A stretch of DNA of 46,834 bases from a virus: the IMG/VR virus record IMGVR_UViG_3300031576_000087, positions 1 to 46,834 of that record. The stretch is one strand, 5' to 3'. Below the pieces are notes generated by a model. The model did no database searches and was not told where the DNA came from. It saw only the letters and a list, made by a program, of their open reading frames with translations. Shown here piece by piece: positions 1 to 46,834 of the stretch; position 1 is the stretch's first letter, and every line of letters starts with the position of its first letter. Both the position numbers and the translations under genes were made by a program.

Positions 1-221
1 AAGGCATTTCATTGATTAACGCCCACTCCAACATCCACTCTTCAGTAATTTTTGCGACTTGATTTGATTGAGGTGTATCGCCCTCTAAAATTGCTAGAAA
101 CCAGTTTGTACTCCGGTAAAGGCATTTCATTGATTAACGCCCACTCCAACATCCACTCTTCAGTAATTTTTGCGACTTGATTTGATTGAGGTGTATCGCC
201 CTCTAAAATTGCTAGAAACCA
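1..221. repeat. 118-bp-offset direct tandem duplication
   Basis: Bases 1-103 are identical to bases 119-221 (offset 118 bp), with 15 unique bases between them. The match stops at 103/221, where the sequences diverge, and the left copy runs off the window edge, so the true length is unknown. The offset is not a multiple of three. On the - strand the second copy read by the pentapeptide-repeat gene is therefore out of frame, and it supplies a short unrelated C-terminus and the stop codon. It could be a real recent duplication or an assembly artefact at a contig end. Confidence 0.95.
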
Positions 222-713
222 TCGCTCTGATATACTATCGGCATCAGGCTTCAATCCGTTCTTTAAATCTCTGTAATTACATTTTTTGATGTTCGCTATC
301 GTGCCCTTAAGACATGCGCACTCACCTTCGTATTTTGTTCCATCAATTTTACCACGCATAATTGAATCGTAAAGGCTGATCACTTCAGGTTTCGCAGCAT
401 CTAAAACTTTAAAAAAATCCTGCTTGATTGGTTCGAGATCGGCATAGCTGAGATTGGCATAGCGGAGATTGGCATAGCGGAGATCGGCATAGCGGAGATC
501 GGCAGAGCTGAGATTGGCAGAGCTGAGATTGGCATAGCTGAGATCGGCAGAGCGGAGATTGGCATAGCTGAGATCGGCAGAGCGGAGATCGGCAGAGCGG
601 AGATTGGCATAGCGGAGATTGGCATAGCGGAGATCGGCTCTTACGCCATCACTTTCGCTTAAGACCCATTTTCTGTGTAAATCTAAAACATTTTTTAATT
701 CTTGTTGGTTCAT
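42..713 (-). CDS. Pentapeptide-repeat protein with frame-shifted C-terminus
   Basis: About 223 aa. The chosen start is the ATG at 713, preceded by AGGAG 7 nt upstream; an in-frame ATG further upstream has no such site. The N-terminal 25 residues (MNQQELKNVLDLHRKW...) resemble the leader of phage pentapeptide-repeat proteins. They are followed by about 14 consecutive A(D/N)L(R/S)(Y/S) repeats (roughly residues 26-95), which should form a right-handed quadrilateral beta-helix. The rest (residues 96-200) is a non-repeat domain with Trp-rich segments. The last 20 residues or so come from the out-of-frame second copy of the tandem duplication, so the natural C-terminus has probably been replaced. 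The function of phage pentapeptide proteins of this kind is unknown. DNA-mimic gyrase inhibition is known for some family members but nothing here shows it. Confidence 0.8.
   Translation of the reverse strand: MNQQELKNVLDLHRKWVLSESDGVRADLRYANLRYANLRSADLRSADLSYANLRSADLSYANLSSANLSSADLRYADLRYANLRYANLSYADLEPIKQDFFKVLDAAKPEVISLYDSIMRGKIDGTKYEGECACLKGTIANIKKCNYRDLKNGLKPDADSISERWFLAILEGDTPQSNQVAKITEEWMLEWALINEMPLPEYKLVSSNFRGRYTSIKSSRKNY
430..640. repeat. 15-bp repeats encoding pentapeptides
   Basis: About fourteen 15-bp units, all variants of one sequence (gagatyggcakagckg on the + strand). They differ only at three toggling positions: T/C in the Asp/Asn codon, A/T-type change in the Tyr/Ser codon, and G/T-type change in the Arg/Ser codon. 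The near-identity at DNA level points to recent expansion by slippage or unequal recombination. It lies wholly inside the pentapeptide-repeat gene. Confidence 0.9.
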
Positions 714-741
714 TTTTTCTCTCCTTTGTTTTCGGGTTCGC

Positions 742-966
742 TCATTTGCCCTCCGTAAATACATTACGTATTTGCTGTAGGGAATAGGGCGTCATAATCA
801 TTCGCGTCCTACTACCTTCATAAAATACTACTACAGTTTTCTTTGACTGTACAGAGAAAAACGATACGATCAAATCAGCCTTAATAGACGCCTTCATTTC
901 GAGTGTTTTATTATACAGATGAAGCGTACTATAATGAGACGGAAGGAAATCCTTGAATGTAACCAT
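742..966 (-). CDS. Hypothetical protein, 74 aa
   Basis: Small basic protein of unrecognised family. Its start codon abuts the stop of the upstream gene (stop at 967-969), so it is probably translated by coupling. The stop lies 28 bp before the pentapeptide-repeat gene. There are no transmembrane segments or cysteine motifs. Support comes only from the tight packing in the operon. Confidence 0.55.
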   Translation of the reverse strand: MVTFKDFLPSHYSTLHLYNKTLEMKASIKADLIVSFFSVQSKKTVVVFYEGSRTRMIMTPYSLQQIRNVFTEGK

Positions 967-1329
967 TTAATTCCATTTGGGATCTTTTGGGTCTGGATCT
1001 TCCATTATTTGTTCAATAGCTTGCTGCTTAGTCTGTTGTTCGACTTGTTGATGCTGCTGATTAGAATGTGCGACTATAGAATCATTTGTAACATGTTCAA
1101 TGCCCATTTTACGCTTAATTTTAAGTTGCATATAGTGTTGGTGAATATGAAGCCAAGTGGCTGGGTTGTACCAATACTTAAGGTGCGCTTTTATGTGACG
1201 AGAATGATCATCAGTGAGCATGGCAAAAACGGAAGTAATTCCTCCAAAAAATGGATTGCGCAGTTTTTTATTTTCTACTGCGATCAAGGTATCGTCAAGG
1301 GCGACAGTATGCTCAATTACCAAACTCAT
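967..1329 (-). CDS. Hypothetical protein, 120 aa
   Basis: Starts at an ATG with GGAG 6 nt upstream and lies 1 bp after the PcfJ-domain gene. The protein is rich in His and Gln, with a Gln-rich stretch near residues 90-105 (motifs such as QQHQQ and EQQTKQQ) and an acidic Pro/Asp end. I do not recognise the family. The central part (WYNPATWLHIHQHY) looks like a small globular segment. Confidence 0.65.
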   Translation of the reverse strand: MSLVIEHTVALDDTLIAVENKKLRNPFFGGITSVFAMLTDDHSRHIKAHLKYWYNPATWLHIHQHYMQLKIKRKMGIEHVTNDSIVAHSNQQHQQVEQQTKQQAIEQIMEDPDPKDPKWN

Positions 1330-1330
1330 A

Positions 1331-3526
1331 CTATTCTCCGTTATTTCCTATAGCCACGCCTCCGGGGATTGCATATTCTTCTATAACATTTTGATTCAGT
1401 TGAGCATTTAAAGCATTCACGACTACATCGACGGCCAGATTGCCATTGTCATTCACGATTACGTCACCGCCAAGATTGCCGTTATTGATAATAAGGGCAC
1501 CGGCAATGTCTCGTATGACGGGGTTTTCCATGTTTACGGAATACGGAAAGCTATTCGTAGGCTGATTTATTTCAGCAATGAGTTCTGTTGCCTTTAGGGC
1601 CTTTAAAATAAATTCAACTTCTTCAACTGTAGGCACTTTATTTTGCAATCCCTTAAATTGGCTTATATTGTACTTTGATAGAGGCCTTATGTCTTTTTCC
1701 ATTTTATCATCATTGATGTTTAATTCTTCACCAAATATAAGCCGTGGGGTATCATTCTCAACAATATATTGATATTTACTCATGTTTTTGGATACGCGGA
1801 GTTCAAGGGTGTAGTGTGGATTTCCGTCCCTATTGATACTAAGAATAATTGTGTCGTTATTGCCAGCACAGCAATCTGCGTAACTGGCCACACAATGTTT
1901 CAGTAATCCACCGTACTCAACAATGCGACCGGTGCCCTTAGGTAATTCAGAGGTAAAACCATTACCAAAATCAATATTGTCTAATCTTTCTAGACCGGGA
2001 AGATAGGCGATTTTTTTATTATTGGCAGACGATTTAATCATATTAAACTCTCTGGATACCATATCATGCAATTCGTCTGCGGTTGACCATCTCGAAGGCA
2101 TTTTCAAGCCATTAGGGTAGATGCTTTTGAGATCTTCCGGAATATCTGATGAGCTAGCATACTGCTGCAATTGATTAATGGTGTCCTTTATGTCATTGAT
2201 GCTGCGCATAGTTAGAAAGATTTTTTTACAGGTTGCATCGTTTTGATTGAGCAGCCATTCCCTTATTTTCTTTTTATCGTCATCCAATATCACATACATG
2301 GCATCTGGAACTTCTTTTAAGTCAAACCAATAATCAATTGGAATTAGTCCTTCATACATCTCCAGCATTCTGAGGGGGCCTAAATGGTAAAATTCTTCTA
2401 CCTTGAATGCCTTTTCAAATGGCTTATACATGCTAAATCCATATGAGTTACAGACTTTCCCTACGTTGCCAAAATATAATTCACTAAAAATTTGCAAATT
2501 ATTTACCTTTTCATTGTGCGGAAATGATTTCAAGTCGCGGCCAGCCGCAAGATCTACATTGATTTCATTTTCTTCAGGAGCCTGCAGGTCGTGGTCAGTA
2601 GAAACATCAATTCTATGATCAGCTAGCCATTTGGAGCTTATTCCTGCCCTATATTCTTTTCTACCCTTACAGAGGGATAGTATCTTTTTTGTAAATGCCG
2701 GTCCCTTTACTCCAAAACAAGCCCGTATGAATTCAATCAATGTCTTTTTTGTTTTAAGGTGTTTGAAGTATATAACGTTACTAATTGATGAATATCGAGT
2801 AACCATAGTGCTTAGGATGCCGCGATCCTGCTCTGCCCATTCGTAATATTTACACTCATTTAAAACAGGAAACATAAAGGACCACAGATAGCCACGGAAT
2901 GAATCTTCCCCAAGAGCAATGCTTAGGGTGAATATTAATCGTTCAAATTTTTGAACAACTTCAGCCGTGATCTTTTCTTTTGGCAATATAGCTGCCGCAG
3001 CTAGTTTTACAACCTGATCGTTGAACTGTCCAAAAAACTTTAGCATTTCTTGAACGGTGTATGGATTTTCGATGAGTTTTTTACTGTCTATCCTTACCAC
3101 TCGATCACCTGAATCTACTAGGTAGATTTTACCGAATTCAGTTTTGGAACTAATTACTAGTTTTTTAATATCAATGTAGTCCTCATCTCGTGGCGATGGG
3201 GATGTTAGTGTAAGTTTAACGGCGTCGTTAGTGCCAGTAACATATGCAGGACCCACATTGGTTCCAGCTGAGGTAGTTACTGAAGACTCGGTGCTTATCG
3301 TTGCCACTCTAGGATTAAGTAGTGTATTGGCTATAGTCGCTTCATACGGCATAAAATTAGCCAACCCATTACTGGTAATGCCAGAATCAACAAACGATCC
3401 AAAACTCATAGCACCGCTTTGAGCCCGGTGAAACAGTCTTGGATATTTGAAGTCAAATACCAATCTTTTATCGTTGGCGTAGATAGACAGATATGTATTG
3501 GAAAATTCTTCCAACTTTTGGTACAT
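1331..3526 (-). CDS. PcfJ-domain protein
   Basis: A 731-aa protein. Around residues 540-575 it carries the hallmark of the PcfJ family: an LKHCVASYADCC segment, then AGNNDTIILSI, then a TLEL strand. PcfJ-like proteins are common in large phages and conjugative elements, but their biochemical role is not established. The long N-terminal region (about 1-480) has no motif I recognise; the last 100 residues are low-complexity and rich in Asn, Val and Gly. It is followed 1 bp later by a small gene in the same operon. Length is well above the minimal PcfJ domain, so it may be a fusion with a phage-specific N-terminus. Confidence 0.7.
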   Translation of the reverse strand: MYQKLEEFSNTYLSIYANDKRLVFDFKYPRLFHRAQSGAMSFGSFVDSGITSNGLANFMPYEATIANTLLNPRVATISTESSVTTSAGTNVGPAYVTGTNDAVKLTLTSPSPRDEDYIDIKKLVISSKTEFGKIYLVDSGDRVVRIDSKKLIENPYTVQEMLKFFGQFNDQVVKLAAAAILPKEKITAEVVQKFERLIFTLSIALGEDSFRGYLWSFMFPVLNECKYYEWAEQDRGILSTMVTRYSSISNVIYFKHLKTKKTLIEFIRACFGVKGPAFTKKILSLCKGRKEYRAGISSKWLADHRIDVSTDHDLQAPEENEINVDLAAGRDLKSFPHNEKVNNLQIFSELYFGNVGKVCNSYGFSMYKPFEKAFKVEEFYHLGPLRMLEMYEGLIPIDYWFDLKEVPDAMYVILDDDKKKIREWLLNQNDATCKKIFLTMRSINDIKDTINQLQQYASSSDIPEDLKSIYPNGLKMPSRWSTADELHDMVSREFNMIKSSANNKKIAYLPGLERLDNIDFGNGFTSELPKGTGRIVEYGGLLKHCVASYADCCAGNNDTIILSINRDGNPHYTLELRVSKNMSKYQYIVENDTPRLIFGEELNINDDKMEKDIRPLSKYNISQFKGLQNKVPTVEEVEFILKALKATELIAEINQPTNSFPYSVNMENPVIRDIAGALIINNGNLGGDVIVNDNGNLAVDVVVNALNAQLNQNVIEEYAIPGGVAIGNNGE

Positions 3527-3534
3527 TTGGCACC

Positions 3535-4041
3535 TCAGCGTTGAGCTAACATTACCTTCTTGGGATATACCATACGATGCCTGAACTGGATAGTCTCGTC
3601 TTTTTTATCTTCTTTTGGAGGAGAAGATTTTTGCAAATCAATTTGAAGCTTAATTTGAGTGAGTTGCTGTTTCAATTTAGTCATCGTAACGGCAAATTCT
3701 TGACTTGATTTGGGAGCGCCAGGGATACTAAGAAGTGCATTACCGTCCACCAACAAAACGAGGGTGGGTACATTTCTAATGCCAATCAATATCATCAATT
3801 CTAAAAATTCTTGATTATCAACTGGAGCAACGTAGAATTTTACATCTGAATCTTGTTTCTCATAATCTTCGATGGCATTTTTGAAATTTACCCATTTAGG
3901 ATTTTTATCGTCGGTAAATACTACTGCAATTTGGCCTGTCTTGGTTTTTGAAATCAAGTCGCCCATGTCCTTTAACGTTTCAAGGGCAAACGCAAGGCTA
4001 GGAGTTAGGGCAAGAATTACAGTGAGAAACAATTTTTTCAC
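3535..4041 (-). CDS. Exported thioredoxin-fold protein lacking CXXC
   Basis: I place the start at the GTG at 4041, which has GGAGG 5 nt upstream and gives a clean signal peptide (MKKLFLTVILALTPSLAFA). The mature part has a thioredoxin-like layout. A strand ends in AVVFTDD where the CXXC loop is expected, and NVPTLVLLVDGN later matches the cis-proline strand and following strand of thioredoxins. The catalytic cysteines are absent, so it should not be a disulphide oxidoreductase; a binding or chaperone role in the periplasm is possible. The C-terminal 40 residues are charged and probably helical. It overlaps or abuts the gene ahead by a few bases. Confidence 0.7.
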   Translation of the reverse strand: MKKLFLTVILALTPSLAFALETLKDMGDLISKTKTGQIAVVFTDDKNPKWVNFKNAIEDYEKQDSDVKFYVAPVDNQEFLELMILIGIRNVPTLVLLVDGNALLSIPGAPKSSQEFAVTMTKLKQQLTQIKLQIDLQKSSPPKEDKKDETIQFRHRMVYPKKVMLAQR

Positions 4042-4042
4042 G

Positions 4043-4570
4043 TTATCCTCCGACAAGCGATTTAAGCTTGCTCAAAAAGCCACTGGATGGCAAATTGGTT
4101 GTAGGTAAGCTTGCAGCGGCCATTTGTGAAGCGCCAGTTTTAAGGTCTTTAATAAGCTCTTCCAATTCTGAAAGAGAAGAGACTTTGCGGATTTCCATCT
4201 TACCGCTCTTCATAACCGGAACTGCACCACTGAAATTACCATTACGTGCCTTTGGAAGAATTTCATCTTCAAGATAGGCAATGATTTCTTTTGAAGAAAC
4301 TGTAGGTTCTCCGCTAACGGCGGGAGCAACCTCTAGACCTTTTTTCTTTAATTCTTCATTTTTTCGTTCAAGTTCGGCTTCATTGGATGCAGCCAAAGCT
4401 TCAAGCTCCTTAATACGGTCTTGCTGTTTAAGCAACGTACCAACTGCTTCTTGTGCCAAGACTTGCTGTGCAACCAAGTCTTCGTTATTGACCGGTGATA
4501 GTGTCTGCTGTCTCACTGGTTTCGCCGATCGAGCCCTTACCCGTTTCGCTGACTTCTTGTTTGATTTCAT
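4043..4570 (-). CDS. Hypothetical basic/coiled-coil protein, 175 aa
   Basis: The start chosen is the ATG at 4570 with GGGAG 7 nt upstream; a longer in-frame version from 4630 lies entirely inside the preceding gene and lacks a comparable site. The N-terminus is strongly basic (MKSNKKSAKRVRARS), then a predicted coiled coil (about residues 45-85: KELEALAASNEAELERKNEEL), then a small domain with an acidic helix. It overlaps the 3' end of the upstream gene by 86 bp in another frame. The family is not recognised; the basic tail could bind nucleic acid. Confidence 0.6.
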   Translation of the reverse strand: MKSNKKSAKRVRARSAKPVRQQTLSPVNNEDLVAQQVLAQEAVGTLLKQQDRIKELEALAASNEAELERKNEELKKKGLEVAPAVSGEPTVSSKEIIAYLEDEILPKARNGNFSGAVPVMKSGKMEIRKVSSLSELEELIKDLKTGASQMAAASLPTTNLPSSGFLSKLKSLVGG

Positions 4571-4997
4571 TTTCTTCTCCCTTTGCTTTTTGTACAGCCT
4601 CTTCAGCTGCCTTTTTCGCTTCAGTTTCACGATCTGTTAAGATTTTTTCCATTCGAACTTTGACTTCATCCGCAGTTATCGGATGCCAGCGTTTAACTTT
4701 AATACCTTTACCGCCGGAAGTAAAGTCATTTTCTTCTTTAAACTCACCTTTTTTGACAAGTTTGCGCCATTCTCCAGCTTTACCATATACTTTAAGTGAA
4801 AGCTCGTTAAGTTGTTCACGTTCGATTCTGGAATGAAGATCAATACGTTCTTCTTTGACCATGTTTTTGGCAACCTCAGCCTGTTCTGGGGTTAACGGAA
4901 CGAGTCCCTCAACGTCAGATTTCTTCAAAATTTCATTTGTTTCAATATTTTGAAGAAGTTCACCTTCTGCACTATAAATATTTCCACGATTGTCCAT
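4485..4997 (-). CDS. Hypothetical protein, 170 aa
   Basis: First gene after a strong sigma-70-type promoter (5017-5045), with AAGGAG upstream of the ATG. The protein is highly charged, with Lys/Glu-rich helices in the second half (EAKKAAEEAVQKAKGEE) and a Ser/Thr/Glu-rich tail. I do not recognise a family. Position directly behind its own promoter suggests an early-expressed accessory protein. Confidence 0.65.
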   Translation of the reverse strand: MDNRGNIYSAEGELLQNIETNEILKKSDVEGLVPLTPEQAEVAKNMVKEERIDLHSRIEREQLNELSLKVYGKAGEWRKLVKKGEFKEENDFTSGGKGIKVKRWHPITADEVKVRMEKILTDRETEAKKAAEEAVQKAKGEENEIKQEVSETGKGSIGETSETADTITGQ

Positions 4998-5016
4998 TTG
5001 GCTCCTTATTTATTCA

Positions 5017-5045
5017 AATATACCGTAAGGCGTTTTTAAAGTCAA
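5017..5045 (-). promoter_or_regulatory. Sigma-70-type promoter
   Basis: On the - strand: -35 TTGACT (5040-5045), 17-bp spacer, -10 TATATT (5017-5022). It lies in the short gap after the oxygenase gene and points at the 170-aa gene starting at 4997, giving a leader of about 10-15 nt that contains AAGGAG. Confidence 0.75.
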
Positions 5046-5048
5046 TGC

Positions 5049-5948
5049 TCATTTTTTGGGTTTCAATCCAATTTCTTCTAGGCGCTCATCTAAATACTGT
5101 GCAGCTGTTTTGGTTGGAGATAGCCTGACTTCTGGCCATGGGTGTATAAAAAGCGGCATTGAAAATCTTGCGGCGACTCTACCTTCTTCTGTGTTTACAA
5201 CACGATGCGTTGTTGATTTTAGATATCCTCTAGATGCAAGTTGTAACATATCTCCGGCATTTATAACCAAATCGTTCTCAGATGTATCCACGCTATGCCA
5301 TTTATCTTCGGTATCCAATACTTCAAGACCGCTAGCTGTAGCCGCAGGTAGGAGCGTAATTAGGTTGATATCTTCGTGAGCGGCAGCGCGTACAGCGCCT
5401 TCGGCAGCATCATTATCTTTGATTGGTGGATAATAAATAGATCTGAACAACGTTGCTGGACTGTTTGCGGCCATAGTTTCTAAATCCATAGATAGACTGT
5501 CCCAAACGTCATTGGGTAAATTATTGTTGATTTCTGATAAAATTTTGATACCTACGGCTTCCATAGCATTAAATAGGGCGATCACATTTAGAGGACTGGC
5601 TCGAATATTAACCACATCGAATTTTCCTAATATTTCTACCGGAGGTATTGGTAAATTACCAGAACGATAAAAGTGATAGAATTCCTTCAAATCTCCTACC
5701 TTATAGTCCTTGGCATTCTCTGATTTAAACGGGAAGAACCCGCCCTGAAGGTTTTCTGCAGGATTATATTTGAACTTCAATTTGAAATCATCTGGAGATT
5801 GATAGAACATAGTCCAATAGTCGTAGACATCATCGATCAGTTCCTTACTTAATCCATGGTCTGTCACGATGGCAAACCCAGTGTCTTTAAGGCTCTGAAC
5901 TACCTTAGGACCAAAGCAGACATCTTTCATTGAAATTTTTTGAATCAT
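5049..5948 (-). CDS. 2-oxoglutarate/Fe(II)-dependent oxygenase, IPNS-like
   Basis: A 299-aa member of the isopenicillin N synthase/2OG-Fe(II) oxygenase superfamily, full length for the family. The iron triad is visible as H191 and D193 (HED) and H248 (STTHRVVN). R261 in the RFS motif is in the position that binds 2-oxoglutarate. The N-terminal part (GFAIVTDHGLS) matches the DIOX_N-type domain. The family uses O2 and usually 2-oxoglutarate to hydroxylate or oxidise a small molecule, protein or nucleobase. The substrate here cannot be told. The start has AAGGAG upstream. It follows the ABA-sandwich gene by 9 bp, in an operon with a peptide deformylase. Confidence 0.88.
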   Translation of the reverse strand: MIQKISMKDVCFGPKVVQSLKDTGFAIVTDHGLSKELIDDVYDYWTMFYQSPDDFKLKFKYNPAENLQGGFFPFKSENAKDYKVGDLKEFYHFYRSGNLPIPPVEILGKFDVVNIRASPLNVIALFNAMEAVGIKILSEINNNLPNDVWDSLSMDLETMAANSPATLFRSIYYPPIKDNDAAEGAVRAAAHEDINLITLLPAATASGLEVLDTEDKWHSVDTSENDLVINAGDMLQLASRGYLKSTTHRVVNTEEGRVAARFSMPLFIHPWPEVRLSPTKTAAQYLDERLEEIGLKPKK

Positions 5949-5957
5949 ATTTACTCC

Positions 5958-6413
5958 TTAAGCGTTCTTATAGGCTTTAGCTAGAGCTACGGCAATTGCA
6001 CGGGCAGGCGAACCACTTTCACCAACGTGTCTATTATTAAGCGTAGCGATGTATCCCGAAAATCCCTCGCCAATACATTTCTCTATTTGTAATTTATACT
6101 CGTCACCATCTGGATGGATATATTCTAAGAGCCACATAGCTTCTTCCAATTGAAAGCTGAAATATGGCAGGGATTCAATGTGATCATACCATTTTGGTTT
6201 TGGAATTTTTTCACCAGTGATTTCATCGAACCTCTTGTTTAACACTGGATCGCTAGTAAGCGTTTCACCGTCATGCGCATTAACAGAGAAGTACCCTAGC
6301 TTAGATTCATGCACGGTCCATTTGAGGATTTTTTTAGCAAGAAATCCGTCGAGTGCCCGATTTTCCATTTTTTCGAAATCATGTTTTTCCGGATTTACAC
6401 CATAAACTTTCAT
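5958..6413 (-). CDS. Phage ABA-sandwich domain protein
   Basis: A 151-aa protein. The second half fits the small phage ABA-sandwich domain: a segment like SLPYFSFQLEEAMWLLEYI, then strands ending in YIATLNNRHVGESG and the closing helix SPARAIAVALAKAY, which corresponds to the family's typical C-terminal 'AIARAAL' helix. The biochemical function of the family is unknown. It overlaps the deformylase stop by 4 bp, indicating translational coupling. Confidence 0.65.
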   Translation of the reverse strand: MKVYGVNPEKHDFEKMENRALDGFLAKKILKWTVHESKLGYFSVNAHDGETLTSDPVLNKRFDEITGEKIPKPKWYDHIESLPYFSFQLEEAMWLLEYIHPDGDEYKLQIEKCIGEGFSGYIATLNNRHVGESGSPARAIAVALAKAYKNA

Positions 6414-6865
6414 TTTTGCCTCTCAAACATTGTGACCCCTAAAAGATGGTCCACTTCATGAGCCACACAAACTGCATCGATGCCGGTTAGGGTTCTTTTT
6501 TTTACATTACCATAGAAATCTTGAAAGGTGACCACGATAGAGCTAGATCTTTTTGTTTCTATATATCTTTCTGGAAAACTTAAACAACCTTCTCGTTGTT
6601 CACTTTCTCCAGATCTTTCTATAATTGTAGGATTGAGCATGATGGCAGAAAGTGAACCTCCGACACGCTCATCCGTAGTGTCGATAGTGATGATATTTAA
6701 AAGCATGCCGACTTGTGGAGCAGCTAGACCAATACCGTTTGACATCTTCATAGTAAAGAACATATTTTTAGCAAATTCTTCAATGCGATCTTCTCCACAA
6801 AAAAGAACCGGCATTGAGACTTCCCTTGGGAGATCATCGTCTATTAAAATTTTCAACAGTTCCAC
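6410..6865 (-). CDS. def: Peptide deformylase
   Basis: A 151-aa metal-dependent deformylase that removes the formyl group from new N-termini. All three signature motifs are present: GIGLAAPQVG (residues 44-53), EGCLSFP with metal ligand C94, and HEVDH with ligands H136 and H140 and catalytic E137. The start is a GTG at 6865 with GGAG 9 nt upstream. It is driven by its own promoter at 6887-6915 and leads an operon with the ABA-sandwich and oxygenase genes. It is shorter than typical bacterial enzymes because it ends soon after the third motif, as phage deformylases do. Confidence 0.92.
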   Translation of the reverse strand: MELLKILIDDDLPREVSMPVLFCGEDRIEEFAKNMFFTMKMSNGIGLAAPQVGMLLNIITIDTTDERVGGSLSAIMLNPTIIERSGESEQREGCLSFPERYIETKRSSSIVVTFQDFYGNVKKRTLTGIDAVCVAHEVDHLLGVTMFERQK

Positions 6866-6886
6866 TGCAAAAGCTCCATCTATCTC

Positions 6887-6915
6887 AATTTAACACAGAC
6901 TTCTTCACTTGTCTA
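6887..6915 (-). promoter_or_regulatory. Sigma-70-type promoter for peptide deformylase operon
   Basis: -35 TAGACA (6910-6915), 17-bp spacer, -10 TAAATT (6887-6892) on the - strand. Each hexamer is one mismatch from consensus. It overlaps the stop region of the uracil-DNA glycosylase gene and precedes the GTG start at 6865 by about 20 bp. Confidence 0.6.
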
Positions 6916-7588
6916 GATCTGTACTCCAATTAATAGGTTCTTTTTTCATAGTGTATAAAATCTTATTAACCTCGGCAAAATGACCACACGTTAAAAATCC
7001 CTTATAGGCTGAGAATGGTGATGGGTGCGGTGCCTCAAGCACAAAATGACGGGCATCTATGTATTTTTTGAAGGCCTGGGCCTTATTGCCCCACAGGAGG
7101 AATATTAGCCGATCTTCCCGCTTATTTAAGCGAAAGAATACTCGCTTAATAAAATCTTGCCACTGACCGTTGTGGATTCCGGGATTATCAAGCTCTACGG
7201 TGAGTGCGGCGTTTAGTAACAGCACTCCCTGTTTAGCCCAGCCCGATAGATCTGTTTCGGTATTAACGATACCCAAATCGTGTTCAACGGCTTTAAAAAT
7301 GTTTTTCAAGGAGGGGGGAGTTTTTATATCTCTATCAACCGAAAAGGCTAACCCATTCGCTTCTGGCTTAGTAGTCATGTCGCTACCGTTAATCTCATAT
7401 CCATGATATGGGTCTTGACCAACAATAACCACTTTGACGCTTTGAAGTGGTGTAAGTTTAAAAGCCTTGAAGACATCCTCTCGTAATGGGAATACCACCT
7501 TATTGGGGTGCTTGTATAGGTCAACTAGCCATCCGCCAAACAGGCTAGTCAAGGTTTCGTGAATTAAAGGAGTCCATTCGTTAGTCAT
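6905..7588 (-). CDS. ung: Uracil-DNA glycosylase (family 1)
   Basis: A 227-aa family-1 UDG, full length. The water-activating loop GQDPYHG (residues 57-63, catalytic D59), the PPSLKNIF segment, and the minor-groove loop HPSPFS (188-193) are all intact. The LLLNAALT strand, which carries the uracil-binding Asn, is also present. It excises uracil from DNA for base excision repair. It overlaps the preceding gene by 8 bp. Carrying UNG implies that the phage DNA does not use uracil in place of thymine. There is no dUTPase in this window. Confidence 0.95.
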   Translation of the reverse strand: MTNEWTPLIHETLTSLFGGWLVDLYKHPNKVVFPLREDVFKAFKLTPLQSVKVVIVGQDPYHGYEINGSDMTTKPEANGLAFSVDRDIKTPPSLKNIFKAVEHDLGIVNTETDLSGWAKQGVLLLNAALTVELDNPGIHNGQWQDFIKRVFFRLNKREDRLIFLLWGNKAQAFKKYIDARHFVLEAPHPSPFSAYKGFLTCGHFAEVNKILYTMKKEPINWSTDLDK

Positions 7589-7925
7589 TTTTCTTGGCCC
7601 TCTTGGCTAACATTTCAGCTTCTTTTATTGCTTTGTTTTGTCGTGCAAATGCTGAATCAACTTCTAAATCGAAGCGTCGAACGCAGGCGGGTCGGAATAT
7701 GAAATTTTTTACAAGAAAATTATCTACCACAGAAAAGATGTAGTCACCGGATTGAACTTCAACCCCAACGCCAATACGATCTTTTAAGAGAAGAGTTAGT
7801 CGTTCTTTTTCTTTATAAAGTGATTTGAGTACATCAATAGTTGACTCGATTTCTGCCAGCCTCCCAATAATTTTTTCATTAGTGGGCTGATTCACCAATT
7901 GTACTGCCGGTGCTTGATTTTCCAT
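7581..7925 (-). CDS. Hypothetical protein, 114 aa
   Basis: Start supported by AAGGGA 6 nt upstream. The first half is a probable coiled coil (EIESTIDVLKSLYKEKERLTLLLKD), followed by a short beta-rich segment and a basic, alanine-rich C-terminal helix. It overlaps the UNG start and abuts the 79-aa gene, so it is part of one operon. Family not recognised. Confidence 0.65.
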   Translation of the reverse strand: MENQAPAVQLVNQPTNEKIIGRLAEIESTIDVLKSLYKEKERLTLLLKDRIGVGVEVQSGDYIFSVVDNFLVKNFIFRPACVRRFDLEVDSAFARQNKAIKEAEMLAKRAKKND

Positions 7926-8165
7926 TTATTTCCCTTCTCTTTTGTGGAATCGCTGAATTATTTTGTCAACCTTAGCCAAACACTCTTCAGCTTCTTTATT
8001 ATCTTTCAAATTATTCAAACAGTACCACATTTCTCTTATTGCAAGATCGGCAGAATTAAGGCACTTTCTGCTCCATTTACCACGATCACTTTCATCACCT
8101 TCATAAGATATTCCATGCCGCTCAATAGAATTCTGAAAACTTTTAAAATCTTCATAGCGTTTCAT
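7926..8165 (-). CDS. Hypothetical protein, 79 aa
   Basis: Small, charged, probably helical protein with AGAGG upstream of the ATG. It is the first gene after a promoter at 8182-8210, and its stop directly abuts the following gene. No known motif. Confidence 0.65.
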   Translation of the reverse strand: MKRYEDFKSFQNSIERHGISYEGDESDRGKWSRKCLNSADLAIREMWYCLNNLKDNKEAEECLAKVDKIIQRFHKREGK

Positions 8166-8181
8166 GTGTACCTCTGGAATT

Positions 8182-8210
8182 ATTATATCAAAGGATATCT
8201 ATTTTTGCAA
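8182..8210 (-). promoter_or_regulatory. Sigma-70-type promoter with consensus -10
   Basis: -35 TTGCAA (8205-8210), 17-bp spacer, perfect -10 TATAAT (8182-8187) on the - strand. The -35 lies in the last codons of the subtilisin-like protease gene. It would drive the 79-aa gene, the 114-aa gene and ung. Confidence 0.7.
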
Positions 8211-9068
8211 TTCTTTCAAAGCTTTTTCTTCTATTTTGATCTGGCCACACTTTCTCATTATGAGACGGTGTGTATACATAGCTGCAGCTTGGCTGGTTCC
8301 AGTCATAAATCCCAGACTTCTCATTTTCAACGTTGATTTAATCTTAGTACCGTAATCAAATATGATCCCACCAGTAAAGCTACTGCTGGCAAGTCTTTCG
8401 CCCTTATCAGTCAAATTGCCGACCGGTATCAAATTTTCAATAGTTGGATCTTGGAAATAACCGGCAGGATAATACGGAGTGATCTCATAAGAAGATGATT
8501 CATTCCCGGCAGCAACAATGATTTTGGTGCCGCTGGAGGATATAGTCTTGATAATTTCTTTTTCTTCTTCGGAGGAATCTTTGCCGCCAGCAGAATAGTT
8601 CAAAAAATCCACGTCCAGTCTAAGAGCCTTTTTTAGGCAAGTAACGGTAGATTTTATATTATCGCTTCCTAGGGCTAGTGGATTGTAGAATCTGCATGAA
8701 TATAATTCCACCTCGCCACAAACGGGTTCAATTTTTTTCTGCTGATCTCCCAATAGGATTATTCCGGCCACATGAGTACCGTGATCTTTTGCAGTGGATA
8801 TATTTGAGCCGTCGTCATTGGGATAATTAAATTCATCAGATGACCATTCTGCATTCAAATACTGCCTTAACATATAGTGCGGCGCTACGCCCGTATCAAT
8901 AACCATAACTTTGATTTTTCTTTTAGAAAGTGAATCTGGTTTTTGATATGGCGGTGGGGATGGGAATTCTATTTCTGAGATAGATTGGATTGAACTCGGA
9001 TATCTTTCAACGAATCCAGCTATGAAGGACGACAGTGTTACGAGTGTAATTGCATATAAATACTTCAT
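8199..9068 (-). CDS. Exported subtilisin-like serine protease (S8)
   Basis: A 289-aa protein with an N-terminal hydrophobic signal segment (MKYLYAITLVTLSSFIAGF). The full subtilase catalytic set is present: D58 in VIDTG, H96 in DHGTHVAG, oxyanion N189 in AAGNE and nucleophile S259 in GTSQAAA. It is compact, with only about 30 residues between the signal peptide and the catalytic domain, so a classical inhibitory propeptide domain is missing or very short. Cleavage in the periplasm or outside the cell is expected; the substrate is unknown. It could act on the host envelope, on competing phage or predator proteins, or as a virion-associated enzyme. A promoter lies so close that the transcript may be leaderless. 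Confidence 0.9.
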   Translation of the reverse strand: MKYLYAITLVTLSSFIAGFVERYPSSIQSISEIEFPSPPPYQKPDSLSKRKIKVMVIDTGVAPHYMLRQYLNAEWSSDEFNYPNDDGSNISTAKDHGTHVAGIILLGDQQKKIEPVCGEVELYSCRFYNPLALGSDNIKSTVTCLKKALRLDVDFLNYSAGGKDSSEEEKEIIKTISSSGTKIIVAAGNESSSYEITPYYPAGYFQDPTIENLIPVGNLTDKGERLASSSFTGGIIFDYGTKIKSTLKMRSLGFMTGTSQAAAMYTHRLIMRKCGQIKIEEKALKELQK

Positions 9069-9074
9069 CCCTTA

Positions 9075-9103
9075 ACTATATCTCAATTTGGAACGTTAGT
9101 CAA
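9075..9103 (-). promoter_or_regulatory. Sigma-70-type promoter directly at the protease start codon
   Basis: -35 TTGACT (9098-9103), 17-bp spacer, -10 TATAGT (9075-9080) on the - strand. The -10 ends 6 bp before the ATG at 9068, so transcription should begin at or next to the start codon. An AAGG lies only 2 nt before the ATG, too close for a normal Shine-Dalgarno site. Confidence 0.7.
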
Positions 9104-9366
9104 TATGGTTTATTATAGTCGGATATTTCTCCGGGGCGTTTACCACAATGCCTCTTAGTGCAGCGCAATAGCCCATCTGGGCCGACTTCCCATTGATGGG
9201 GAGGGCAAGGGTCTATAGAGACGCCAGGTGACTTAATGAAAGATTTTAATAGGGAGGCGTAAACCATACCCAATCCTAAACCAAACAGGATTGGGCCGAA
9301 CATTGATTCGTTGAGGCTAAATAGGATGCTTAGGAAGATAAGCACCACTCCTATAGAATATATCAT
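9100..9366 (-). CDS. Small membrane protein with zinc-ribbon-like tail
   Basis: 88 aa. Two hydrophobic segments (about residues 3-18 and 23-42) are followed by a soluble tail with CPPHQW and, 14 residues later, a CTKRHCGKRPG segment that could bind a metal ion. It overlaps the preceding gene by 4 bp. It is probably in the inner membrane with the tail in the cytoplasm. Family not recognised beyond the general pattern. Confidence 0.65.
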   Translation of the reverse strand: MIYSIGVVLIFLSILFSLNESMFGPILFGLGLGMVYASLLKSFIKSPGVSIDPCPPHQWEVGPDGLLRCTKRHCGKRPGEISDYNKPY

Positions 9367-9908
9367 TTTGAAACAGCGTTTTCCTTAGCGGCTTCTTCAT
9401 TTCGTGAAGTTAAGAACCTGACCATTGAATTGTGTGCAGCCCTCTCTCTGGAAGTTCCAGATGAACGCTTACGAAGCCCATTTTTCATTCTTTCCTCGCG
9501 CTGTAGTACGATTAGGTGTCTGGCTTCAGTCATTAAGGCCTTTTTGTTAACAAACGTAGATGCTTCTTGTGTAACCTCATTCTTGTCGTTCTTTTGTTCT
9601 GGATTATTGACGGTGCAGATGTCTTTCAAAAGTGCAAAATCATTTTTACCGATGATTCTTCGCAGTGATCTCAACTCTGTATCAATGCGTTTGGAGGCAC
9701 GCCGATAATGCTTTGTAAGTCTCTTGATGTAATTTTTCATTTCAAGCTCTTGATGGCGACCCTTGAGTGCAGCCTTACGGATTTTAGCTTTAGCTAACAT
9801 CTTGGCAACAGGGCCTAGTTCTTTTTCAACTTTTGGTTCCGCCGTCTCCACTTGATTTTCCATCGCCTGCACTAATTGCTCCACTGGTTTGCTGTCCTGA
9901 GATTCCAC
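9363..9908 (-). CDS. Hypothetical basic helical protein, 181 aa
   Basis: Highly charged, mostly helical protein with many Arg/Lys residues (for example KNYIKRLTKHYRRASKRID) and a basic C-terminal part. It overlaps the ClpP-like gene by 83 bp in a different frame and the membrane-protein gene by 4 bp. The N-terminal 40 residues are therefore read from the same DNA as the Gly/Ser-rich end of the protease. Could be a nucleic-acid-binding or adaptor protein; no family recognised. Confidence 0.6.
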   Translation of the reverse strand: MESQDSKPVEQLVQAMENQVETAEPKVEKELGPVAKMLAKAKIRKAALKGRHQELEMKNYIKRLTKHYRRASKRIDTELRSLRRIIGKNDFALLKDICTVNNPEQKNDKNEVTQEASTFVNKKALMTEARHLIVLQREERMKNGLRKRSSGTSRERAAHNSMVRFLTSRNEEAAKENAVSK

Positions 9909-10686
9909 TTAAGTCCTCCTTTGTTGTGTCGATAGTTAGAGACTCATCAACACCTTCAATTTTTGATTCATTAATCGTTATATCGTTAATGTTTATAGGA
10001 TATTGTATCCTGTCGTAGATCTTACTGACAAGCTTTTTCATAACATTTGTTGGAATTTTTTCAGACAGTGCAGCTTGTCTAAGTTTTCGCAAGGTGCCAC
10101 GGCGCTTTGGTTCGATAACTTTATCTGCCAGCCCTAAGGTGACAGCTTCTTGTGCGCTTAGGTAGAGATCCCTTTTACAAACTTCAGTCCAGAATTTTTT
10201 AGGCATCCTGGAGTTCTTGGCGTAAATATGTTCCAATTCATCTTGAAGTCTTTTTTCTTCGGCCATATTCATTTCAGCATCTGGGAAACGGTCGTCCATC
10301 TCTAAATCTCCACTATGAACCATAATGCGGGTGTTTTCATAAAGATAGCGTTCATCACACACGGCCATAACCCAAGTTGCAGCACTCATAACAGCCCCAC
10401 CGCCAAAGAATTTAAACTGACATGGAGAGGCTAGAATTAGATCACATAAATACATCATAGGGTACGGATCACCGCCATACGAGTGCATGTGGATTTCGAT
10501 CGGTTTTTTAGGATTTTGATCAATCATTTTCATGATGGCTCGAACGGCATATGAAATACTTACATCATCAAACCTACTGCCTTCATCCGGTTCGGCATTA
10601 GGTAAGTAACGGCCAAAAAAGATCCGCCTGGCGGATTCATCCACACCAGACGATATAGCATTTTCTGTTTCCGTTTTTAATGACAT
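9826..10686 (-). CDS. ClpP-like serine protease
   Basis: 286 aa with a ClpP/crotonase fold. The triad is complete: S101 in GGGAVMSAATW, H124 in RIMVHSGD and D173 in KRDLYLSAQEAVTLGLAD; HSYGGDP (68-74) matches the oxyanion-hole strand. The N-terminus (about 40 residues) and the C-terminal 90 residues, which are Gly/Ser-rich at the end, are additional to ClpP's usual 190-200 aa. Phages also use ClpP-fold enzymes as head maturation proteases. This one lies 27 kb from the head genes and 3 bp behind an AAA+ ATPase gene, which argues for an ATP-dependent protease pair. Confidence 0.88.
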   Translation of the reverse strand: MSLKTETENAISSGVDESARRIFFGRYLPNAEPDEGSRFDDVSISYAVRAIMKMIDQNPKKPIEIHMHSYGGDPYPMMYLCDLILASPCQFKFFGGGAVMSAATWVMAVCDERYLYENTRIMVHSGDLEMDDRFPDAEMNMAEEKRLQDELEHIYAKNSRMPKKFWTEVCKRDLYLSAQEAVTLGLADKVIEPKRRGTLRKLRQAALSEKIPTNVMKKLVSKIYDRIQYPININDITINESKIEGVDESLTIDTTKEDLSGISGQQTSGAISAGDGKSSGDGGTKS

Positions 10687-10689
10687 GCA

Positions 10690-11670
10690 CTAATCCCTAA
10701 GTCCCATTCTACCGCGCTTATCAAAACTTGTTTTAACTCGTGCTTGATGGTCTGCCATCTCTTTAATAATGGCGGCAAAAGTTTTATCATGCAGTTCACT
10801 GCGAATTACTATCTCATTTAGATGTGCAATGCTGAGTGTTCTTGCGCCAATAGATGAAAATGCATCACGTTCTTCTTTAGTAAGGGGTCGTTTGGCGATA
10901 AATTCCGTTAGTGCGACTTGTTCTTCAAAGTGTAGGGGCTCTAATTCCATCATCTGATCAAATCTTCCAGGTCGATCAGAAAGGGTGCTAAGTAGATTAG
11001 CTGGATAATTGGTTGTTGCAATAATGAAAGTCGGCAGTTTAAAAACCACATTGACGCCATCAAGCATATTAAGAAGACCGGAGTTAACTTCACGAATCCT
11101 TCCACCCTCTTCTTCATTGCCGCCGATGTCTTCCATGATAAGTATAAGATTCGTACATTCTTCTGAATATTCAACCGCAAAAGATAGAAACTTACTGAAA
11201 TCCTCAGCGCGAATATCTGAGGTTGGCCAGATTAAGGCAACAGTGCCAGGATCTTTTTTACGCAGTTCACGAACTGTTTGTCGGATAGCACTGGATTTAC
11301 CAAAGCCGGGGTCACTATAAAGTAGAATGGCTCGTTTTTTAGGGAGCTTCAATTTATCATAAATGTGAAGTTTTCTAAAAAATAAGTCTACCTCAAACAT
11401 AATAGTTTTGGTGTTAATTACAGAGGTCAGTAAATTGTCATCACGTAATTCGGTGGTATCTAATTTCAATCCGCCCATAGAACGATTGACCGTATATACT
11501 CCGGGCTTGATAATATATTTCTCTTGCCCTTGCTCATCTTCAAGATATTCAAATTGAACTATAGAATTCTGAGAAGTAAGGCAAAGGTCTGAGGTAGGAA
11601 TTTCTACTTCTTTGCCTTCCTCAAGTTGGTCGAATTTTGTGATCTTTTTGACTTTAAATTTGCTGCTCAT
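10690..11670 (-). CDS. AAA+ ATPase, possible partner of ClpP-like protease
   Basis: 326 aa. A phage-specific N-terminal domain (1-105) is followed by an AAA+ core: Walker A SDPGFGKSS (119-127), Walker B LILIMEDIGG with D181, sensor-1 region ATTN (N221), and arginines in SDRPGRFD that match the arginine-finger box (R233, R236) of the BCS1/FtsH/proteasomal AAA class. The C-terminal helical part fits the lid domain. It resembles classical AAA rather than ClpX, and no zinc-binding domain or IGF loop is seen. The stop is 3 bp from the ClpP-like start, so the two are probably co-translated. Confidence 0.85.
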   Translation of the reverse strand: MSSKFKVKKITKFDQLEEGKEVEIPTSDLCLTSQNSIVQFEYLEDEQGQEKYIIKPGVYTVNRSMGGLKLDTTELRDDNLLTSVINTKTIMFEVDLFFRKLHIYDKLKLPKKRAILLYSDPGFGKSSAIRQTVRELRKKDPGTVALIWPTSDIRAEDFSKFLSFAVEYSEECTNLILIMEDIGGNEEEGGRIREVNSGLLNMLDGVNVVFKLPTFIIATTNYPANLLSTLSDRPGRFDQMMELEPLHFEEQVALTEFIAKRPLTKEERDAFSSIGARTLSIAHLNEIVIRSELHDKTFAAIIKEMADHQARVKTSFDKRGRMGLRD

Positions 11671-11875
11671 CTTTCACTTCCTTTTTGACTATTTCATACC
11701 CATTACTGTTTAAAAAACATAGAAACGCATATATGGAACATTCCAAATTGAATACGCTATTATTGCCCCTGCTACGATCTGCAGAAGTTACAAACTGAGT
11801 GGATGCTAAAGATTTGATTTCCATCAATTGACGTTCATCTAGTTTGTTGAAATCTATCTTATTTTCGTCAGCCAT
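11654..11875 (-). CDS. Hypothetical protein, 73 aa
   Basis: Small protein starting exactly at the stop of the preceding gene and overlapping the AAA+ start by 17 bp. The sequence is acidic at the N-terminus and contains a possible helix-strand element (NLECSIYAFLCFLNSNGYEIV). No family recognised. Confidence 0.6.
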   Translation of the reverse strand: MADENKIDFNKLDERQLMEIKSLASTQFVTSADRSRGNNSVFNLECSIYAFLCFLNSNGYEIVKKEVKDEQQI

Positions 11876-12324
11876 TAAAATTCAATTCCGGCAGTAACGC
11901 CAACGATTGTTGATGGGCCAGTAAGTACATATCCGCTAACAAAAATAGGACCCAAGACCCTTCGTTCAACTTGGCCGCCGTAAAGTGGTTGCATTTTGCT
12001 AAGGTCTAGTCCAGCCATAGCTGCAGCACGCCAGTCAGGTTTCTTATTGGTTACCACAGTTGACTCTCTAGTTTCGCTTTCTTTTTTGGCAGTTGAGGTA
12101 CTTTTATCTTCAATGACACGTTCAGTTGTTTCGGTACCATCTGGACCCTTAACGATGCGTTCACGGATTACAACGTCTTTTTTGACTACTTCAACGGTTT
12201 TTATAATTTCTTCTTTTTTAATTTCGATCTTTGCCGGTTGTAGATAGCGTCCTGTGGCATAGCCTAAAAGGCCGACCACTAATACGACGATGGCATAGTT
12301 ACGATAATTTTTCAATTTAGACAT
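11875..12324 (-). CDS. Membrane-anchored hypothetical protein, 149 aa
   Basis: One N-terminal transmembrane segment (YAIVVLVVGLLGYATGRYL, residues about 10-28), then a long Glu/Lys/Val heptad-like region (about 32-95) and a Gly-rich C-terminal domain (WRAAAMAGLD... GVTAGIEF). Topology suggests a stalk projecting into the periplasm with a small domain at its tip. It has AGGAG 6 nt before the ATG and is first in the operon behind the promoter at 12343-12371. An i-spanin-like role is conceivable but there is no partner gene visible. Confidence 0.7.
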   Translation of the reverse strand: MSKLKNYRNYAIVVLVVGLLGYATGRYLQPAKIEIKKEEIIKTVEVVKKDVVIRERIVKGPDGTETTERVIEDKSTSTAKKESETRESTVVTNKKPDWRAAAMAGLDLSKMQPLYGGQVERRVLGPIFVSGYVLTGPSTIVGVTAGIEF

Positions 12325-12342
12325 TATGACTCCTTTTAATAC

Positions 12343-12371
12343 AATATATCTCAGTCTTAGACGATTGGCAA
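12343..12371 (-). promoter_or_regulatory. Sigma-70-type promoter
   Basis: -35 TTGCCA (12366-12371), 17-bp spacer, -10 TATATT (12343-12348) on the - strand. The -35 lies inside the last codons of the helicase gene. It drives the operon from the 149-aa membrane protein through the AAA+/ClpP-like pair. Confidence 0.7.
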
Positions 12372-13967
12372 GCCCTTAATTTTTTTAATGATTGCAGGTA
12401 CTTGAGATTGTAATACGGCATTTGGCAAAGATAACTCTGCTTCGGCTTCAACCAATTGAGCATCGACAGTTGTGGTAACTGCCATATATTGACCGCTTTT
12501 GGCGCACACCAAACCCTTAATAAGCATTTGGCCGAATTCCACGAACATACGGGCATCACCATACAATACACACTCATTATAGGCTGAGCGCGTAAGAATC
12601 ATATTATTCATTTTGGCGTCACGAGCTTTAGGGATGGAAATCCTCAAAATATTACGGTCACTATCCTCTTGAGATCTATTCAGTGACACCGCAGACATTG
12701 CGTTTTGAGAGATTCCATAAGATTCACCGGCATCCTCTAATCCAACAGCCCATTCAGCTTCGCCGTGTTTCATTTGTTTCGCTGCGGCCCTATTTGCCTG
12801 TACGGCATAGATAGTAAAAATATTCAATTCACGGGCAAGATCGTTAAAATATTGATATGTGTTTTCCAGACGGGTTCTATCATTTTCAGCCTTCATGCGG
12901 TTTTTTAATAATTTTGGATAATCATCAATAATTAGATCTAGACCCTTGCCGGTTTTAGACCTCTGCTCTAGGTCAATACGTCGAATCTCCTCGGCTACAT
13001 CCTCTACAAACATCTTACCGGCTCTTTGCCATGGAAGGAAAATCAAATTTTCCGTGAGAAGTTTTTGGGCGCGAGTTAACTCCTGCACAGCTATGTTATA
13101 TAAATATTGCCTATCGATTTCTCCCCACGAATCTACGAGCCAGGTTGGAGGCAGATCTGCCTTGGTTTTGAATCCTCCGTTGATTATGGTTGTAAGTTCT
13201 TTAGGACCAATTCCACATACCGAAGCAATAATTCGACGCTTAACATCGCCCGGATCATCTTCGTGAATGATATATAAAACTTTTTTACGTTGCACTAGGG
13301 CGTGCCTAGCCATAGTAATTAAGAATCGGCTTTTGCCGGTGAATGTCGGTGCGATAACCGCCATATTACCACCACGCTTTAATCCAGACCCCAGAATGTC
13401 ATCTAACATCGTAGAGCCCGTGGATATACTTCGCTCTTCTACCGCTTCTTGTTTTGTCCACAGTGAGACTGAATCACTGAAATCAACATATGCGGGAGCG
13501 TCAAAATCTACCTCATTCCATATTTTTTGGATAGTATTACTTGCCTGAACTACCTTATCATAATTCTGCTTATTAGTGTCTACAACAATAATTTTGGCCT
13601 GTTCTTTAATGCTAGTAGAGCGAATGAAATCTGTAATTTTTGGGCGCAAGATTTCTAGAGAAAAATTTTGGGCATACGACAAACAGACAGTTACGGTAGA
13701 TTTATATTTTTCAAGATCTATTGGTTTTTGTGTTTTAAAAAAAGCCTCATCTAAAAGCTCAGGAGCAGACCTCGGCATCATTTTATAATTTTCATAAAAT
13801 TTGATCAACTCTTGAAAAACGTGAGCAACATATAGATCGCCAGTTAACCATTCTGGCTTTATTTTAGCCTTACATTTTATAAAAAATTCTTCGTTAGTAA
13901 GGCAGTGTCCAACCATTGCTGATTGTTGCCCAATTGAAAAGCCAACGCTTAGGTCAACATTACTCAC
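12357..13967 (-). CDS. DnaB-like replicative helicase
   Basis: 536 aa from the GTG at 13967 (GGAG 6 nt upstream), overlapping the primase stop by 4 bp (GTGA). The N-terminal 170 residues are helical, as in DnaB. The C-terminal RecA-like motor has STGSTMLDDILGSGL before Walker A APTFTGKS (206-213), IIHEDDPGD after strand 2, Walker B LIIDDYPK, and YAVQANR for motif 3. It unwinds DNA ahead of the polymerase and pairs with the primase just upstream. A 12-residue N-terminal extension to an upstream ATG is possible but less likely. Confidence 0.9.
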   Translation of the reverse strand: MSNVDLSVGFSIGQQSAMVGHCLTNEEFFIKCKAKIKPEWLTGDLYVAHVFQELIKFYENYKMMPRSAPELLDEAFFKTQKPIDLEKYKSTVTVCLSYAQNFSLEILRPKITDFIRSTSIKEQAKIIVVDTNKQNYDKVVQASNTIQKIWNEVDFDAPAYVDFSDSVSLWTKQEAVEERSISTGSTMLDDILGSGLKRGGNMAVIAPTFTGKSRFLITMARHALVQRKKVLYIIHEDDPGDVKRRIIASVCGIGPKELTTIINGGFKTKADLPPTWLVDSWGEIDRQYLYNIAVQELTRAQKLLTENLIFLPWQRAGKMFVEDVAEEIRRIDLEQRSKTGKGLDLIIDDYPKLLKNRMKAENDRTRLENTYQYFNDLARELNIFTIYAVQANRAAAKQMKHGEAEWAVGLEDAGESYGISQNAMSAVSLNRSQEDSDRNILRISIPKARDAKMNNMILTRSAYNECVLYGDARMFVEFGQMLIKGLVCAKSGQYMAVTTTVDAQLVEAEAELSLPNAVLQSQVPAIIKKIKGLPIV

Positions 13968-14953
13968 ATTTTCTCCATCAAGTAAGCATACAGACCCATA
14001 CAATCTAAGTCAAGGATCTCCGCGTTTTCAAATGCTTTTTTGCATTCGTCATAGGTGCAATCTCCAAAATCTTCTCTTCCGTCTGGAACTTTTATCAGAA
14101 AACATTGCAGCGCATTATTTGTCTTTGTAAGAAGTTTATGTACCAAATCTTCCATTTCAACTATTGCATCTGGATCAAGAGCTATGTAGACTTTTTTCAC
14201 GCCAGAAGTAATAATAAGATCTATCTGACTATTTGAAACCATTTTACCCATTGTTGCAACGTATCCACCCACTAGAGCGAATTTTAATGCCGATACGGCA
14301 CCTTCAGCTACGATCGCATGCTCACTTCCAATCAAGTTATCATGAAACATTAGAGTGCGGGATTTCCATTCCCCAGGAAGATTATACATTCTGAGTTGAA
14401 CATCTGAGTCGATTGTTCTAGCTTGCCAGCCATACATCTGTCCTTTTTGCACAACCGGAAAAATTATCCTGCGCATATAGGGAGAATAACAAACACCCAA
14501 TACGGAAAGCTGTCGTGGATCTAGGCCGCGCCCATTAAGGTATTGAATGCCAGGATACGATTCTGCCCAGAAAAGCGGCTTCGAATCAGTTGGATGATCT
14601 TTGTTTGTTAGGGGGATTAGCGGAACAACAACCTCATGTATCGTTTCATCAAAATCATCTTGAATGTCTTCAATAATTTCATCGGGCCGAACTGTGACCT
14701 TATCGGACATTTCTTCTTTGACTTTTTCAAATGGAATTTCACTAAGGAGTGATAGAACTTTTGCTATGGAGGTCCGTGCTGTAGGACATTCTTCAGTTTT
14801 ATGGCGGAAGCAGATACTTCTACCATTAGACTTTTCTATGTAAAGTTTATCTGAAGATCCGCACACCGGACAATCAAAAATAAAACTACGACCATTTTCC
14901 TTTTTAGGCGTAATGTCGTGCTTATCCAGAAACTCTTGTATCTTTTCATACAT
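13964..14953 (-). CDS. DnaG-type primase (zinc finger and TOPRIM)
   Basis: 329 aa. An N-terminal zinc-binding motif has C28, C31 (CPVC), C48 and C56 or H51. The TOPRIM core is seen as IVAEGAVSALKF (about 213-224) followed by VYIALDPDA (about 255-263). It makes RNA primers for lagging-strand synthesis and is partner of the overlapping helicase gene. It is shorter than bacterial DnaG (about 580 aa) and lacks a helicase-binding C-domain, as in many phages. The ribosome-binding site is weak (TTTAAG close to the ATG). Its 5' leader is the structured element at 14971-15190. Confidence 0.87.
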   Translation of the reverse strand: MYEKIQEFLDKHDITPKKENGRSFIFDCPVCGSSDKLYIEKSNGRSICFRHKTEECPTARTSIAKVLSLLSEIPFEKVKEEMSDKVTVRPDEIIEDIQDDFDETIHEVVVPLIPLTNKDHPTDSKPLFWAESYPGIQYLNGRGLDPRQLSVLGVCYSPYMRRIIFPVVQKGQMYGWQARTIDSDVQLRMYNLPGEWKSRTLMFHDNLIGSEHAIVAEGAVSALKFALVGGYVATMGKMVSNSQIDLIITSGVKKVYIALDPDAIVEMEDLVHKLLTKTNNALQCFLIKVPDGREDFGDCTYDECKKAFENAEILDLDCMGLYAYLMEKM

Positions 14954-14970
14954 ATCTTAAACCCAAAAAT

Positions 14971-15190
14971 GTTAGGGCCGGGCGCTACTCCGACATCTGA
15001 TTATTTGTGTACCCTACTACCATACACCCGATGCATTAGTAGTGGATTAACCCTAATGCAAGATAAGCCTAATCAGGCGATTTATCCTGTTATCCGCGTG
15101 TCTCCAATGGGTCCAGATTCGAACTGGATGCTTTTTACCTAAAGGTATTGTCGCAGTGAACCAACACCACAGCTTCCCACGCCGCCTAAC
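14971..15190 (-). ncRNA. Putative structured RNA with tRNA-like T-arm
   Basis: A 220-nt stretch without a protein-coding gene. On the - strand its ends pair: GTTAGG (15185-15190) with CCTAAC (14971-14976), then GGCG (15180-15183) with CGCC (14981-14984). Inside lie a perfect T-arm, TCCAG-TTCGAAT-CTGGA (15112-15128), an 8-bp hairpin TGCATTAG/CTAATGCA (15032-15060), and smaller stems such as GTGTA/TACAC. The T-arm is flanked by CCCA that can pair with TGGG near the 5' end, as the acceptor stem does in tRNA. No proper anticodon arm or 7-bp acceptor is found. It may be a stable RNA, or the 5' leader of the primase-helicase operon. The strand is favoured by the T-loop and an upstream promoter. Confidence 0.45.
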
Positions 15191-15193
15191 AAA

Positions 15194-16213
15194 CTAAGTA
15201 ATATCATTTTCTCTAATTTTAGTAATCAAAAGTTTTTGTAAATCTGGATCTTCCTTTACGGCAAGACCAAAATTCTCAACACCTTGCCATTTTTTGCCGC
15301 CGTAATTAACCCAGGTTCCAGCCATTTCAACGATGCCCATTCCAACCGCTATAGTAGCAATTTCTTGATGTGTATTGATTAATCCATCTGTATAAGAGAA
15401 ATCCACCTCAACGGCCCTGTTTTGTGGACTCATTGAACTCTCTTCCATTTTAACGCGAATTTTGTGGCCAATTTGTATGAATTTTCCAGCACCATCTTTT
15501 TTATCACTATCAAAAGTGCGAGAGTCCTTACTGAAGATCTTTTCTATAATTACCCAATATTCAACAAAGTGCTTTAGGCCTTTACCGCCTGGTACATTGT
15601 ACGGTCTGTACTTAGCTGAATTGGTATCAAAATTATCTCTGATGTGTTGACATAAAAGTAATGCGATCTTGAATTGTCTTATGATTGGTAAAATCATTTT
15701 CATGGCACCGGGGAGGTATGCTCCGGCATCACCCATGACAAAATCAGTGCTATATTCTTTCCCTGCTTCTTTTGGATATCTAATGCCAGCAAGGGAGTCA
15801 ATAATAATCATTTTAATTTTTGCACCTTTTTGTAACATTACCTTAACGTCGGTGGTTATGTAGTCAAAAATATCTGTAGGCTCATTTGTTTGATAACTAA
15901 TAAAACGCTCAGGATCAATACCAAATGCTTTTTGCCAGTGTTCCATATTATCTCGGAATTCCGTATCAAAATGTAAAACAATGGCTTCTGGGTCAGTTTG
16001 GTGTAGATGTCCTGCGTATGCGAACGATAGAAGAGACTTGCCAGATTTTGGAGGTCCATAAAGCATGGCAGTATAGCCAGCCTTCATTCCGAAATCTTTA
16101 CCAAACAGATAATTCAATGCAGGACTGTTGGTTTGCGCGAACCACTGATCGGCTTTGCCCAGTTCCAACTTCTTTGCATCCTTGTGTAATTGTGAAAGAT
16201 AATTATCTGCCAT
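15194..16213 (-). CDS. RecA/UvsX-like recombinase
   Basis: 339 aa. RecA-type core: Walker A YGPPKSGKS (52-60), catalytic Glu in FDTEF, Walker B MIIIDSLAG (about 135-143), and a loop-2-like NVPGGKGLKHF. It lacks the long C-terminal domain of bacterial RecA and resembles the T4 UvsX type in size. It promotes strand exchange in recombination-dependent replication. It overlaps the putative mediator gene by 11 bp, in an SSB-mediator-recombinase gene order. Confidence 0.88.
   Translation of the reverse strand: MADNYLSQLHKDAKKLELGKADQWFAQTNSPALNYLFGKDFGMKAGYTAMLYGPPKSGKSLLSFAYAGHLHQTDPEAIVLHFDTEFRDNMEHWQKAFGIDPERFISYQTNEPTDIFDYITTDVKVMLQKGAKIKMIIIDSLAGIRYPKEAGKEYSTDFVMGDAGAYLPGAMKMILPIIRQFKIALLLCQHIRDNFDTNSAKYRPYNVPGGKGLKHFVEYWVIIEKIFSKDSRTFDSDKKDGAGKFIQIGHKIRVKMEESSMSPQNRAVEVDFSYTDGLINTHQEIATIAVGMGIVEMAGTWVNYGGKKWQGVENFGLAVKEDPDLQKLLITKIRENDIT
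15200..15229 (-). promoter_or_regulatory. Possible promoter for the structured RNA/primase operon
   Basis: -35 TTGATT (15224-15229), 18-bp spacer, -10 GATATT (15200-15205) on the - strand, within the last codons of the recombinase gene. Transcription would start near 15190-15193, just at the 5' end of the pairing element. The -10 is weak (4 of 6). Confidence 0.35.
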
Positions 16214-16760
16214 TGCGTTTGTCTCCAGCGTTCTTATTTAGGTAAGGATCTTTGCTAGTAAATTCTGTAACCTGCTTCGCAGAAAAATATGCACGTTCAA
16301 GTGCATGCTTAAGTCCGGCTACGTAGGTTGATATTGCCACAAGGGCGTCTTTTTTTCTTGTAGATTCAATAACTTCTTGATCTAAAACTACCGCTGCCTC
16401 TCTAGTATCGCTACTTGATTTGATGTTTTTAGCTTTTAAATGATTCTCTACTCGTTCTAGTAAGGCCGTAGCCGAAACCATTTCTAAAGTATTTTCAGAT
16501 TCTTTAAGTTCAAGTTCTGTAATGCCAATTATCCGATTTAACTGAATCATACCCATATTAAAATCGGTAATTAGTTCACCATAGGTAGCAGGGGTAACCC
16601 GTTGGATCTCCTCAGTGCGGCCAATTATACGATATATGTCCGTCATATCTATACGCATCGGCTGTAGCCCAGGATTCCCGCGTGGGATTATTAATGTGGT
16701 TTCAGACCCTAAGCCATAGCCGTCTCCAGTTATGACTTGAGGGACTTTTGTTTCGGACAC
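16203..16760 (-). CDS. Putative UvsY-like recombination mediator
   Basis: 185 aa, mostly helical. The last 80 residues (TREAAVVLDQEVIESTRKKDALVAIS, then a helix ending in ERAYFSAKQVTEF) have the layout of the T4 UvsY C-terminal half, and UvsY loads UvsX on gp32-coated DNA. The N-terminal 60 residues are different from UvsY. The main support is its position exactly between the gp32-like SSB gene and the UvsX-like gene, with 1-bp and 11-bp junctions. Sequence similarity alone is weak. Confidence 0.45.
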   Translation of the reverse strand: MSETKVPQVITGDGYGLGSETTLIIPRGNPGLQPMRIDMTDIYRIIGRTEEIQRVTPATYGELITDFNMGMIQLNRIIGITELELKESENTLEMVSATALLERVENHLKAKNIKSSSDTREAAVVLDQEVIESTRKKDALVAISTYVAGLKHALERAYFSAKQVTEFTSKDPYLNKNAGDKRNGR

Positions 16761-17900
16761 TTAAACCTTCTTATTTTCAGGGAATAAGAAATTTTTTACC
16801 TTATCATTATTCATGACCGAACCGGCTGGTTGAAAACTTGTAATGGGTGCCGGTGGAGGTTGAACAAAAGTAATTGTAGGTACTGCCTGAACGACAGGCT
16901 GTGAATTTACAGGGCCAACATTTTGATATGGACCAGTATAAGAAGGATATACAACCTGTGGCTGCTGTACAGTATTGCCCTGGCCATAATTTGGCTGTTG
17001 TTGGGTTGGAACAGCCGGTACCATATTGCCAGTCAAAGGTGGTGCGACCGAAACCACATTACCATTTGCTGTAGCTCTGTATTGTTGTTCTTGTGGGTCC
17101 TCATACGCCGGACCTTCCTGATTTTCTGTGCTATTAACAGGTCTTGCAAAAATTACATCAAAAACGCGCTGATCTAATGAGGACAGTGCTGTCTGTTCTT
17201 CAACGGTGAGTTCACGATATAGGGTTGTCAAATCTTCAGCTGAAGCTGACAGCCTGTTGGCGTCTTCATCAGTAAGCGGCATACGAATATAGCTGATAAT
17301 AAATTGATTGTTTGCATCCTTACCGGTTCGGGTAGCAGGATCAACTGGATAAATAGTACGGCCCTTTTCATCTTTTTGCTTTTTGAAATCAAAAAAGATA
17401 CCTTTGTCTGGACCGATACCGATGGCGTCCAACCCCTGAGTATGCAGTTCTCTAATGCGAGCTTCAAGATTTTGATATGAAGTGTATGGAATTTCTAATA
17501 CGCCAGGAGTTCCACCTGCATCCAAAACATTCAGTGCGTAAAATTTCTTGTGAAAAATGCGCTTAATGTTTTCTTTTAGTGCAAGTATGGTAGCGGGATT
17601 TTCATTACCGGCCATTGCAACTTCAAGTTGTTTTTTCATTTCTTCTAGACGGGTAAGAATGGGATCGTATTGAAGAACCACATCTTTTTGTTTTCTCAAA
17701 ATAGAAACAATAGGTTTTTTTGACCCGCGACTATCAGTAAGCCAAAACATTGAATAATATTTGGCAATTTGATTTTTATCTGCCAAAGATTTTGCCGGAG
17801 GCATGACTCGAAAAAGATTTGAACCATCTTTTAAGTAAAAGGTTTTGCGACGTGTGCCGCGATTAGCTTGTTTTGTAGGATCATATGAACCGAAACTCAT
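16761..17900 (-). CDS. gp32-like single-stranded DNA-binding protein
   Basis: 379 aa. The N-terminal motif NLFRVMPPA (residues 28-36) is typical of gp32-like SSBs (LRVLPP). A basic, mixed alpha/beta body of about 200 residues follows, then a Pro/Gln/Val-rich linker (about 265-355). The end (NNDKVKNFLFPENKKV) is a short conserved-looking tail, probably for protein contacts, though not acidic as in T4. It coats single-stranded DNA at the fork. AAGGAG precedes the ATG. Confidence 0.72.
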   Translation of the reverse strand: MSFGSYDPTKQANRGTRRKTFYLKDGSNLFRVMPPAKSLADKNQIAKYYSMFWLTDSRGSKKPIVSILRKQKDVVLQYDPILTRLEEMKKQLEVAMAGNENPATILALKENIKRIFHKKFYALNVLDAGGTPGVLEIPYTSYQNLEARIRELHTQGLDAIGIGPDKGIFFDFKKQKDEKGRTIYPVDPATRTGKDANNQFIISYIRMPLTDEDANRLSASAEDLTTLYRELTVEEQTALSSLDQRVFDVIFARPVNSTENQEGPAYEDPQEQQYRATANGNVVSVAPPLTGNMVPAVPTQQQPNYGQGNTVQQPQVVYPSYTGPYQNVGPVNSQPVVQAVPTITFVQPPPAPITSFQPAGSVMNNDKVKNFLFPENKKV

Positions 17901-17936
17901 TTGTTAACTCCTTGGTTATTAATGTTGGTTCTTGTT

Positions 17937-18692
17937 TTATTCTTCATTTTTAGTCGAACGTGTTTTTGGTTTGCGCAGTTTACTAACGACAAGGGCCTGT
18001 AATCCGGATGCACCATCTGGAATTTTATCGTCGCCGTTCAAGAATACGGTTTTACCAGTAATCTGATCAAGTCCCTTAGTATTTCCATTGACGCCGGTTA
18101 CAAAAAATACCATCTTATCGCTGTTAGTCATATTCTTTTCTGTGAAAAGATTCATTTTCTTAGCTAAATATAGCGATTTTAATTCATTCCCGTATGCTTT
18201 TGTAAGTATTCCCTGCAAATGCATTGACGCCTCTTCTGTATTTTTAAATACTCTATAATCAGTTGCATTAGCAACAATAGGAGGGATGAAGCTGGCCCCA
18301 ATAATTGTTCGAACATCCACTAAGGCATTATTCAGTCGGCTGACGGCACCTGCATTAAAGGCATATCCTTTAATTTGTTTTGGGTAAACTGTTTCCATAA
18401 TAGTTTTTTCAAGATCATTGAAATCATACTGTGAAACGTTTTCGGCACCCTGACCTTCAAGGATTTCTTTTAATTGCACCGAAAGATCAAGATCGGATGC
18501 GACATATACCGTAGTGGAATCTCCTAAAATCAGGCCCATTAATTTAGGGCGCAACGTTTGAAGCTTTTGCTTTGCGGCGTTCATCACTCCTTCTTGGCTA
18601 TATTTCGTGCGAGGGTCGAGATTGCCAAGCTCCATATTTGCGAGTTTGACATTTGTAACATATTCTTTTTTCAGTTCAGCTAAATCAGACAT
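17937..18692 (-). CDS. Hypothetical protein, 251 aa
   Basis: Driven by its own strong promoter (18718-18746) with AGGAG upstream of the ATG. It is an alpha/beta protein with no motif I recognise; the C-terminus is basic (SKLRKPKTRSTKNEE). Between SSB and polymerase genes, it may be a replication accessory protein, but nothing in the sequence proves it. Confidence 0.65.
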   Translation of the reverse strand: MSDLAELKKEYVTNVKLANMELGNLDPRTKYSQEGVMNAAKQKLQTLRPKLMGLILGDSTTVYVASDLDLSVQLKEILEGQGAENVSQYDFNDLEKTIMETVYPKQIKGYAFNAGAVSRLNNALVDVRTIIGASFIPPIVANATDYRVFKNTEEASMHLQGILTKAYGNELKSLYLAKKMNLFTEKNMTNSDKMVFFVTGVNGNTKGLDQITGKTVFLNGDDKIPDGASGLQALVVSKLRKPKTRSTKNEE

Positions 18693-18701
18693 GGTTTTCT
18701 C

Positions 18702-21700
18702 CTATTTGTCGATACTACTTATATCTAAAATTTTCTTGATTGTCAACTGTAAACCTTTTTCTGAGTGCATTTTTCTATTGATCAAAAAAAGTGCAACTTT
18801 TTCACTCATATCCTTATCGATACCGTGAGACGTAGTTCCCCAATCAGGCCATCGAATCGCTTCCAGGGTGAGATCTCCGCTTTCAATTAAGAATTTCAAC
18901 ATGGTATTAGGTATCTGTTCTTGCTGGCCGGTTTCTGGATTGAAAACTTTTCTATTATAGGTAATTTCTTCTGTTTCAGAAACGTACCCAACCATGGCAA
19001 AAGTATCTTCAAATTGGTCTTTTGGGTCGAGTTTCCTTTTGACCATAGATGAATTGAGCAGCGGCCTACCATTCAAATCTTTTCTATTGGGGTCCTTAAA
19101 TATGTAAATGTTATTGTATGGTTCAACCAACCCTTTTTGAATCATATAAGGAACGGACACGTCCGTCCAATCAAGTTTGTATACCGTGAAGATGGATCGC
19201 TTATACTGAAGTTGTCGAAGTGGGGATAAATTCATGAATTCTTCAGGGAATGGCTCTTCTTTGCCGCCTTCGATTTGCTTTTTAAGCTTGAGATAGATTG
19301 TAATTTTTTCCATGTCAGTGGTGCCTTCAGGAAATAGACTATCTACTAAACCACTAAGAATAAACTTAAAAACAATACGCTTGTTGATGATCCTGCGGTC
19401 TACCCTTGTAACGAAATCTTCAAATGAAGTAAAGGGCTTCTTGATTGCAATTTCAGCCGTTGTGGCTGGTCCTACGCCGTCTAATAAGGTTATAGGTGCC
19501 TGGATGCGAAGCTGGCCATTTAATTCGTTGATATAAAATTTTTCATCTGAATTATTAATCTCAGGCATAGTGATCCAATTAATAGCATTAGACCAATAAT
19601 ACTTCATGTCATCCTTGCTAGAATTGGATAGAATGGAGGTCCACCATTCAATTGGATAATAAAGACGCAAATATAAGCAGGCATATGCAACGTATGCATA
19701 AGAGATGCCATGCGCCTTATTAAAGGAATAATTTGCAGAAGCCATGATCTGTTCAATCAACAGGTCAACCTGTTTATCTTCCCACCTCCTACTCAGACAG
19801 CTTTTACGCAAGTCCCCCATACAAGACTTAAGAACTTCTTTTTCTTTTTTACCTATACCACGGCGAACAACTTCCGCCTGCTCGTATGAGTAATCTGCCA
19901 ATTCACGGAAGATCGCTAAGGTTTGCTCTTGATAGAGTTGAACTCCTAGAGTTTCTTTCATGATTGGTTCTAGATCTGGATGGATGTATTGAATCGGTCT
20001 ACCCTGTGCTCTTGCTACATACACTTCTGCCAAAGTCATCTCGTGATTATTTTCGAATTCACCCGATGGTGCATCTAATGTGCCGGGTCGGCACAAAGAT
20101 GTGACAGCCGATAAGTCATCAATGGATTGTGGTTTGATTGCTCTTAAATATGGACGTACAGTATCTGTGTCAAATTGAAAAACTGCCGCAGTATCGCCAT
20201 TCCCAAAGGCAGTGAAAACTTCTTTTGAATACGGTAAGTTGGCCCAATCAATATCAATATTTTTAATTTTTTTAATTAGCTGTGTACATGCCTGGATAAT
20301 TTTAAGGTTTTTGAGGCCAAGAAAGTCGTATTTAACTAATCCTGCCAATTCTATTTGCTTCGGTGAAAAACCAGTTACTCTTATATCGCTAACAATTGTA
20401 GTAGGTATATAGTTTTGTACTGGCTGATCGGCTATTACAACACCACAAGCATGCTGAGATTTTTGTCGTATAGTGCCCATCATTTCGGTTATAGTTTTCC
20501 ACATATCAGGATTCAGTTCGGCATATGCCCTAAGGCCAGTGTGTGTTTCAATTAGGCCTCTATGAAACACTCCATCAGCTGAATATCCAGTAACCCAATC
20601 GTAATCAGAAACACTATTTAACGCTGGAGGTTTATTTAGACTACCACACAGTCTTTCTGTTTCAGGTCTTACCTTGCCAAGAAAGGATCTTTCTGTATCC
20701 CTGATAGAAGATTTTAGTTTTAATTGTGAATCGACAGAAATACGACAGAATGCATCTCCGTATTTATTGTGTAGATATTCAAACAATTTACCTTGATCGG
20801 ATACGTCCATATCTACGTCCGGCAACGTATTAGCCTTAATACGGCCAAGCGTTAAGAATCTTTCAAATGAAAGACTGTGCTTGAGTGGATTAATAGCACT
20901 AACACCAATAAGATAAAGTAAAAGCGATCCTCCGGCAGAGCCTCTCACATTCATTAGAATGTCATTTTCCTTACAGTAATTAGCTACATCTTCTACAGTA
21001 AAGAAATACGATAAAAGATTGATCTTACCGTTTGAGGCTAGCACCTCGATCTCATACTTCAAGCGGTCGCACATTACTTGATTATTCCAATCCATACGAT
21101 TGAAGTTATTGATGGCATTAATTAGTTTGGTTTGATAGTCTTCAGGAAGAGGGCGAAGTACCCATCTTTCTTTGCCGGTAGTCAGCTTGAAATTGTCGAA
21201 TTGGCTGGCGAACTTATATGAATTATCAATCCACTCTTCAAATTCCTTTTCGCTAATATTCAATTGTTCTTTAAGAACCTCATAGGCTTCGTGTGAAGGA
21301 CAAATGTGATAACTATTGTAAAACTTCCAATTTTCTTGACCGTTTCCAAGACGGGCATCTTGCACGACCTTTTGTTCTGGTGTTGCAAAGTGGGAGTCTA
21401 GTGAAACGATAATAGGGTCATTGTATTTTTTTGCCAGATTAATAACGAATTGATTTGATGGTTTTTGTAGATCACCATCGGGTGCGAAAGGGGTGCATTC
21501 GTTAGGTTCGAAGAGTCCGGGAGATTTTTTTCCAGTCTCCTTATCTTTTACACCTTTTTTCCAGTTGTGAGTTACTGTGTGCGGAAAAACCTCAACATAA
21601 AAATTATCCCTACCTGCGATCTCTCTTATTAACAAGTAAGCCTTTTCTGCGAGTTCAGGGGTAGACACATTGCTGTTGCGGCGTGGAAGAAAAAACTTGT

Positions 21701-22220
21701 TTACGATTCCAATAAGACAGCTTGAGCAAATAGTGATATGGCCCGAAGCACCAGCAATCTCGTCAACGGTAGCGATTGGTTTACGTTCTCCCCATTTAAC
21801 CAATGCCCGTTCTTCCATTTTGGGTGTCAATTGGGTAAAGTAGTTATATGCCCACTCATCTTTGAAATGTACCGTTAGGTGTACATACTCGTTACGAATA
21901 GCCTTCTCAACTTTTTCATGTAAATCAGAATTGTCCTTAGCCTTGCCCTTAAGAACAATTTCTTGAGTAATAATCGGACGCAGATCTTCAATAAACGGAG
22001 GTTGCACATATAGCTCGATGCCGCAAATTGGTTTAAGGCCATTCTTCTTGGCTTTATCGTAAAGCTCAAGGGTGGAATTCATATTCCCGTGTTCCGTTAC
22101 TGAAACGTGCGTAGCGCCAAGTTCCTTATTGCGCAATACTATATCTTCTACAGAAGAAGCTCCATCAAGGCTATAATGTGTATGACTGTGAGGGTTCACA
22201 ATTTGCCGGAATTTAGACAT
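18702..22220 (-). CDS. dnaE: DNA polymerase III alpha subunit (DnaE, C family)
   Basis: 1172 aa, the normal size for DnaE. The N-terminal PHP domain begins with HSHTHYSLDGA (residues about 10-20), with VTEHGNM and CGIELY following. The polymerase active site has the paired Asp of LPDVDMDVSD (near 465-472) and a third Asp in KYDFLGLKNL (about 633). The fingers show NKAHGISYAYVAYACLYLRLYYP. A C-terminal OB-like region follows. It replicates the phage genome without reliance on the host polymerase. The PHP metal ligands look largely intact, so proofreading activity is possible; no separate epsilon subunit is seen. Confidence 0.95.
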   Translation of the reverse strand: MSKFRQIVNPHSHTHYSLDGASSVEDIVLRNKELGATHVSVTEHGNMNSTLELYDKAKKNGLKPICGIELYVQPPFIEDLRPIITQEIVLKGKAKDNSDLHEKVEKAIRNEYVHLTVHFKDEWAYNYFTQLTPKMEERALVKWGERKPIATVDEIAGASGHITICSSCLIGIVNKFFLPRRNSNVSTPELAEKAYLLIREIAGRDNFYVEVFPHTVTHNWKKGVKDKETGKKSPGLFEPNECTPFAPDGDLQKPSNQFVINLAKKYNDPIIVSLDSHFATPEQKVVQDARLGNGQENWKFYNSYHICPSHEAYEVLKEQLNISEKEFEEWIDNSYKFASQFDNFKLTTGKERWVLRPLPEDYQTKLINAINNFNRMDWNNQVMCDRLKYEIEVLASNGKINLLSYFFTVEDVANYCKENDILMNVRGSAGGSLLLYLIGVSAINPLKHSLSFERFLTLGRIKANTLPDVDMDVSDQGKLFEYLHNKYGDAFCRISVDSQLKLKSSIRDTERSFLGKVRPETERLCGSLNKPPALNSVSDYDWVTGYSADGVFHRGLIETHTGLRAYAELNPDMWKTITEMMGTIRQKSQHACGVVIADQPVQNYIPTTIVSDIRVTGFSPKQIELAGLVKYDFLGLKNLKIIQACTQLIKKIKNIDIDWANLPYSKEVFTAFGNGDTAAVFQFDTDTVRPYLRAIKPQSIDDLSAVTSLCRPGTLDAPSGEFENNHEMTLAEVYVARAQGRPIQYIHPDLEPIMKETLGVQLYQEQTLAIFRELADYSYEQAEVVRRGIGKKEKEVLKSCMGDLRKSCLSRRWEDKQVDLLIEQIMASANYSFNKAHGISYAYVAYACLYLRLYYPIEWWTSILSNSSKDDMKYYWSNAINWITMPEINNSDEKFYINELNGQLRIQAPITLLDGVGPATTAEIAIKKPFTSFEDFVTRVDRRIINKRIVFKFILSGLVDSLFPEGTTDMEKITIYLKLKKQIEGGKEEPFPEEFMNLSPLRQLQYKRSIFTVYKLDWTDVSVPYMIQKGLVEPYNNIYIFKDPNRKDLNGRPLLNSSMVKRKLDPKDQFEDTFAMVGYVSETEEITYNRKVFNPETGQQEQIPNTMLKFLIESGDLTLEAIRWPDWGTTSHGIDKDMSEKVALFLINRKMHSEKGLQLTIKKILDISSIDK
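18718..18746 (-). promoter_or_regulatory. Strong sigma-70-type promoter inside 3' end of dnaE
   Basis: Consensus -35 TTGACA (18741-18746), 17-bp spacer, -10 TATAAG (18718-18723) on the - strand. It should give extra transcription of the 251-aa gene, SSB, mediator and recombinase downstream. Confidence 0.75.
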
Positions 22221-22224
22221 CGAC

Positions 22225-22461
22225 TTACTCTACATCAATCTTGAGTAAGCGTCTATATTTTTTTATAGTAGCCTTAAATAGGGCTTGAAATTCTTCCAAT
22301 GAAATAGCAAGCAATGACGACGCAAATCTGTCGTTAACTCCATTAGGATTAACAACCTCAAGTCTTTCTAGACTATAATCGTGCTTAGGAGAATTTATGA
22401 AATCTGGTTCGGTCGCCAGTTTTTCTTTGATTTGTGCTTTGGTCAAACGTTCTTTTTTCAT
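22225..22461 (-). CDS. Hypothetical protein, 78 aa
   Basis: Small basic protein, ending 4 bp before dnaE and overlapping the previous stop by 4 bp. It begins MKKERLTKAQIKEKL and has a helical C-terminal half (EEFQALFKATIKKYRRLLK). No family recognised; operon packing supports it as real. Confidence 0.6.
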   Translation of the reverse strand: MKKERLTKAQIKEKLATEPDFINSPKHDYSLERLEVVNPNGVNDRFASSLLAISLEEFQALFKATIKKYRRLLKIDVE

Positions 22462-22865
22462 TTATTCCTTTTAAGTTCAATCACTTCGCAAGGTGTTAAT
22501 TTTTTGATAATTTCTTCTCGTTTGCGCCGTAAAAGTTTCATTTGTTGTATGCGGTCGTGTAAATATTTACTCAAGGTTTTGACTATATCGGATTTCTTTC
22601 GAAGACTTAATAAACAAACTTGAGATTCCATTCTTACCAATCGCACTTGATCTATTGAAATAACTTCACAGGAGGTCAGGTTTTTTAATAACAAAATTTG
22701 ATTATCCAAGATCCTACTAAGGGCTCTTGCTTCAATAAATTCCAGGTCTAACCCCTCCTGGACTGTAATCAAAACCTTGGATAATTCATCAATCGCCGAT
22801 TGAATTACTTGATATTCATAAGATCCGGCAATTTCTGGACTTACTTCTTCCGTTGGTGTTTGCAT
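22458..22865 (-). CDS. Hypothetical helical protein, 135 aa
   Basis: Mostly leucine-rich helices with alternating charges, likely coiled coil. Two copies of a similar short segment occur: KNLTSCEVISIDQVRL (about residues 60-75) and KKLTPCEVIELKRNK at the C-terminus, suggesting an internal duplication. It overlaps its neighbours by 4 and 25 bp. Family not recognised. Confidence 0.6.
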   Translation of the reverse strand: MQTPTEEVSPEIAGSYEYQVIQSAIDELSKVLITVQEGLDLEFIEARALSRILDNQILLLKNLTSCEVISIDQVRLVRMESQVCLLSLRKKSDIVKTLSKYLHDRIQQMKLLRRKREEIIKKLTPCEVIELKRNK

Positions 22866-23128
22866 ATATCACAAATGAGAAATATCAAGGCTCCCCCAGG
22901 TTTTTCCAATTTGAAAAGCTTCATCTCCCCCTTACCGCAATTTTCACAAATAACTGTAGGTGGGGTCTTAACTTTTTCAATTACAAGTTTAGATCCCAAC
23001 TGTTTTTCCAATTGGCGAATACGTTGGTGTAAATGCCTAATGGTTTTTTGTAGTTCCCTGTTTCTTCCTCGTAGAGCTTCATCCGAAGAATCGCTTCCAC
23101 GGGGCCGGGCGCTTCGATTTTTCGACAT
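22841..23128 (-). CDS. Zinc-ribbon protein, 95 aa
   Basis: A basic, Ser-rich N-terminus, a coiled-coil segment (about 23-50: LQKTIRHLHQRIRQLEKQLG), then a zinc ribbon formed by CENCGKGE and CDICKHQRKK (two CXXC knuckles about 25 residues apart). Probably a small nucleic-acid- or protein-binding factor. It lies 2 bp after the phosphoesterase gene. Confidence 0.65.
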   Translation of the reverse strand: MSKNRSARPRGSDSSDEALRGRNRELQKTIRHLHQRIRQLEKQLGSKLVIEKVKTPPTVICENCGKGEMKLFKLEKPGGALIFLICDICKHQRKK

Positions 23129-23130
23129 AA

Positions 23131-24372
23131 TTACAAGCCTGTGAATGGCTTAATTACCTTATCTAGTGTTTTATCGGTTGCTGAATTACTGACATCAATC
23201 ATCCTGAAATCTCCTACCGGATGATCAGGAACGGCCTCCCACATAACTTGAACCTGTGGGGCCTCCATAATATTCAAACTCTGTGCAAAACTATTTGGAG
23301 GAGTCAATGCTCCATTTAAGATTAAAAAAGCCTTATTCGGCAGAGGTGTAACTACCGCTTGATGTATGTGTCCGGTAACAAACACCTTATACTCATCAGC
23401 ATCCTTCATAGATGCATTAATTTTGTTAATTTGATTTTCAAGGTTAGCGATGTCAATTTTTTTGCCAGGATTGCCTGGATTCAAATGAGTATCTCCGTGA
23501 GTTGCATAACCCTTATTGTGAAATAAGTTGAACTCCACCCACGGTGTCAAGGGTTGATAGAATTCAATATTTGGATAGTCGCTCACAGCTTGCCGAATTG
23601 CATAATAAATCGTTGTTTCTAGGGCATTATATTTCATAGATGTGGCACGTTTTTGATGAACCGATATGTCTCGCCCATGGTTTCCTACTGCAAAATAAAC
23701 CCGAATCTTTTTAAAATTGGCAGCCAGATGCTTCAAAACTTGAGGATATAGCCAAATTGCTCTACATGTTTGCATGTGCAATAAGTCTGCTGATGTTCTA
23801 TTGTGTAATTCATTCTCAATCATATCGCCCAACATCAGTAAATTCAATACCGTTTCGTCGCGATATTGTTGTTTATAATTCACAATGTTTTCAGTAAGAT
23901 ATGCTAACGCCCGTGCTTCTTCTACAGGTCCATATTCCAATCTAGTTTCTGGTTTAATAATATCAGAGCCAATGTGGTGATCAGAAAAAACCGCATTCAA
24001 AATTCGTTCTGTAGACTTATTCTTTTTTGGTCGATATACAGGCCCAGAAATTTTAGGCATTCCACTGACAGTCTCTTTAAGCCGGGCAAGTAATCGGTTT
24101 AAATCAGCTTGTTCGTTAAAGAGCTTATTGTAATCTTTACGAACTTCTTTTAGGTCTTGGACAAGTTCTTCATCTTCAGGCTTTTCTTTGCGAAAATATG
24201 CATCAACTATATTGCGCATACCGCCTGCAGCACGGATTTGCCATTCCGAATATTGGCCGCCCAGTTTGTTGTATTTAGCTTTAGTCAGTTCGTATGGGTT
24301 TAAATTGCTTTCCTTACATATTTTCTTAATGTCTTTAGCAATTTGATCAACATTAACTTTGTTTTTGTTCAT
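23131..24372 (-). CDS. Calcineurin-like metallophosphoesterase
   Basis: 413 aa from the ATG at 24372, chosen because AAGGA lies 8 nt upstream, inside the end of the previous gene. The phosphoesterase motifs are in order: SDHHIG, GDMIEN, GNHGR, THGD, TGHIHQ. The N-terminal 110 residues are a separate, basic, helical domain (with a DNA-binding-like SEWQIRAAGG segment). This type of phage protein has been likened to a DNA-associated nuclease or phosphatase, and the substrate is not visible. It differs from the second phosphoesterase on the + strand, which resembles SbcD. Confidence 0.82.
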   Translation of the reverse strand: MNKNKVNVDQIAKDIKKICKESNLNPYELTKAKYNKLGGQYSEWQIRAAGGMRNIVDAYFRKEKPEDEELVQDLKEVRKDYNKLFNEQADLNRLLARLKETVSGMPKISGPVYRPKKNKSTERILNAVFSDHHIGSDIIKPETRLEYGPVEEARALAYLTENIVNYKQQYRDETVLNLLMLGDMIENELHNRTSADLLHMQTCRAIWLYPQVLKHLAANFKKIRVYFAVGNHGRDISVHQKRATSMKYNALETTIYYAIRQAVSDYPNIEFYQPLTPWVEFNLFHNKGYATHGDTHLNPGNPGKKIDIANLENQINKINASMKDADEYKVFVTGHIHQAVVTPLPNKAFLILNGALTPPNSFAQSLNIMEAPQVQVMWEAVPDHPVGDFRMIDVSNSATDKTLDKVIKPFTGL

Positions 24373-24910
24373 TAGAGAGTTCCTTGGCATCTTCTGGTTG
24401 TTCTGGGTTAACGAACTCGTACACTTGCTTGATCGTAATCTTTCCTACAGTGTCACCTACCTTTTTGCCAAGTAAATCATTTTTAATTCCATCCGCTTCG
24501 AACGCAGCAAGAACCTTAAAAGCTAAAGATATTTCATCAGAAACGTAAACTATCAAACTGTCGTCGTTCTGAACAGTATCAATTTTTTTCAAAATTCCTG
24601 CTTTTTCATCTTCATCAAGTCTATTGGTAATATTCTTAACCCTTCTTTCGTTAACCTTATCTGTAACCGATGTGCGGTTGATAGCCTTACCTTCCCCTCC
24701 AAGGTCATAGACGGCCTGCAATTGATCATTCATCATGCGTATTTGTGCAGACAAATCCTTGACTATTGAAGCCGTAGCACTAAAAGCCTGATTGGCTTCA
24801 ACGTATTCCTGAAGTAGAGATCCTAATTGCGCTTCCATTTCTTGAAAGCGTTCTGTGTATGTTTTAACGCGATTTGGTTGAGGCGTAACGTGTTGATTAT
24901 TGGATTCCAT
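24353..24910 (-). CDS. Hypothetical protein with coiled coil, 185 aa
   Basis: N-terminal coiled coil (about residues 20-65) followed by an acidic mixed domain with DSLIVYVSDEISLAFKVLAAFEADG. It overlaps the phosphoesterase gene by 20 bp. No family recognised. Confidence 0.6.
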   Translation of the reverse strand: MESNNQHVTPQPNRVKTYTERFQEMEAQLGSLLQEYVEANQAFSATASIVKDLSAQIRMMNDQLQAVYDLGGEGKAINRTSVTDKVNERRVKNITNRLDEDEKAGILKKIDTVQNDDSLIVYVSDEISLAFKVLAAFEADGIKNDLLGKKVGDTVGKITIKQVYEFVNPEQPEDAKELSNEQKQS

Positions 24911-24918
24911 ATTTCTCC

Positions 24919-25701
24919 TTAAGTTCTTTCGTTAATGTCATCTGAATCAGAGACGGGGTTATTATTTTGGGCAAGGATGTTTCCGCCGCTAGCTTTTTGA
25001 ATTAATTGCGATACAAGGTTGTTCATGTTTGTTTGTTGTGGCATTCCTTCTGCTGAAACAATTGCTCCTTGTTGTGTTGGTGGAATGTATCCAGTTACCG
25101 GTGGAATATATCCGGCTCCAGGTTTAGGCTTAGGTTTTTTGGCTACAGCGGTATTTTTTGGTGCCATATTAACGACCGGCTGCTTAACCTGTTGTGTTTT
25201 TACTTGTCCAGACTGTTGAATTGTAGCCACTGTATGCCCAGGTTGAGCGACTGATGTTACCTGAGCAACCTGAGGACTATAATCACTAAGAACTGCCTTT
25301 GTTACATCACGTTTAAGTACTTTAGCGGCAAGTATCTTTAAAGCCTGCAGTTCTTCAGTATCGAATGGCAATTTAATTGTTTGAGTAATTTGCTTCGGGG
25401 CAGCTTCTCTAGTTTTAATTCCAACACAAATTTCAAGATTCTCTCGTGCAAATTTGCGAATTTTAGCGTTAGCAGATTCAGAAATCTCTGGCCTGGCAGA
25501 CCCAAGCTGAAAGACATCAAGCGTCAAAAGGGTCTTCCAGAGATTAGCTTCTTCAATACGCCTAACTGCTTCAGAAAGGGTTTCCATGACCTCTTTATCT
25601 TCACGAACGCTTTCTGCATGACTTTGTTCTACGTCTTGTAAAACGGCCTGAGCCTCAACGGCTTCAGCATTTTCTTGAATTTCATCAACTTCCCAGGCCA
25701 T
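24919..25701 (-). CDS. Hypothetical Gln/Val/Pro-rich protein, 260 aa
   Basis: Residues 1-70 are acidic and helical. A central small domain with a charged helix pattern (ESANAKIRKFARENLEI) is followed by a low-complexity Gln/Val/Pro/Lys-rich tail (about 150-230) including repeats GYIPPVTGYIPPTQQG. Disorder of this sort is common in phage replication scaffolds, but I do not recognise it. It lies 1 bp before the resolvase gene and AGGAG precedes the ATG. Confidence 0.6.
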   Translation of the reverse strand: MAWEVDEIQENAEAVEAQAVLQDVEQSHAESVREDKEVMETLSEAVRRIEEANLWKTLLTLDVFQLGSARPEISESANAKIRKFARENLEICVGIKTREAAPKQITQTIKLPFDTEELQALKILAAKVLKRDVTKAVLSDYSPQVAQVTSVAQPGHTVATIQQSGQVKTQQVKQPVVNMAPKNTAVAKKPKPKPGAGYIPPVTGYIPPTQQGAIVSAEGMPQQTNMNNLVSQLIQKASGGNILAQNNNPVSDSDDINERT

Positions 25702-25702
25702 A

Positions 25703-26281
25703 TCATTCTCCTATGATTGACTTCTTTTTAGTCTTCTTAATTTTTGGCTCTTTATGAACCGGAGCAATCAATGCATTATCTACTAGGTAATAGGTCCCGT
25801 GCAAAATGGCATCTAAAATATCGTATCCGATTTTACCATCTTTATTCGCAGTGTCAAGTTGAGTTTTAATAAACCGTTTTGCTGGAATAGAAAATGGGTA
25901 TTGCAATAGCCATTCTGCGCTAGCAACCTTATCGGCTTGGCCGTATCCATCACCCAGTACACCGCGTCTAACCTCTGAGATACCCTGCCATTCAATGTAA
26001 TTCCATGTTTCTGCCTTAATGGCTCCTATAAGTTGCAGGAGGCTATCTTTAGAGAAGCCCATACCCCATGGCTTTTCTGATACTACTACATCAGGCTTTT
26101 CCAATGAAATCAATGCAGCAACGCAATGAGCCATATAGCTGTTCTTTTTGGATATATCCCAATCTTCCGGGGAAGTCAAAAGATGTTGCATCGTAATGTC
26201 AATTCTACCATCGACCAGCGAAAGTACCGATGCACCAAAGGCTCCACCGGCTGGATCTAAAGATAGCACTTTTTTATTCAT
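25703..26281 (-). CDS. RuvC-like Holliday junction resolvase
   Basis: 192 aa with an RNase H-like/RuvC fold. Acidic residues match the RuvC active site: D9 in LSLDPAGG, E69 in VVSEKPWG, and D154/D157 in YDILDAILHG. The helix DKVASAEWLLQYPF also matches RuvC. It is expected to cut four-way or branched DNA during recombination and packaging. It overlaps the exported protease gene by 8 bp. Confidence 0.75.
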   Translation of the reverse strand: MNKKVLSLDPAGGAFGASVLSLVDGRIDITMQHLLTSPEDWDISKKNSYMAHCVAALISLEKPDVVVSEKPWGMGFSKDSLLQLIGAIKAETWNYIEWQGISEVRRGVLGDGYGQADKVASAEWLLQYPFSIPAKRFIKTQLDTANKDGKIGYDILDAILHGTYYLVDNALIAPVHKEPKIKKTKKKSIIGE

Positions 26282-27188
26282 CTATTCGTCTCAGTAAATC
26301 TGGAATTATATCCTTAAGATCTTCTTCGACAGATCGTAAAAATATACGTAACTCTTCATCAAAGGCAGAAATTCTAATGATCTTTTTATATTCCGTACTG
26401 TCAATCCGCACCATCAATTTTCCAGCCCTATCTAGGGCATTTTTAATATCTGCGACTGGAAAAAAAATAACATCTCCATTGCCGTAACCTTGCGCCGGTA
26501 CAAAGTATCTGCATACAATACCAGACACTTTGCCTTCTTGTAGTACTGGTGATCCAGAAAATCCCGGACCAATATTATTTACTGCGGTTTGTAACTTTTT
26601 CTTCACATATGTAGGATATTGCGGGAAAAATCCACAAGTGATAGTGCCACTGGTGTTGTGATCTGGCGGATCAATAAGGCAGTCTTTGAGTTCCACCGGA
26701 TGCTCTACCGTAACAGATCCATAAATCTTACCATCAACATACATTAAATCCATTGATCGCCCAACAAATCCTGCAATAATAATGTCTTCGGTGGGTGAAG
26801 CGTTTTCTTTATTAAGGACTAGGCTGTTATATTTTGACATATTCTTACTTTTAAAAACACAAATATCTGTACCTGGGTCCATATAATATTCAGTTACCTC
26901 GTCCAATCCTTGAAGTAATTTTGTTCCACGTGGAAGCTCATCCAAGGCTCCGCTCTCAATTAAAACAACTCTCTTAGATTTATAAAAACCGTCGCATACG
27001 TGGTTATTTGTAACCATGAACTTTTCGTTGTTTTGAGAAACAGCAAAAGTAGTTGCTACAGCTGGACCGGTAGGCAAGAATAGGGCGATCTTCAAAATTG
27101 ATTTGTTTAAAGTTTGAAGATCATTCTTAGCTATTGCCGGAGCGCAAATCGCTCCAACCAACAGTGATACTAAGAAAGATTTAATCAC
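26274..27188 (-). CDS. Exported trypsin-like serine protease
   Basis: 304 aa with a signal peptide (MIKSFLVSLLVGAICAPAIA, cleavage after A20). The chymotrypsin/trypsin triad is visible: H63 in TNNHVC, D108 in DPGTDICVF and S211 in GPGFSGSPV. Cysteines C65, C170 and C185 could form disulphides in the periplasm. There is no PDZ domain, so it is closer to simple S1 enzymes than to DegP. It sits among replication genes, which is unexpected for an exported enzyme. Together with the subtilisin-like enzyme it makes two exported serine proteases from different families in one window. Confidence 0.87.
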   Translation of the reverse strand: MIKSFLVSLLVGAICAPAIAKNDLQTLNKSILKIALFLPTGPAVATTFAVSQNNEKFMVTNNHVCDGFYKSKRVVLIESGALDELPRGTKLLQGLDEVTEYYMDPGTDICVFKSKNMSKYNSLVLNKENASPTEDIIIAGFVGRSMDLMYVDGKIYGSVTVEHPVELKDCLIDPPDHNTSGTITCGFFPQYPTYVKKKLQTAVNNIGPGFSGSPVLQEGKVSGIVCRYFVPAQGYGNGDVIFFPVADIKNALDRAGKLMVRIDSTEYKKIIRISAFDEELRIFLRSVEEDLKDIIPDLLRRIDE

Positions 27189-27472
27189 AGGTTCCCTCGT
27201 TCTTCCAGGGTAAGGATTACATACTTTAAACGGGTGGTTTTTTCTTTTTTTGCATCCTTATATGCCCCACTTAGATCGCTAGCTTGATCCTTCAAAGTAT
27301 TGAGATTTTTGTCAGTCTTCTTAGATTCATCGAGATCCTCAATTTCTTTAGAGAGTCGAACGATTCTATCTCGTAAGGTTTTCTCGTCTGCAACTCTAAC
27401 GTCGTCAACGAAAGTTTCCTCTAGGCTTTTGGTTAATTTTTCCAATGTAGCTTTTCTTCTTGTTTCTTCCAT
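27185..27472 (-). CDS. Hypothetical coiled-coil protein, 95 aa
   Basis: Almost entirely charged helix with heptad-like pattern; it overlaps the protease start by 4 bp and has GGGAG upstream of the ATG. Function unknown. Confidence 0.6.
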   Translation of the reverse strand: MEETRRKATLEKLTKSLEETFVDDVRVADEKTLRDRIVRLSKEIEDLDESKKTDKNLNTLKDQASDLSGAYKDAKKEKTTRLKYVILTLEERGNL

Positions 27473-27483
27473 ATTTTCTCCCT

Positions 27484-27888
27484 TTAGTTATTTGTTTGCG
27501 TCCAAATAGTATCAATGTCATGGATATTACCGAATTCATCATACGATGTCAATAAGCATTCTACGCTCTTGCCGTCTATCTGATCCCTGCCGTAGACTTC
27601 TGTAAGTTTGGTTTGTAAATGTTTTACGGGCGTAATTCCTATCTTAAGATTGCCGAAGCTTGGATCTTGTACGGTATTCATAATCTGATGAATGTAAAGA
27701 TCGATAGCTTGACTGTCCATGAATGCCCTAATCACCTTATTGCCCTCTATGTCCTGTTCAGCATATACTTCGGCAAACTCTGGATTATCCCGCACAGGAA
27801 TGAAAAGTTTACCATTGGCACTTAAATATTTCCACACTTGTACAAATGCCTCTATTTGCTCTGGATTTGTTATATTATGCTTTGGCAT
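27484..27888 (-). CDS. Hypothetical protein, 134 aa
   Basis: Mixed alpha/beta protein overlapping the SbcC-like stop by 19 bp. It contains KLFIPVRDNPEFAEVYAEQDIEGNKVIR-like strands and no known motif (only parts of this are shown). It is probably coupled to the nuclease subunit gene by the overlap. Confidence 0.6.
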   Translation of the reverse strand: MPKHNITNPEQIEAFVQVWKYLSANGKLFIPVRDNPEFAEVYAEQDIEGNKVIRAFMDSQAIDLYIHQIMNTVQDPSFGNLKIGITPVKHLQTKLTEVYGRDQIDGKSVECLLTSYDEFGNIHDIDTIWTQTNN

Positions 27889-29996
27889 GACACGGTTGCG
27901 ATCCCATTCTGTTTAGTAACGGTGATCTTATTATCTAGTGCTGCGTTTAACTCTGATCCATGGTCAACAATCAAAACAATTTTGTCTTTATACTTATTTT
28001 TAATGAACTCTAATAAGTGTTCTTTATTGTCTCCATCAACCCAACCGAATTGCTCGTCGAGTATTTTATAATTAATATCGACACCAAGTCTGTTACATAG
28101 AACCGTATCTACTGCGGCATCGTCTGCTGCAAGTAAATTTTGCCTTTCGGAGCCGGAAAGGGTTTCAAAAGATATTTCTTCTCCGTCATCAAAGATGTTA
28201 GACGTAATACTTTTATTGATAGCTCCTGTAGTTTTTATAGTTTTATCGGGGGTGTAGTACATGCTAAGCCGAGAAATTACAGGAATCTGTTTGATATTTT
28301 CATTCACTTCTGAATTAATTTCTTCCAAGATGGAATCGAAGATATAGCCAACGAACCCGTTTCTGGATAGAATTTCTGAAACCGTACTGTGGATTAGTAG
28401 ATCGCGAGCGTTTTTTGAAATGGAAGCCTCAAACAAATTAAGTTCATTGAGTTGGATTTGATACTTATCATAAAGTGTTTTGAGCATTTGTTGTGTGCCA
28501 GAGGCTTCTTTTTCAAGGATTTGTATATCGGTTTTTAACGATCCTAGTTCGGATTGTAGTTTTGCGATTTGCAAGTTATAGGTTTTCTGTGCGTTAGACC
28601 TTAAATAGTCCAGAGTGTTTTTTGTATTCTTCAGGTTTTGTTGCAAATCGGATCTGTGTTTAACCTCTATCGAGATTTGGTATTCGAGGGCCGTTAAGGC
28701 ACTCTTTGCATGTTCCTTATTTTGGTTCGCCTTGTATGCAGCGATATCAGAGAGTACAGTGTTCTTTTGGCTATTAAGGTCTGATTCTGTCGTATAGCTA
28801 ACGTTCTGCATTAACTGCATAGTGAGGGTGCTGACGGCATCTTCGCATTGTTTAATTTCAGACTGAAACCCGTCCTTAATTTTTAAGAAAATTTCAGTGG
28901 TTACAGATTGGCCACAAACATTACATAAGTCTGGAACCATATTGTAGACCTTCATCTTCAGTGCATGAGATTCCTGCTCTTTCAAAGTTTTTTGAGTTGT
29001 TAGTCTGGAGTTGGCCAACTGCTGAGCCTTGAATGCATTTAAGGCTGTGTCTAGTTCGGATAAGCGTTGGTTTAATTCGGCAGGTATAGTTACCGGTGCC
29101 ATGATGGTTGCCCTAATACCCTCAGCCTGCTCGTTTAATTTTATCAACTGAAGTTGATCGTATTCAAAAGTACCATTGAAATTCTTTTCCGCTGCTTGAT
29201 AGCCTTCAACCATAGTTTTGTATTGGAGATCAGATTGAAGTACGGCATCCAGTGTTGTTTCTAGGGCATTATTCAGTTCGATTTCTTTATGGGTCAGTTC
29301 GGATTTTTTAGAAGCGACAGATGATAAAAATTCTGTCGATGTATATTTAGCCACTTTCTCATTGAGAACATCAACTTCGATTTTCAACAGATTGAGCCCA
29401 TTCACTGTAATTTTGAATCGCTCAGCATTTTCAATGCTCTTTTTGTTCAGCGTATCGATCTGTTGTTTATTCTGTTCAGACGCCTTATCGAGCTTACTTG
29501 TATCAAAGAACGAACCGAGAAAATCTTTTTTATCGGAATCCTTCATTAAAAGAAATCCACCGAATTGACCTTGCATCTTATGGGTTAGATGGATAAAATG
29601 TTCTGGGCTAACTCCCAGAATTGAAATGAATTTTGATTGGATTTCTTCTGTTTTTCCAGTCAGCGGAATGCCATCAACCGTAATGGATAGCTTGCCGCCT
29701 ATTGTACGGTCTATCTCGACTGACTTTCCATTGACCTTTAACTTTTCAATAATATTGGGATTAATTCCGAGGATTCGATTCTTCAATCCTTTGTTGGTAA
29801 TATCTACATACCCAGAACCGAGGGCTCCTGTCGTAATAGCCCTAGTAAAGGCAGATTTGCCGGATGCATTCGATCCGCCATCATCAATATTGTTTCCGAT
29901 TAATCCATATAAACCTGGATTGCCAAATTCAATAAATTGATTTTCAGCAATATTCTGAAACGACGAAATATTTATAGACTCAAGTTCAATCTTCAT
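27870..29996 (-). CDS. SbcC/Rad50-like ATPase (gp46-like)
   Basis: 708 aa SMC-type ATPase. Walker A is GSNASGKS (41-48), but a Gly/Asp/Asn insertion (NNIDDGG) lengthens the usual loop before it. Long coiled coils flank a zinc hook CNVC near residue 358. The signature motif LSGSERQ lies near 608 and Walker B YKILDEQ near 635, with D-loop and H-motif (IVDHGSE) near the end. With the SbcD-like subunit at 36194 it should form the nuclease that processes DNA ends. The partner gene lies on the opposite strand, across the divergent promoters. Confidence 0.9.
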   Translation of the reverse strand: MKIELESINISSFQNIAENQFIEFGNPGLYGLIGNNIDDGGSNASGKSAFTRAITTGALGSGYVDITNKGLKNRILGINPNIIEKLKVNGKSVEIDRTIGGKLSITVDGIPLTGKTEEIQSKFISILGVSPEHFIHLTHKMQGQFGGFLLMKDSDKKDFLGSFFDTSKLDKASEQNKQQIDTLNKKSIENAERFKITVNGLNLLKIEVDVLNEKVAKYTSTEFLSSVASKKSELTHKEIELNNALETTLDAVLQSDLQYKTMVEGYQAAEKNFNGTFEYDQLQLIKLNEQAEGIRATIMAPVTIPAELNQRLSELDTALNAFKAQQLANSRLTTQKTLKEQESHALKMKVYNMVPDLCNVCGQSVTTEIFLKIKDGFQSEIKQCEDAVSTLTMQLMQNVSYTTESDLNSQKNTVLSDIAAYKANQNKEHAKSALTALEYQISIEVKHRSDLQQNLKNTKNTLDYLRSNAQKTYNLQIAKLQSELGSLKTDIQILEKEASGTQQMLKTLYDKYQIQLNELNLFEASISKNARDLLIHSTVSEILSRNGFVGYIFDSILEEINSEVNENIKQIPVISRLSMYYTPDKTIKTTGAINKSITSNIFDDGEEISFETLSGSERQNLLAADDAAVDTVLCNRLGVDINYKILDEQFGWVDGDNKEHLLEFIKNKYKDKIVLIVDHGSELNAALDNKITVTKQNGIATVSCQSII

Positions 29997-30273
29997 TTTT
30001 TTTCAAAATTCTTTCACGGTCTTCAAGGGTCTTAATATAGATATCACCCTTCTCTTTTGACCTTTGAACGGCATCTTTACGTAACTCAACCTTACGGGCG
30101 GTAGTGCCAGTATCAACAACCTCTACGCTGGAGGTGCTAGGGTTAGGTAATTCTTTTTCCATAATACCACCACATTCGCCGCAGTCAAGGAATCCTGGAA
30201 CTTTATTTTTGCTGGTATCGATAATCTTCTTGATTGAATTTTCACAGCGATTGCATTTGTATTTAATTAACAT
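29986..30273 (-). CDS. Zinc-ribbon protein, 95 aa
   Basis: Begins LIKYKCNRCENS with a second knuckle DCGECGG, a four-cysteine zinc ribbon over residues 7-36, followed by a charged helical tail. It resembles the short FmdB/regulatory-type zinc ribbons seen in phages. It overlaps the SbcC-like start by 11 bp. Confidence 0.65.
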   Translation of the reverse strand: MLIKYKCNRCENSIKKIIDTSKNKVPGFLDCGECGGIMEKELPNPSTSSVEVVDTGTTARKVELRKDAVQRSKEKGDIYIKTLEDRERILKKNED

Positions 30274-30283
30274 AAATCACCAA

Positions 30284-32212
30284 TCAATATGGGACTTCCC
30301 ATTTTTCTTTCTCAGAATTTTTAATAGCCTCTTCAATGGCCGCTTCTTCTGAATGAAAATTTTTAGACTCATTACTGTCAAGTTCATGATCTCGTTTAAA
30401 GACCACTATACCTGAAAGTCCCATAAGCATTTTAGCCACAGAAAGAGAGTTTTTAATTGACATTAAAACAGCAGATGCACTATCAACAACACCTATTTCT
30501 ATACCATCCCCATATTTATAATTCAGGGCATCATAAGTGTGCCAGAACGGACGCCTGAATGCAATAGTTTGCTGGACTGGCACTCTGACAACTTTGGATG
30601 TTGGCTTGCCTAAAATCCATTTCCAAAATCGTTTAAATATGTTTGGTTCAAGAATTGTCGCGTCTTGAATAGATTCTTCAAACGTAATCGTATATGTCAT
30701 TCCGGTAGCTATATCGCCAATCTCTTTTTTATTATGTCCACCGTTTGTCATAATGCGTTCGAATGGAGCAACAAAAGCAAGTGGCATAATAGCCTTGACC
30801 GCATCAGACGTATCACTGGAATGTATTACATCAGCTAAAGCCAACAGTGTTTTTGCGCATCCAGGTAGAACTCCAAATTTTAATGCGCCCTTAATGGCAG
30901 CCACAGCATCTTCGACACGATGGCGCTTTTCTTTTAGTTCTGCTTCAGAAGAACCCTTCACCTTTAACCGGGCAATGCCGCCAGTAAGGATGGCTAGTCG
31001 CTCACGCAAGATTTCAGCATCTAGGCTGCTCTCGGCCTGCTCTGCTTGCTTCTCCAACTCTTCACTGCGGGTAATAACTAGAAATTCATCGGGCTGTCCG
31101 AGAATTAGAGATTTATACCTGTAGTACTCGAATACTTCCATTACATCCAAACCAAGATCTTTTATTTCAAAACCCTCAAGGGGTTTAGATAGTGGGTCAA
31201 AAACCGTAGCACCTGTGAAGGCGGCGGTATCGAGTAAAAAGTGATATGGGCTGTTGGCCTGAACGGTCATAACTGTCTTCAGGGGGAGAATATTTAAGCT
31301 TGTTGGGTCTTTAAAATTGTAAGCTAATTGAGCCAATACGTCTTCAGAAAAATGATGTGCAGCAATTACAACGTTTGGACTAAATTTTTGATTGTTTTGC
31401 ATAGCAAGTTCATATGCCTGACCAATTCTTTCAATGGCCGGAATGATTGTGGACATAGTATTGATCTTACCGTTGTATAAAAGGAATCTTGGGCGTTCCA
31501 ATATAGTTCTATAATTGCCCTTATCGTTTACAAACTCTTCGATAAAACGACCACATGTGTCTTCGAAGCCACGGGCAATTGGAAACCCTTCAACTTTTTC
31601 TACTTCGAAGCCGCTTACACCAGAAGTTTCTGCGATTGTAATGTTCCCATTGTATCCAACCTGATCGAAGCATTCTAAAACCGCCTTCGACATTTCTGCA
31701 TCGTTATTAGTTGAAATCAGTGCAACCTTTCTTAAGAGGTCTTTAGAATTATCCGTCGTGACCTTAATAGAATTTTCCGCAATGAAAGGAATAATAATAT
31801 CATTTAAAGCATTCTCCAATTCTCTCATAACTTTTTGAGAAGAGAGGTGTGGGTGTTTATGAAGATAATCAAATCCCAATCTGATTAGAGCTTCGACCAG
31901 GATAGTAGCCGTCGTAGTCCCATCCCCTGCCTCTACATTTGTCTTCGAACTACTATCTCTGGCCGCCTCTAAAATTGCCTGAGCAGTTGAATCTGAAAGT
32001 GCCAATGAATTAAAAGTCGTGATTCCGTCTTTAGTTGTGTATGGGGGGAGATTCTCTTGTCGCTCAATTAAAACGATTTTCCCGTTTGGACCTAGCGTAC
32101 CGCCAACAATATCTGAAGCAAATTTTACCGTATCAAGAACAATTTTTTTTAGTCTATCCTCTTGATAAGTAACCGTTTTTGCTGCAGTTTTTGATTTTGC
32201 GATTTCTTTCAT
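30284..32212 (-). CDS. groEL: GroEL-like chaperonin
   Basis: 642 aa, longer than bacterial GroEL (about 548). Core motifs are clear: TLGPNGK, AGDGTTTATILVEAL (D97 corresponds to GroEL D87), and HRVEDAVAAIKGAL, whose Asp matches ATPase D398. Insertions occur in the equatorial part near residues 515-560, with Trp/Phe-rich sequence (FKRFWKWILGK), and a longer acidic C-terminus replaces the GGM tail. It is the first gene of the leftward operon behind a strong promoter. Phage chaperonins fold viral proteins, usually capsid proteins or enzymes. A GroES-like partner is encoded 3.7 kb away on the other strand. Confidence 0.93.
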   Translation of the reverse strand: MKEIAKSKTAAKTVTYQEDRLKKIVLDTVKFASDIVGGTLGPNGKIVLIERQENLPPYTTKDGITTFNSLALSDSTAQAILEAARDSSSKTNVEAGDGTTTATILVEALIRLGFDYLHKHPHLSSQKVMRELENALNDIIIPFIAENSIKVTTDNSKDLLRKVALISTNNDAEMSKAVLECFDQVGYNGNITIAETSGVSGFEVEKVEGFPIARGFEDTCGRFIEEFVNDKGNYRTILERPRFLLYNGKINTMSTIIPAIERIGQAYELAMQNNQKFSPNVVIAAHHFSEDVLAQLAYNFKDPTSLNILPLKTVMTVQANSPYHFLLDTAAFTGATVFDPLSKPLEGFEIKDLGLDVMEVFEYYRYKSLILGQPDEFLVITRSEELEKQAEQAESSLDAEILRERLAILTGGIARLKVKGSSEAELKEKRHRVEDAVAAIKGALKFGVLPGCAKTLLALADVIHSSDTSDAVKAIMPLAFVAPFERIMTNGGHNKKEIGDIATGMTYTITFEESIQDATILEPNIFKRFWKWILGKPTSKVVRVPVQQTIAFRRPFWHTYDALNYKYGDGIEIGVVDSASAVLMSIKNSLSVAKMLMGLSGIVVFKRDHELDSNESKNFHSEEAAIEEAIKNSEKEKWEVPY

Positions 32213-32239
32213 AGATCTACACTCCTCTTAAGTAGGATA

Positions 32240-32268
32240 CTTATACCATAAAGATACAACTAAATCAA
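32240..32268 (-). promoter_or_regulatory. Leftward sigma-70-type promoter for groEL operon
   Basis: -35 TTGATT (32263-32268), 17-bp spacer, -10 TATAAG (32240-32245). The region lies back to back with the rightward promoter; their -35 boxes are 8 bp apart. Its leader is about 25 nt and contains AGGAG. Confidence 0.8.
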
Positions 32269-32276
32269 ACATTTTG

Positions 32277-32306
32277 TTGACTGTTTGTGTCTCAACCTGA
32301 TATTAT
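32277..32306 (+). promoter_or_regulatory. Rightward sigma-70-type promoter
   Basis: -35 TTGACT (32277-32282), 18-bp spacer, -10 TATTAT (32301-32306). It is followed by GGAGGA (32329-32334) and the ATG at 32338. It starts the + strand block with the UvsW-like helicase and sigma factor. Confidence 0.8.
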
Positions 32307-32337
32307 CCCTTAACGAATATAGTGCTTCGGAGGACTA

Positions 32338-33420
32338 ATGTCAATATATTTCAAAGAGGGTGAGTTTGATCTTGATAAGATCTTAATCGTTTCTGGAATA
32401 GACTTTTCCCCAATGTACCCAGATTCAACAAAGCTTATCAAGCCTGAAGATGATGATCTTTTTTACAGTAGTCTGTATAAAAATTACACAAAGTTAAAAG
32501 ATGCCAGAGGTGAGGGAAAACTCCGACAAATGCTGATTACTCTTTTGAACTCGATGTATACACATAAAAGAGTCATCGTGCTTATAAGTAAGCGTAAATT
32601 CAGAGAATTAATATCCAGTCATGATTTTAACTGGGGTCCTAATGGATTGCAATGGGATGGTAGGCGCTGGAAGGGATTTATAAAGTTTTTAACATCTAAC
32701 GGGTTTAGGGTTCTCAATCCAGATACCAAAGGCAGTTCTATACCTTTTGCTTATGAACTAACCAGTTCCAGTCTCTTGAAATATTTTCAAGATGTAGATG
32801 TGGAGGCTCAACGAAAACAGTGTCTTGATTTTATTTATCAAAGAGCATCCCAGTCTACTGCATCCCGGTATCCATCCCAAGTAGTACGAGTACGTAGTAC
32901 GAAGTATACTTCTTCTTCTTCTTACGACGGTCGTGAAACTCCCATCGTCAGTGAAAAAGGAGAAGAAAAAAATGCTTCGCAGTTGTTTAAAAATTCATCA
33001 TCTCCTGAAGGGGTACCCAAAAATCAATTACAATTGGCCTTTGTAAATAATACAGAAGATTTACATTCCTCAGCTAGATTCTACCGGCATGTCGAAAAAT
33101 ATTTTAAATGGGACGATTTTGATATTAGGTGGAAGGTTCAGACGGTGGATATGGTCAAAACGTTTGGCAAGCTTCTAGACAAGAGTGTAAAAAATAGCAA
33201 CAATAAAACCATCCAACAAAAGGTTGATGACGTATTGGCATTGATTCCGGTACATGGTCCTGGTATTATGCCCATATCAGCCATTCGAGACATTGTTTCC
33301 CTTGTTGCTGAGGAGTCACCATACTTCAAACAAAAATATGCTTCGAGGTATATGAAAACAATTTCAGACCGTTATGAAGATTTTATTAAGCAATATAACG
33401 AACATGTGAGACCTACATGA
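32338..33420 (+). CDS. Hypothetical protein, 360 aa
   Basis: First gene of the rightward block, with a strong GGAGGA site. Residues 1-165 form a folded domain, including a helix-strand stretch (WGPNGLQWDGRRWKGFIKFLTSNGF) that may be a winged-helix-like element. Then comes a Ser/Lys-rich linker (about 180-240), and a helical C-terminal domain. The layout of two folded domains with a low-complexity linker is seen in phage replication initiators, but that is only a guess. It overlaps the helicase start by 4 bp (ATGA). Confidence 0.7.
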   Translation: MSIYFKEGEFDLDKILIVSGIDFSPMYPDSTKLIKPEDDDLFYSSLYKNYTKLKDARGEGKLRQMLITLLNSMYTHKRVIVLISKRKFRELISSHDFNWGPNGLQWDGRRWKGFIKFLTSNGFRVLNPDTKGSSIPFAYELTSSSLLKYFQDVDVEAQRKQCLDFIYQRASQSTASRYPSQVVRVRSTKYTSSSSYDGRETPIVSEKGEEKNASQLFKNSSSPEGVPKNQLQLAFVNNTEDLHSSARFYRHVEKYFKWDDFDIRWKVQTVDMVKTFGKLLDKSVKNSNNKTIQQKVDDVLALIPVHGPGIMPISAIRDIVSLVAEESPYFKQKYASRYMKTISDRYEDFIKQYNEHVRPT

Positions 33421-34889
33421 TTTTAATTCTTGAAAATCCTACAAAACTTAGGGTCCAGTTTGAATCAGAGGAAGAGCTTACTAAGGCTAAGAAAGATTTA
33501 ACATACATGGACACTAGCGTTGCCTATCAAATCAAGATGACTAAAGATTCGGCATATAAGTACGGCGAAGCTTGGGCTGCAAATAGAGTATTCGAATTAG
33601 AATCCGATTTGAAGCCTTGCCTTCTTTTTAGTGACGGTGATGGATATTTTACAAGGCCTGGTGTAATTAAATATCTTCAAAATCGCTTTGACTGTAAGTT
33701 CACCAATCAAGTAAATTACCCTGAATTTCATGAGTTACCGTGGGAGAAAGATCCCAAGATAGTTTTTAATGATCCTAATTTTGAAGCACATAGGGCTCAG
33801 AAGGAGGCCTTGGAAAGAATGCTAGTAAATCCACACTCGCATGTTGAGCACGCAACCGGAACCGGAAAGTCATACTTAATCGAACTTCTTATAAAAAATA
33901 CAGGGCTCCCGACAATCGTCTCCACGCCCTCAAGGGGCATCGCTAGGGCAATGTACAACGAATGTATCGCCTTATTCGGCAAGCGCCGTGTTGGGCTGTT
34001 TGGAGACGGTAAACGCGAAATTGGCAAGCACATCCTGATATGTGTTGGGAAAAGTCTATCTCTTGTGAAAGATACAGAAGAATTAGAACAATTTAAAAAA
34101 TATCAAGTATTCATTTCTGATGAATCACACACCCTGCCTGCCGATCAGTTCGAATATTTTTGTCACAATATTCTTGGGCATTGCCCCTACCGCTGGTTTG
34201 TTTCTGGTAGTCAAGAGAGAACGGACGGCTCAGATTTAAAATTATTATCGATTATTGGACCCCAGATCCACTATTATTCAATTGAACAGGCAATTGAAGA
34301 CCGTGTTCTTGCAAAACTTTCATTTTTAATTTTCAATCTGAATTCATCTGTGTACTTTGACAGTTCGAATGCTGTTCGTATGAATCAAGAGCATTTGTAT
34401 AAAAATGAACGCATTGCATCGATTATTTCCGATGTGGCTTATGAAGCTGTCACAAATAATATGCCAGTTCTTATTCTCATTGACGAACATGTTCAAGAGA
34501 AAATTTTACAAGCTTATATGAAAGTTGAATTCACTTATGCTAGTGGTAAGTCAGAGGTTGAAAAAATTTGTAAGGATTTCAATGCAGGCAAGATCATGTG
34601 CGTGGTTGGTAATTCTGCCGCTTCAACCGGTACAAATTTTAAGCCTAATCGATTTACGATAAACTGGCGAGCCGGAAAATCTATTGTGAAAACCAAACAG
34701 GGTCCGATAGGAAGAAGTACCAGAATTGATAAAAGAACTGGCAAAACAGAATGTAAGGTGCTAGACTTCCGAATTAACAATGTTAGAAAACTTCGCAATC
34801 ATGCCAATAAACGCATTGAGTGCTATAAACAAGTTGGAAAGGTAGAATACGTAGACCTTGACGTACCTGCGCAAGATCGGACCTCGTAA
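33417..34889 (+). CDS. Superfamily 2 helicase, UvsW-like
   Basis: 490 aa. The N-terminal 130 residues resemble the UvsW-type lead domain. Motor motifs: Walker A ATGTGKS (about 143-149), DESH (motif II, about 237-240), SGSQERTD (motif III-like), SAASTGTNF (motif V) and GPIGRSTR (motif VI). UvsW-type enzymes reverse forks and branch-migrate recombination intermediates. Fits the recombination genes across the divide. Translation is coupled to the gene upstream. Confidence 0.8.
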   Translation: MILILENPTKLRVQFESEEELTKAKKDLTYMDTSVAYQIKMTKDSAYKYGEAWAANRVFELESDLKPCLLFSDGDGYFTRPGVIKYLQNRFDCKFTNQVNYPEFHELPWEKDPKIVFNDPNFEAHRAQKEALERMLVNPHSHVEHATGTGKSYLIELLIKNTGLPTIVSTPSRGIARAMYNECIALFGKRRVGLFGDGKREIGKHILICVGKSLSLVKDTEELEQFKKYQVFISDESHTLPADQFEYFCHNILGHCPYRWFVSGSQERTDGSDLKLLSIIGPQIHYYSIEQAIEDRVLAKLSFLIFNLNSSVYFDSSNAVRMNQEHLYKNERIASIISDVAYEAVTNNMPVLILIDEHVQEKILQAYMKVEFTYASGKSEVEKICKDFNAGKIMCVVGNSAASTGTNFKPNRFTINWRAGKSIVKTKQGPIGRSTRIDKRTGKTECKVLDFRINNVRKLRNHANKRIECYKQVGKVEYVDLDVPAQDRTS

Positions 34890-34894
34890 CTTAC

Positions 34895-35890
34895 ATGGAA
34901 TACAACCTTATACAGTCCTACATCAAAGAACTCAATGAGGCCCTGAAAGAAGCCTCAGCCTCGATAGAAACCCTTGCTGAGTTACAAAAATTAACCGACC
35001 TTGAATTGCGTTTTACTAAACGGTTGCGCACGGTTGCTGGTGGGAAAAAAGTATACAAGGACTTCATAACCTATATTGTAGAGGAGCGCGGCCTTAGAGA
35101 GGCTCGGCCTTATTTTAGAGAACGAGAAAATATGTACAAGGGCACTATAAACCCTGCTATTGAAAATCGAAAACCCCAGGTGCTTCATAAAATGCGAATG
35201 AATTTTCTTTTTTGTTCATTTGCCATGAAGCAAATGGAAGGTGCCGATGAAGCACTTGATAAGATTTTTTTGGAATTGAAACAAGTCCGTGAGTCATTAG
35301 TACACAAACATTTACATTATGCTCTAAATAGAGCCAAAGCCTTTAATAAGGGAATTGGTCGCGTAGTCGAATTTAGTGATTTAATTCAAATAGCAAACGA
35401 GGCCCTAATTATTTCTGTGGATAAATATGTCATAGATGAAAACGCATCTCCATTCCACAACATGACAGTGGGTAGAATGATTGCAAGTTTGATAGTTAGT
35501 GGCGATCAGGCACTGTCAGTGGCCATTGGCCAACAAGCTTCAAGAAAGCTTTATAAAATCAGGAAGTTGCTTGAGAAAACTCCTGGACTAAATACTAAAG
35601 AGCTATCTGTAATAATGGAGATAGCCGAAGAAGAAATTTCTTTACTTATTAATGCGGCATCGGTAAAAAGTTTAGATGAAGGTCTCAATTCAGAAGAAGG
35701 CGACAGTGATACACCATCAATTACCTTGATGGATTTTTTGCCAGCCATTGCTGATGAATATAACGATCCATATCTTTACATAGAGAAGAAGGACCTGTTG
35801 GAAACTGCTGCCGAGATTTTCCAAACACTGACACTGTTAGAACAAAAGGCCCTACGATTGAAGGGGGTTAATTTTAAGGATTATTTATAG
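34895..35890 (+). CDS. Sigma-70-family factor lacking region 4.2
   Basis: 331 aa. Region 2 spans about 133-205 (ESLVHKHLHYALNRAKAF, then EFSDLIQIANEALIISVDKY), matching the -10 recognition and core-binding helices (consensus DLIQEGNIGL...). A region 3-like stretch spans about 210-262. Region 4.1 begins at about 300 with TAAEIFQTLTLLEQKALRLKG, but the gene stops 8 residues later, so the helix-turn-helix that reads -35 is missing. The first 130 residues are unlike housekeeping sigma factors. It has no good Shine-Dalgarno site. Placed before packaging genes, it probably controls late transcription. Confidence 0.75.
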   Translation: MEYNLIQSYIKELNEALKEASASIETLAELQKLTDLELRFTKRLRTVAGGKKVYKDFITYIVEERGLREARPYFRERENMYKGTINPAIENRKPQVLHKMRMNFLFCSFAMKQMEGADEALDKIFLELKQVRESLVHKHLHYALNRAKAFNKGIGRVVEFSDLIQIANEALIISVDKYVIDENASPFHNMTVGRMIASLIVSGDQALSVAIGQQASRKLYKIRKLLEKTPGLNTKELSVIMEIAEEEISLLINAASVKSLDEGLNSEEGDSDTPSITLMDFLPAIADEYNDPYLYIEKKDLLETAAEIFQTLTLLEQKALRLKGVNFKDYL

Positions 35891-35898
35891 GAGTACAT

Positions 35899-36207
35899 AT
35901 GATTAAAATTTTAAATGACCATGTCGCTGTCAAGCCACTTGTACTTGATCACGATAAGGGTCAAGGTCAGAGAACGGTTGCTGGTTTTCAAGGTACGGAT
36001 AAGTTAGCTAAAACTCTGATTAAGTCAGAAGTTGTATTTAATTCTAAATCATTTATTGCTGGCCAAACAATTTATATGCGTGCAGACGTTTATAATGTTC
36101 CACAGGCCAAGAATGTAATGAAGATTAATGAGCGTGAATTTATTTTGATTCCAGAGGCGATGGTCGTTGCGGTAGACAAAAACGTAACCTTGGATGAGTA
36201 TGATTAA
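35899..36207 (+). CDS. groES: GroES-like co-chaperonin
   Basis: 102 aa. Starts with MIKILNDHVAVKPL, like the RPLHDRVVVK start of GroES. A middle loop (KGQGQRTVAGFQGTD) could be the mobile loop, and the barrel ends EFILIPEAMVVAVDKN like the EYLILREEDILAVV of GroES. Similarity is by pattern and not close. It pairs logically with the phage GroEL. AGGAG precedes the ATG. T4 gp31 is a similar distant member. Confidence 0.65.
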   Translation: MIKILNDHVAVKPLVLDHDKGQGQRTVAGFQGTDKLAKTLIKSEVVFNSKSFIAGQTIYMRADVYNVPQAKNVMKINEREFILIPEAMVVAVDKNVTLDEYD

Positions 36208-37249
36208 AGATTTGTATGTTGGGGATCTGCATATACAGGTAAATAATCTTGCCGATACAGAACGGCTTCTAGCATTTATCCGACAGTCGTTTATTGAAGG
36301 CGGCTGTCGCAATCTAGTGTTGCTTGGCGACATATTCCACACTCATTCTGTAATTAGGCAAGAGGTTGCCTACCTAATATTGTCTTTTTTGAAAGATTTT
36401 TATTTTAATGTGGTGGAGGCTAATCGAAATCGAATCATCATTTTGGTTGGTAATCATGATGGCATATCTCCAACGATAACCGATAAGAATGCCGTTGACT
36501 TGATCCTTGGTGAATTTGCGACCATTGTAAGCGGCGACAAATTTTTTGTTGGAGATGGTGGGTTCGTATTTATGCCGTTCGTATACGACAATAATAAATT
36601 TTTAGAAACTGCTAAATTAGCCCACCAAGCCGCGATGTTACGTGGCCATCGCGATCCAGTTCTAGCCTGTCATCAAACATTTGATGGCGCAGCATACGAA
36701 AGTGGTATGCCATGTCCTAATGGAGTGAAATCAGAATTGCTTCCATATTCGGTAATTATTTCTGGTCATATTCATAAACGTCAAGTAGTTAATGACAAGG
36801 TATTATATTTGGGTACGCCCAGACCTGTTACTGCTGGAGAAGTGAATGATCAAAAGTTTATATTTACAGTAGGGCGTAATGAAATTGGTTCTGTAGTAAT
36901 TGGATCGATTCCGACCGCATCAATTGTGAAACACTACTACATGACAGAATTGATTGAAAATTCTGTAACGGATCTAAATCTATCCGAATACGATTTAAGC
37001 AAGGACGATGTTAGGGTTCGCGTCACAGGCAGTCAATCATTTTATGAAGCTATTAAAGTTCGTTACGCAGACCTAAAAGGAAGAGTGAAATTTATTCCCA
37101 ACATCAAGAAAGACTTGTCGAAAAAGATTAACCTTGAAGCTTCTAACATTAGCATAGAGATGGCCCTGGAAAAATACGTCAAAGAGATCGTTGATATTAA
37201 ATCAGACCTTAAAGAGGAAGTATGGCAGACAATAAGCAAAATGCTATAA
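36194..37249 (+). CDS. SbcD/Mre11-like nuclease subunit (gp47-like)
   Basis: 351 aa calcineurin-fold enzyme. Motifs: VGDLHI, LLGDIFHT, LVGNHDG, ACHQT and SGHIHKR, the full order of metal ligands of SbcD/Mre11. Start is the ATG at 36194 or the in-frame ATG at 36200; both overlap the GroES-like gene by a few codons. With the SbcC-like ATPase it should make an end-processing nuclease. Confidence 0.87.
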   Translation: MSMIKDLYVGDLHIQVNNLADTERLLAFIRQSFIEGGCRNLVLLGDIFHTHSVIRQEVAYLILSFLKDFYFNVVEANRNRIIILVGNHDGISPTITDKNAVDLILGEFATIVSGDKFFVGDGGFVFMPFVYDNNKFLETAKLAHQAAMLRGHRDPVLACHQTFDGAAYESGMPCPNGVKSELLPYSVIISGHIHKRQVVNDKVLYLGTPRPVTAGEVNDQKFIFTVGRNEIGSVVIGSIPTASIVKHYYMTELIENSVTDLNLSEYDLSKDDVRVRVTGSQSFYEAIKVRYADLKGRVKFIPNIKKDLSKKINLEASNISIEMALEKYVKEIVDIKSDLKEEVWQTISKML

Positions 37250-37602
37250 GTCCATCAGAGCAGATTAAATTGGCTAAGGTGTTATTATACCATTATGACA
37301 CCTGGCACACGGTGTTCGATGAACAAATGAAGCACTATACAATAGCCTGTTGTAATATCGCCCTTCCAGGAATAGTCAAGGTGGATCATTTATCTAAGAC
37401 GGTGATCTATGAAATTAAAACAGAAAAGAAATATAAGTTTGCGGATGGCAAAACTATACCCACAAAGATATCCAAAATTACCCAGAAAAAATATGATGAG
37501 GAAAAAAAGATAATCAAAATGAATCTGGAAGATTGGACTAAGAAATTGCTGTGGGGTGACATTACAACTATAAGGGTGTATATAGATGGAACAGAAGCCT
37601 GA
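37222..37602 (+). CDS. Hypothetical protein, 126 aa
   Basis: Overlaps the SbcD-like gene by 28 bp and the next gene by 17 bp. Mixed alpha/beta; contains a KTVIYEIKTEKKYKF stretch and a basic helix (KKYDEEKKIIKMNLEDWTKKLL). The EIKTEKK could be a degenerate PD-(D/E)XK core (E-x-K), but no upstream Asp is clear. I do not assign a function. Confidence 0.6.
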   Translation: MADNKQNAISPSEQIKLAKVLLYHYDTWHTVFDEQMKHYTIACCNIALPGIVKVDHLSKTVIYEIKTEKKYKFADGKTIPTKISKITQKKYDEEKKIIKMNLEDWTKKLLWGDITTIRVYIDGTEA

Positions 37603-38248
37603 AGATAAAAAAAATGAGCCTGCGACCAGTACAGAATTAACAGTTCCGTCCGGATGGTCTAAACGTGAAGTGGAAGTTTTAGGTGTTACGACCAGTAATG
37701 GCATTAAGCCTATATCGCCGACCATTTCTTCTCAAATGTACAATTTATTCTTGGAGGGTTACACTTGTGCCATTATTGCTAAATTAAATAAAGGCTTTAG
37801 TGAGGGGGATGTTTTATATTGTAGACAAAAATTCAAATGGGACGATCAACGAGATGAATATGCATTACAACTTACGAATCAAGTACAGCAAAAGGTTATC
37901 AAACAAAAACTTGAATCTATCGAGTACCTTACCAATATATTGTCTGTAATTCATAAGGCTGAAAGGGACACTACATTAAAATTTTTACAAACTGGTAACA
38001 CAGACGATCTTCCAAATATTGGTTCGCTGAAAACATACAAAGACGTTATTGAGACTTTGGCTAAGATTACGGGTGAAAGTAACACAAAAAAGCTTAAATT
38101 AGAGGGAATGATTCAACAAGAAACTACTATTAAAAATGAATCGGGCTCCGGCATTCAAATCACGCCAGAGCTACATACCAAATTATTGGAAATTTTAGCA
38201 AGAGATTCTGAGCTTGTTGGGGTAAAAGGTAAAAAATCCAGTGAATGA
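37586..38248 (+). CDS. Probable terminase small subunit
   Basis: 220 aa directly before the large terminase gene, overlapping it by 8 bp. Residues about 45-85 (SSQMYNLFLEGYTCAIIAKLNKGF, then CRQKFKWDDQRDEYA) look like the DNA-binding helix-turn-helix and following helix of small terminases. The middle is a long helical region for ring formation, and the end is low-complexity. The small subunit recognises the packaging site. Identification depends mostly on position. Confidence 0.6.
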   Translation: MEQKPEDKKNEPATSTELTVPSGWSKREVEVLGVTTSNGIKPISPTISSQMYNLFLEGYTCAIIAKLNKGFSEGDVLYCRQKFKWDDQRDEYALQLTNQVQQKVIKQKLESIEYLTNILSVIHKAERDTTLKFLQTGNTDDLPNIGSLKTYKDVIETLAKITGESNTKKLKLEGMIQQETTIKNESGSGIQITPELHTKLLEILARDSELVGVKGKKSSE

Positions 38249-40100
38249 CCATAAGGATTTAGAAAATTTGTCTGATGCCGAAAAAGAGGCAATTGCAAAG
38301 ATATTACTCTTCCAAAGGCTGCAAAACAAAGAGCAGCTTCGTCTTTGGCTGATTAAATACCTTGGCGTAGATCTTGCCGACCAGACCGTTTCACGCTTCG
38401 CTACATCCAACCCTTTGGATATGGTTTGGGATATCTATCAGTTTTGTGCAGACGAAATCAACGAAGACCCCTGTGATTGTCGATACATAGCTGGCCGTGC
38501 ATCTCAGAAAACTCTTTCTCTTGCTGCCCTTAAGGTTTTACTGCCACTACACTTTAAGCGATCTGTGGTTCATCTTGGAGGAACAAAGGCTCAAGCAAAA
38601 CGCGCCTACTCTTATTTTAAGAAGTTTGTTAATAGGCCATTTATTAAGCCACTACTGAAGTCTGAACCGATTCAGGAAAAAACCGTTTTCATTGTTGATG
38701 GAGAAGAACTTGAAATTGAAATTCTACCGATCAGTCCGATGTCTGTCCAGGGGCCGCACGCACCAGTAGTATCATTAGACGAATTAGCTTCGCTGGCTCC
38801 CGATAAGGTAAAAGCATACGAAGACGTGTCTGGTATTCCCGTATACACCACTGACGGTAAGCCGTGGATTAAATTTGGTATTTCATCTAGGAAGGGTGCA
38901 TATACAGTTATCGAACGCGAATACGAAGAGCGCGATCAAACTGGAACTAAATTCAAATTTTGGACGGTATTGGAAAATACTCAAAAGTGTCCAGATTCTA
39001 TTTCTGGAACTGAAAAATTTTCCTATTACGTCAACGCTCTGGAGAATAAGGCCGTTACTCAAGAAGAGCTAAATACTTATTCAGAATTGGAAAAGACTAA
39101 GTTTGAATTGGTCCACGCTAGAAGAGGATGCTTCACCTGCCCCCTAAAGGCGATTTGCGCCGGGGATCTCAAGAATCAAAAATCTTCATGTAGAACGCTA
39201 CGTCCAACCAGATCTGTGATTCAGGAATTTAAAGGTGCGGAATTGCAGTGGTTTCTATCGCAAAAAATGTCCATGACTCCTTCTTTGGAAGGGCTGGTAT
39301 TCCCCAAGTTTAAAAGGGGTGCTTTTGAGAAAACCCCCACTCAGTTGTATGAAATTTTTACAGGAGAAAAAGCTTCTAGAGAATTCTCAGAAGAAGAATT
39401 AATTTCCCTTATGTTATCCAAGGGCTGTAAGGCCTATGCCGGACTAGATCACGGCTATTCTCCAGACCCTATGGTGTTGGTAGTAATATACGAAGATGCT
39501 GTTGGAAAAATTTACATAATGAATGTATATGCTCAGACTAATCTGGACCCAGAACAACTCTGTGCTAAGATTTTTGAGTTTCAGGATAAATACAAGTTCA
39601 CCCATTTATATCCAGACCCTGCCGGTCCTGCAGAAAATGCCTTGATTAAAAAAGCTAAACGTGTTAAGGTCATCGATGATTTTGATAAAAAAGGCCAAAT
39701 AGAAATTGGCATTTCTTTAATTCGTCAAAAAATTTCACCCAACAGCGGTGAAACTAAAATCTACGGAGTTAAGGGTAATTGTGATTTTTTTGTCAAGGAA
39801 ATGGAAAAATACCACAATGAAGAGGATGCTGCAGGAAATATACTGGATAGTCCTTTTGATGAGTTTAATCACAGCATTGATGCTTTAAGGTATGCTGCTA
39901 TAAACCGTTGGGAAAAAGGCGGACGGATTATGCACTCTACTGAGCAGCCGGTCAAAACAGAGACAAAAGAACAGTATGTTGAAAAAGTGGAAAAACAAAA
40001 TGCGAATTGGCTTTTAGAAAAAATCAATGAAGCAACGTCTGATGGACAGAGCGTGAATATAAAAAAGTCCCGCAATGGCGGTTCGCGCTGGGATATATAA
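38241..40100 (+). CDS. terL: Terminase large subunit
   Basis: 619 aa from a GTG start. ATPase: a modified Walker A AGRASQKT (84-91), Walker B VVSLDE (176-181). Nuclease: RNase H-like acids D403 in GLDHGYSPDP, D459 in YPDPAG and the last ones in DEFNHSIDALRYA. Between the two domains is a cysteine cluster (C297, C300, C306, C317), an unusual addition that may bind zinc or an iron-sulphur cluster. The protein drives DNA into the prohead and cuts it. The stop overlaps the start of an HNH gene (TAATG). Confidence 0.92.
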   Translation: MNDHKDLENLSDAEKEAIAKILLFQRLQNKEQLRLWLIKYLGVDLADQTVSRFATSNPLDMVWDIYQFCADEINEDPCDCRYIAGRASQKTLSLAALKVLLPLHFKRSVVHLGGTKAQAKRAYSYFKKFVNRPFIKPLLKSEPIQEKTVFIVDGEELEIEILPISPMSVQGPHAPVVSLDELASLAPDKVKAYEDVSGIPVYTTDGKPWIKFGISSRKGAYTVIEREYEERDQTGTKFKFWTVLENTQKCPDSISGTEKFSYYVNALENKAVTQEELNTYSELEKTKFELVHARRGCFTCPLKAICAGDLKNQKSSCRTLRPTRSVIQEFKGAELQWFLSQKMSMTPSLEGLVFPKFKRGAFEKTPTQLYEIFTGEKASREFSEEELISLMLSKGCKAYAGLDHGYSPDPMVLVVIYEDAVGKIYIMNVYAQTNLDPEQLCAKIFEFQDKYKFTHLYPDPAGPAENALIKKAKRVKVIDDFDKKGQIEIGISLIRQKISPNSGETKIYGVKGNCDFFVKEMEKYHNEEDAAGNILDSPFDEFNHSIDALRYAAINRWEKGGRIMHSTEQPVKTETKEQYVEKVEKQNANWLLEKINEATSDGQSVNIKKSRNGGSRWDI

Positions 40101-40759
40101 TGACAAAACAAGAATACAAGAAGCAATACTATTTAAAAAATAAAGAAAAAATTCTTGAAAGTGGGCGTTTGAATTATATTCAAAATAGGGATAAAATTAA
40201 AAATTCGGCACGTCAATATTGGTTAAAAAATAAAGAGAAGGTGTCTGCCAATTCTAGGGCTTATTATTACCTCAATAGGGAAAAATATTTACAGGCCCGT
40301 AGAGATTATTATAGAAATAACTTACAAAAGGAAAAACAAAATCGTAAAAAATATTGGGAGTCTAATCGAGAAAAAATGACCACACGGTGTAAGCGGTATA
40401 GCCAGAATCATAGAAGTGAAATTTCTACTGGCGAATTAAGTAGATATAGAAATGATCTTGTTTTCAGGTTGAGAAAAAATCTTCGCAATAGGATTCGTCA
40501 AGCTCTAAAGAAAAATCAAAAATCTGGTTCCGCTGTTCGAGACCTCGGTTGTACTATCGACCAACTTAAACAACACCTTGAATCTCGGTTCAATCTCGGT
40601 ATGACTTGGGACAATTACGGCCAATGGCACATAGATCATATTAAGCCATTGGCCAGTTTTAATCTTACAGATCGCGAACAATTTTTACGGGCTTGCCACT
40701 ATACAAATCTTCAGCCTTTGTGGGCTAAAGATAATCGTGAGAAGTGGGATAGGGAGTAA
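40100..40759 (+). CDS. HNH homing-type endonuclease
   Basis: 219 aa. The N-terminal half is a set of Tyr/Lys/Asn-rich repeats (YYLKNKEK, YWLKNKEK, YYLNREKY, YYRNN), probably DNA-contacting helices. The C-terminal half holds GQWHIDHIKPL and YTNLQPLWAKDN, the HNH nuclease core. It sits directly behind terL with overlapping TAATG, the usual place for a free-standing homing endonuclease. It is related to the second HNH gene at 45510 in the last 85 residues. Confidence 0.85.
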   Translation: MTKQEYKKQYYLKNKEKILESGRLNYIQNRDKIKNSARQYWLKNKEKVSANSRAYYYLNREKYLQARRDYYRNNLQKEKQNRKKYWESNREKMTTRCKRYSQNHRSEISTGELSRYRNDLVFRLRKNLRNRIRQALKKNQKSGSAVRDLGCTIDQLKQHLESRFNLGMTWDNYGQWHIDHIKPLASFNLTDREQFLRACHYTNLQPLWAKDNREKWDRE

Positions 40760-40760
40760 A

Positions 40761-40931
40761 ATGAATAATATTCGAGACACCAGGAGCTTAAAAGATCGAA
40801 TGGATCGCTCTGGTTCTCTTTGTAAAATCAATAACTTATGCGGAAAACTTAATAATAAAATATTCGAGACCAATAAGCCTATTCCTGTTGAGTCTGTAAA
40901 AAATACAATTAAGGGTAATTATGGCAAATAG
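40761..40931 (+). CDS. Small hypothetical protein, 56 aa
   Basis: ATG at 40761 with AGGGAG 5 nt upstream. Basic and Asn-rich (MNNIRDTRSLKDRM...). It overlaps the next gene's start by 11 bp. Function unknown. Confidence 0.5.
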   Translation: MNNIRDTRSLKDRMDRSGSLCKINNLCGKLNNKIFETNKPIPVESVKNTIKGNYGK

Positions 40932-41898
40932 TCAACTAAACCTCCAAATCAATGCTATAGCGTTTGCAGATAATACTCCCAGTAATAACCCTATGTTGCG
41001 TCACTTTGATCTAACATACAAATTACTCGGTCTTGAGGCTAAAAATCCCGATCAAAAGCCTTACACCATTGCTCCAGGATCTTCTCAGGTTATTTATGAT
41101 GGCACTAGAACAACTTCAATCAACGGCTTAACGCAATTTGACATTACTAAGCCTTATCCAGACAAAGACACATATCGCTTTACATGGAATGGCACTGGTG
41201 CCGCTCCAGTGTTCCGTACAGATCGCGTAAGCACCATTACTACCAGCACGGCATTTACTATTACAGTGAACGGTCCTATTGCCACACTTACAAAAACCGC
41301 TGGCCCCTTTGACACTACGAATATTCAAGTTGGTGACATTTTATTGATTCAGGATGGTGCAGGTCCTTCTATAACCAACCAGGGTTCGTTTATAATTCTT
41401 GCCAAAACAGCAACCGCCATTTATGTAAAAAATCTAAATGCTGCAGGTGAATCTTTCACTATTTTAGATGCGGCTAAATTTTTAATTTTTAGCAATGGTG
41501 GAGCATCGAATCAAGCTCAAATTGGAGATGCTCTTGCAATTACAGCTGGATTTTCTTTGGCCACACAAGCTAATTATGCATTGACAGAAGTGACCTCTAC
41601 ATGGATTGAAATAGCAGTTGGATCTCCTAATGGAATTCCATTGGAGACCGGCATTGCTCCAGGCGCTGCAGGTTTCGTTATATACAAAACCGTTAAGAGA
41701 TTTGCCTTGATAGCTGCTCAGCAAAAAATTATAACGGCCTTCAACGATGACACTTCCAACACTGTTATAGTAGAGCCGATTGAAGCTGATAATCCTGAAC
41801 GCCCCGGACTTCTAATTAAAAATGGTCCATTTTATAAACTAACAATTGTGAATAACGGATTGAATCCCGCAAACGTAATTGTAGCAACCGTTGAGTAA
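40921..41898 (+). CDS. Putative virion-associated protein, 325 aa
   Basis: Rich in Thr, Ala, Asn and Ile with many beta strands; no transmembrane segment or enzyme motif. Such composition, between terminase and portal genes, is typical of structural proteins with beta-barrel domains. It might decorate the capsid or be a small fibre-like protein. I do not recognise a specific family. Confidence 0.6.
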   Translation: MANSQLNLQINAIAFADNTPSNNPMLRHFDLTYKLLGLEAKNPDQKPYTIAPGSSQVIYDGTRTTSINGLTQFDITKPYPDKDTYRFTWNGTGAAPVFRTDRVSTITTSTAFTITVNGPIATLTKTAGPFDTTNIQVGDILLIQDGAGPSITNQGSFIILAKTATAIYVKNLNAAGESFTILDAAKFLIFSNGGASNQAQIGDALAITAGFSLATQANYALTEVTSTWIEIAVGSPNGIPLETGIAPGAAGFVIYKTVKRFALIAAQQKIITAFNDDTSNTVIVEPIEADNPERPGLLIKNGPFYKLTIVNNGLNPANVIVATVE

Positions 41899-41900
41899 TC

Positions 41901-43976
41901 ATGTCAGATAAAAAAGACGTAAAAACAATTTCTATGGCACCTGGCGACGAAGCGCCTCCCAAAGACGACAGGCGCTTTAAAAGAACATTTATCGACGCAC
42001 TTGATCCAACGATGAATAGTCAAGATCCACTTGCTCAGATTTTTACCGAATTAAAGAAAAATCAAGATCTACAGGCAATCAAATTAAGCTTTAGTGAAGA
42101 TCCTATTCGGACTGCAGACTATTCTTCTATTTATAAAAAACGCGCCTCAATGATCCCGAACCTTCTTTTGAAGCGTGTTCGGGATACCGAAGAAATGGTC
42201 GGCGGCGTTATTCTTCCTCTTAAAGCCAGTCAGGTTTCTTTATTTGGTCGCCCACGACCTAATCGTTTTGACATCGGCTTCACTATCAACATTAAGCCGG
42301 ATATTTATGAACAGTTCGACGATGACAAAATAGAGGCTATTAAAAAAGATATAGTTCCAAAGCTTCGCGAGATCATTTTAAATTGTGGTAAAAACACCGG
42401 ATTAAAGGACCGCGATAAATCTACATTTTCACAATTCTTAAAACAGATCGTTGAAGACGTATACGTGTTTGGATGGTGGGCCACTGAAGTTCGCAAAGAT
42501 CCTCTTGGTAGTTTTCACAGCTTCCGTGCTGTTGATTCCGGCACTATTTATTTTGCTATGCCCACCAAAGACAAAAGCAAAGAAGCGGAAAATATACGAC
42601 GTAAGGCAAAAGAAATTCTTTCTCGCCTTGAAGGTCATAAAATTCCGATTGAAAAATTTTCTCAAGGTGAATATACTTGGGTCCAGGCCATTGAAGAACA
42701 GCCATTTCAAGTTTTTACCGACGATCAACTGATTGTATGGAGCCTTAGCCCGTCCACTGACATTATGCGCTGTGGTTACCCCACGACTGTTATCGAACGC
42801 ATAATTAATTCAATTACTACTCATATTAATTTGACTACTCACAATAAGATGTTCTTCTTGAATGGTCGCGCATCTCGCAACATGATGATTTTTAAGTCTG
42901 ACAATTTGGATGATACAGACATCATTGCTATTCGCCAACAAATGGCAAATCACATCAACACTCCAAATGCTGCATGGCGCATGCCAGTATTCGGTATATC
43001 ACAAAAAGATGAAATTGATATTAAACCTCTAGATGGCACCGGAAGAGATATGGAATTCCAGTATCTCGCCGACCTGAACAAGCGCATGATCTTGGCAGCC
43101 TTCCAAACAAGCCCAGATGAAATCGCCGCCCTTGGATACTTATCTCGTGGAACTAATTCTCAATCACTTTCTGAATCTAATAATGAATGGAAATTGCTTA
43201 AATCTCAAGAATCTGGCCTTAGACCTCTTTTAAACTCTATTGAAGATTTCTTAAACGAACGCCTCTTGCCTAAAATTAATCCAGATTGGGCTAAATTAGT
43301 AAGCATCAACCTCCAGGGTCTAGATGCAGATAGTCCAGAAAAAGAAGCCACATTACTTAGCCAATCGTCTTCTCTATATTTCACATTCAATGATGTATTA
43401 GATAAGGTTGAAAAGGATCGTGTAGGTGTTGGCGGTGATTTCCCAATGAATGCTGCATACTTGCAGATCATTGAGAAATATTTTACCATGGGTGAAATTC
43501 TAGAAACATTTGAACCTGAAAGATATAAAGGTGCTAGAAAAAATCCAGACTTAGGTTTTTACATTAATAATCCCGCTTGGTTCCAGTTTCAACAAATGAA
43601 AATGCAACAACAGCAAATGCAAATGCAGCAGACACAGATGCAACAAAATCCACAGGGTGCCCCACCTCAGCCCGGACAACCGCAAGGTCCACAAGGACAA
43701 TCAGTTCAACCACAGGATGCACAGCCACAAGACGGTCAAGCACAGCAACCACAAGATTTAGACTCTTCAGTTGATCAATTAGCTCAGATGATTGGCGATA
43801 CTGGGCTAACTAAGAGTGAAGATAATTTGCCAGTCAACCGTAAAGAATTATTGAAACGACATAAGGCAGCTAAGAAGAAGCTTATGGACGAATTCTCAAG
43901 AGATACCAAATCCATGCTCGATGAAATCGTAGCAACGCTCGACGGCAAGAAGCCAGATGATGGCCATGGTCATTAA
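41901..43976 (+). CDS. Portal protein
   Basis: 691 aa. The central part fits phage portals: the first alpha/beta region (VYVFGWWATEVRKDP...), a long helical wing and ILAAFQTSPDEIAALGYLSRGT, a stretch typical of portal stem regions. From about residue 560 to 630 it is Gln/Met/Pro-rich (QQMKMQQQQMQ, QPGQPQGPQGQ), a flexible region before a charged helical C-terminus. Position between TerL and MuF-like gene supports it. It forms the dodecameric ring that DNA passes through. Confidence 0.82.
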   Translation: MSDKKDVKTISMAPGDEAPPKDDRRFKRTFIDALDPTMNSQDPLAQIFTELKKNQDLQAIKLSFSEDPIRTADYSSIYKKRASMIPNLLLKRVRDTEEMVGGVILPLKASQVSLFGRPRPNRFDIGFTINIKPDIYEQFDDDKIEAIKKDIVPKLREIILNCGKNTGLKDRDKSTFSQFLKQIVEDVYVFGWWATEVRKDPLGSFHSFRAVDSGTIYFAMPTKDKSKEAENIRRKAKEILSRLEGHKIPIEKFSQGEYTWVQAIEEQPFQVFTDDQLIVWSLSPSTDIMRCGYPTTVIERIINSITTHINLTTHNKMFFLNGRASRNMMIFKSDNLDDTDIIAIRQQMANHINTPNAAWRMPVFGISQKDEIDIKPLDGTGRDMEFQYLADLNKRMILAAFQTSPDEIAALGYLSRGTNSQSLSESNNEWKLLKSQESGLRPLLNSIEDFLNERLLPKINPDWAKLVSINLQGLDADSPEKEATLLSQSSSLYFTFNDVLDKVEKDRVGVGGDFPMNAAYLQIIEKYFTMGEILETFEPERYKGARKNPDLGFYINNPAWFQFQQMKMQQQQMQMQQTQMQQNPQGAPPQPGQPQGPQGQSVQPQDAQPQDGQAQQPQDLDSSVDQLAQMIGDTGLTKSEDNLPVNRKELLKRHKAAKKKLMDEFSRDTKSMLDEIVATLDGKKPDDGHGH

Positions 43977-44806
43977 TGACAAAGACTCTCCAAAACCTTT
44001 TAGAAGAAATCATTCGTAAAACCTTCAACGGTTTTCGTCTTAACCTACTCGGCCCCGATCGGATCAATAAAGCATTTGTTTTATCTCTTAAGGGGAGCAA
44101 GTACGATCCACATACGAGCATCGGTTCGGCTTATCTTCATGCCAATGCCCTTAATACTACCAATCCAAATTCTATAGATAAAAAAACAATTGAACGCATT
44201 CGAGATGTTGCTGAAAAGTATATCGATCAGCTGGAAGAAAAATCTGTTGCTGATATTATTCGTATCGTTGCAGACCATACCGCTGAATTAGATAACCAAT
44301 CGAAGATCTCAGGCAGATCTGTTCGGGACCTTCTCCTTAGTGATGAAGGTGAAGAAGTTATTAAGCAAATCAAAAAAGAACTTAAAGAACAGAAGCAGCG
44401 CATTGACAGGGCTGCAAATGTTATTGCCGATCATCAACTTTACAATGCACAAAATTATGGAGCTTTCGATGGAGTTCTCGCTGCAGCTAAAGCGATTGGA
44501 ATTGACGATCCTACCGTAATAAAAATCGGAGTATTAGACGACAGCCGATGCAAGTATTGTTGGCGTTTGTGGACGATGCCCGATCAAGTAACTCCTAAAG
44601 TATATAAACTTAGTCAACTGTCGGCCAGTCCAGGTGATTGGAGAAATCCAGATCCATCCGTCAGCCCAACGCACCCTTTATGTCGTGACGTTCTCGTTAC
44701 AATTATGCCCGGATTTTCATTTAACGAAAAAGGCAAGATTATTTACAAAGGTCTCGATCCTGAGACCGGCAAGTTGTGGGACGAGCACGCCAAGCAGGGA
44801 TCTTAA
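43976..44806 (+). CDS. MuF-like minor head protein
   Basis: 276 aa. The C-terminal 90 residues hold the MuF signature: DDSRCKYCWRLW, then HPLCRDVLVT, a D...C..C...H..C pattern in which Cys and His may bind metal. The N-terminal part is helical. Follows the portal gene with TAATG overlap, the standard portal-MuF order. It is thought to act in head assembly or to be packaged with DNA. Confidence 0.7.
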   Translation: MTKTLQNLLEEIIRKTFNGFRLNLLGPDRINKAFVLSLKGSKYDPHTSIGSAYLHANALNTTNPNSIDKKTIERIRDVAEKYIDQLEEKSVADIIRIVADHTAELDNQSKISGRSVRDLLLSDEGEEVIKQIKKELKEQKQRIDRAANVIADHQLYNAQNYGAFDGVLAAAKAIGIDDPTVIKIGVLDDSRCKYCWRLWTMPDQVTPKVYKLSQLSASPGDWRNPDPSVSPTHPLCRDVLVTIMPGFSFNEKGKIIYKGLDPETGKLWDEHAKQGS

Positions 44807-45252
44807 CGATCGGTTTCGTACTCGTTCTTTACGTAGTTATAAAAATCCTCTTCTTTATTGCCGTTGATTTTCCCGCCAGTAATTCCATATTCAAGTAGAT
44901 ATTTAACATTGCCCTGACCAGGTTCTGGAAACAATTCAAAATTATCTTCCGTTGTATCTCGTGGACTATAGAAGCCTCCCAGGCTTTTTCCTATAGTTTT
45001 CAAGATTTCTTCATAGTGACCCCAGGTGCCTAATTGCATTGAGGTGCAATCAAATCCACCTTCATTATAGTGAAGAAAAATATTGAGTTGGCGTTTCTCG
45101 CCCTTATATTCGAAACTGGCTACAATGTAATCTGGTGATGTTTCGGTAAGCCTCACTTGCAGGAGGTCCACTTCTAATTGTTTTTTTAAAATCCTGACGA
45201 TGGACTCTACCGTGTACTTATTCGAAATGATCAATCGTGCATCCACACTCAT
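44803..45252 (-). CDS. Hypothetical reverse-strand protein, 149 aa
   Basis: A single gene on the opposite strand within the head genes, with its own promoter, structured leader and AAGGAG site. The stop overlaps the MuF stop in the convergent direction. It has a mixed alpha/beta sequence (SIVRILKKQLEVDLLQVRL, FEYKGEKRQLNIFLHY) but no known motif. This layout is typical of a moron gene, an inserted gene expressed independently of the lytic program. Confidence 0.7.
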   Translation of the reverse strand: MSVDARLIISNKYTVESIVRILKKQLEVDLLQVRLTETSPDYIVASFEYKGEKRQLNIFLHYNEGGFDCTSMQLGTWGHYEEILKTIGKSLGGFYSPRDTTEDNFELFPEPGQGNVKYLLEYGITGGKINGNKEEDFYNYVKNEYETDR

Positions 45253-45375
45253 AACAACTCCTTAAAAAGCCCGTATCGTGGGCCAGCCGTGTTTACTTGC
45301 AGTGCCTTATAAACAGACGTGCTTCTTTCCGTCACCGCCACGGACTCAGCGGCCATCACTGCAGCACTTGTATTA
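45253..45375 (-). promoter_or_regulatory. Structured 5' leader of the reverse-strand gene
   Basis: A leader of about 120 nt from the promoter to the ATG. It contains a 7-bp long-range pair TGCAGTG/CACTGCA, a CCGT/ACGG or CCGC/GCGG hairpin, and ends in the terminator-like hairpin. It looks like an attenuator or riboswitch. No known riboswitch class matches that I can see. This, with the promoter and the HNH upstream stretch, accounts for the 257-bp gap; no other gene is seen in 45253-45509. Confidence 0.4.
45264..45283 (-). terminator. Attenuator-like hairpin with U-tract before start codon
   Basis: On the - strand GCCC-ACGATAC-GGGC (45269-45283) is followed by TTTTT (45264-45268), and then at once by AAGGAG (45258-45263) and the ATG. 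A short stem, so termination may be partial or controlled by upstream leader folding. Confidence 0.45.
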
Positions 45376-45381
45376 ACTATG

Positions 45382-45410
45382 ATTCTATCAGTGGCCTATT
45401 GGCTTGTCAA
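45382..45410 (-). promoter_or_regulatory. Strong sigma-70-type promoter of the reverse-strand gene
   Basis: Consensus -35 TTGACA (45405-45410), 17-bp spacer, -10 TAGAAT (45382-45387) on the - strand. The closest match to consensus in the window. It fires against the late transcript. Confidence 0.8.
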
Positions 45411-45509
45411 TGTAAGGTTTACACATTAAAAGTCTCAAAATCACACAACAATCACATAAAATTCCTTAATTAAATCAAGCGTTTAGGCCAAAAACTTAAT
45501 AATGAGGTT

Positions 45510-46157
45510 ATGGATATCACACAAAAAATCTGTACGCAGTGTAAGTACCCAAAATTATTGTCAGATTTTTCTATAGGTAATAGTTCATTGGGTCGTAGTA
45601 ATAAATGTAAAAAATGCAAATCTGAATATTATGAATTAAACAAGAATGAGATTATTGCAAAAAGTAATGCATACTATCAAAAAAATAAAGAGAGGATTCG
45701 AGTTCAGGCTATCGAGAGAAGAAAAAATAAAGCCACAGAATATAATGCCAAAAAGAGAGAATATTACAAAACTGAAAAGGGCGGGGCCGCAATAAAAAGG
45801 TATACTTCTGATAAATTAAAAAATGATCTTCAATTTAAGCTCAGACATGCATTAAGGACTAGATTAAATAAAGCCATAAAGCGTGGCCTTAGAGAAAGTT
45901 CCGCTGTTCGTGATCTTGGTTGCACTATCGACCAACTTAAACAGCATCTTGAATCCAAATTTCAATCCGGTATGACTTGGAATAATTGGGGAAGAACGGG
46001 CTGGCACATTGATCATATAAAACCACTAGCTAGTTTTGATCTAACTGACCGTGAACAATTATTGCAAGCAGTTAATTACACGAATCTTCAGCCGTTGTGG
46101 TGGAAAGATAATTTAGAAAAAAAGAAAAAAGATTTTTTATATGAAAAAACTATCTAA
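45510..46157 (+). CDS. HNH homing-type endonuclease, second copy
   Basis: 215 aa. The N-terminus has a zinc finger (ICTQCKYPKLL, NKCKKCKSEYY) absent from the first HNH protein, then a basic Tyr/Lys/Asn-rich linker. The nuclease core GWHIDHIKPL and YTNLQPLWWKDN is shared with the copy at 40100. The C-terminal 85 residues are about 75-80% alike by eye. It overlaps the prohead protease start by 17 bp, suggesting insertion just before that gene. Confidence 0.85.
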   Translation: MDITQKICTQCKYPKLLSDFSIGNSSLGRSNKCKKCKSEYYELNKNEIIAKSNAYYQKNKERIRVQAIERRKNKATEYNAKKREYYKTEKGGAAIKRYTSDKLKNDLQFKLRHALRTRLNKAIKRGLRESSAVRDLGCTIDQLKQHLESKFQSGMTWNNWGRTGWHIDHIKPLASFDLTDREQLLQAVNYTNLQPLWWKDNLEKKKKDFLYEKTI

Positions 46158-46834
46158 AAATATTACCGTAGCTGCCATTCTCTCAGCTGAAACTCCAGAT
46201 ACAACGGGGGAAATTCTTGACATTCGCAATGCAGATATTTCTACATTGCAAACAGGCAAAGCTCCATTGAATACAGAACATACAAACCCAGATGATATTG
46301 CTAAAGAAGGCGATAAGGATTTCAAAGGTTTTAATACTATAGTTGGTCGCGTAGTAACAGCAAAAAAGATTTTTAGTGAAGATGACTGCGACAATCAATA
46401 TGAAACAAAAGCATGGAACGATCTACAGGTTCCACTAATATTCGGCTATTTGGAATTTTGGGATTCGCCGGATGCTCACGATAACGCTAAGGCTGCCGCT
46501 TCATTGGTGCGCATGGCTCATCAGGGCAATTTTGAACACATGATAGGGTTCTCAGTAGAGGGACAAATTTTAAAACGAGAAGGAAATCGGCTTTCGGAAA
46601 CTGTGATAAAAAGAATTGCAGCGACCGGTAAGCCAGCCAATAAGGCTGCAAGAATTGAAGGGGTTGTGCATGACTCGGCATCAAGCGGAGACAACGTTTC
46701 TAAAACCGCACAGGATGACACAGATATCCTGCGCAAAACCATCAATACAAAGCAATGGCAGGTAGTTCAAGATTTTGGATTATCCAATGCCTTGTTTAGT
46801 TTAAGAAAGGCCTTAGAGGCCGGTACCCCATCGG
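46141..46834 (+). CDS. Prohead protease-like protein (partial, runs off the window)
   Basis: Open reading frame from ATG at 46141 to the window end (231 codons and 1 base), no stop reached. It has a conserved-looking start AAILSAETPDTTGEILD, H47 in NTEHTN and S138 in IGFSVEG, the His and Ser positions of phage prohead (XkdF/U35-type) proteases, which mature the capsid. The gene order portal, MuF, protease supports this. There is no Shine-Dalgarno site, only an A-rich upstream stretch (AAAAAAGAAAAAAG), perhaps altered by the HNH insertion. Confidence 0.65.
   Translation, partial: MKKLSKNITVAAILSAETPDTTGEILDIRNADISTLQTGKAPLNTEHTNPDDIAKEGDKDFKGFNTIVGRVVTAKKIFSEDDCDNQYETKAWNDLQVPLIFGYLEFWDSPDAHDNAKAAASLVRMAHQGNFEHMIGFSVEGQILKREGNRLSETVIKRIAATGKPANKAARIEGVVHDSASSGDNVSKTAQDDTDILRKTINTKQWQVVQDFGLSNALFSLRKALEAGTPS

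Follow-up and report, generated by a model that had tools for sequence, protein, structure and literature searches.

The locus considered here raises the question of what a large spacer does inside a block of closely spaced replication genes. The window, by which we mean the whole stretch of DNA that was analysed (46,834 nucleotides), is a 46.8-kb virus record encoding a DnaB-like helicase, a Toprim primase, a UvsX/RecA-like recombinase, a DnaE-type polymerase and GroEL, and comparison of its polymerase and recombinase gives Myxococcus phage Mx1 as its nearest cultured relative. The first-pass annotation, made from the letters of this DNA, described a structured element in what it called the only large intergenic gap of the replication block. 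The gap is indeed alone: it occupies 14954-15193 on the minus strand (240 nt), flanked by the UvsX/RecA-like gene and the primase gene, and all other gaps between 4.9 and 32.2 kb measure 51 nt or less. The end of the record holds two more long non-coding stretches, at 45253-45509 and 46158-46834.

The element in the recombinase-primase gap

The features of the window copy, with the basis for each, are as follows.

15200..15229, minus strand: promoter-like TTGATT-18-GATATT with 8/12 matches; family mean score peaks at the P1 start, this copy below the threshold of a stricter scan
14970..15191, minus strand: whole RNA element from P1 to P1, 222 nt; ends set by the P1 pairing
15185..15191, minus strand: P1 5' strand TGTTAGG; 8/8 P1 pairs change on both sides among members
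15183..15184, minus strand: J1/2; CG in 28/29 members
15178..15182, minus strand: P2 5' strand GCGTG; P2 becomes ATGC/GCAT, by covariation, in the divergent copy of G008
15171..15177, minus strand: 5' side of the core internal loop, GGAAGCT; hardly varies (in part an effect of the search pattern), present too in pattern-independent copies
15167..15170, minus strand: P3 5' strand GTGG; 4/4 P3 pairs change on both sides
15112..15128, minus strand: tRNA-like T-arm in the variable P3 arm; sequence, this copy only
15107..15110, minus strand: P3 3' strand CCAT; covariation
15101..15106, minus strand: 3' side of the core internal loop, TGGAGA; hardly varies (in part an effect of the search pattern), present too in pattern-independent copies
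15096..15100, minus strand: P2 3' strand CACGC; alignment and covariation
14995..15095, minus strand: variable middle domain with hairpins; not conserved among members
14977..14994, minus strand: P5 hairpin GTCGG-AGTAGCGC-CCGGC; both sides change in 5/5 pairs, and the loop is most often AGTMGCGM
14970..14976, minus strand: P1 3' strand CCTAACA; pairing and covariation
14965..14969, minus strand: T-run after P1, possible termination point; family T-run count

The minus strand of the element folds at -66.4 kcal/mol (z -1.14), which is not unusual by folding energy, and 25% of the 220-nt windows of the record score as low. Folding energy alone is therefore unremarkable and the proof of the element is comparative. 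A chance structure, or a decayed tRNA left in the spacer, would agree with a z of only -1.14 and with the cloverleaf-like pieces around the T-arm, but we give this explanation practically no weight, because it is already refuted by covariation across 30 distinct homologues and the tRNA model is negative. The pairing of the ends noted at the outset (GTTAGG/CCTAAC) is genuine and corresponds to P1, and the listed piece TGCATTAG/CTAATGCA is present in the window sequence. The second proposed end pairing, GGCG/CGCC, does not form a helix: the GGCG bases are part of J1/2 and P2, and those of CGCC extend over the loop and stem of P5. The T-arm TCCAG-TTCGAAT-CTGGA, which had been given prominence, does exist; it is the window's only tRNA-consensus T-arm with a G-C closing pair and a fully paired stem, and it is compatible with a constrained fold of the window copy (-63.5 vs -68.0 kcal/mol). 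It does not define the family: all other rows of alignment A6 lack it, as does the homologous copy in contig G017, so that the emphasis on it was wrong for the family. The opinion that the element is not a tRNA, tmRNA or known ribozyme agrees with ARAGORN, Rfam 15 and the tRNA covariance model, all of which were negative (RF00005 gave 0 matches on the window at E up to 10, and neither ARAGORN nor Rfam found a tmRNA in it). A D-loop/T-loop pattern scan that used the T-arm as key returned no homologue, most of its matches being tRNAs; those of them that seemed to have two T-arms were rejected because their anticodon loops fit the pattern. A phage tRNA (L066) was likewise rejected, its nhmmer match reaching only E 0.15. 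On another viral locus (L109:13563-13958) ARAGORN called a tmRNA gene with an unusual tag peptide.

The sequence of the window element was matched in none of the recombinase-primase gaps of relatives sharing the locus. Among those whose recombinases are 54-70% identical to that of the window, the gap is absent or nearly so in L026 and L181, is filled by terminator-like hairpins in L024, and carries two opposite-strand genes in L013 (4132-5991). A more distant relative, L033, has an HNH-type endonuclease-like gene in the gap (7078-7813), and from the contents of L033 and L013 the gap is an insertion-prone spot. Within the 54-70% group, other structured spacers occupy it in L016 (5770-6000, z -3.14, possible pseudoknot) and L025 (7012-7147); both match neither the RNA family described below nor Rfam and were rejected as members.

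A covarying RNA family in viral genomes

A covariance model (R1), trained on the window copy alone at a stage when it was the sole known member, was run on 32 contigs and records. It recovered a single full-length match, G017:56753-56951 (E 3.7e-8), in which P1 covaries from GTTAGG/CCTAAC to GATAGG/CCTATC and which has GNTAGGCGGCGTGGGAAGCTGTGGTG, TACCTTTNGGTAA, TGGAGACACGC and GTAGCG.C.GG.CCTANC in common with the window. The DNA pattern GTGGGAAGCTN{36,66}TGGAGACAC, written from the core common to these two copies, was searched in IMG/VR and gave 35 stretches, 34 of which are true loci with a P5 hairpin and a pairing P1, the sole false match being L212. Counting the window copy, there are 30 distinct sequences. 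The invariance of GTGGGAAGCT and TGGAGACAC is partly imposed by this pattern; the window copy, G017 and the copies found by model were not selected by it. A later model, R2, found copies that the pattern had missed in G005 (E 5.9e-11; a 67% relative by recombinase), G019 (two, in tandem) and G021 (three, two of them in tandem), as well as a second G034 copy adjoining the first and a weak match in G008. On the window copy, itself a training sequence of R2, the model matched 14969-15192 at E 1.9e-19. As a control, 100 other viral loci (0.96 Mb) contained no R2 match. Of 31 further contigs that are related to the phage of the window, five carry the RNA, and the copies examined there lie in other gene neighbourhoods than that of the window. 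A relaxed core pattern produced 20 new matches that were rejected, since they had no model match and resembled coding sequence. Searches of cultured phages and plasmids returned chance matches only, at limited sensitivity; for cultured phages the negative depends on a short BLAST query, which would miss diverged cores.

All members present the same order of parts: P1, CG, P2 (GCGUG/CACGC), the internal loop GGGAAGCU/UGGAGA, a variable P3 arm, a variable middle, P5 and the closing strand of P1. P1 has 7-10 bp in most members and varies freely in sequence, and P5 is a hairpin of about 5 bp with the loop AGUMGCGM. In the alignment of 29 sequences, 96.6% of the cells pair, compared with 70.9% after shuffling; 18/22 pairs change on both sides where shuffles lead one to expect 12.8; and the covariation score is 0.643, against 0.163 for shuffled alignments and at most 0.105 when the partners are slid. 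The members have a median identity of 0.47 when all columns are counted and of 0.31 once the core is excluded. In the nine distinct rows that hold model-found copies, 99% of the cells pair, in an alignment that was fitted to the model and includes one training sequence. The divergent G008 copy has ATGC/GCAT as P2, and the G005 copy has lost one base from each side of the core loop, a co-deletion. The first-pass annotation had proposed covariation in homologues as its check, and it was found, with pairs of P1, P3 and P5 all changing on both sides. The recovery of G017 at full length by R1 and the common set of P1, P2, P3, P5 and core loops identify a new family, and the results confirm that the element is real, that its architecture is RNA-like and strand-specific, and that it belongs to one conserved structured family. 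The suggestion of a new phage RNA is thus strongly supported by a covarying family unlisted in Rfam.

A second subtype was seen at L320:1676-1869, L321:1245-1484, L275:8043-8208 and L278:5611-5766, with an altered core loop and a conserved middle domain, GAGAAGACAATAC...GCCGAAGAC...GGTAATC...TTGAAC. In both G019 and G021 a standard copy follows it 16-18 nt downstream.

Genomic context, transcription signals and possible function

Members of the family stand alone or in tandem, at loci unrelated to one another, and their presence is patchy among related phages. Flanking DNA is mostly unrelated among members, the exceptions being the L199/L203/L215/L224 group, the L208/L220 pair and repetitive matches to L228. 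In several contigs (L199, L203 and L228) the RNA is flanked by a repetitive stretch that codes for Ser/Arg/Gly. Many copies are placed in operons, a few nucleotides past a stop codon, while the L202 copy lies between convergent genes and those of L216 and L220 run antisense to the genes on either side. The member contigs, which are fragments, have no protein family in common; the most widespread, the large terminase, is in 16. Two member-contig large terminases, compared for hints of the host, fall below about 33% identity to cultured phages.

A promoter that would start transcription exactly at P1 had been proposed. The sequence TTGATT-18-GATATT (8/12) does end 8 nt before P1; it fails the scan threshold and the signal holds as a family trend only. 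The mean sigma-70-like score of 37 members is at its highest among 50 offsets when P1 is taken as the start (6.78, most other offsets giving 4.7-6.2), and promoters near consensus are clear in just two members, L197 and L205. A T-run of at least four follows P1 in 14/38 members, compared with 7.6% in the background. The promoter signal at the start of P1 and the T-runs after it therefore make a separately transcribed, trans-acting non-coding RNA the most likely interpretation. Recurrence in dozens of unrelated, uncultivated bacterial viruses, together with absence from Rfam, likewise indicates that this is probably a stand-alone viral RNA. Our main reading, to which we assign a probability of roughly 0.55, is that the window gap codes for one representative of a family of structured non-coding RNAs that is spread among unrelated tailed phages and acts in trans.

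Several points weigh on the other side: the promoter signal is modest, the search pattern imposed the invariance of part of the core, the fragmentary contigs could lack a partner gene, and most copies are co-directional in operons, which also fits a cis role. A cis-acting operon element, whether a processive antitermination RNA of the HK022 putRNA kind, a leader or an mRNA stabiliser working on its own transcript, would account for this placement, in which the copy directly follows a stop codon and a start codon with its ribosome site comes soon afterwards, and HK022 putRNA is a precedent for a cis-acting phage RNA. We nevertheless consider it unlikely in view of the convergent and antisense copies just described, the tandem pairs, the T-runs directly after P1 and the want of a downstream gene in common. 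A leader or riboswitch calls for a consistent sense gene downstream, and L202, L216 and L220 have no sense gene nearby; unrelated contexts and tandem, convergent and antisense copies therefore argue against a leader or translation switch. The initial idea of a leader controlling the primase is accordingly unsupported as a general function, although the window copy may have a local side effect on the primase in this phage.

An origin structure, also put forward at first, receives no support, given that the copies, single or tandem, sit at unrelated sites and that a promoter-like signal and T-runs mark their ends. More broadly, the structure could work as single-stranded DNA, as a mobile element or as a recombination or origin site read by its structure, and the patchy presence at different loci of related phages, the inverted-repeat ends and the tandem copies all agree with this. 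The sequence of P1, however, varies freely as long as it pairs, unlike ends read by a transposase, no enzyme is linked to the element, and its ends bear the transcription signals, so that we rate such a DNA role as the least probable of the functional alternatives. Small ribozymes have conserved bases in loops around covarying helices. The conserved bases of the present family are confined in the same manner, and the internal loop and the P5 loop could thus form the putative active site of a self-cleaving or otherwise catalytic RNA; no Rfam ribozyme matches, and we hold this to be somewhat less likely than a cis-acting element and slightly ahead of a DNA role.

Under the trans-acting reading, the RNA would either be transcribed separately or be processed from the transcript of an operon, with a start near P1 and an end near the T-run, and would act in trans, alone or on a component of the host. 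The invariant core, formed by the GGGAAGCU/UGGAGA loop and the AGUMGCGM loop of P5, would hold that component or make up an RNA active site, leaving the P3 arm and the middle domain free to diverge. As no phage protein accompanies the RNA in common, it more probably relies on a partner from the host, or on none at all, than on one encoded by the phage, and strict conservation across unrelated phages without an adjoining phage protein suggests that the target is a conserved host component or that the RNA is active alone. The variable arms gave no sign of being guides, their longest matches to the phage's own contig equalling chance. Our more specific proposal, which we offer tentatively and at somewhat less than even odds, is a new class of trans-acting RNA that is exchanged among unrelated tailed phages of uncultivated hosts, sometimes as tandem paralogues, and that blocks or captures a conserved host machine through its invariant internal and hairpin loops.

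Comparison with known RNAs

The family is undescribed in Rfam 15 or in the papers searched, yet it comprises at least 30 distinct sequences from very different tailed phages far from cultured ones, and the alignment and structure give annotators a model for finding the RNA. Rfam 15 yielded no relevant match for the window, G017, 11 further member loci and one type II/type I pair. No description that matches the family was found in the literature searched, a collection without subscription papers. A T-arm is common to tRNA, tmRNA and the window copy, but the core architecture is different, and ARAGORN and the tRNA model were negative. The bacterial Y RNA YrlA, with its tRNA-like module, presumably resembles the window copy in its paired ends and T-arm; it differs in that the window has no Rfam match at E up to 10 and that the T-arm is not conserved in the new family. 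TROVE (Ro60/Rsr), the partner gene of a Y RNA, had no match in the window fragment and six relatives and a sub-threshold match in Mx1 (eight records, fragments only); with no match above the cut-off, the Y RNA reading gained no support.

HK022 putRNA is a phage cis-acting RNA that suppresses pausing and termination, and it shares with the new family a short, structured form and a place in transcribed operon regions (PMC9378689). It differs in acting in cis, whereas the new family also sits where a downstream sense gene is absent. GOLLD and ROOL are structured RNAs of phages and prophages that have no known protein partner and whose function is unknown (PMC12286853). They are much larger (GOLLD exceeds 800 nt in many members) and often lie near tRNA islands, and neither their models nor any other Rfam 15 covariance model gave a relevant match to the members tested, nor was there a sequence match. 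What the new family has in common with GOLLD and ROOL is its nature as a structured phage RNA without a known protein partner.
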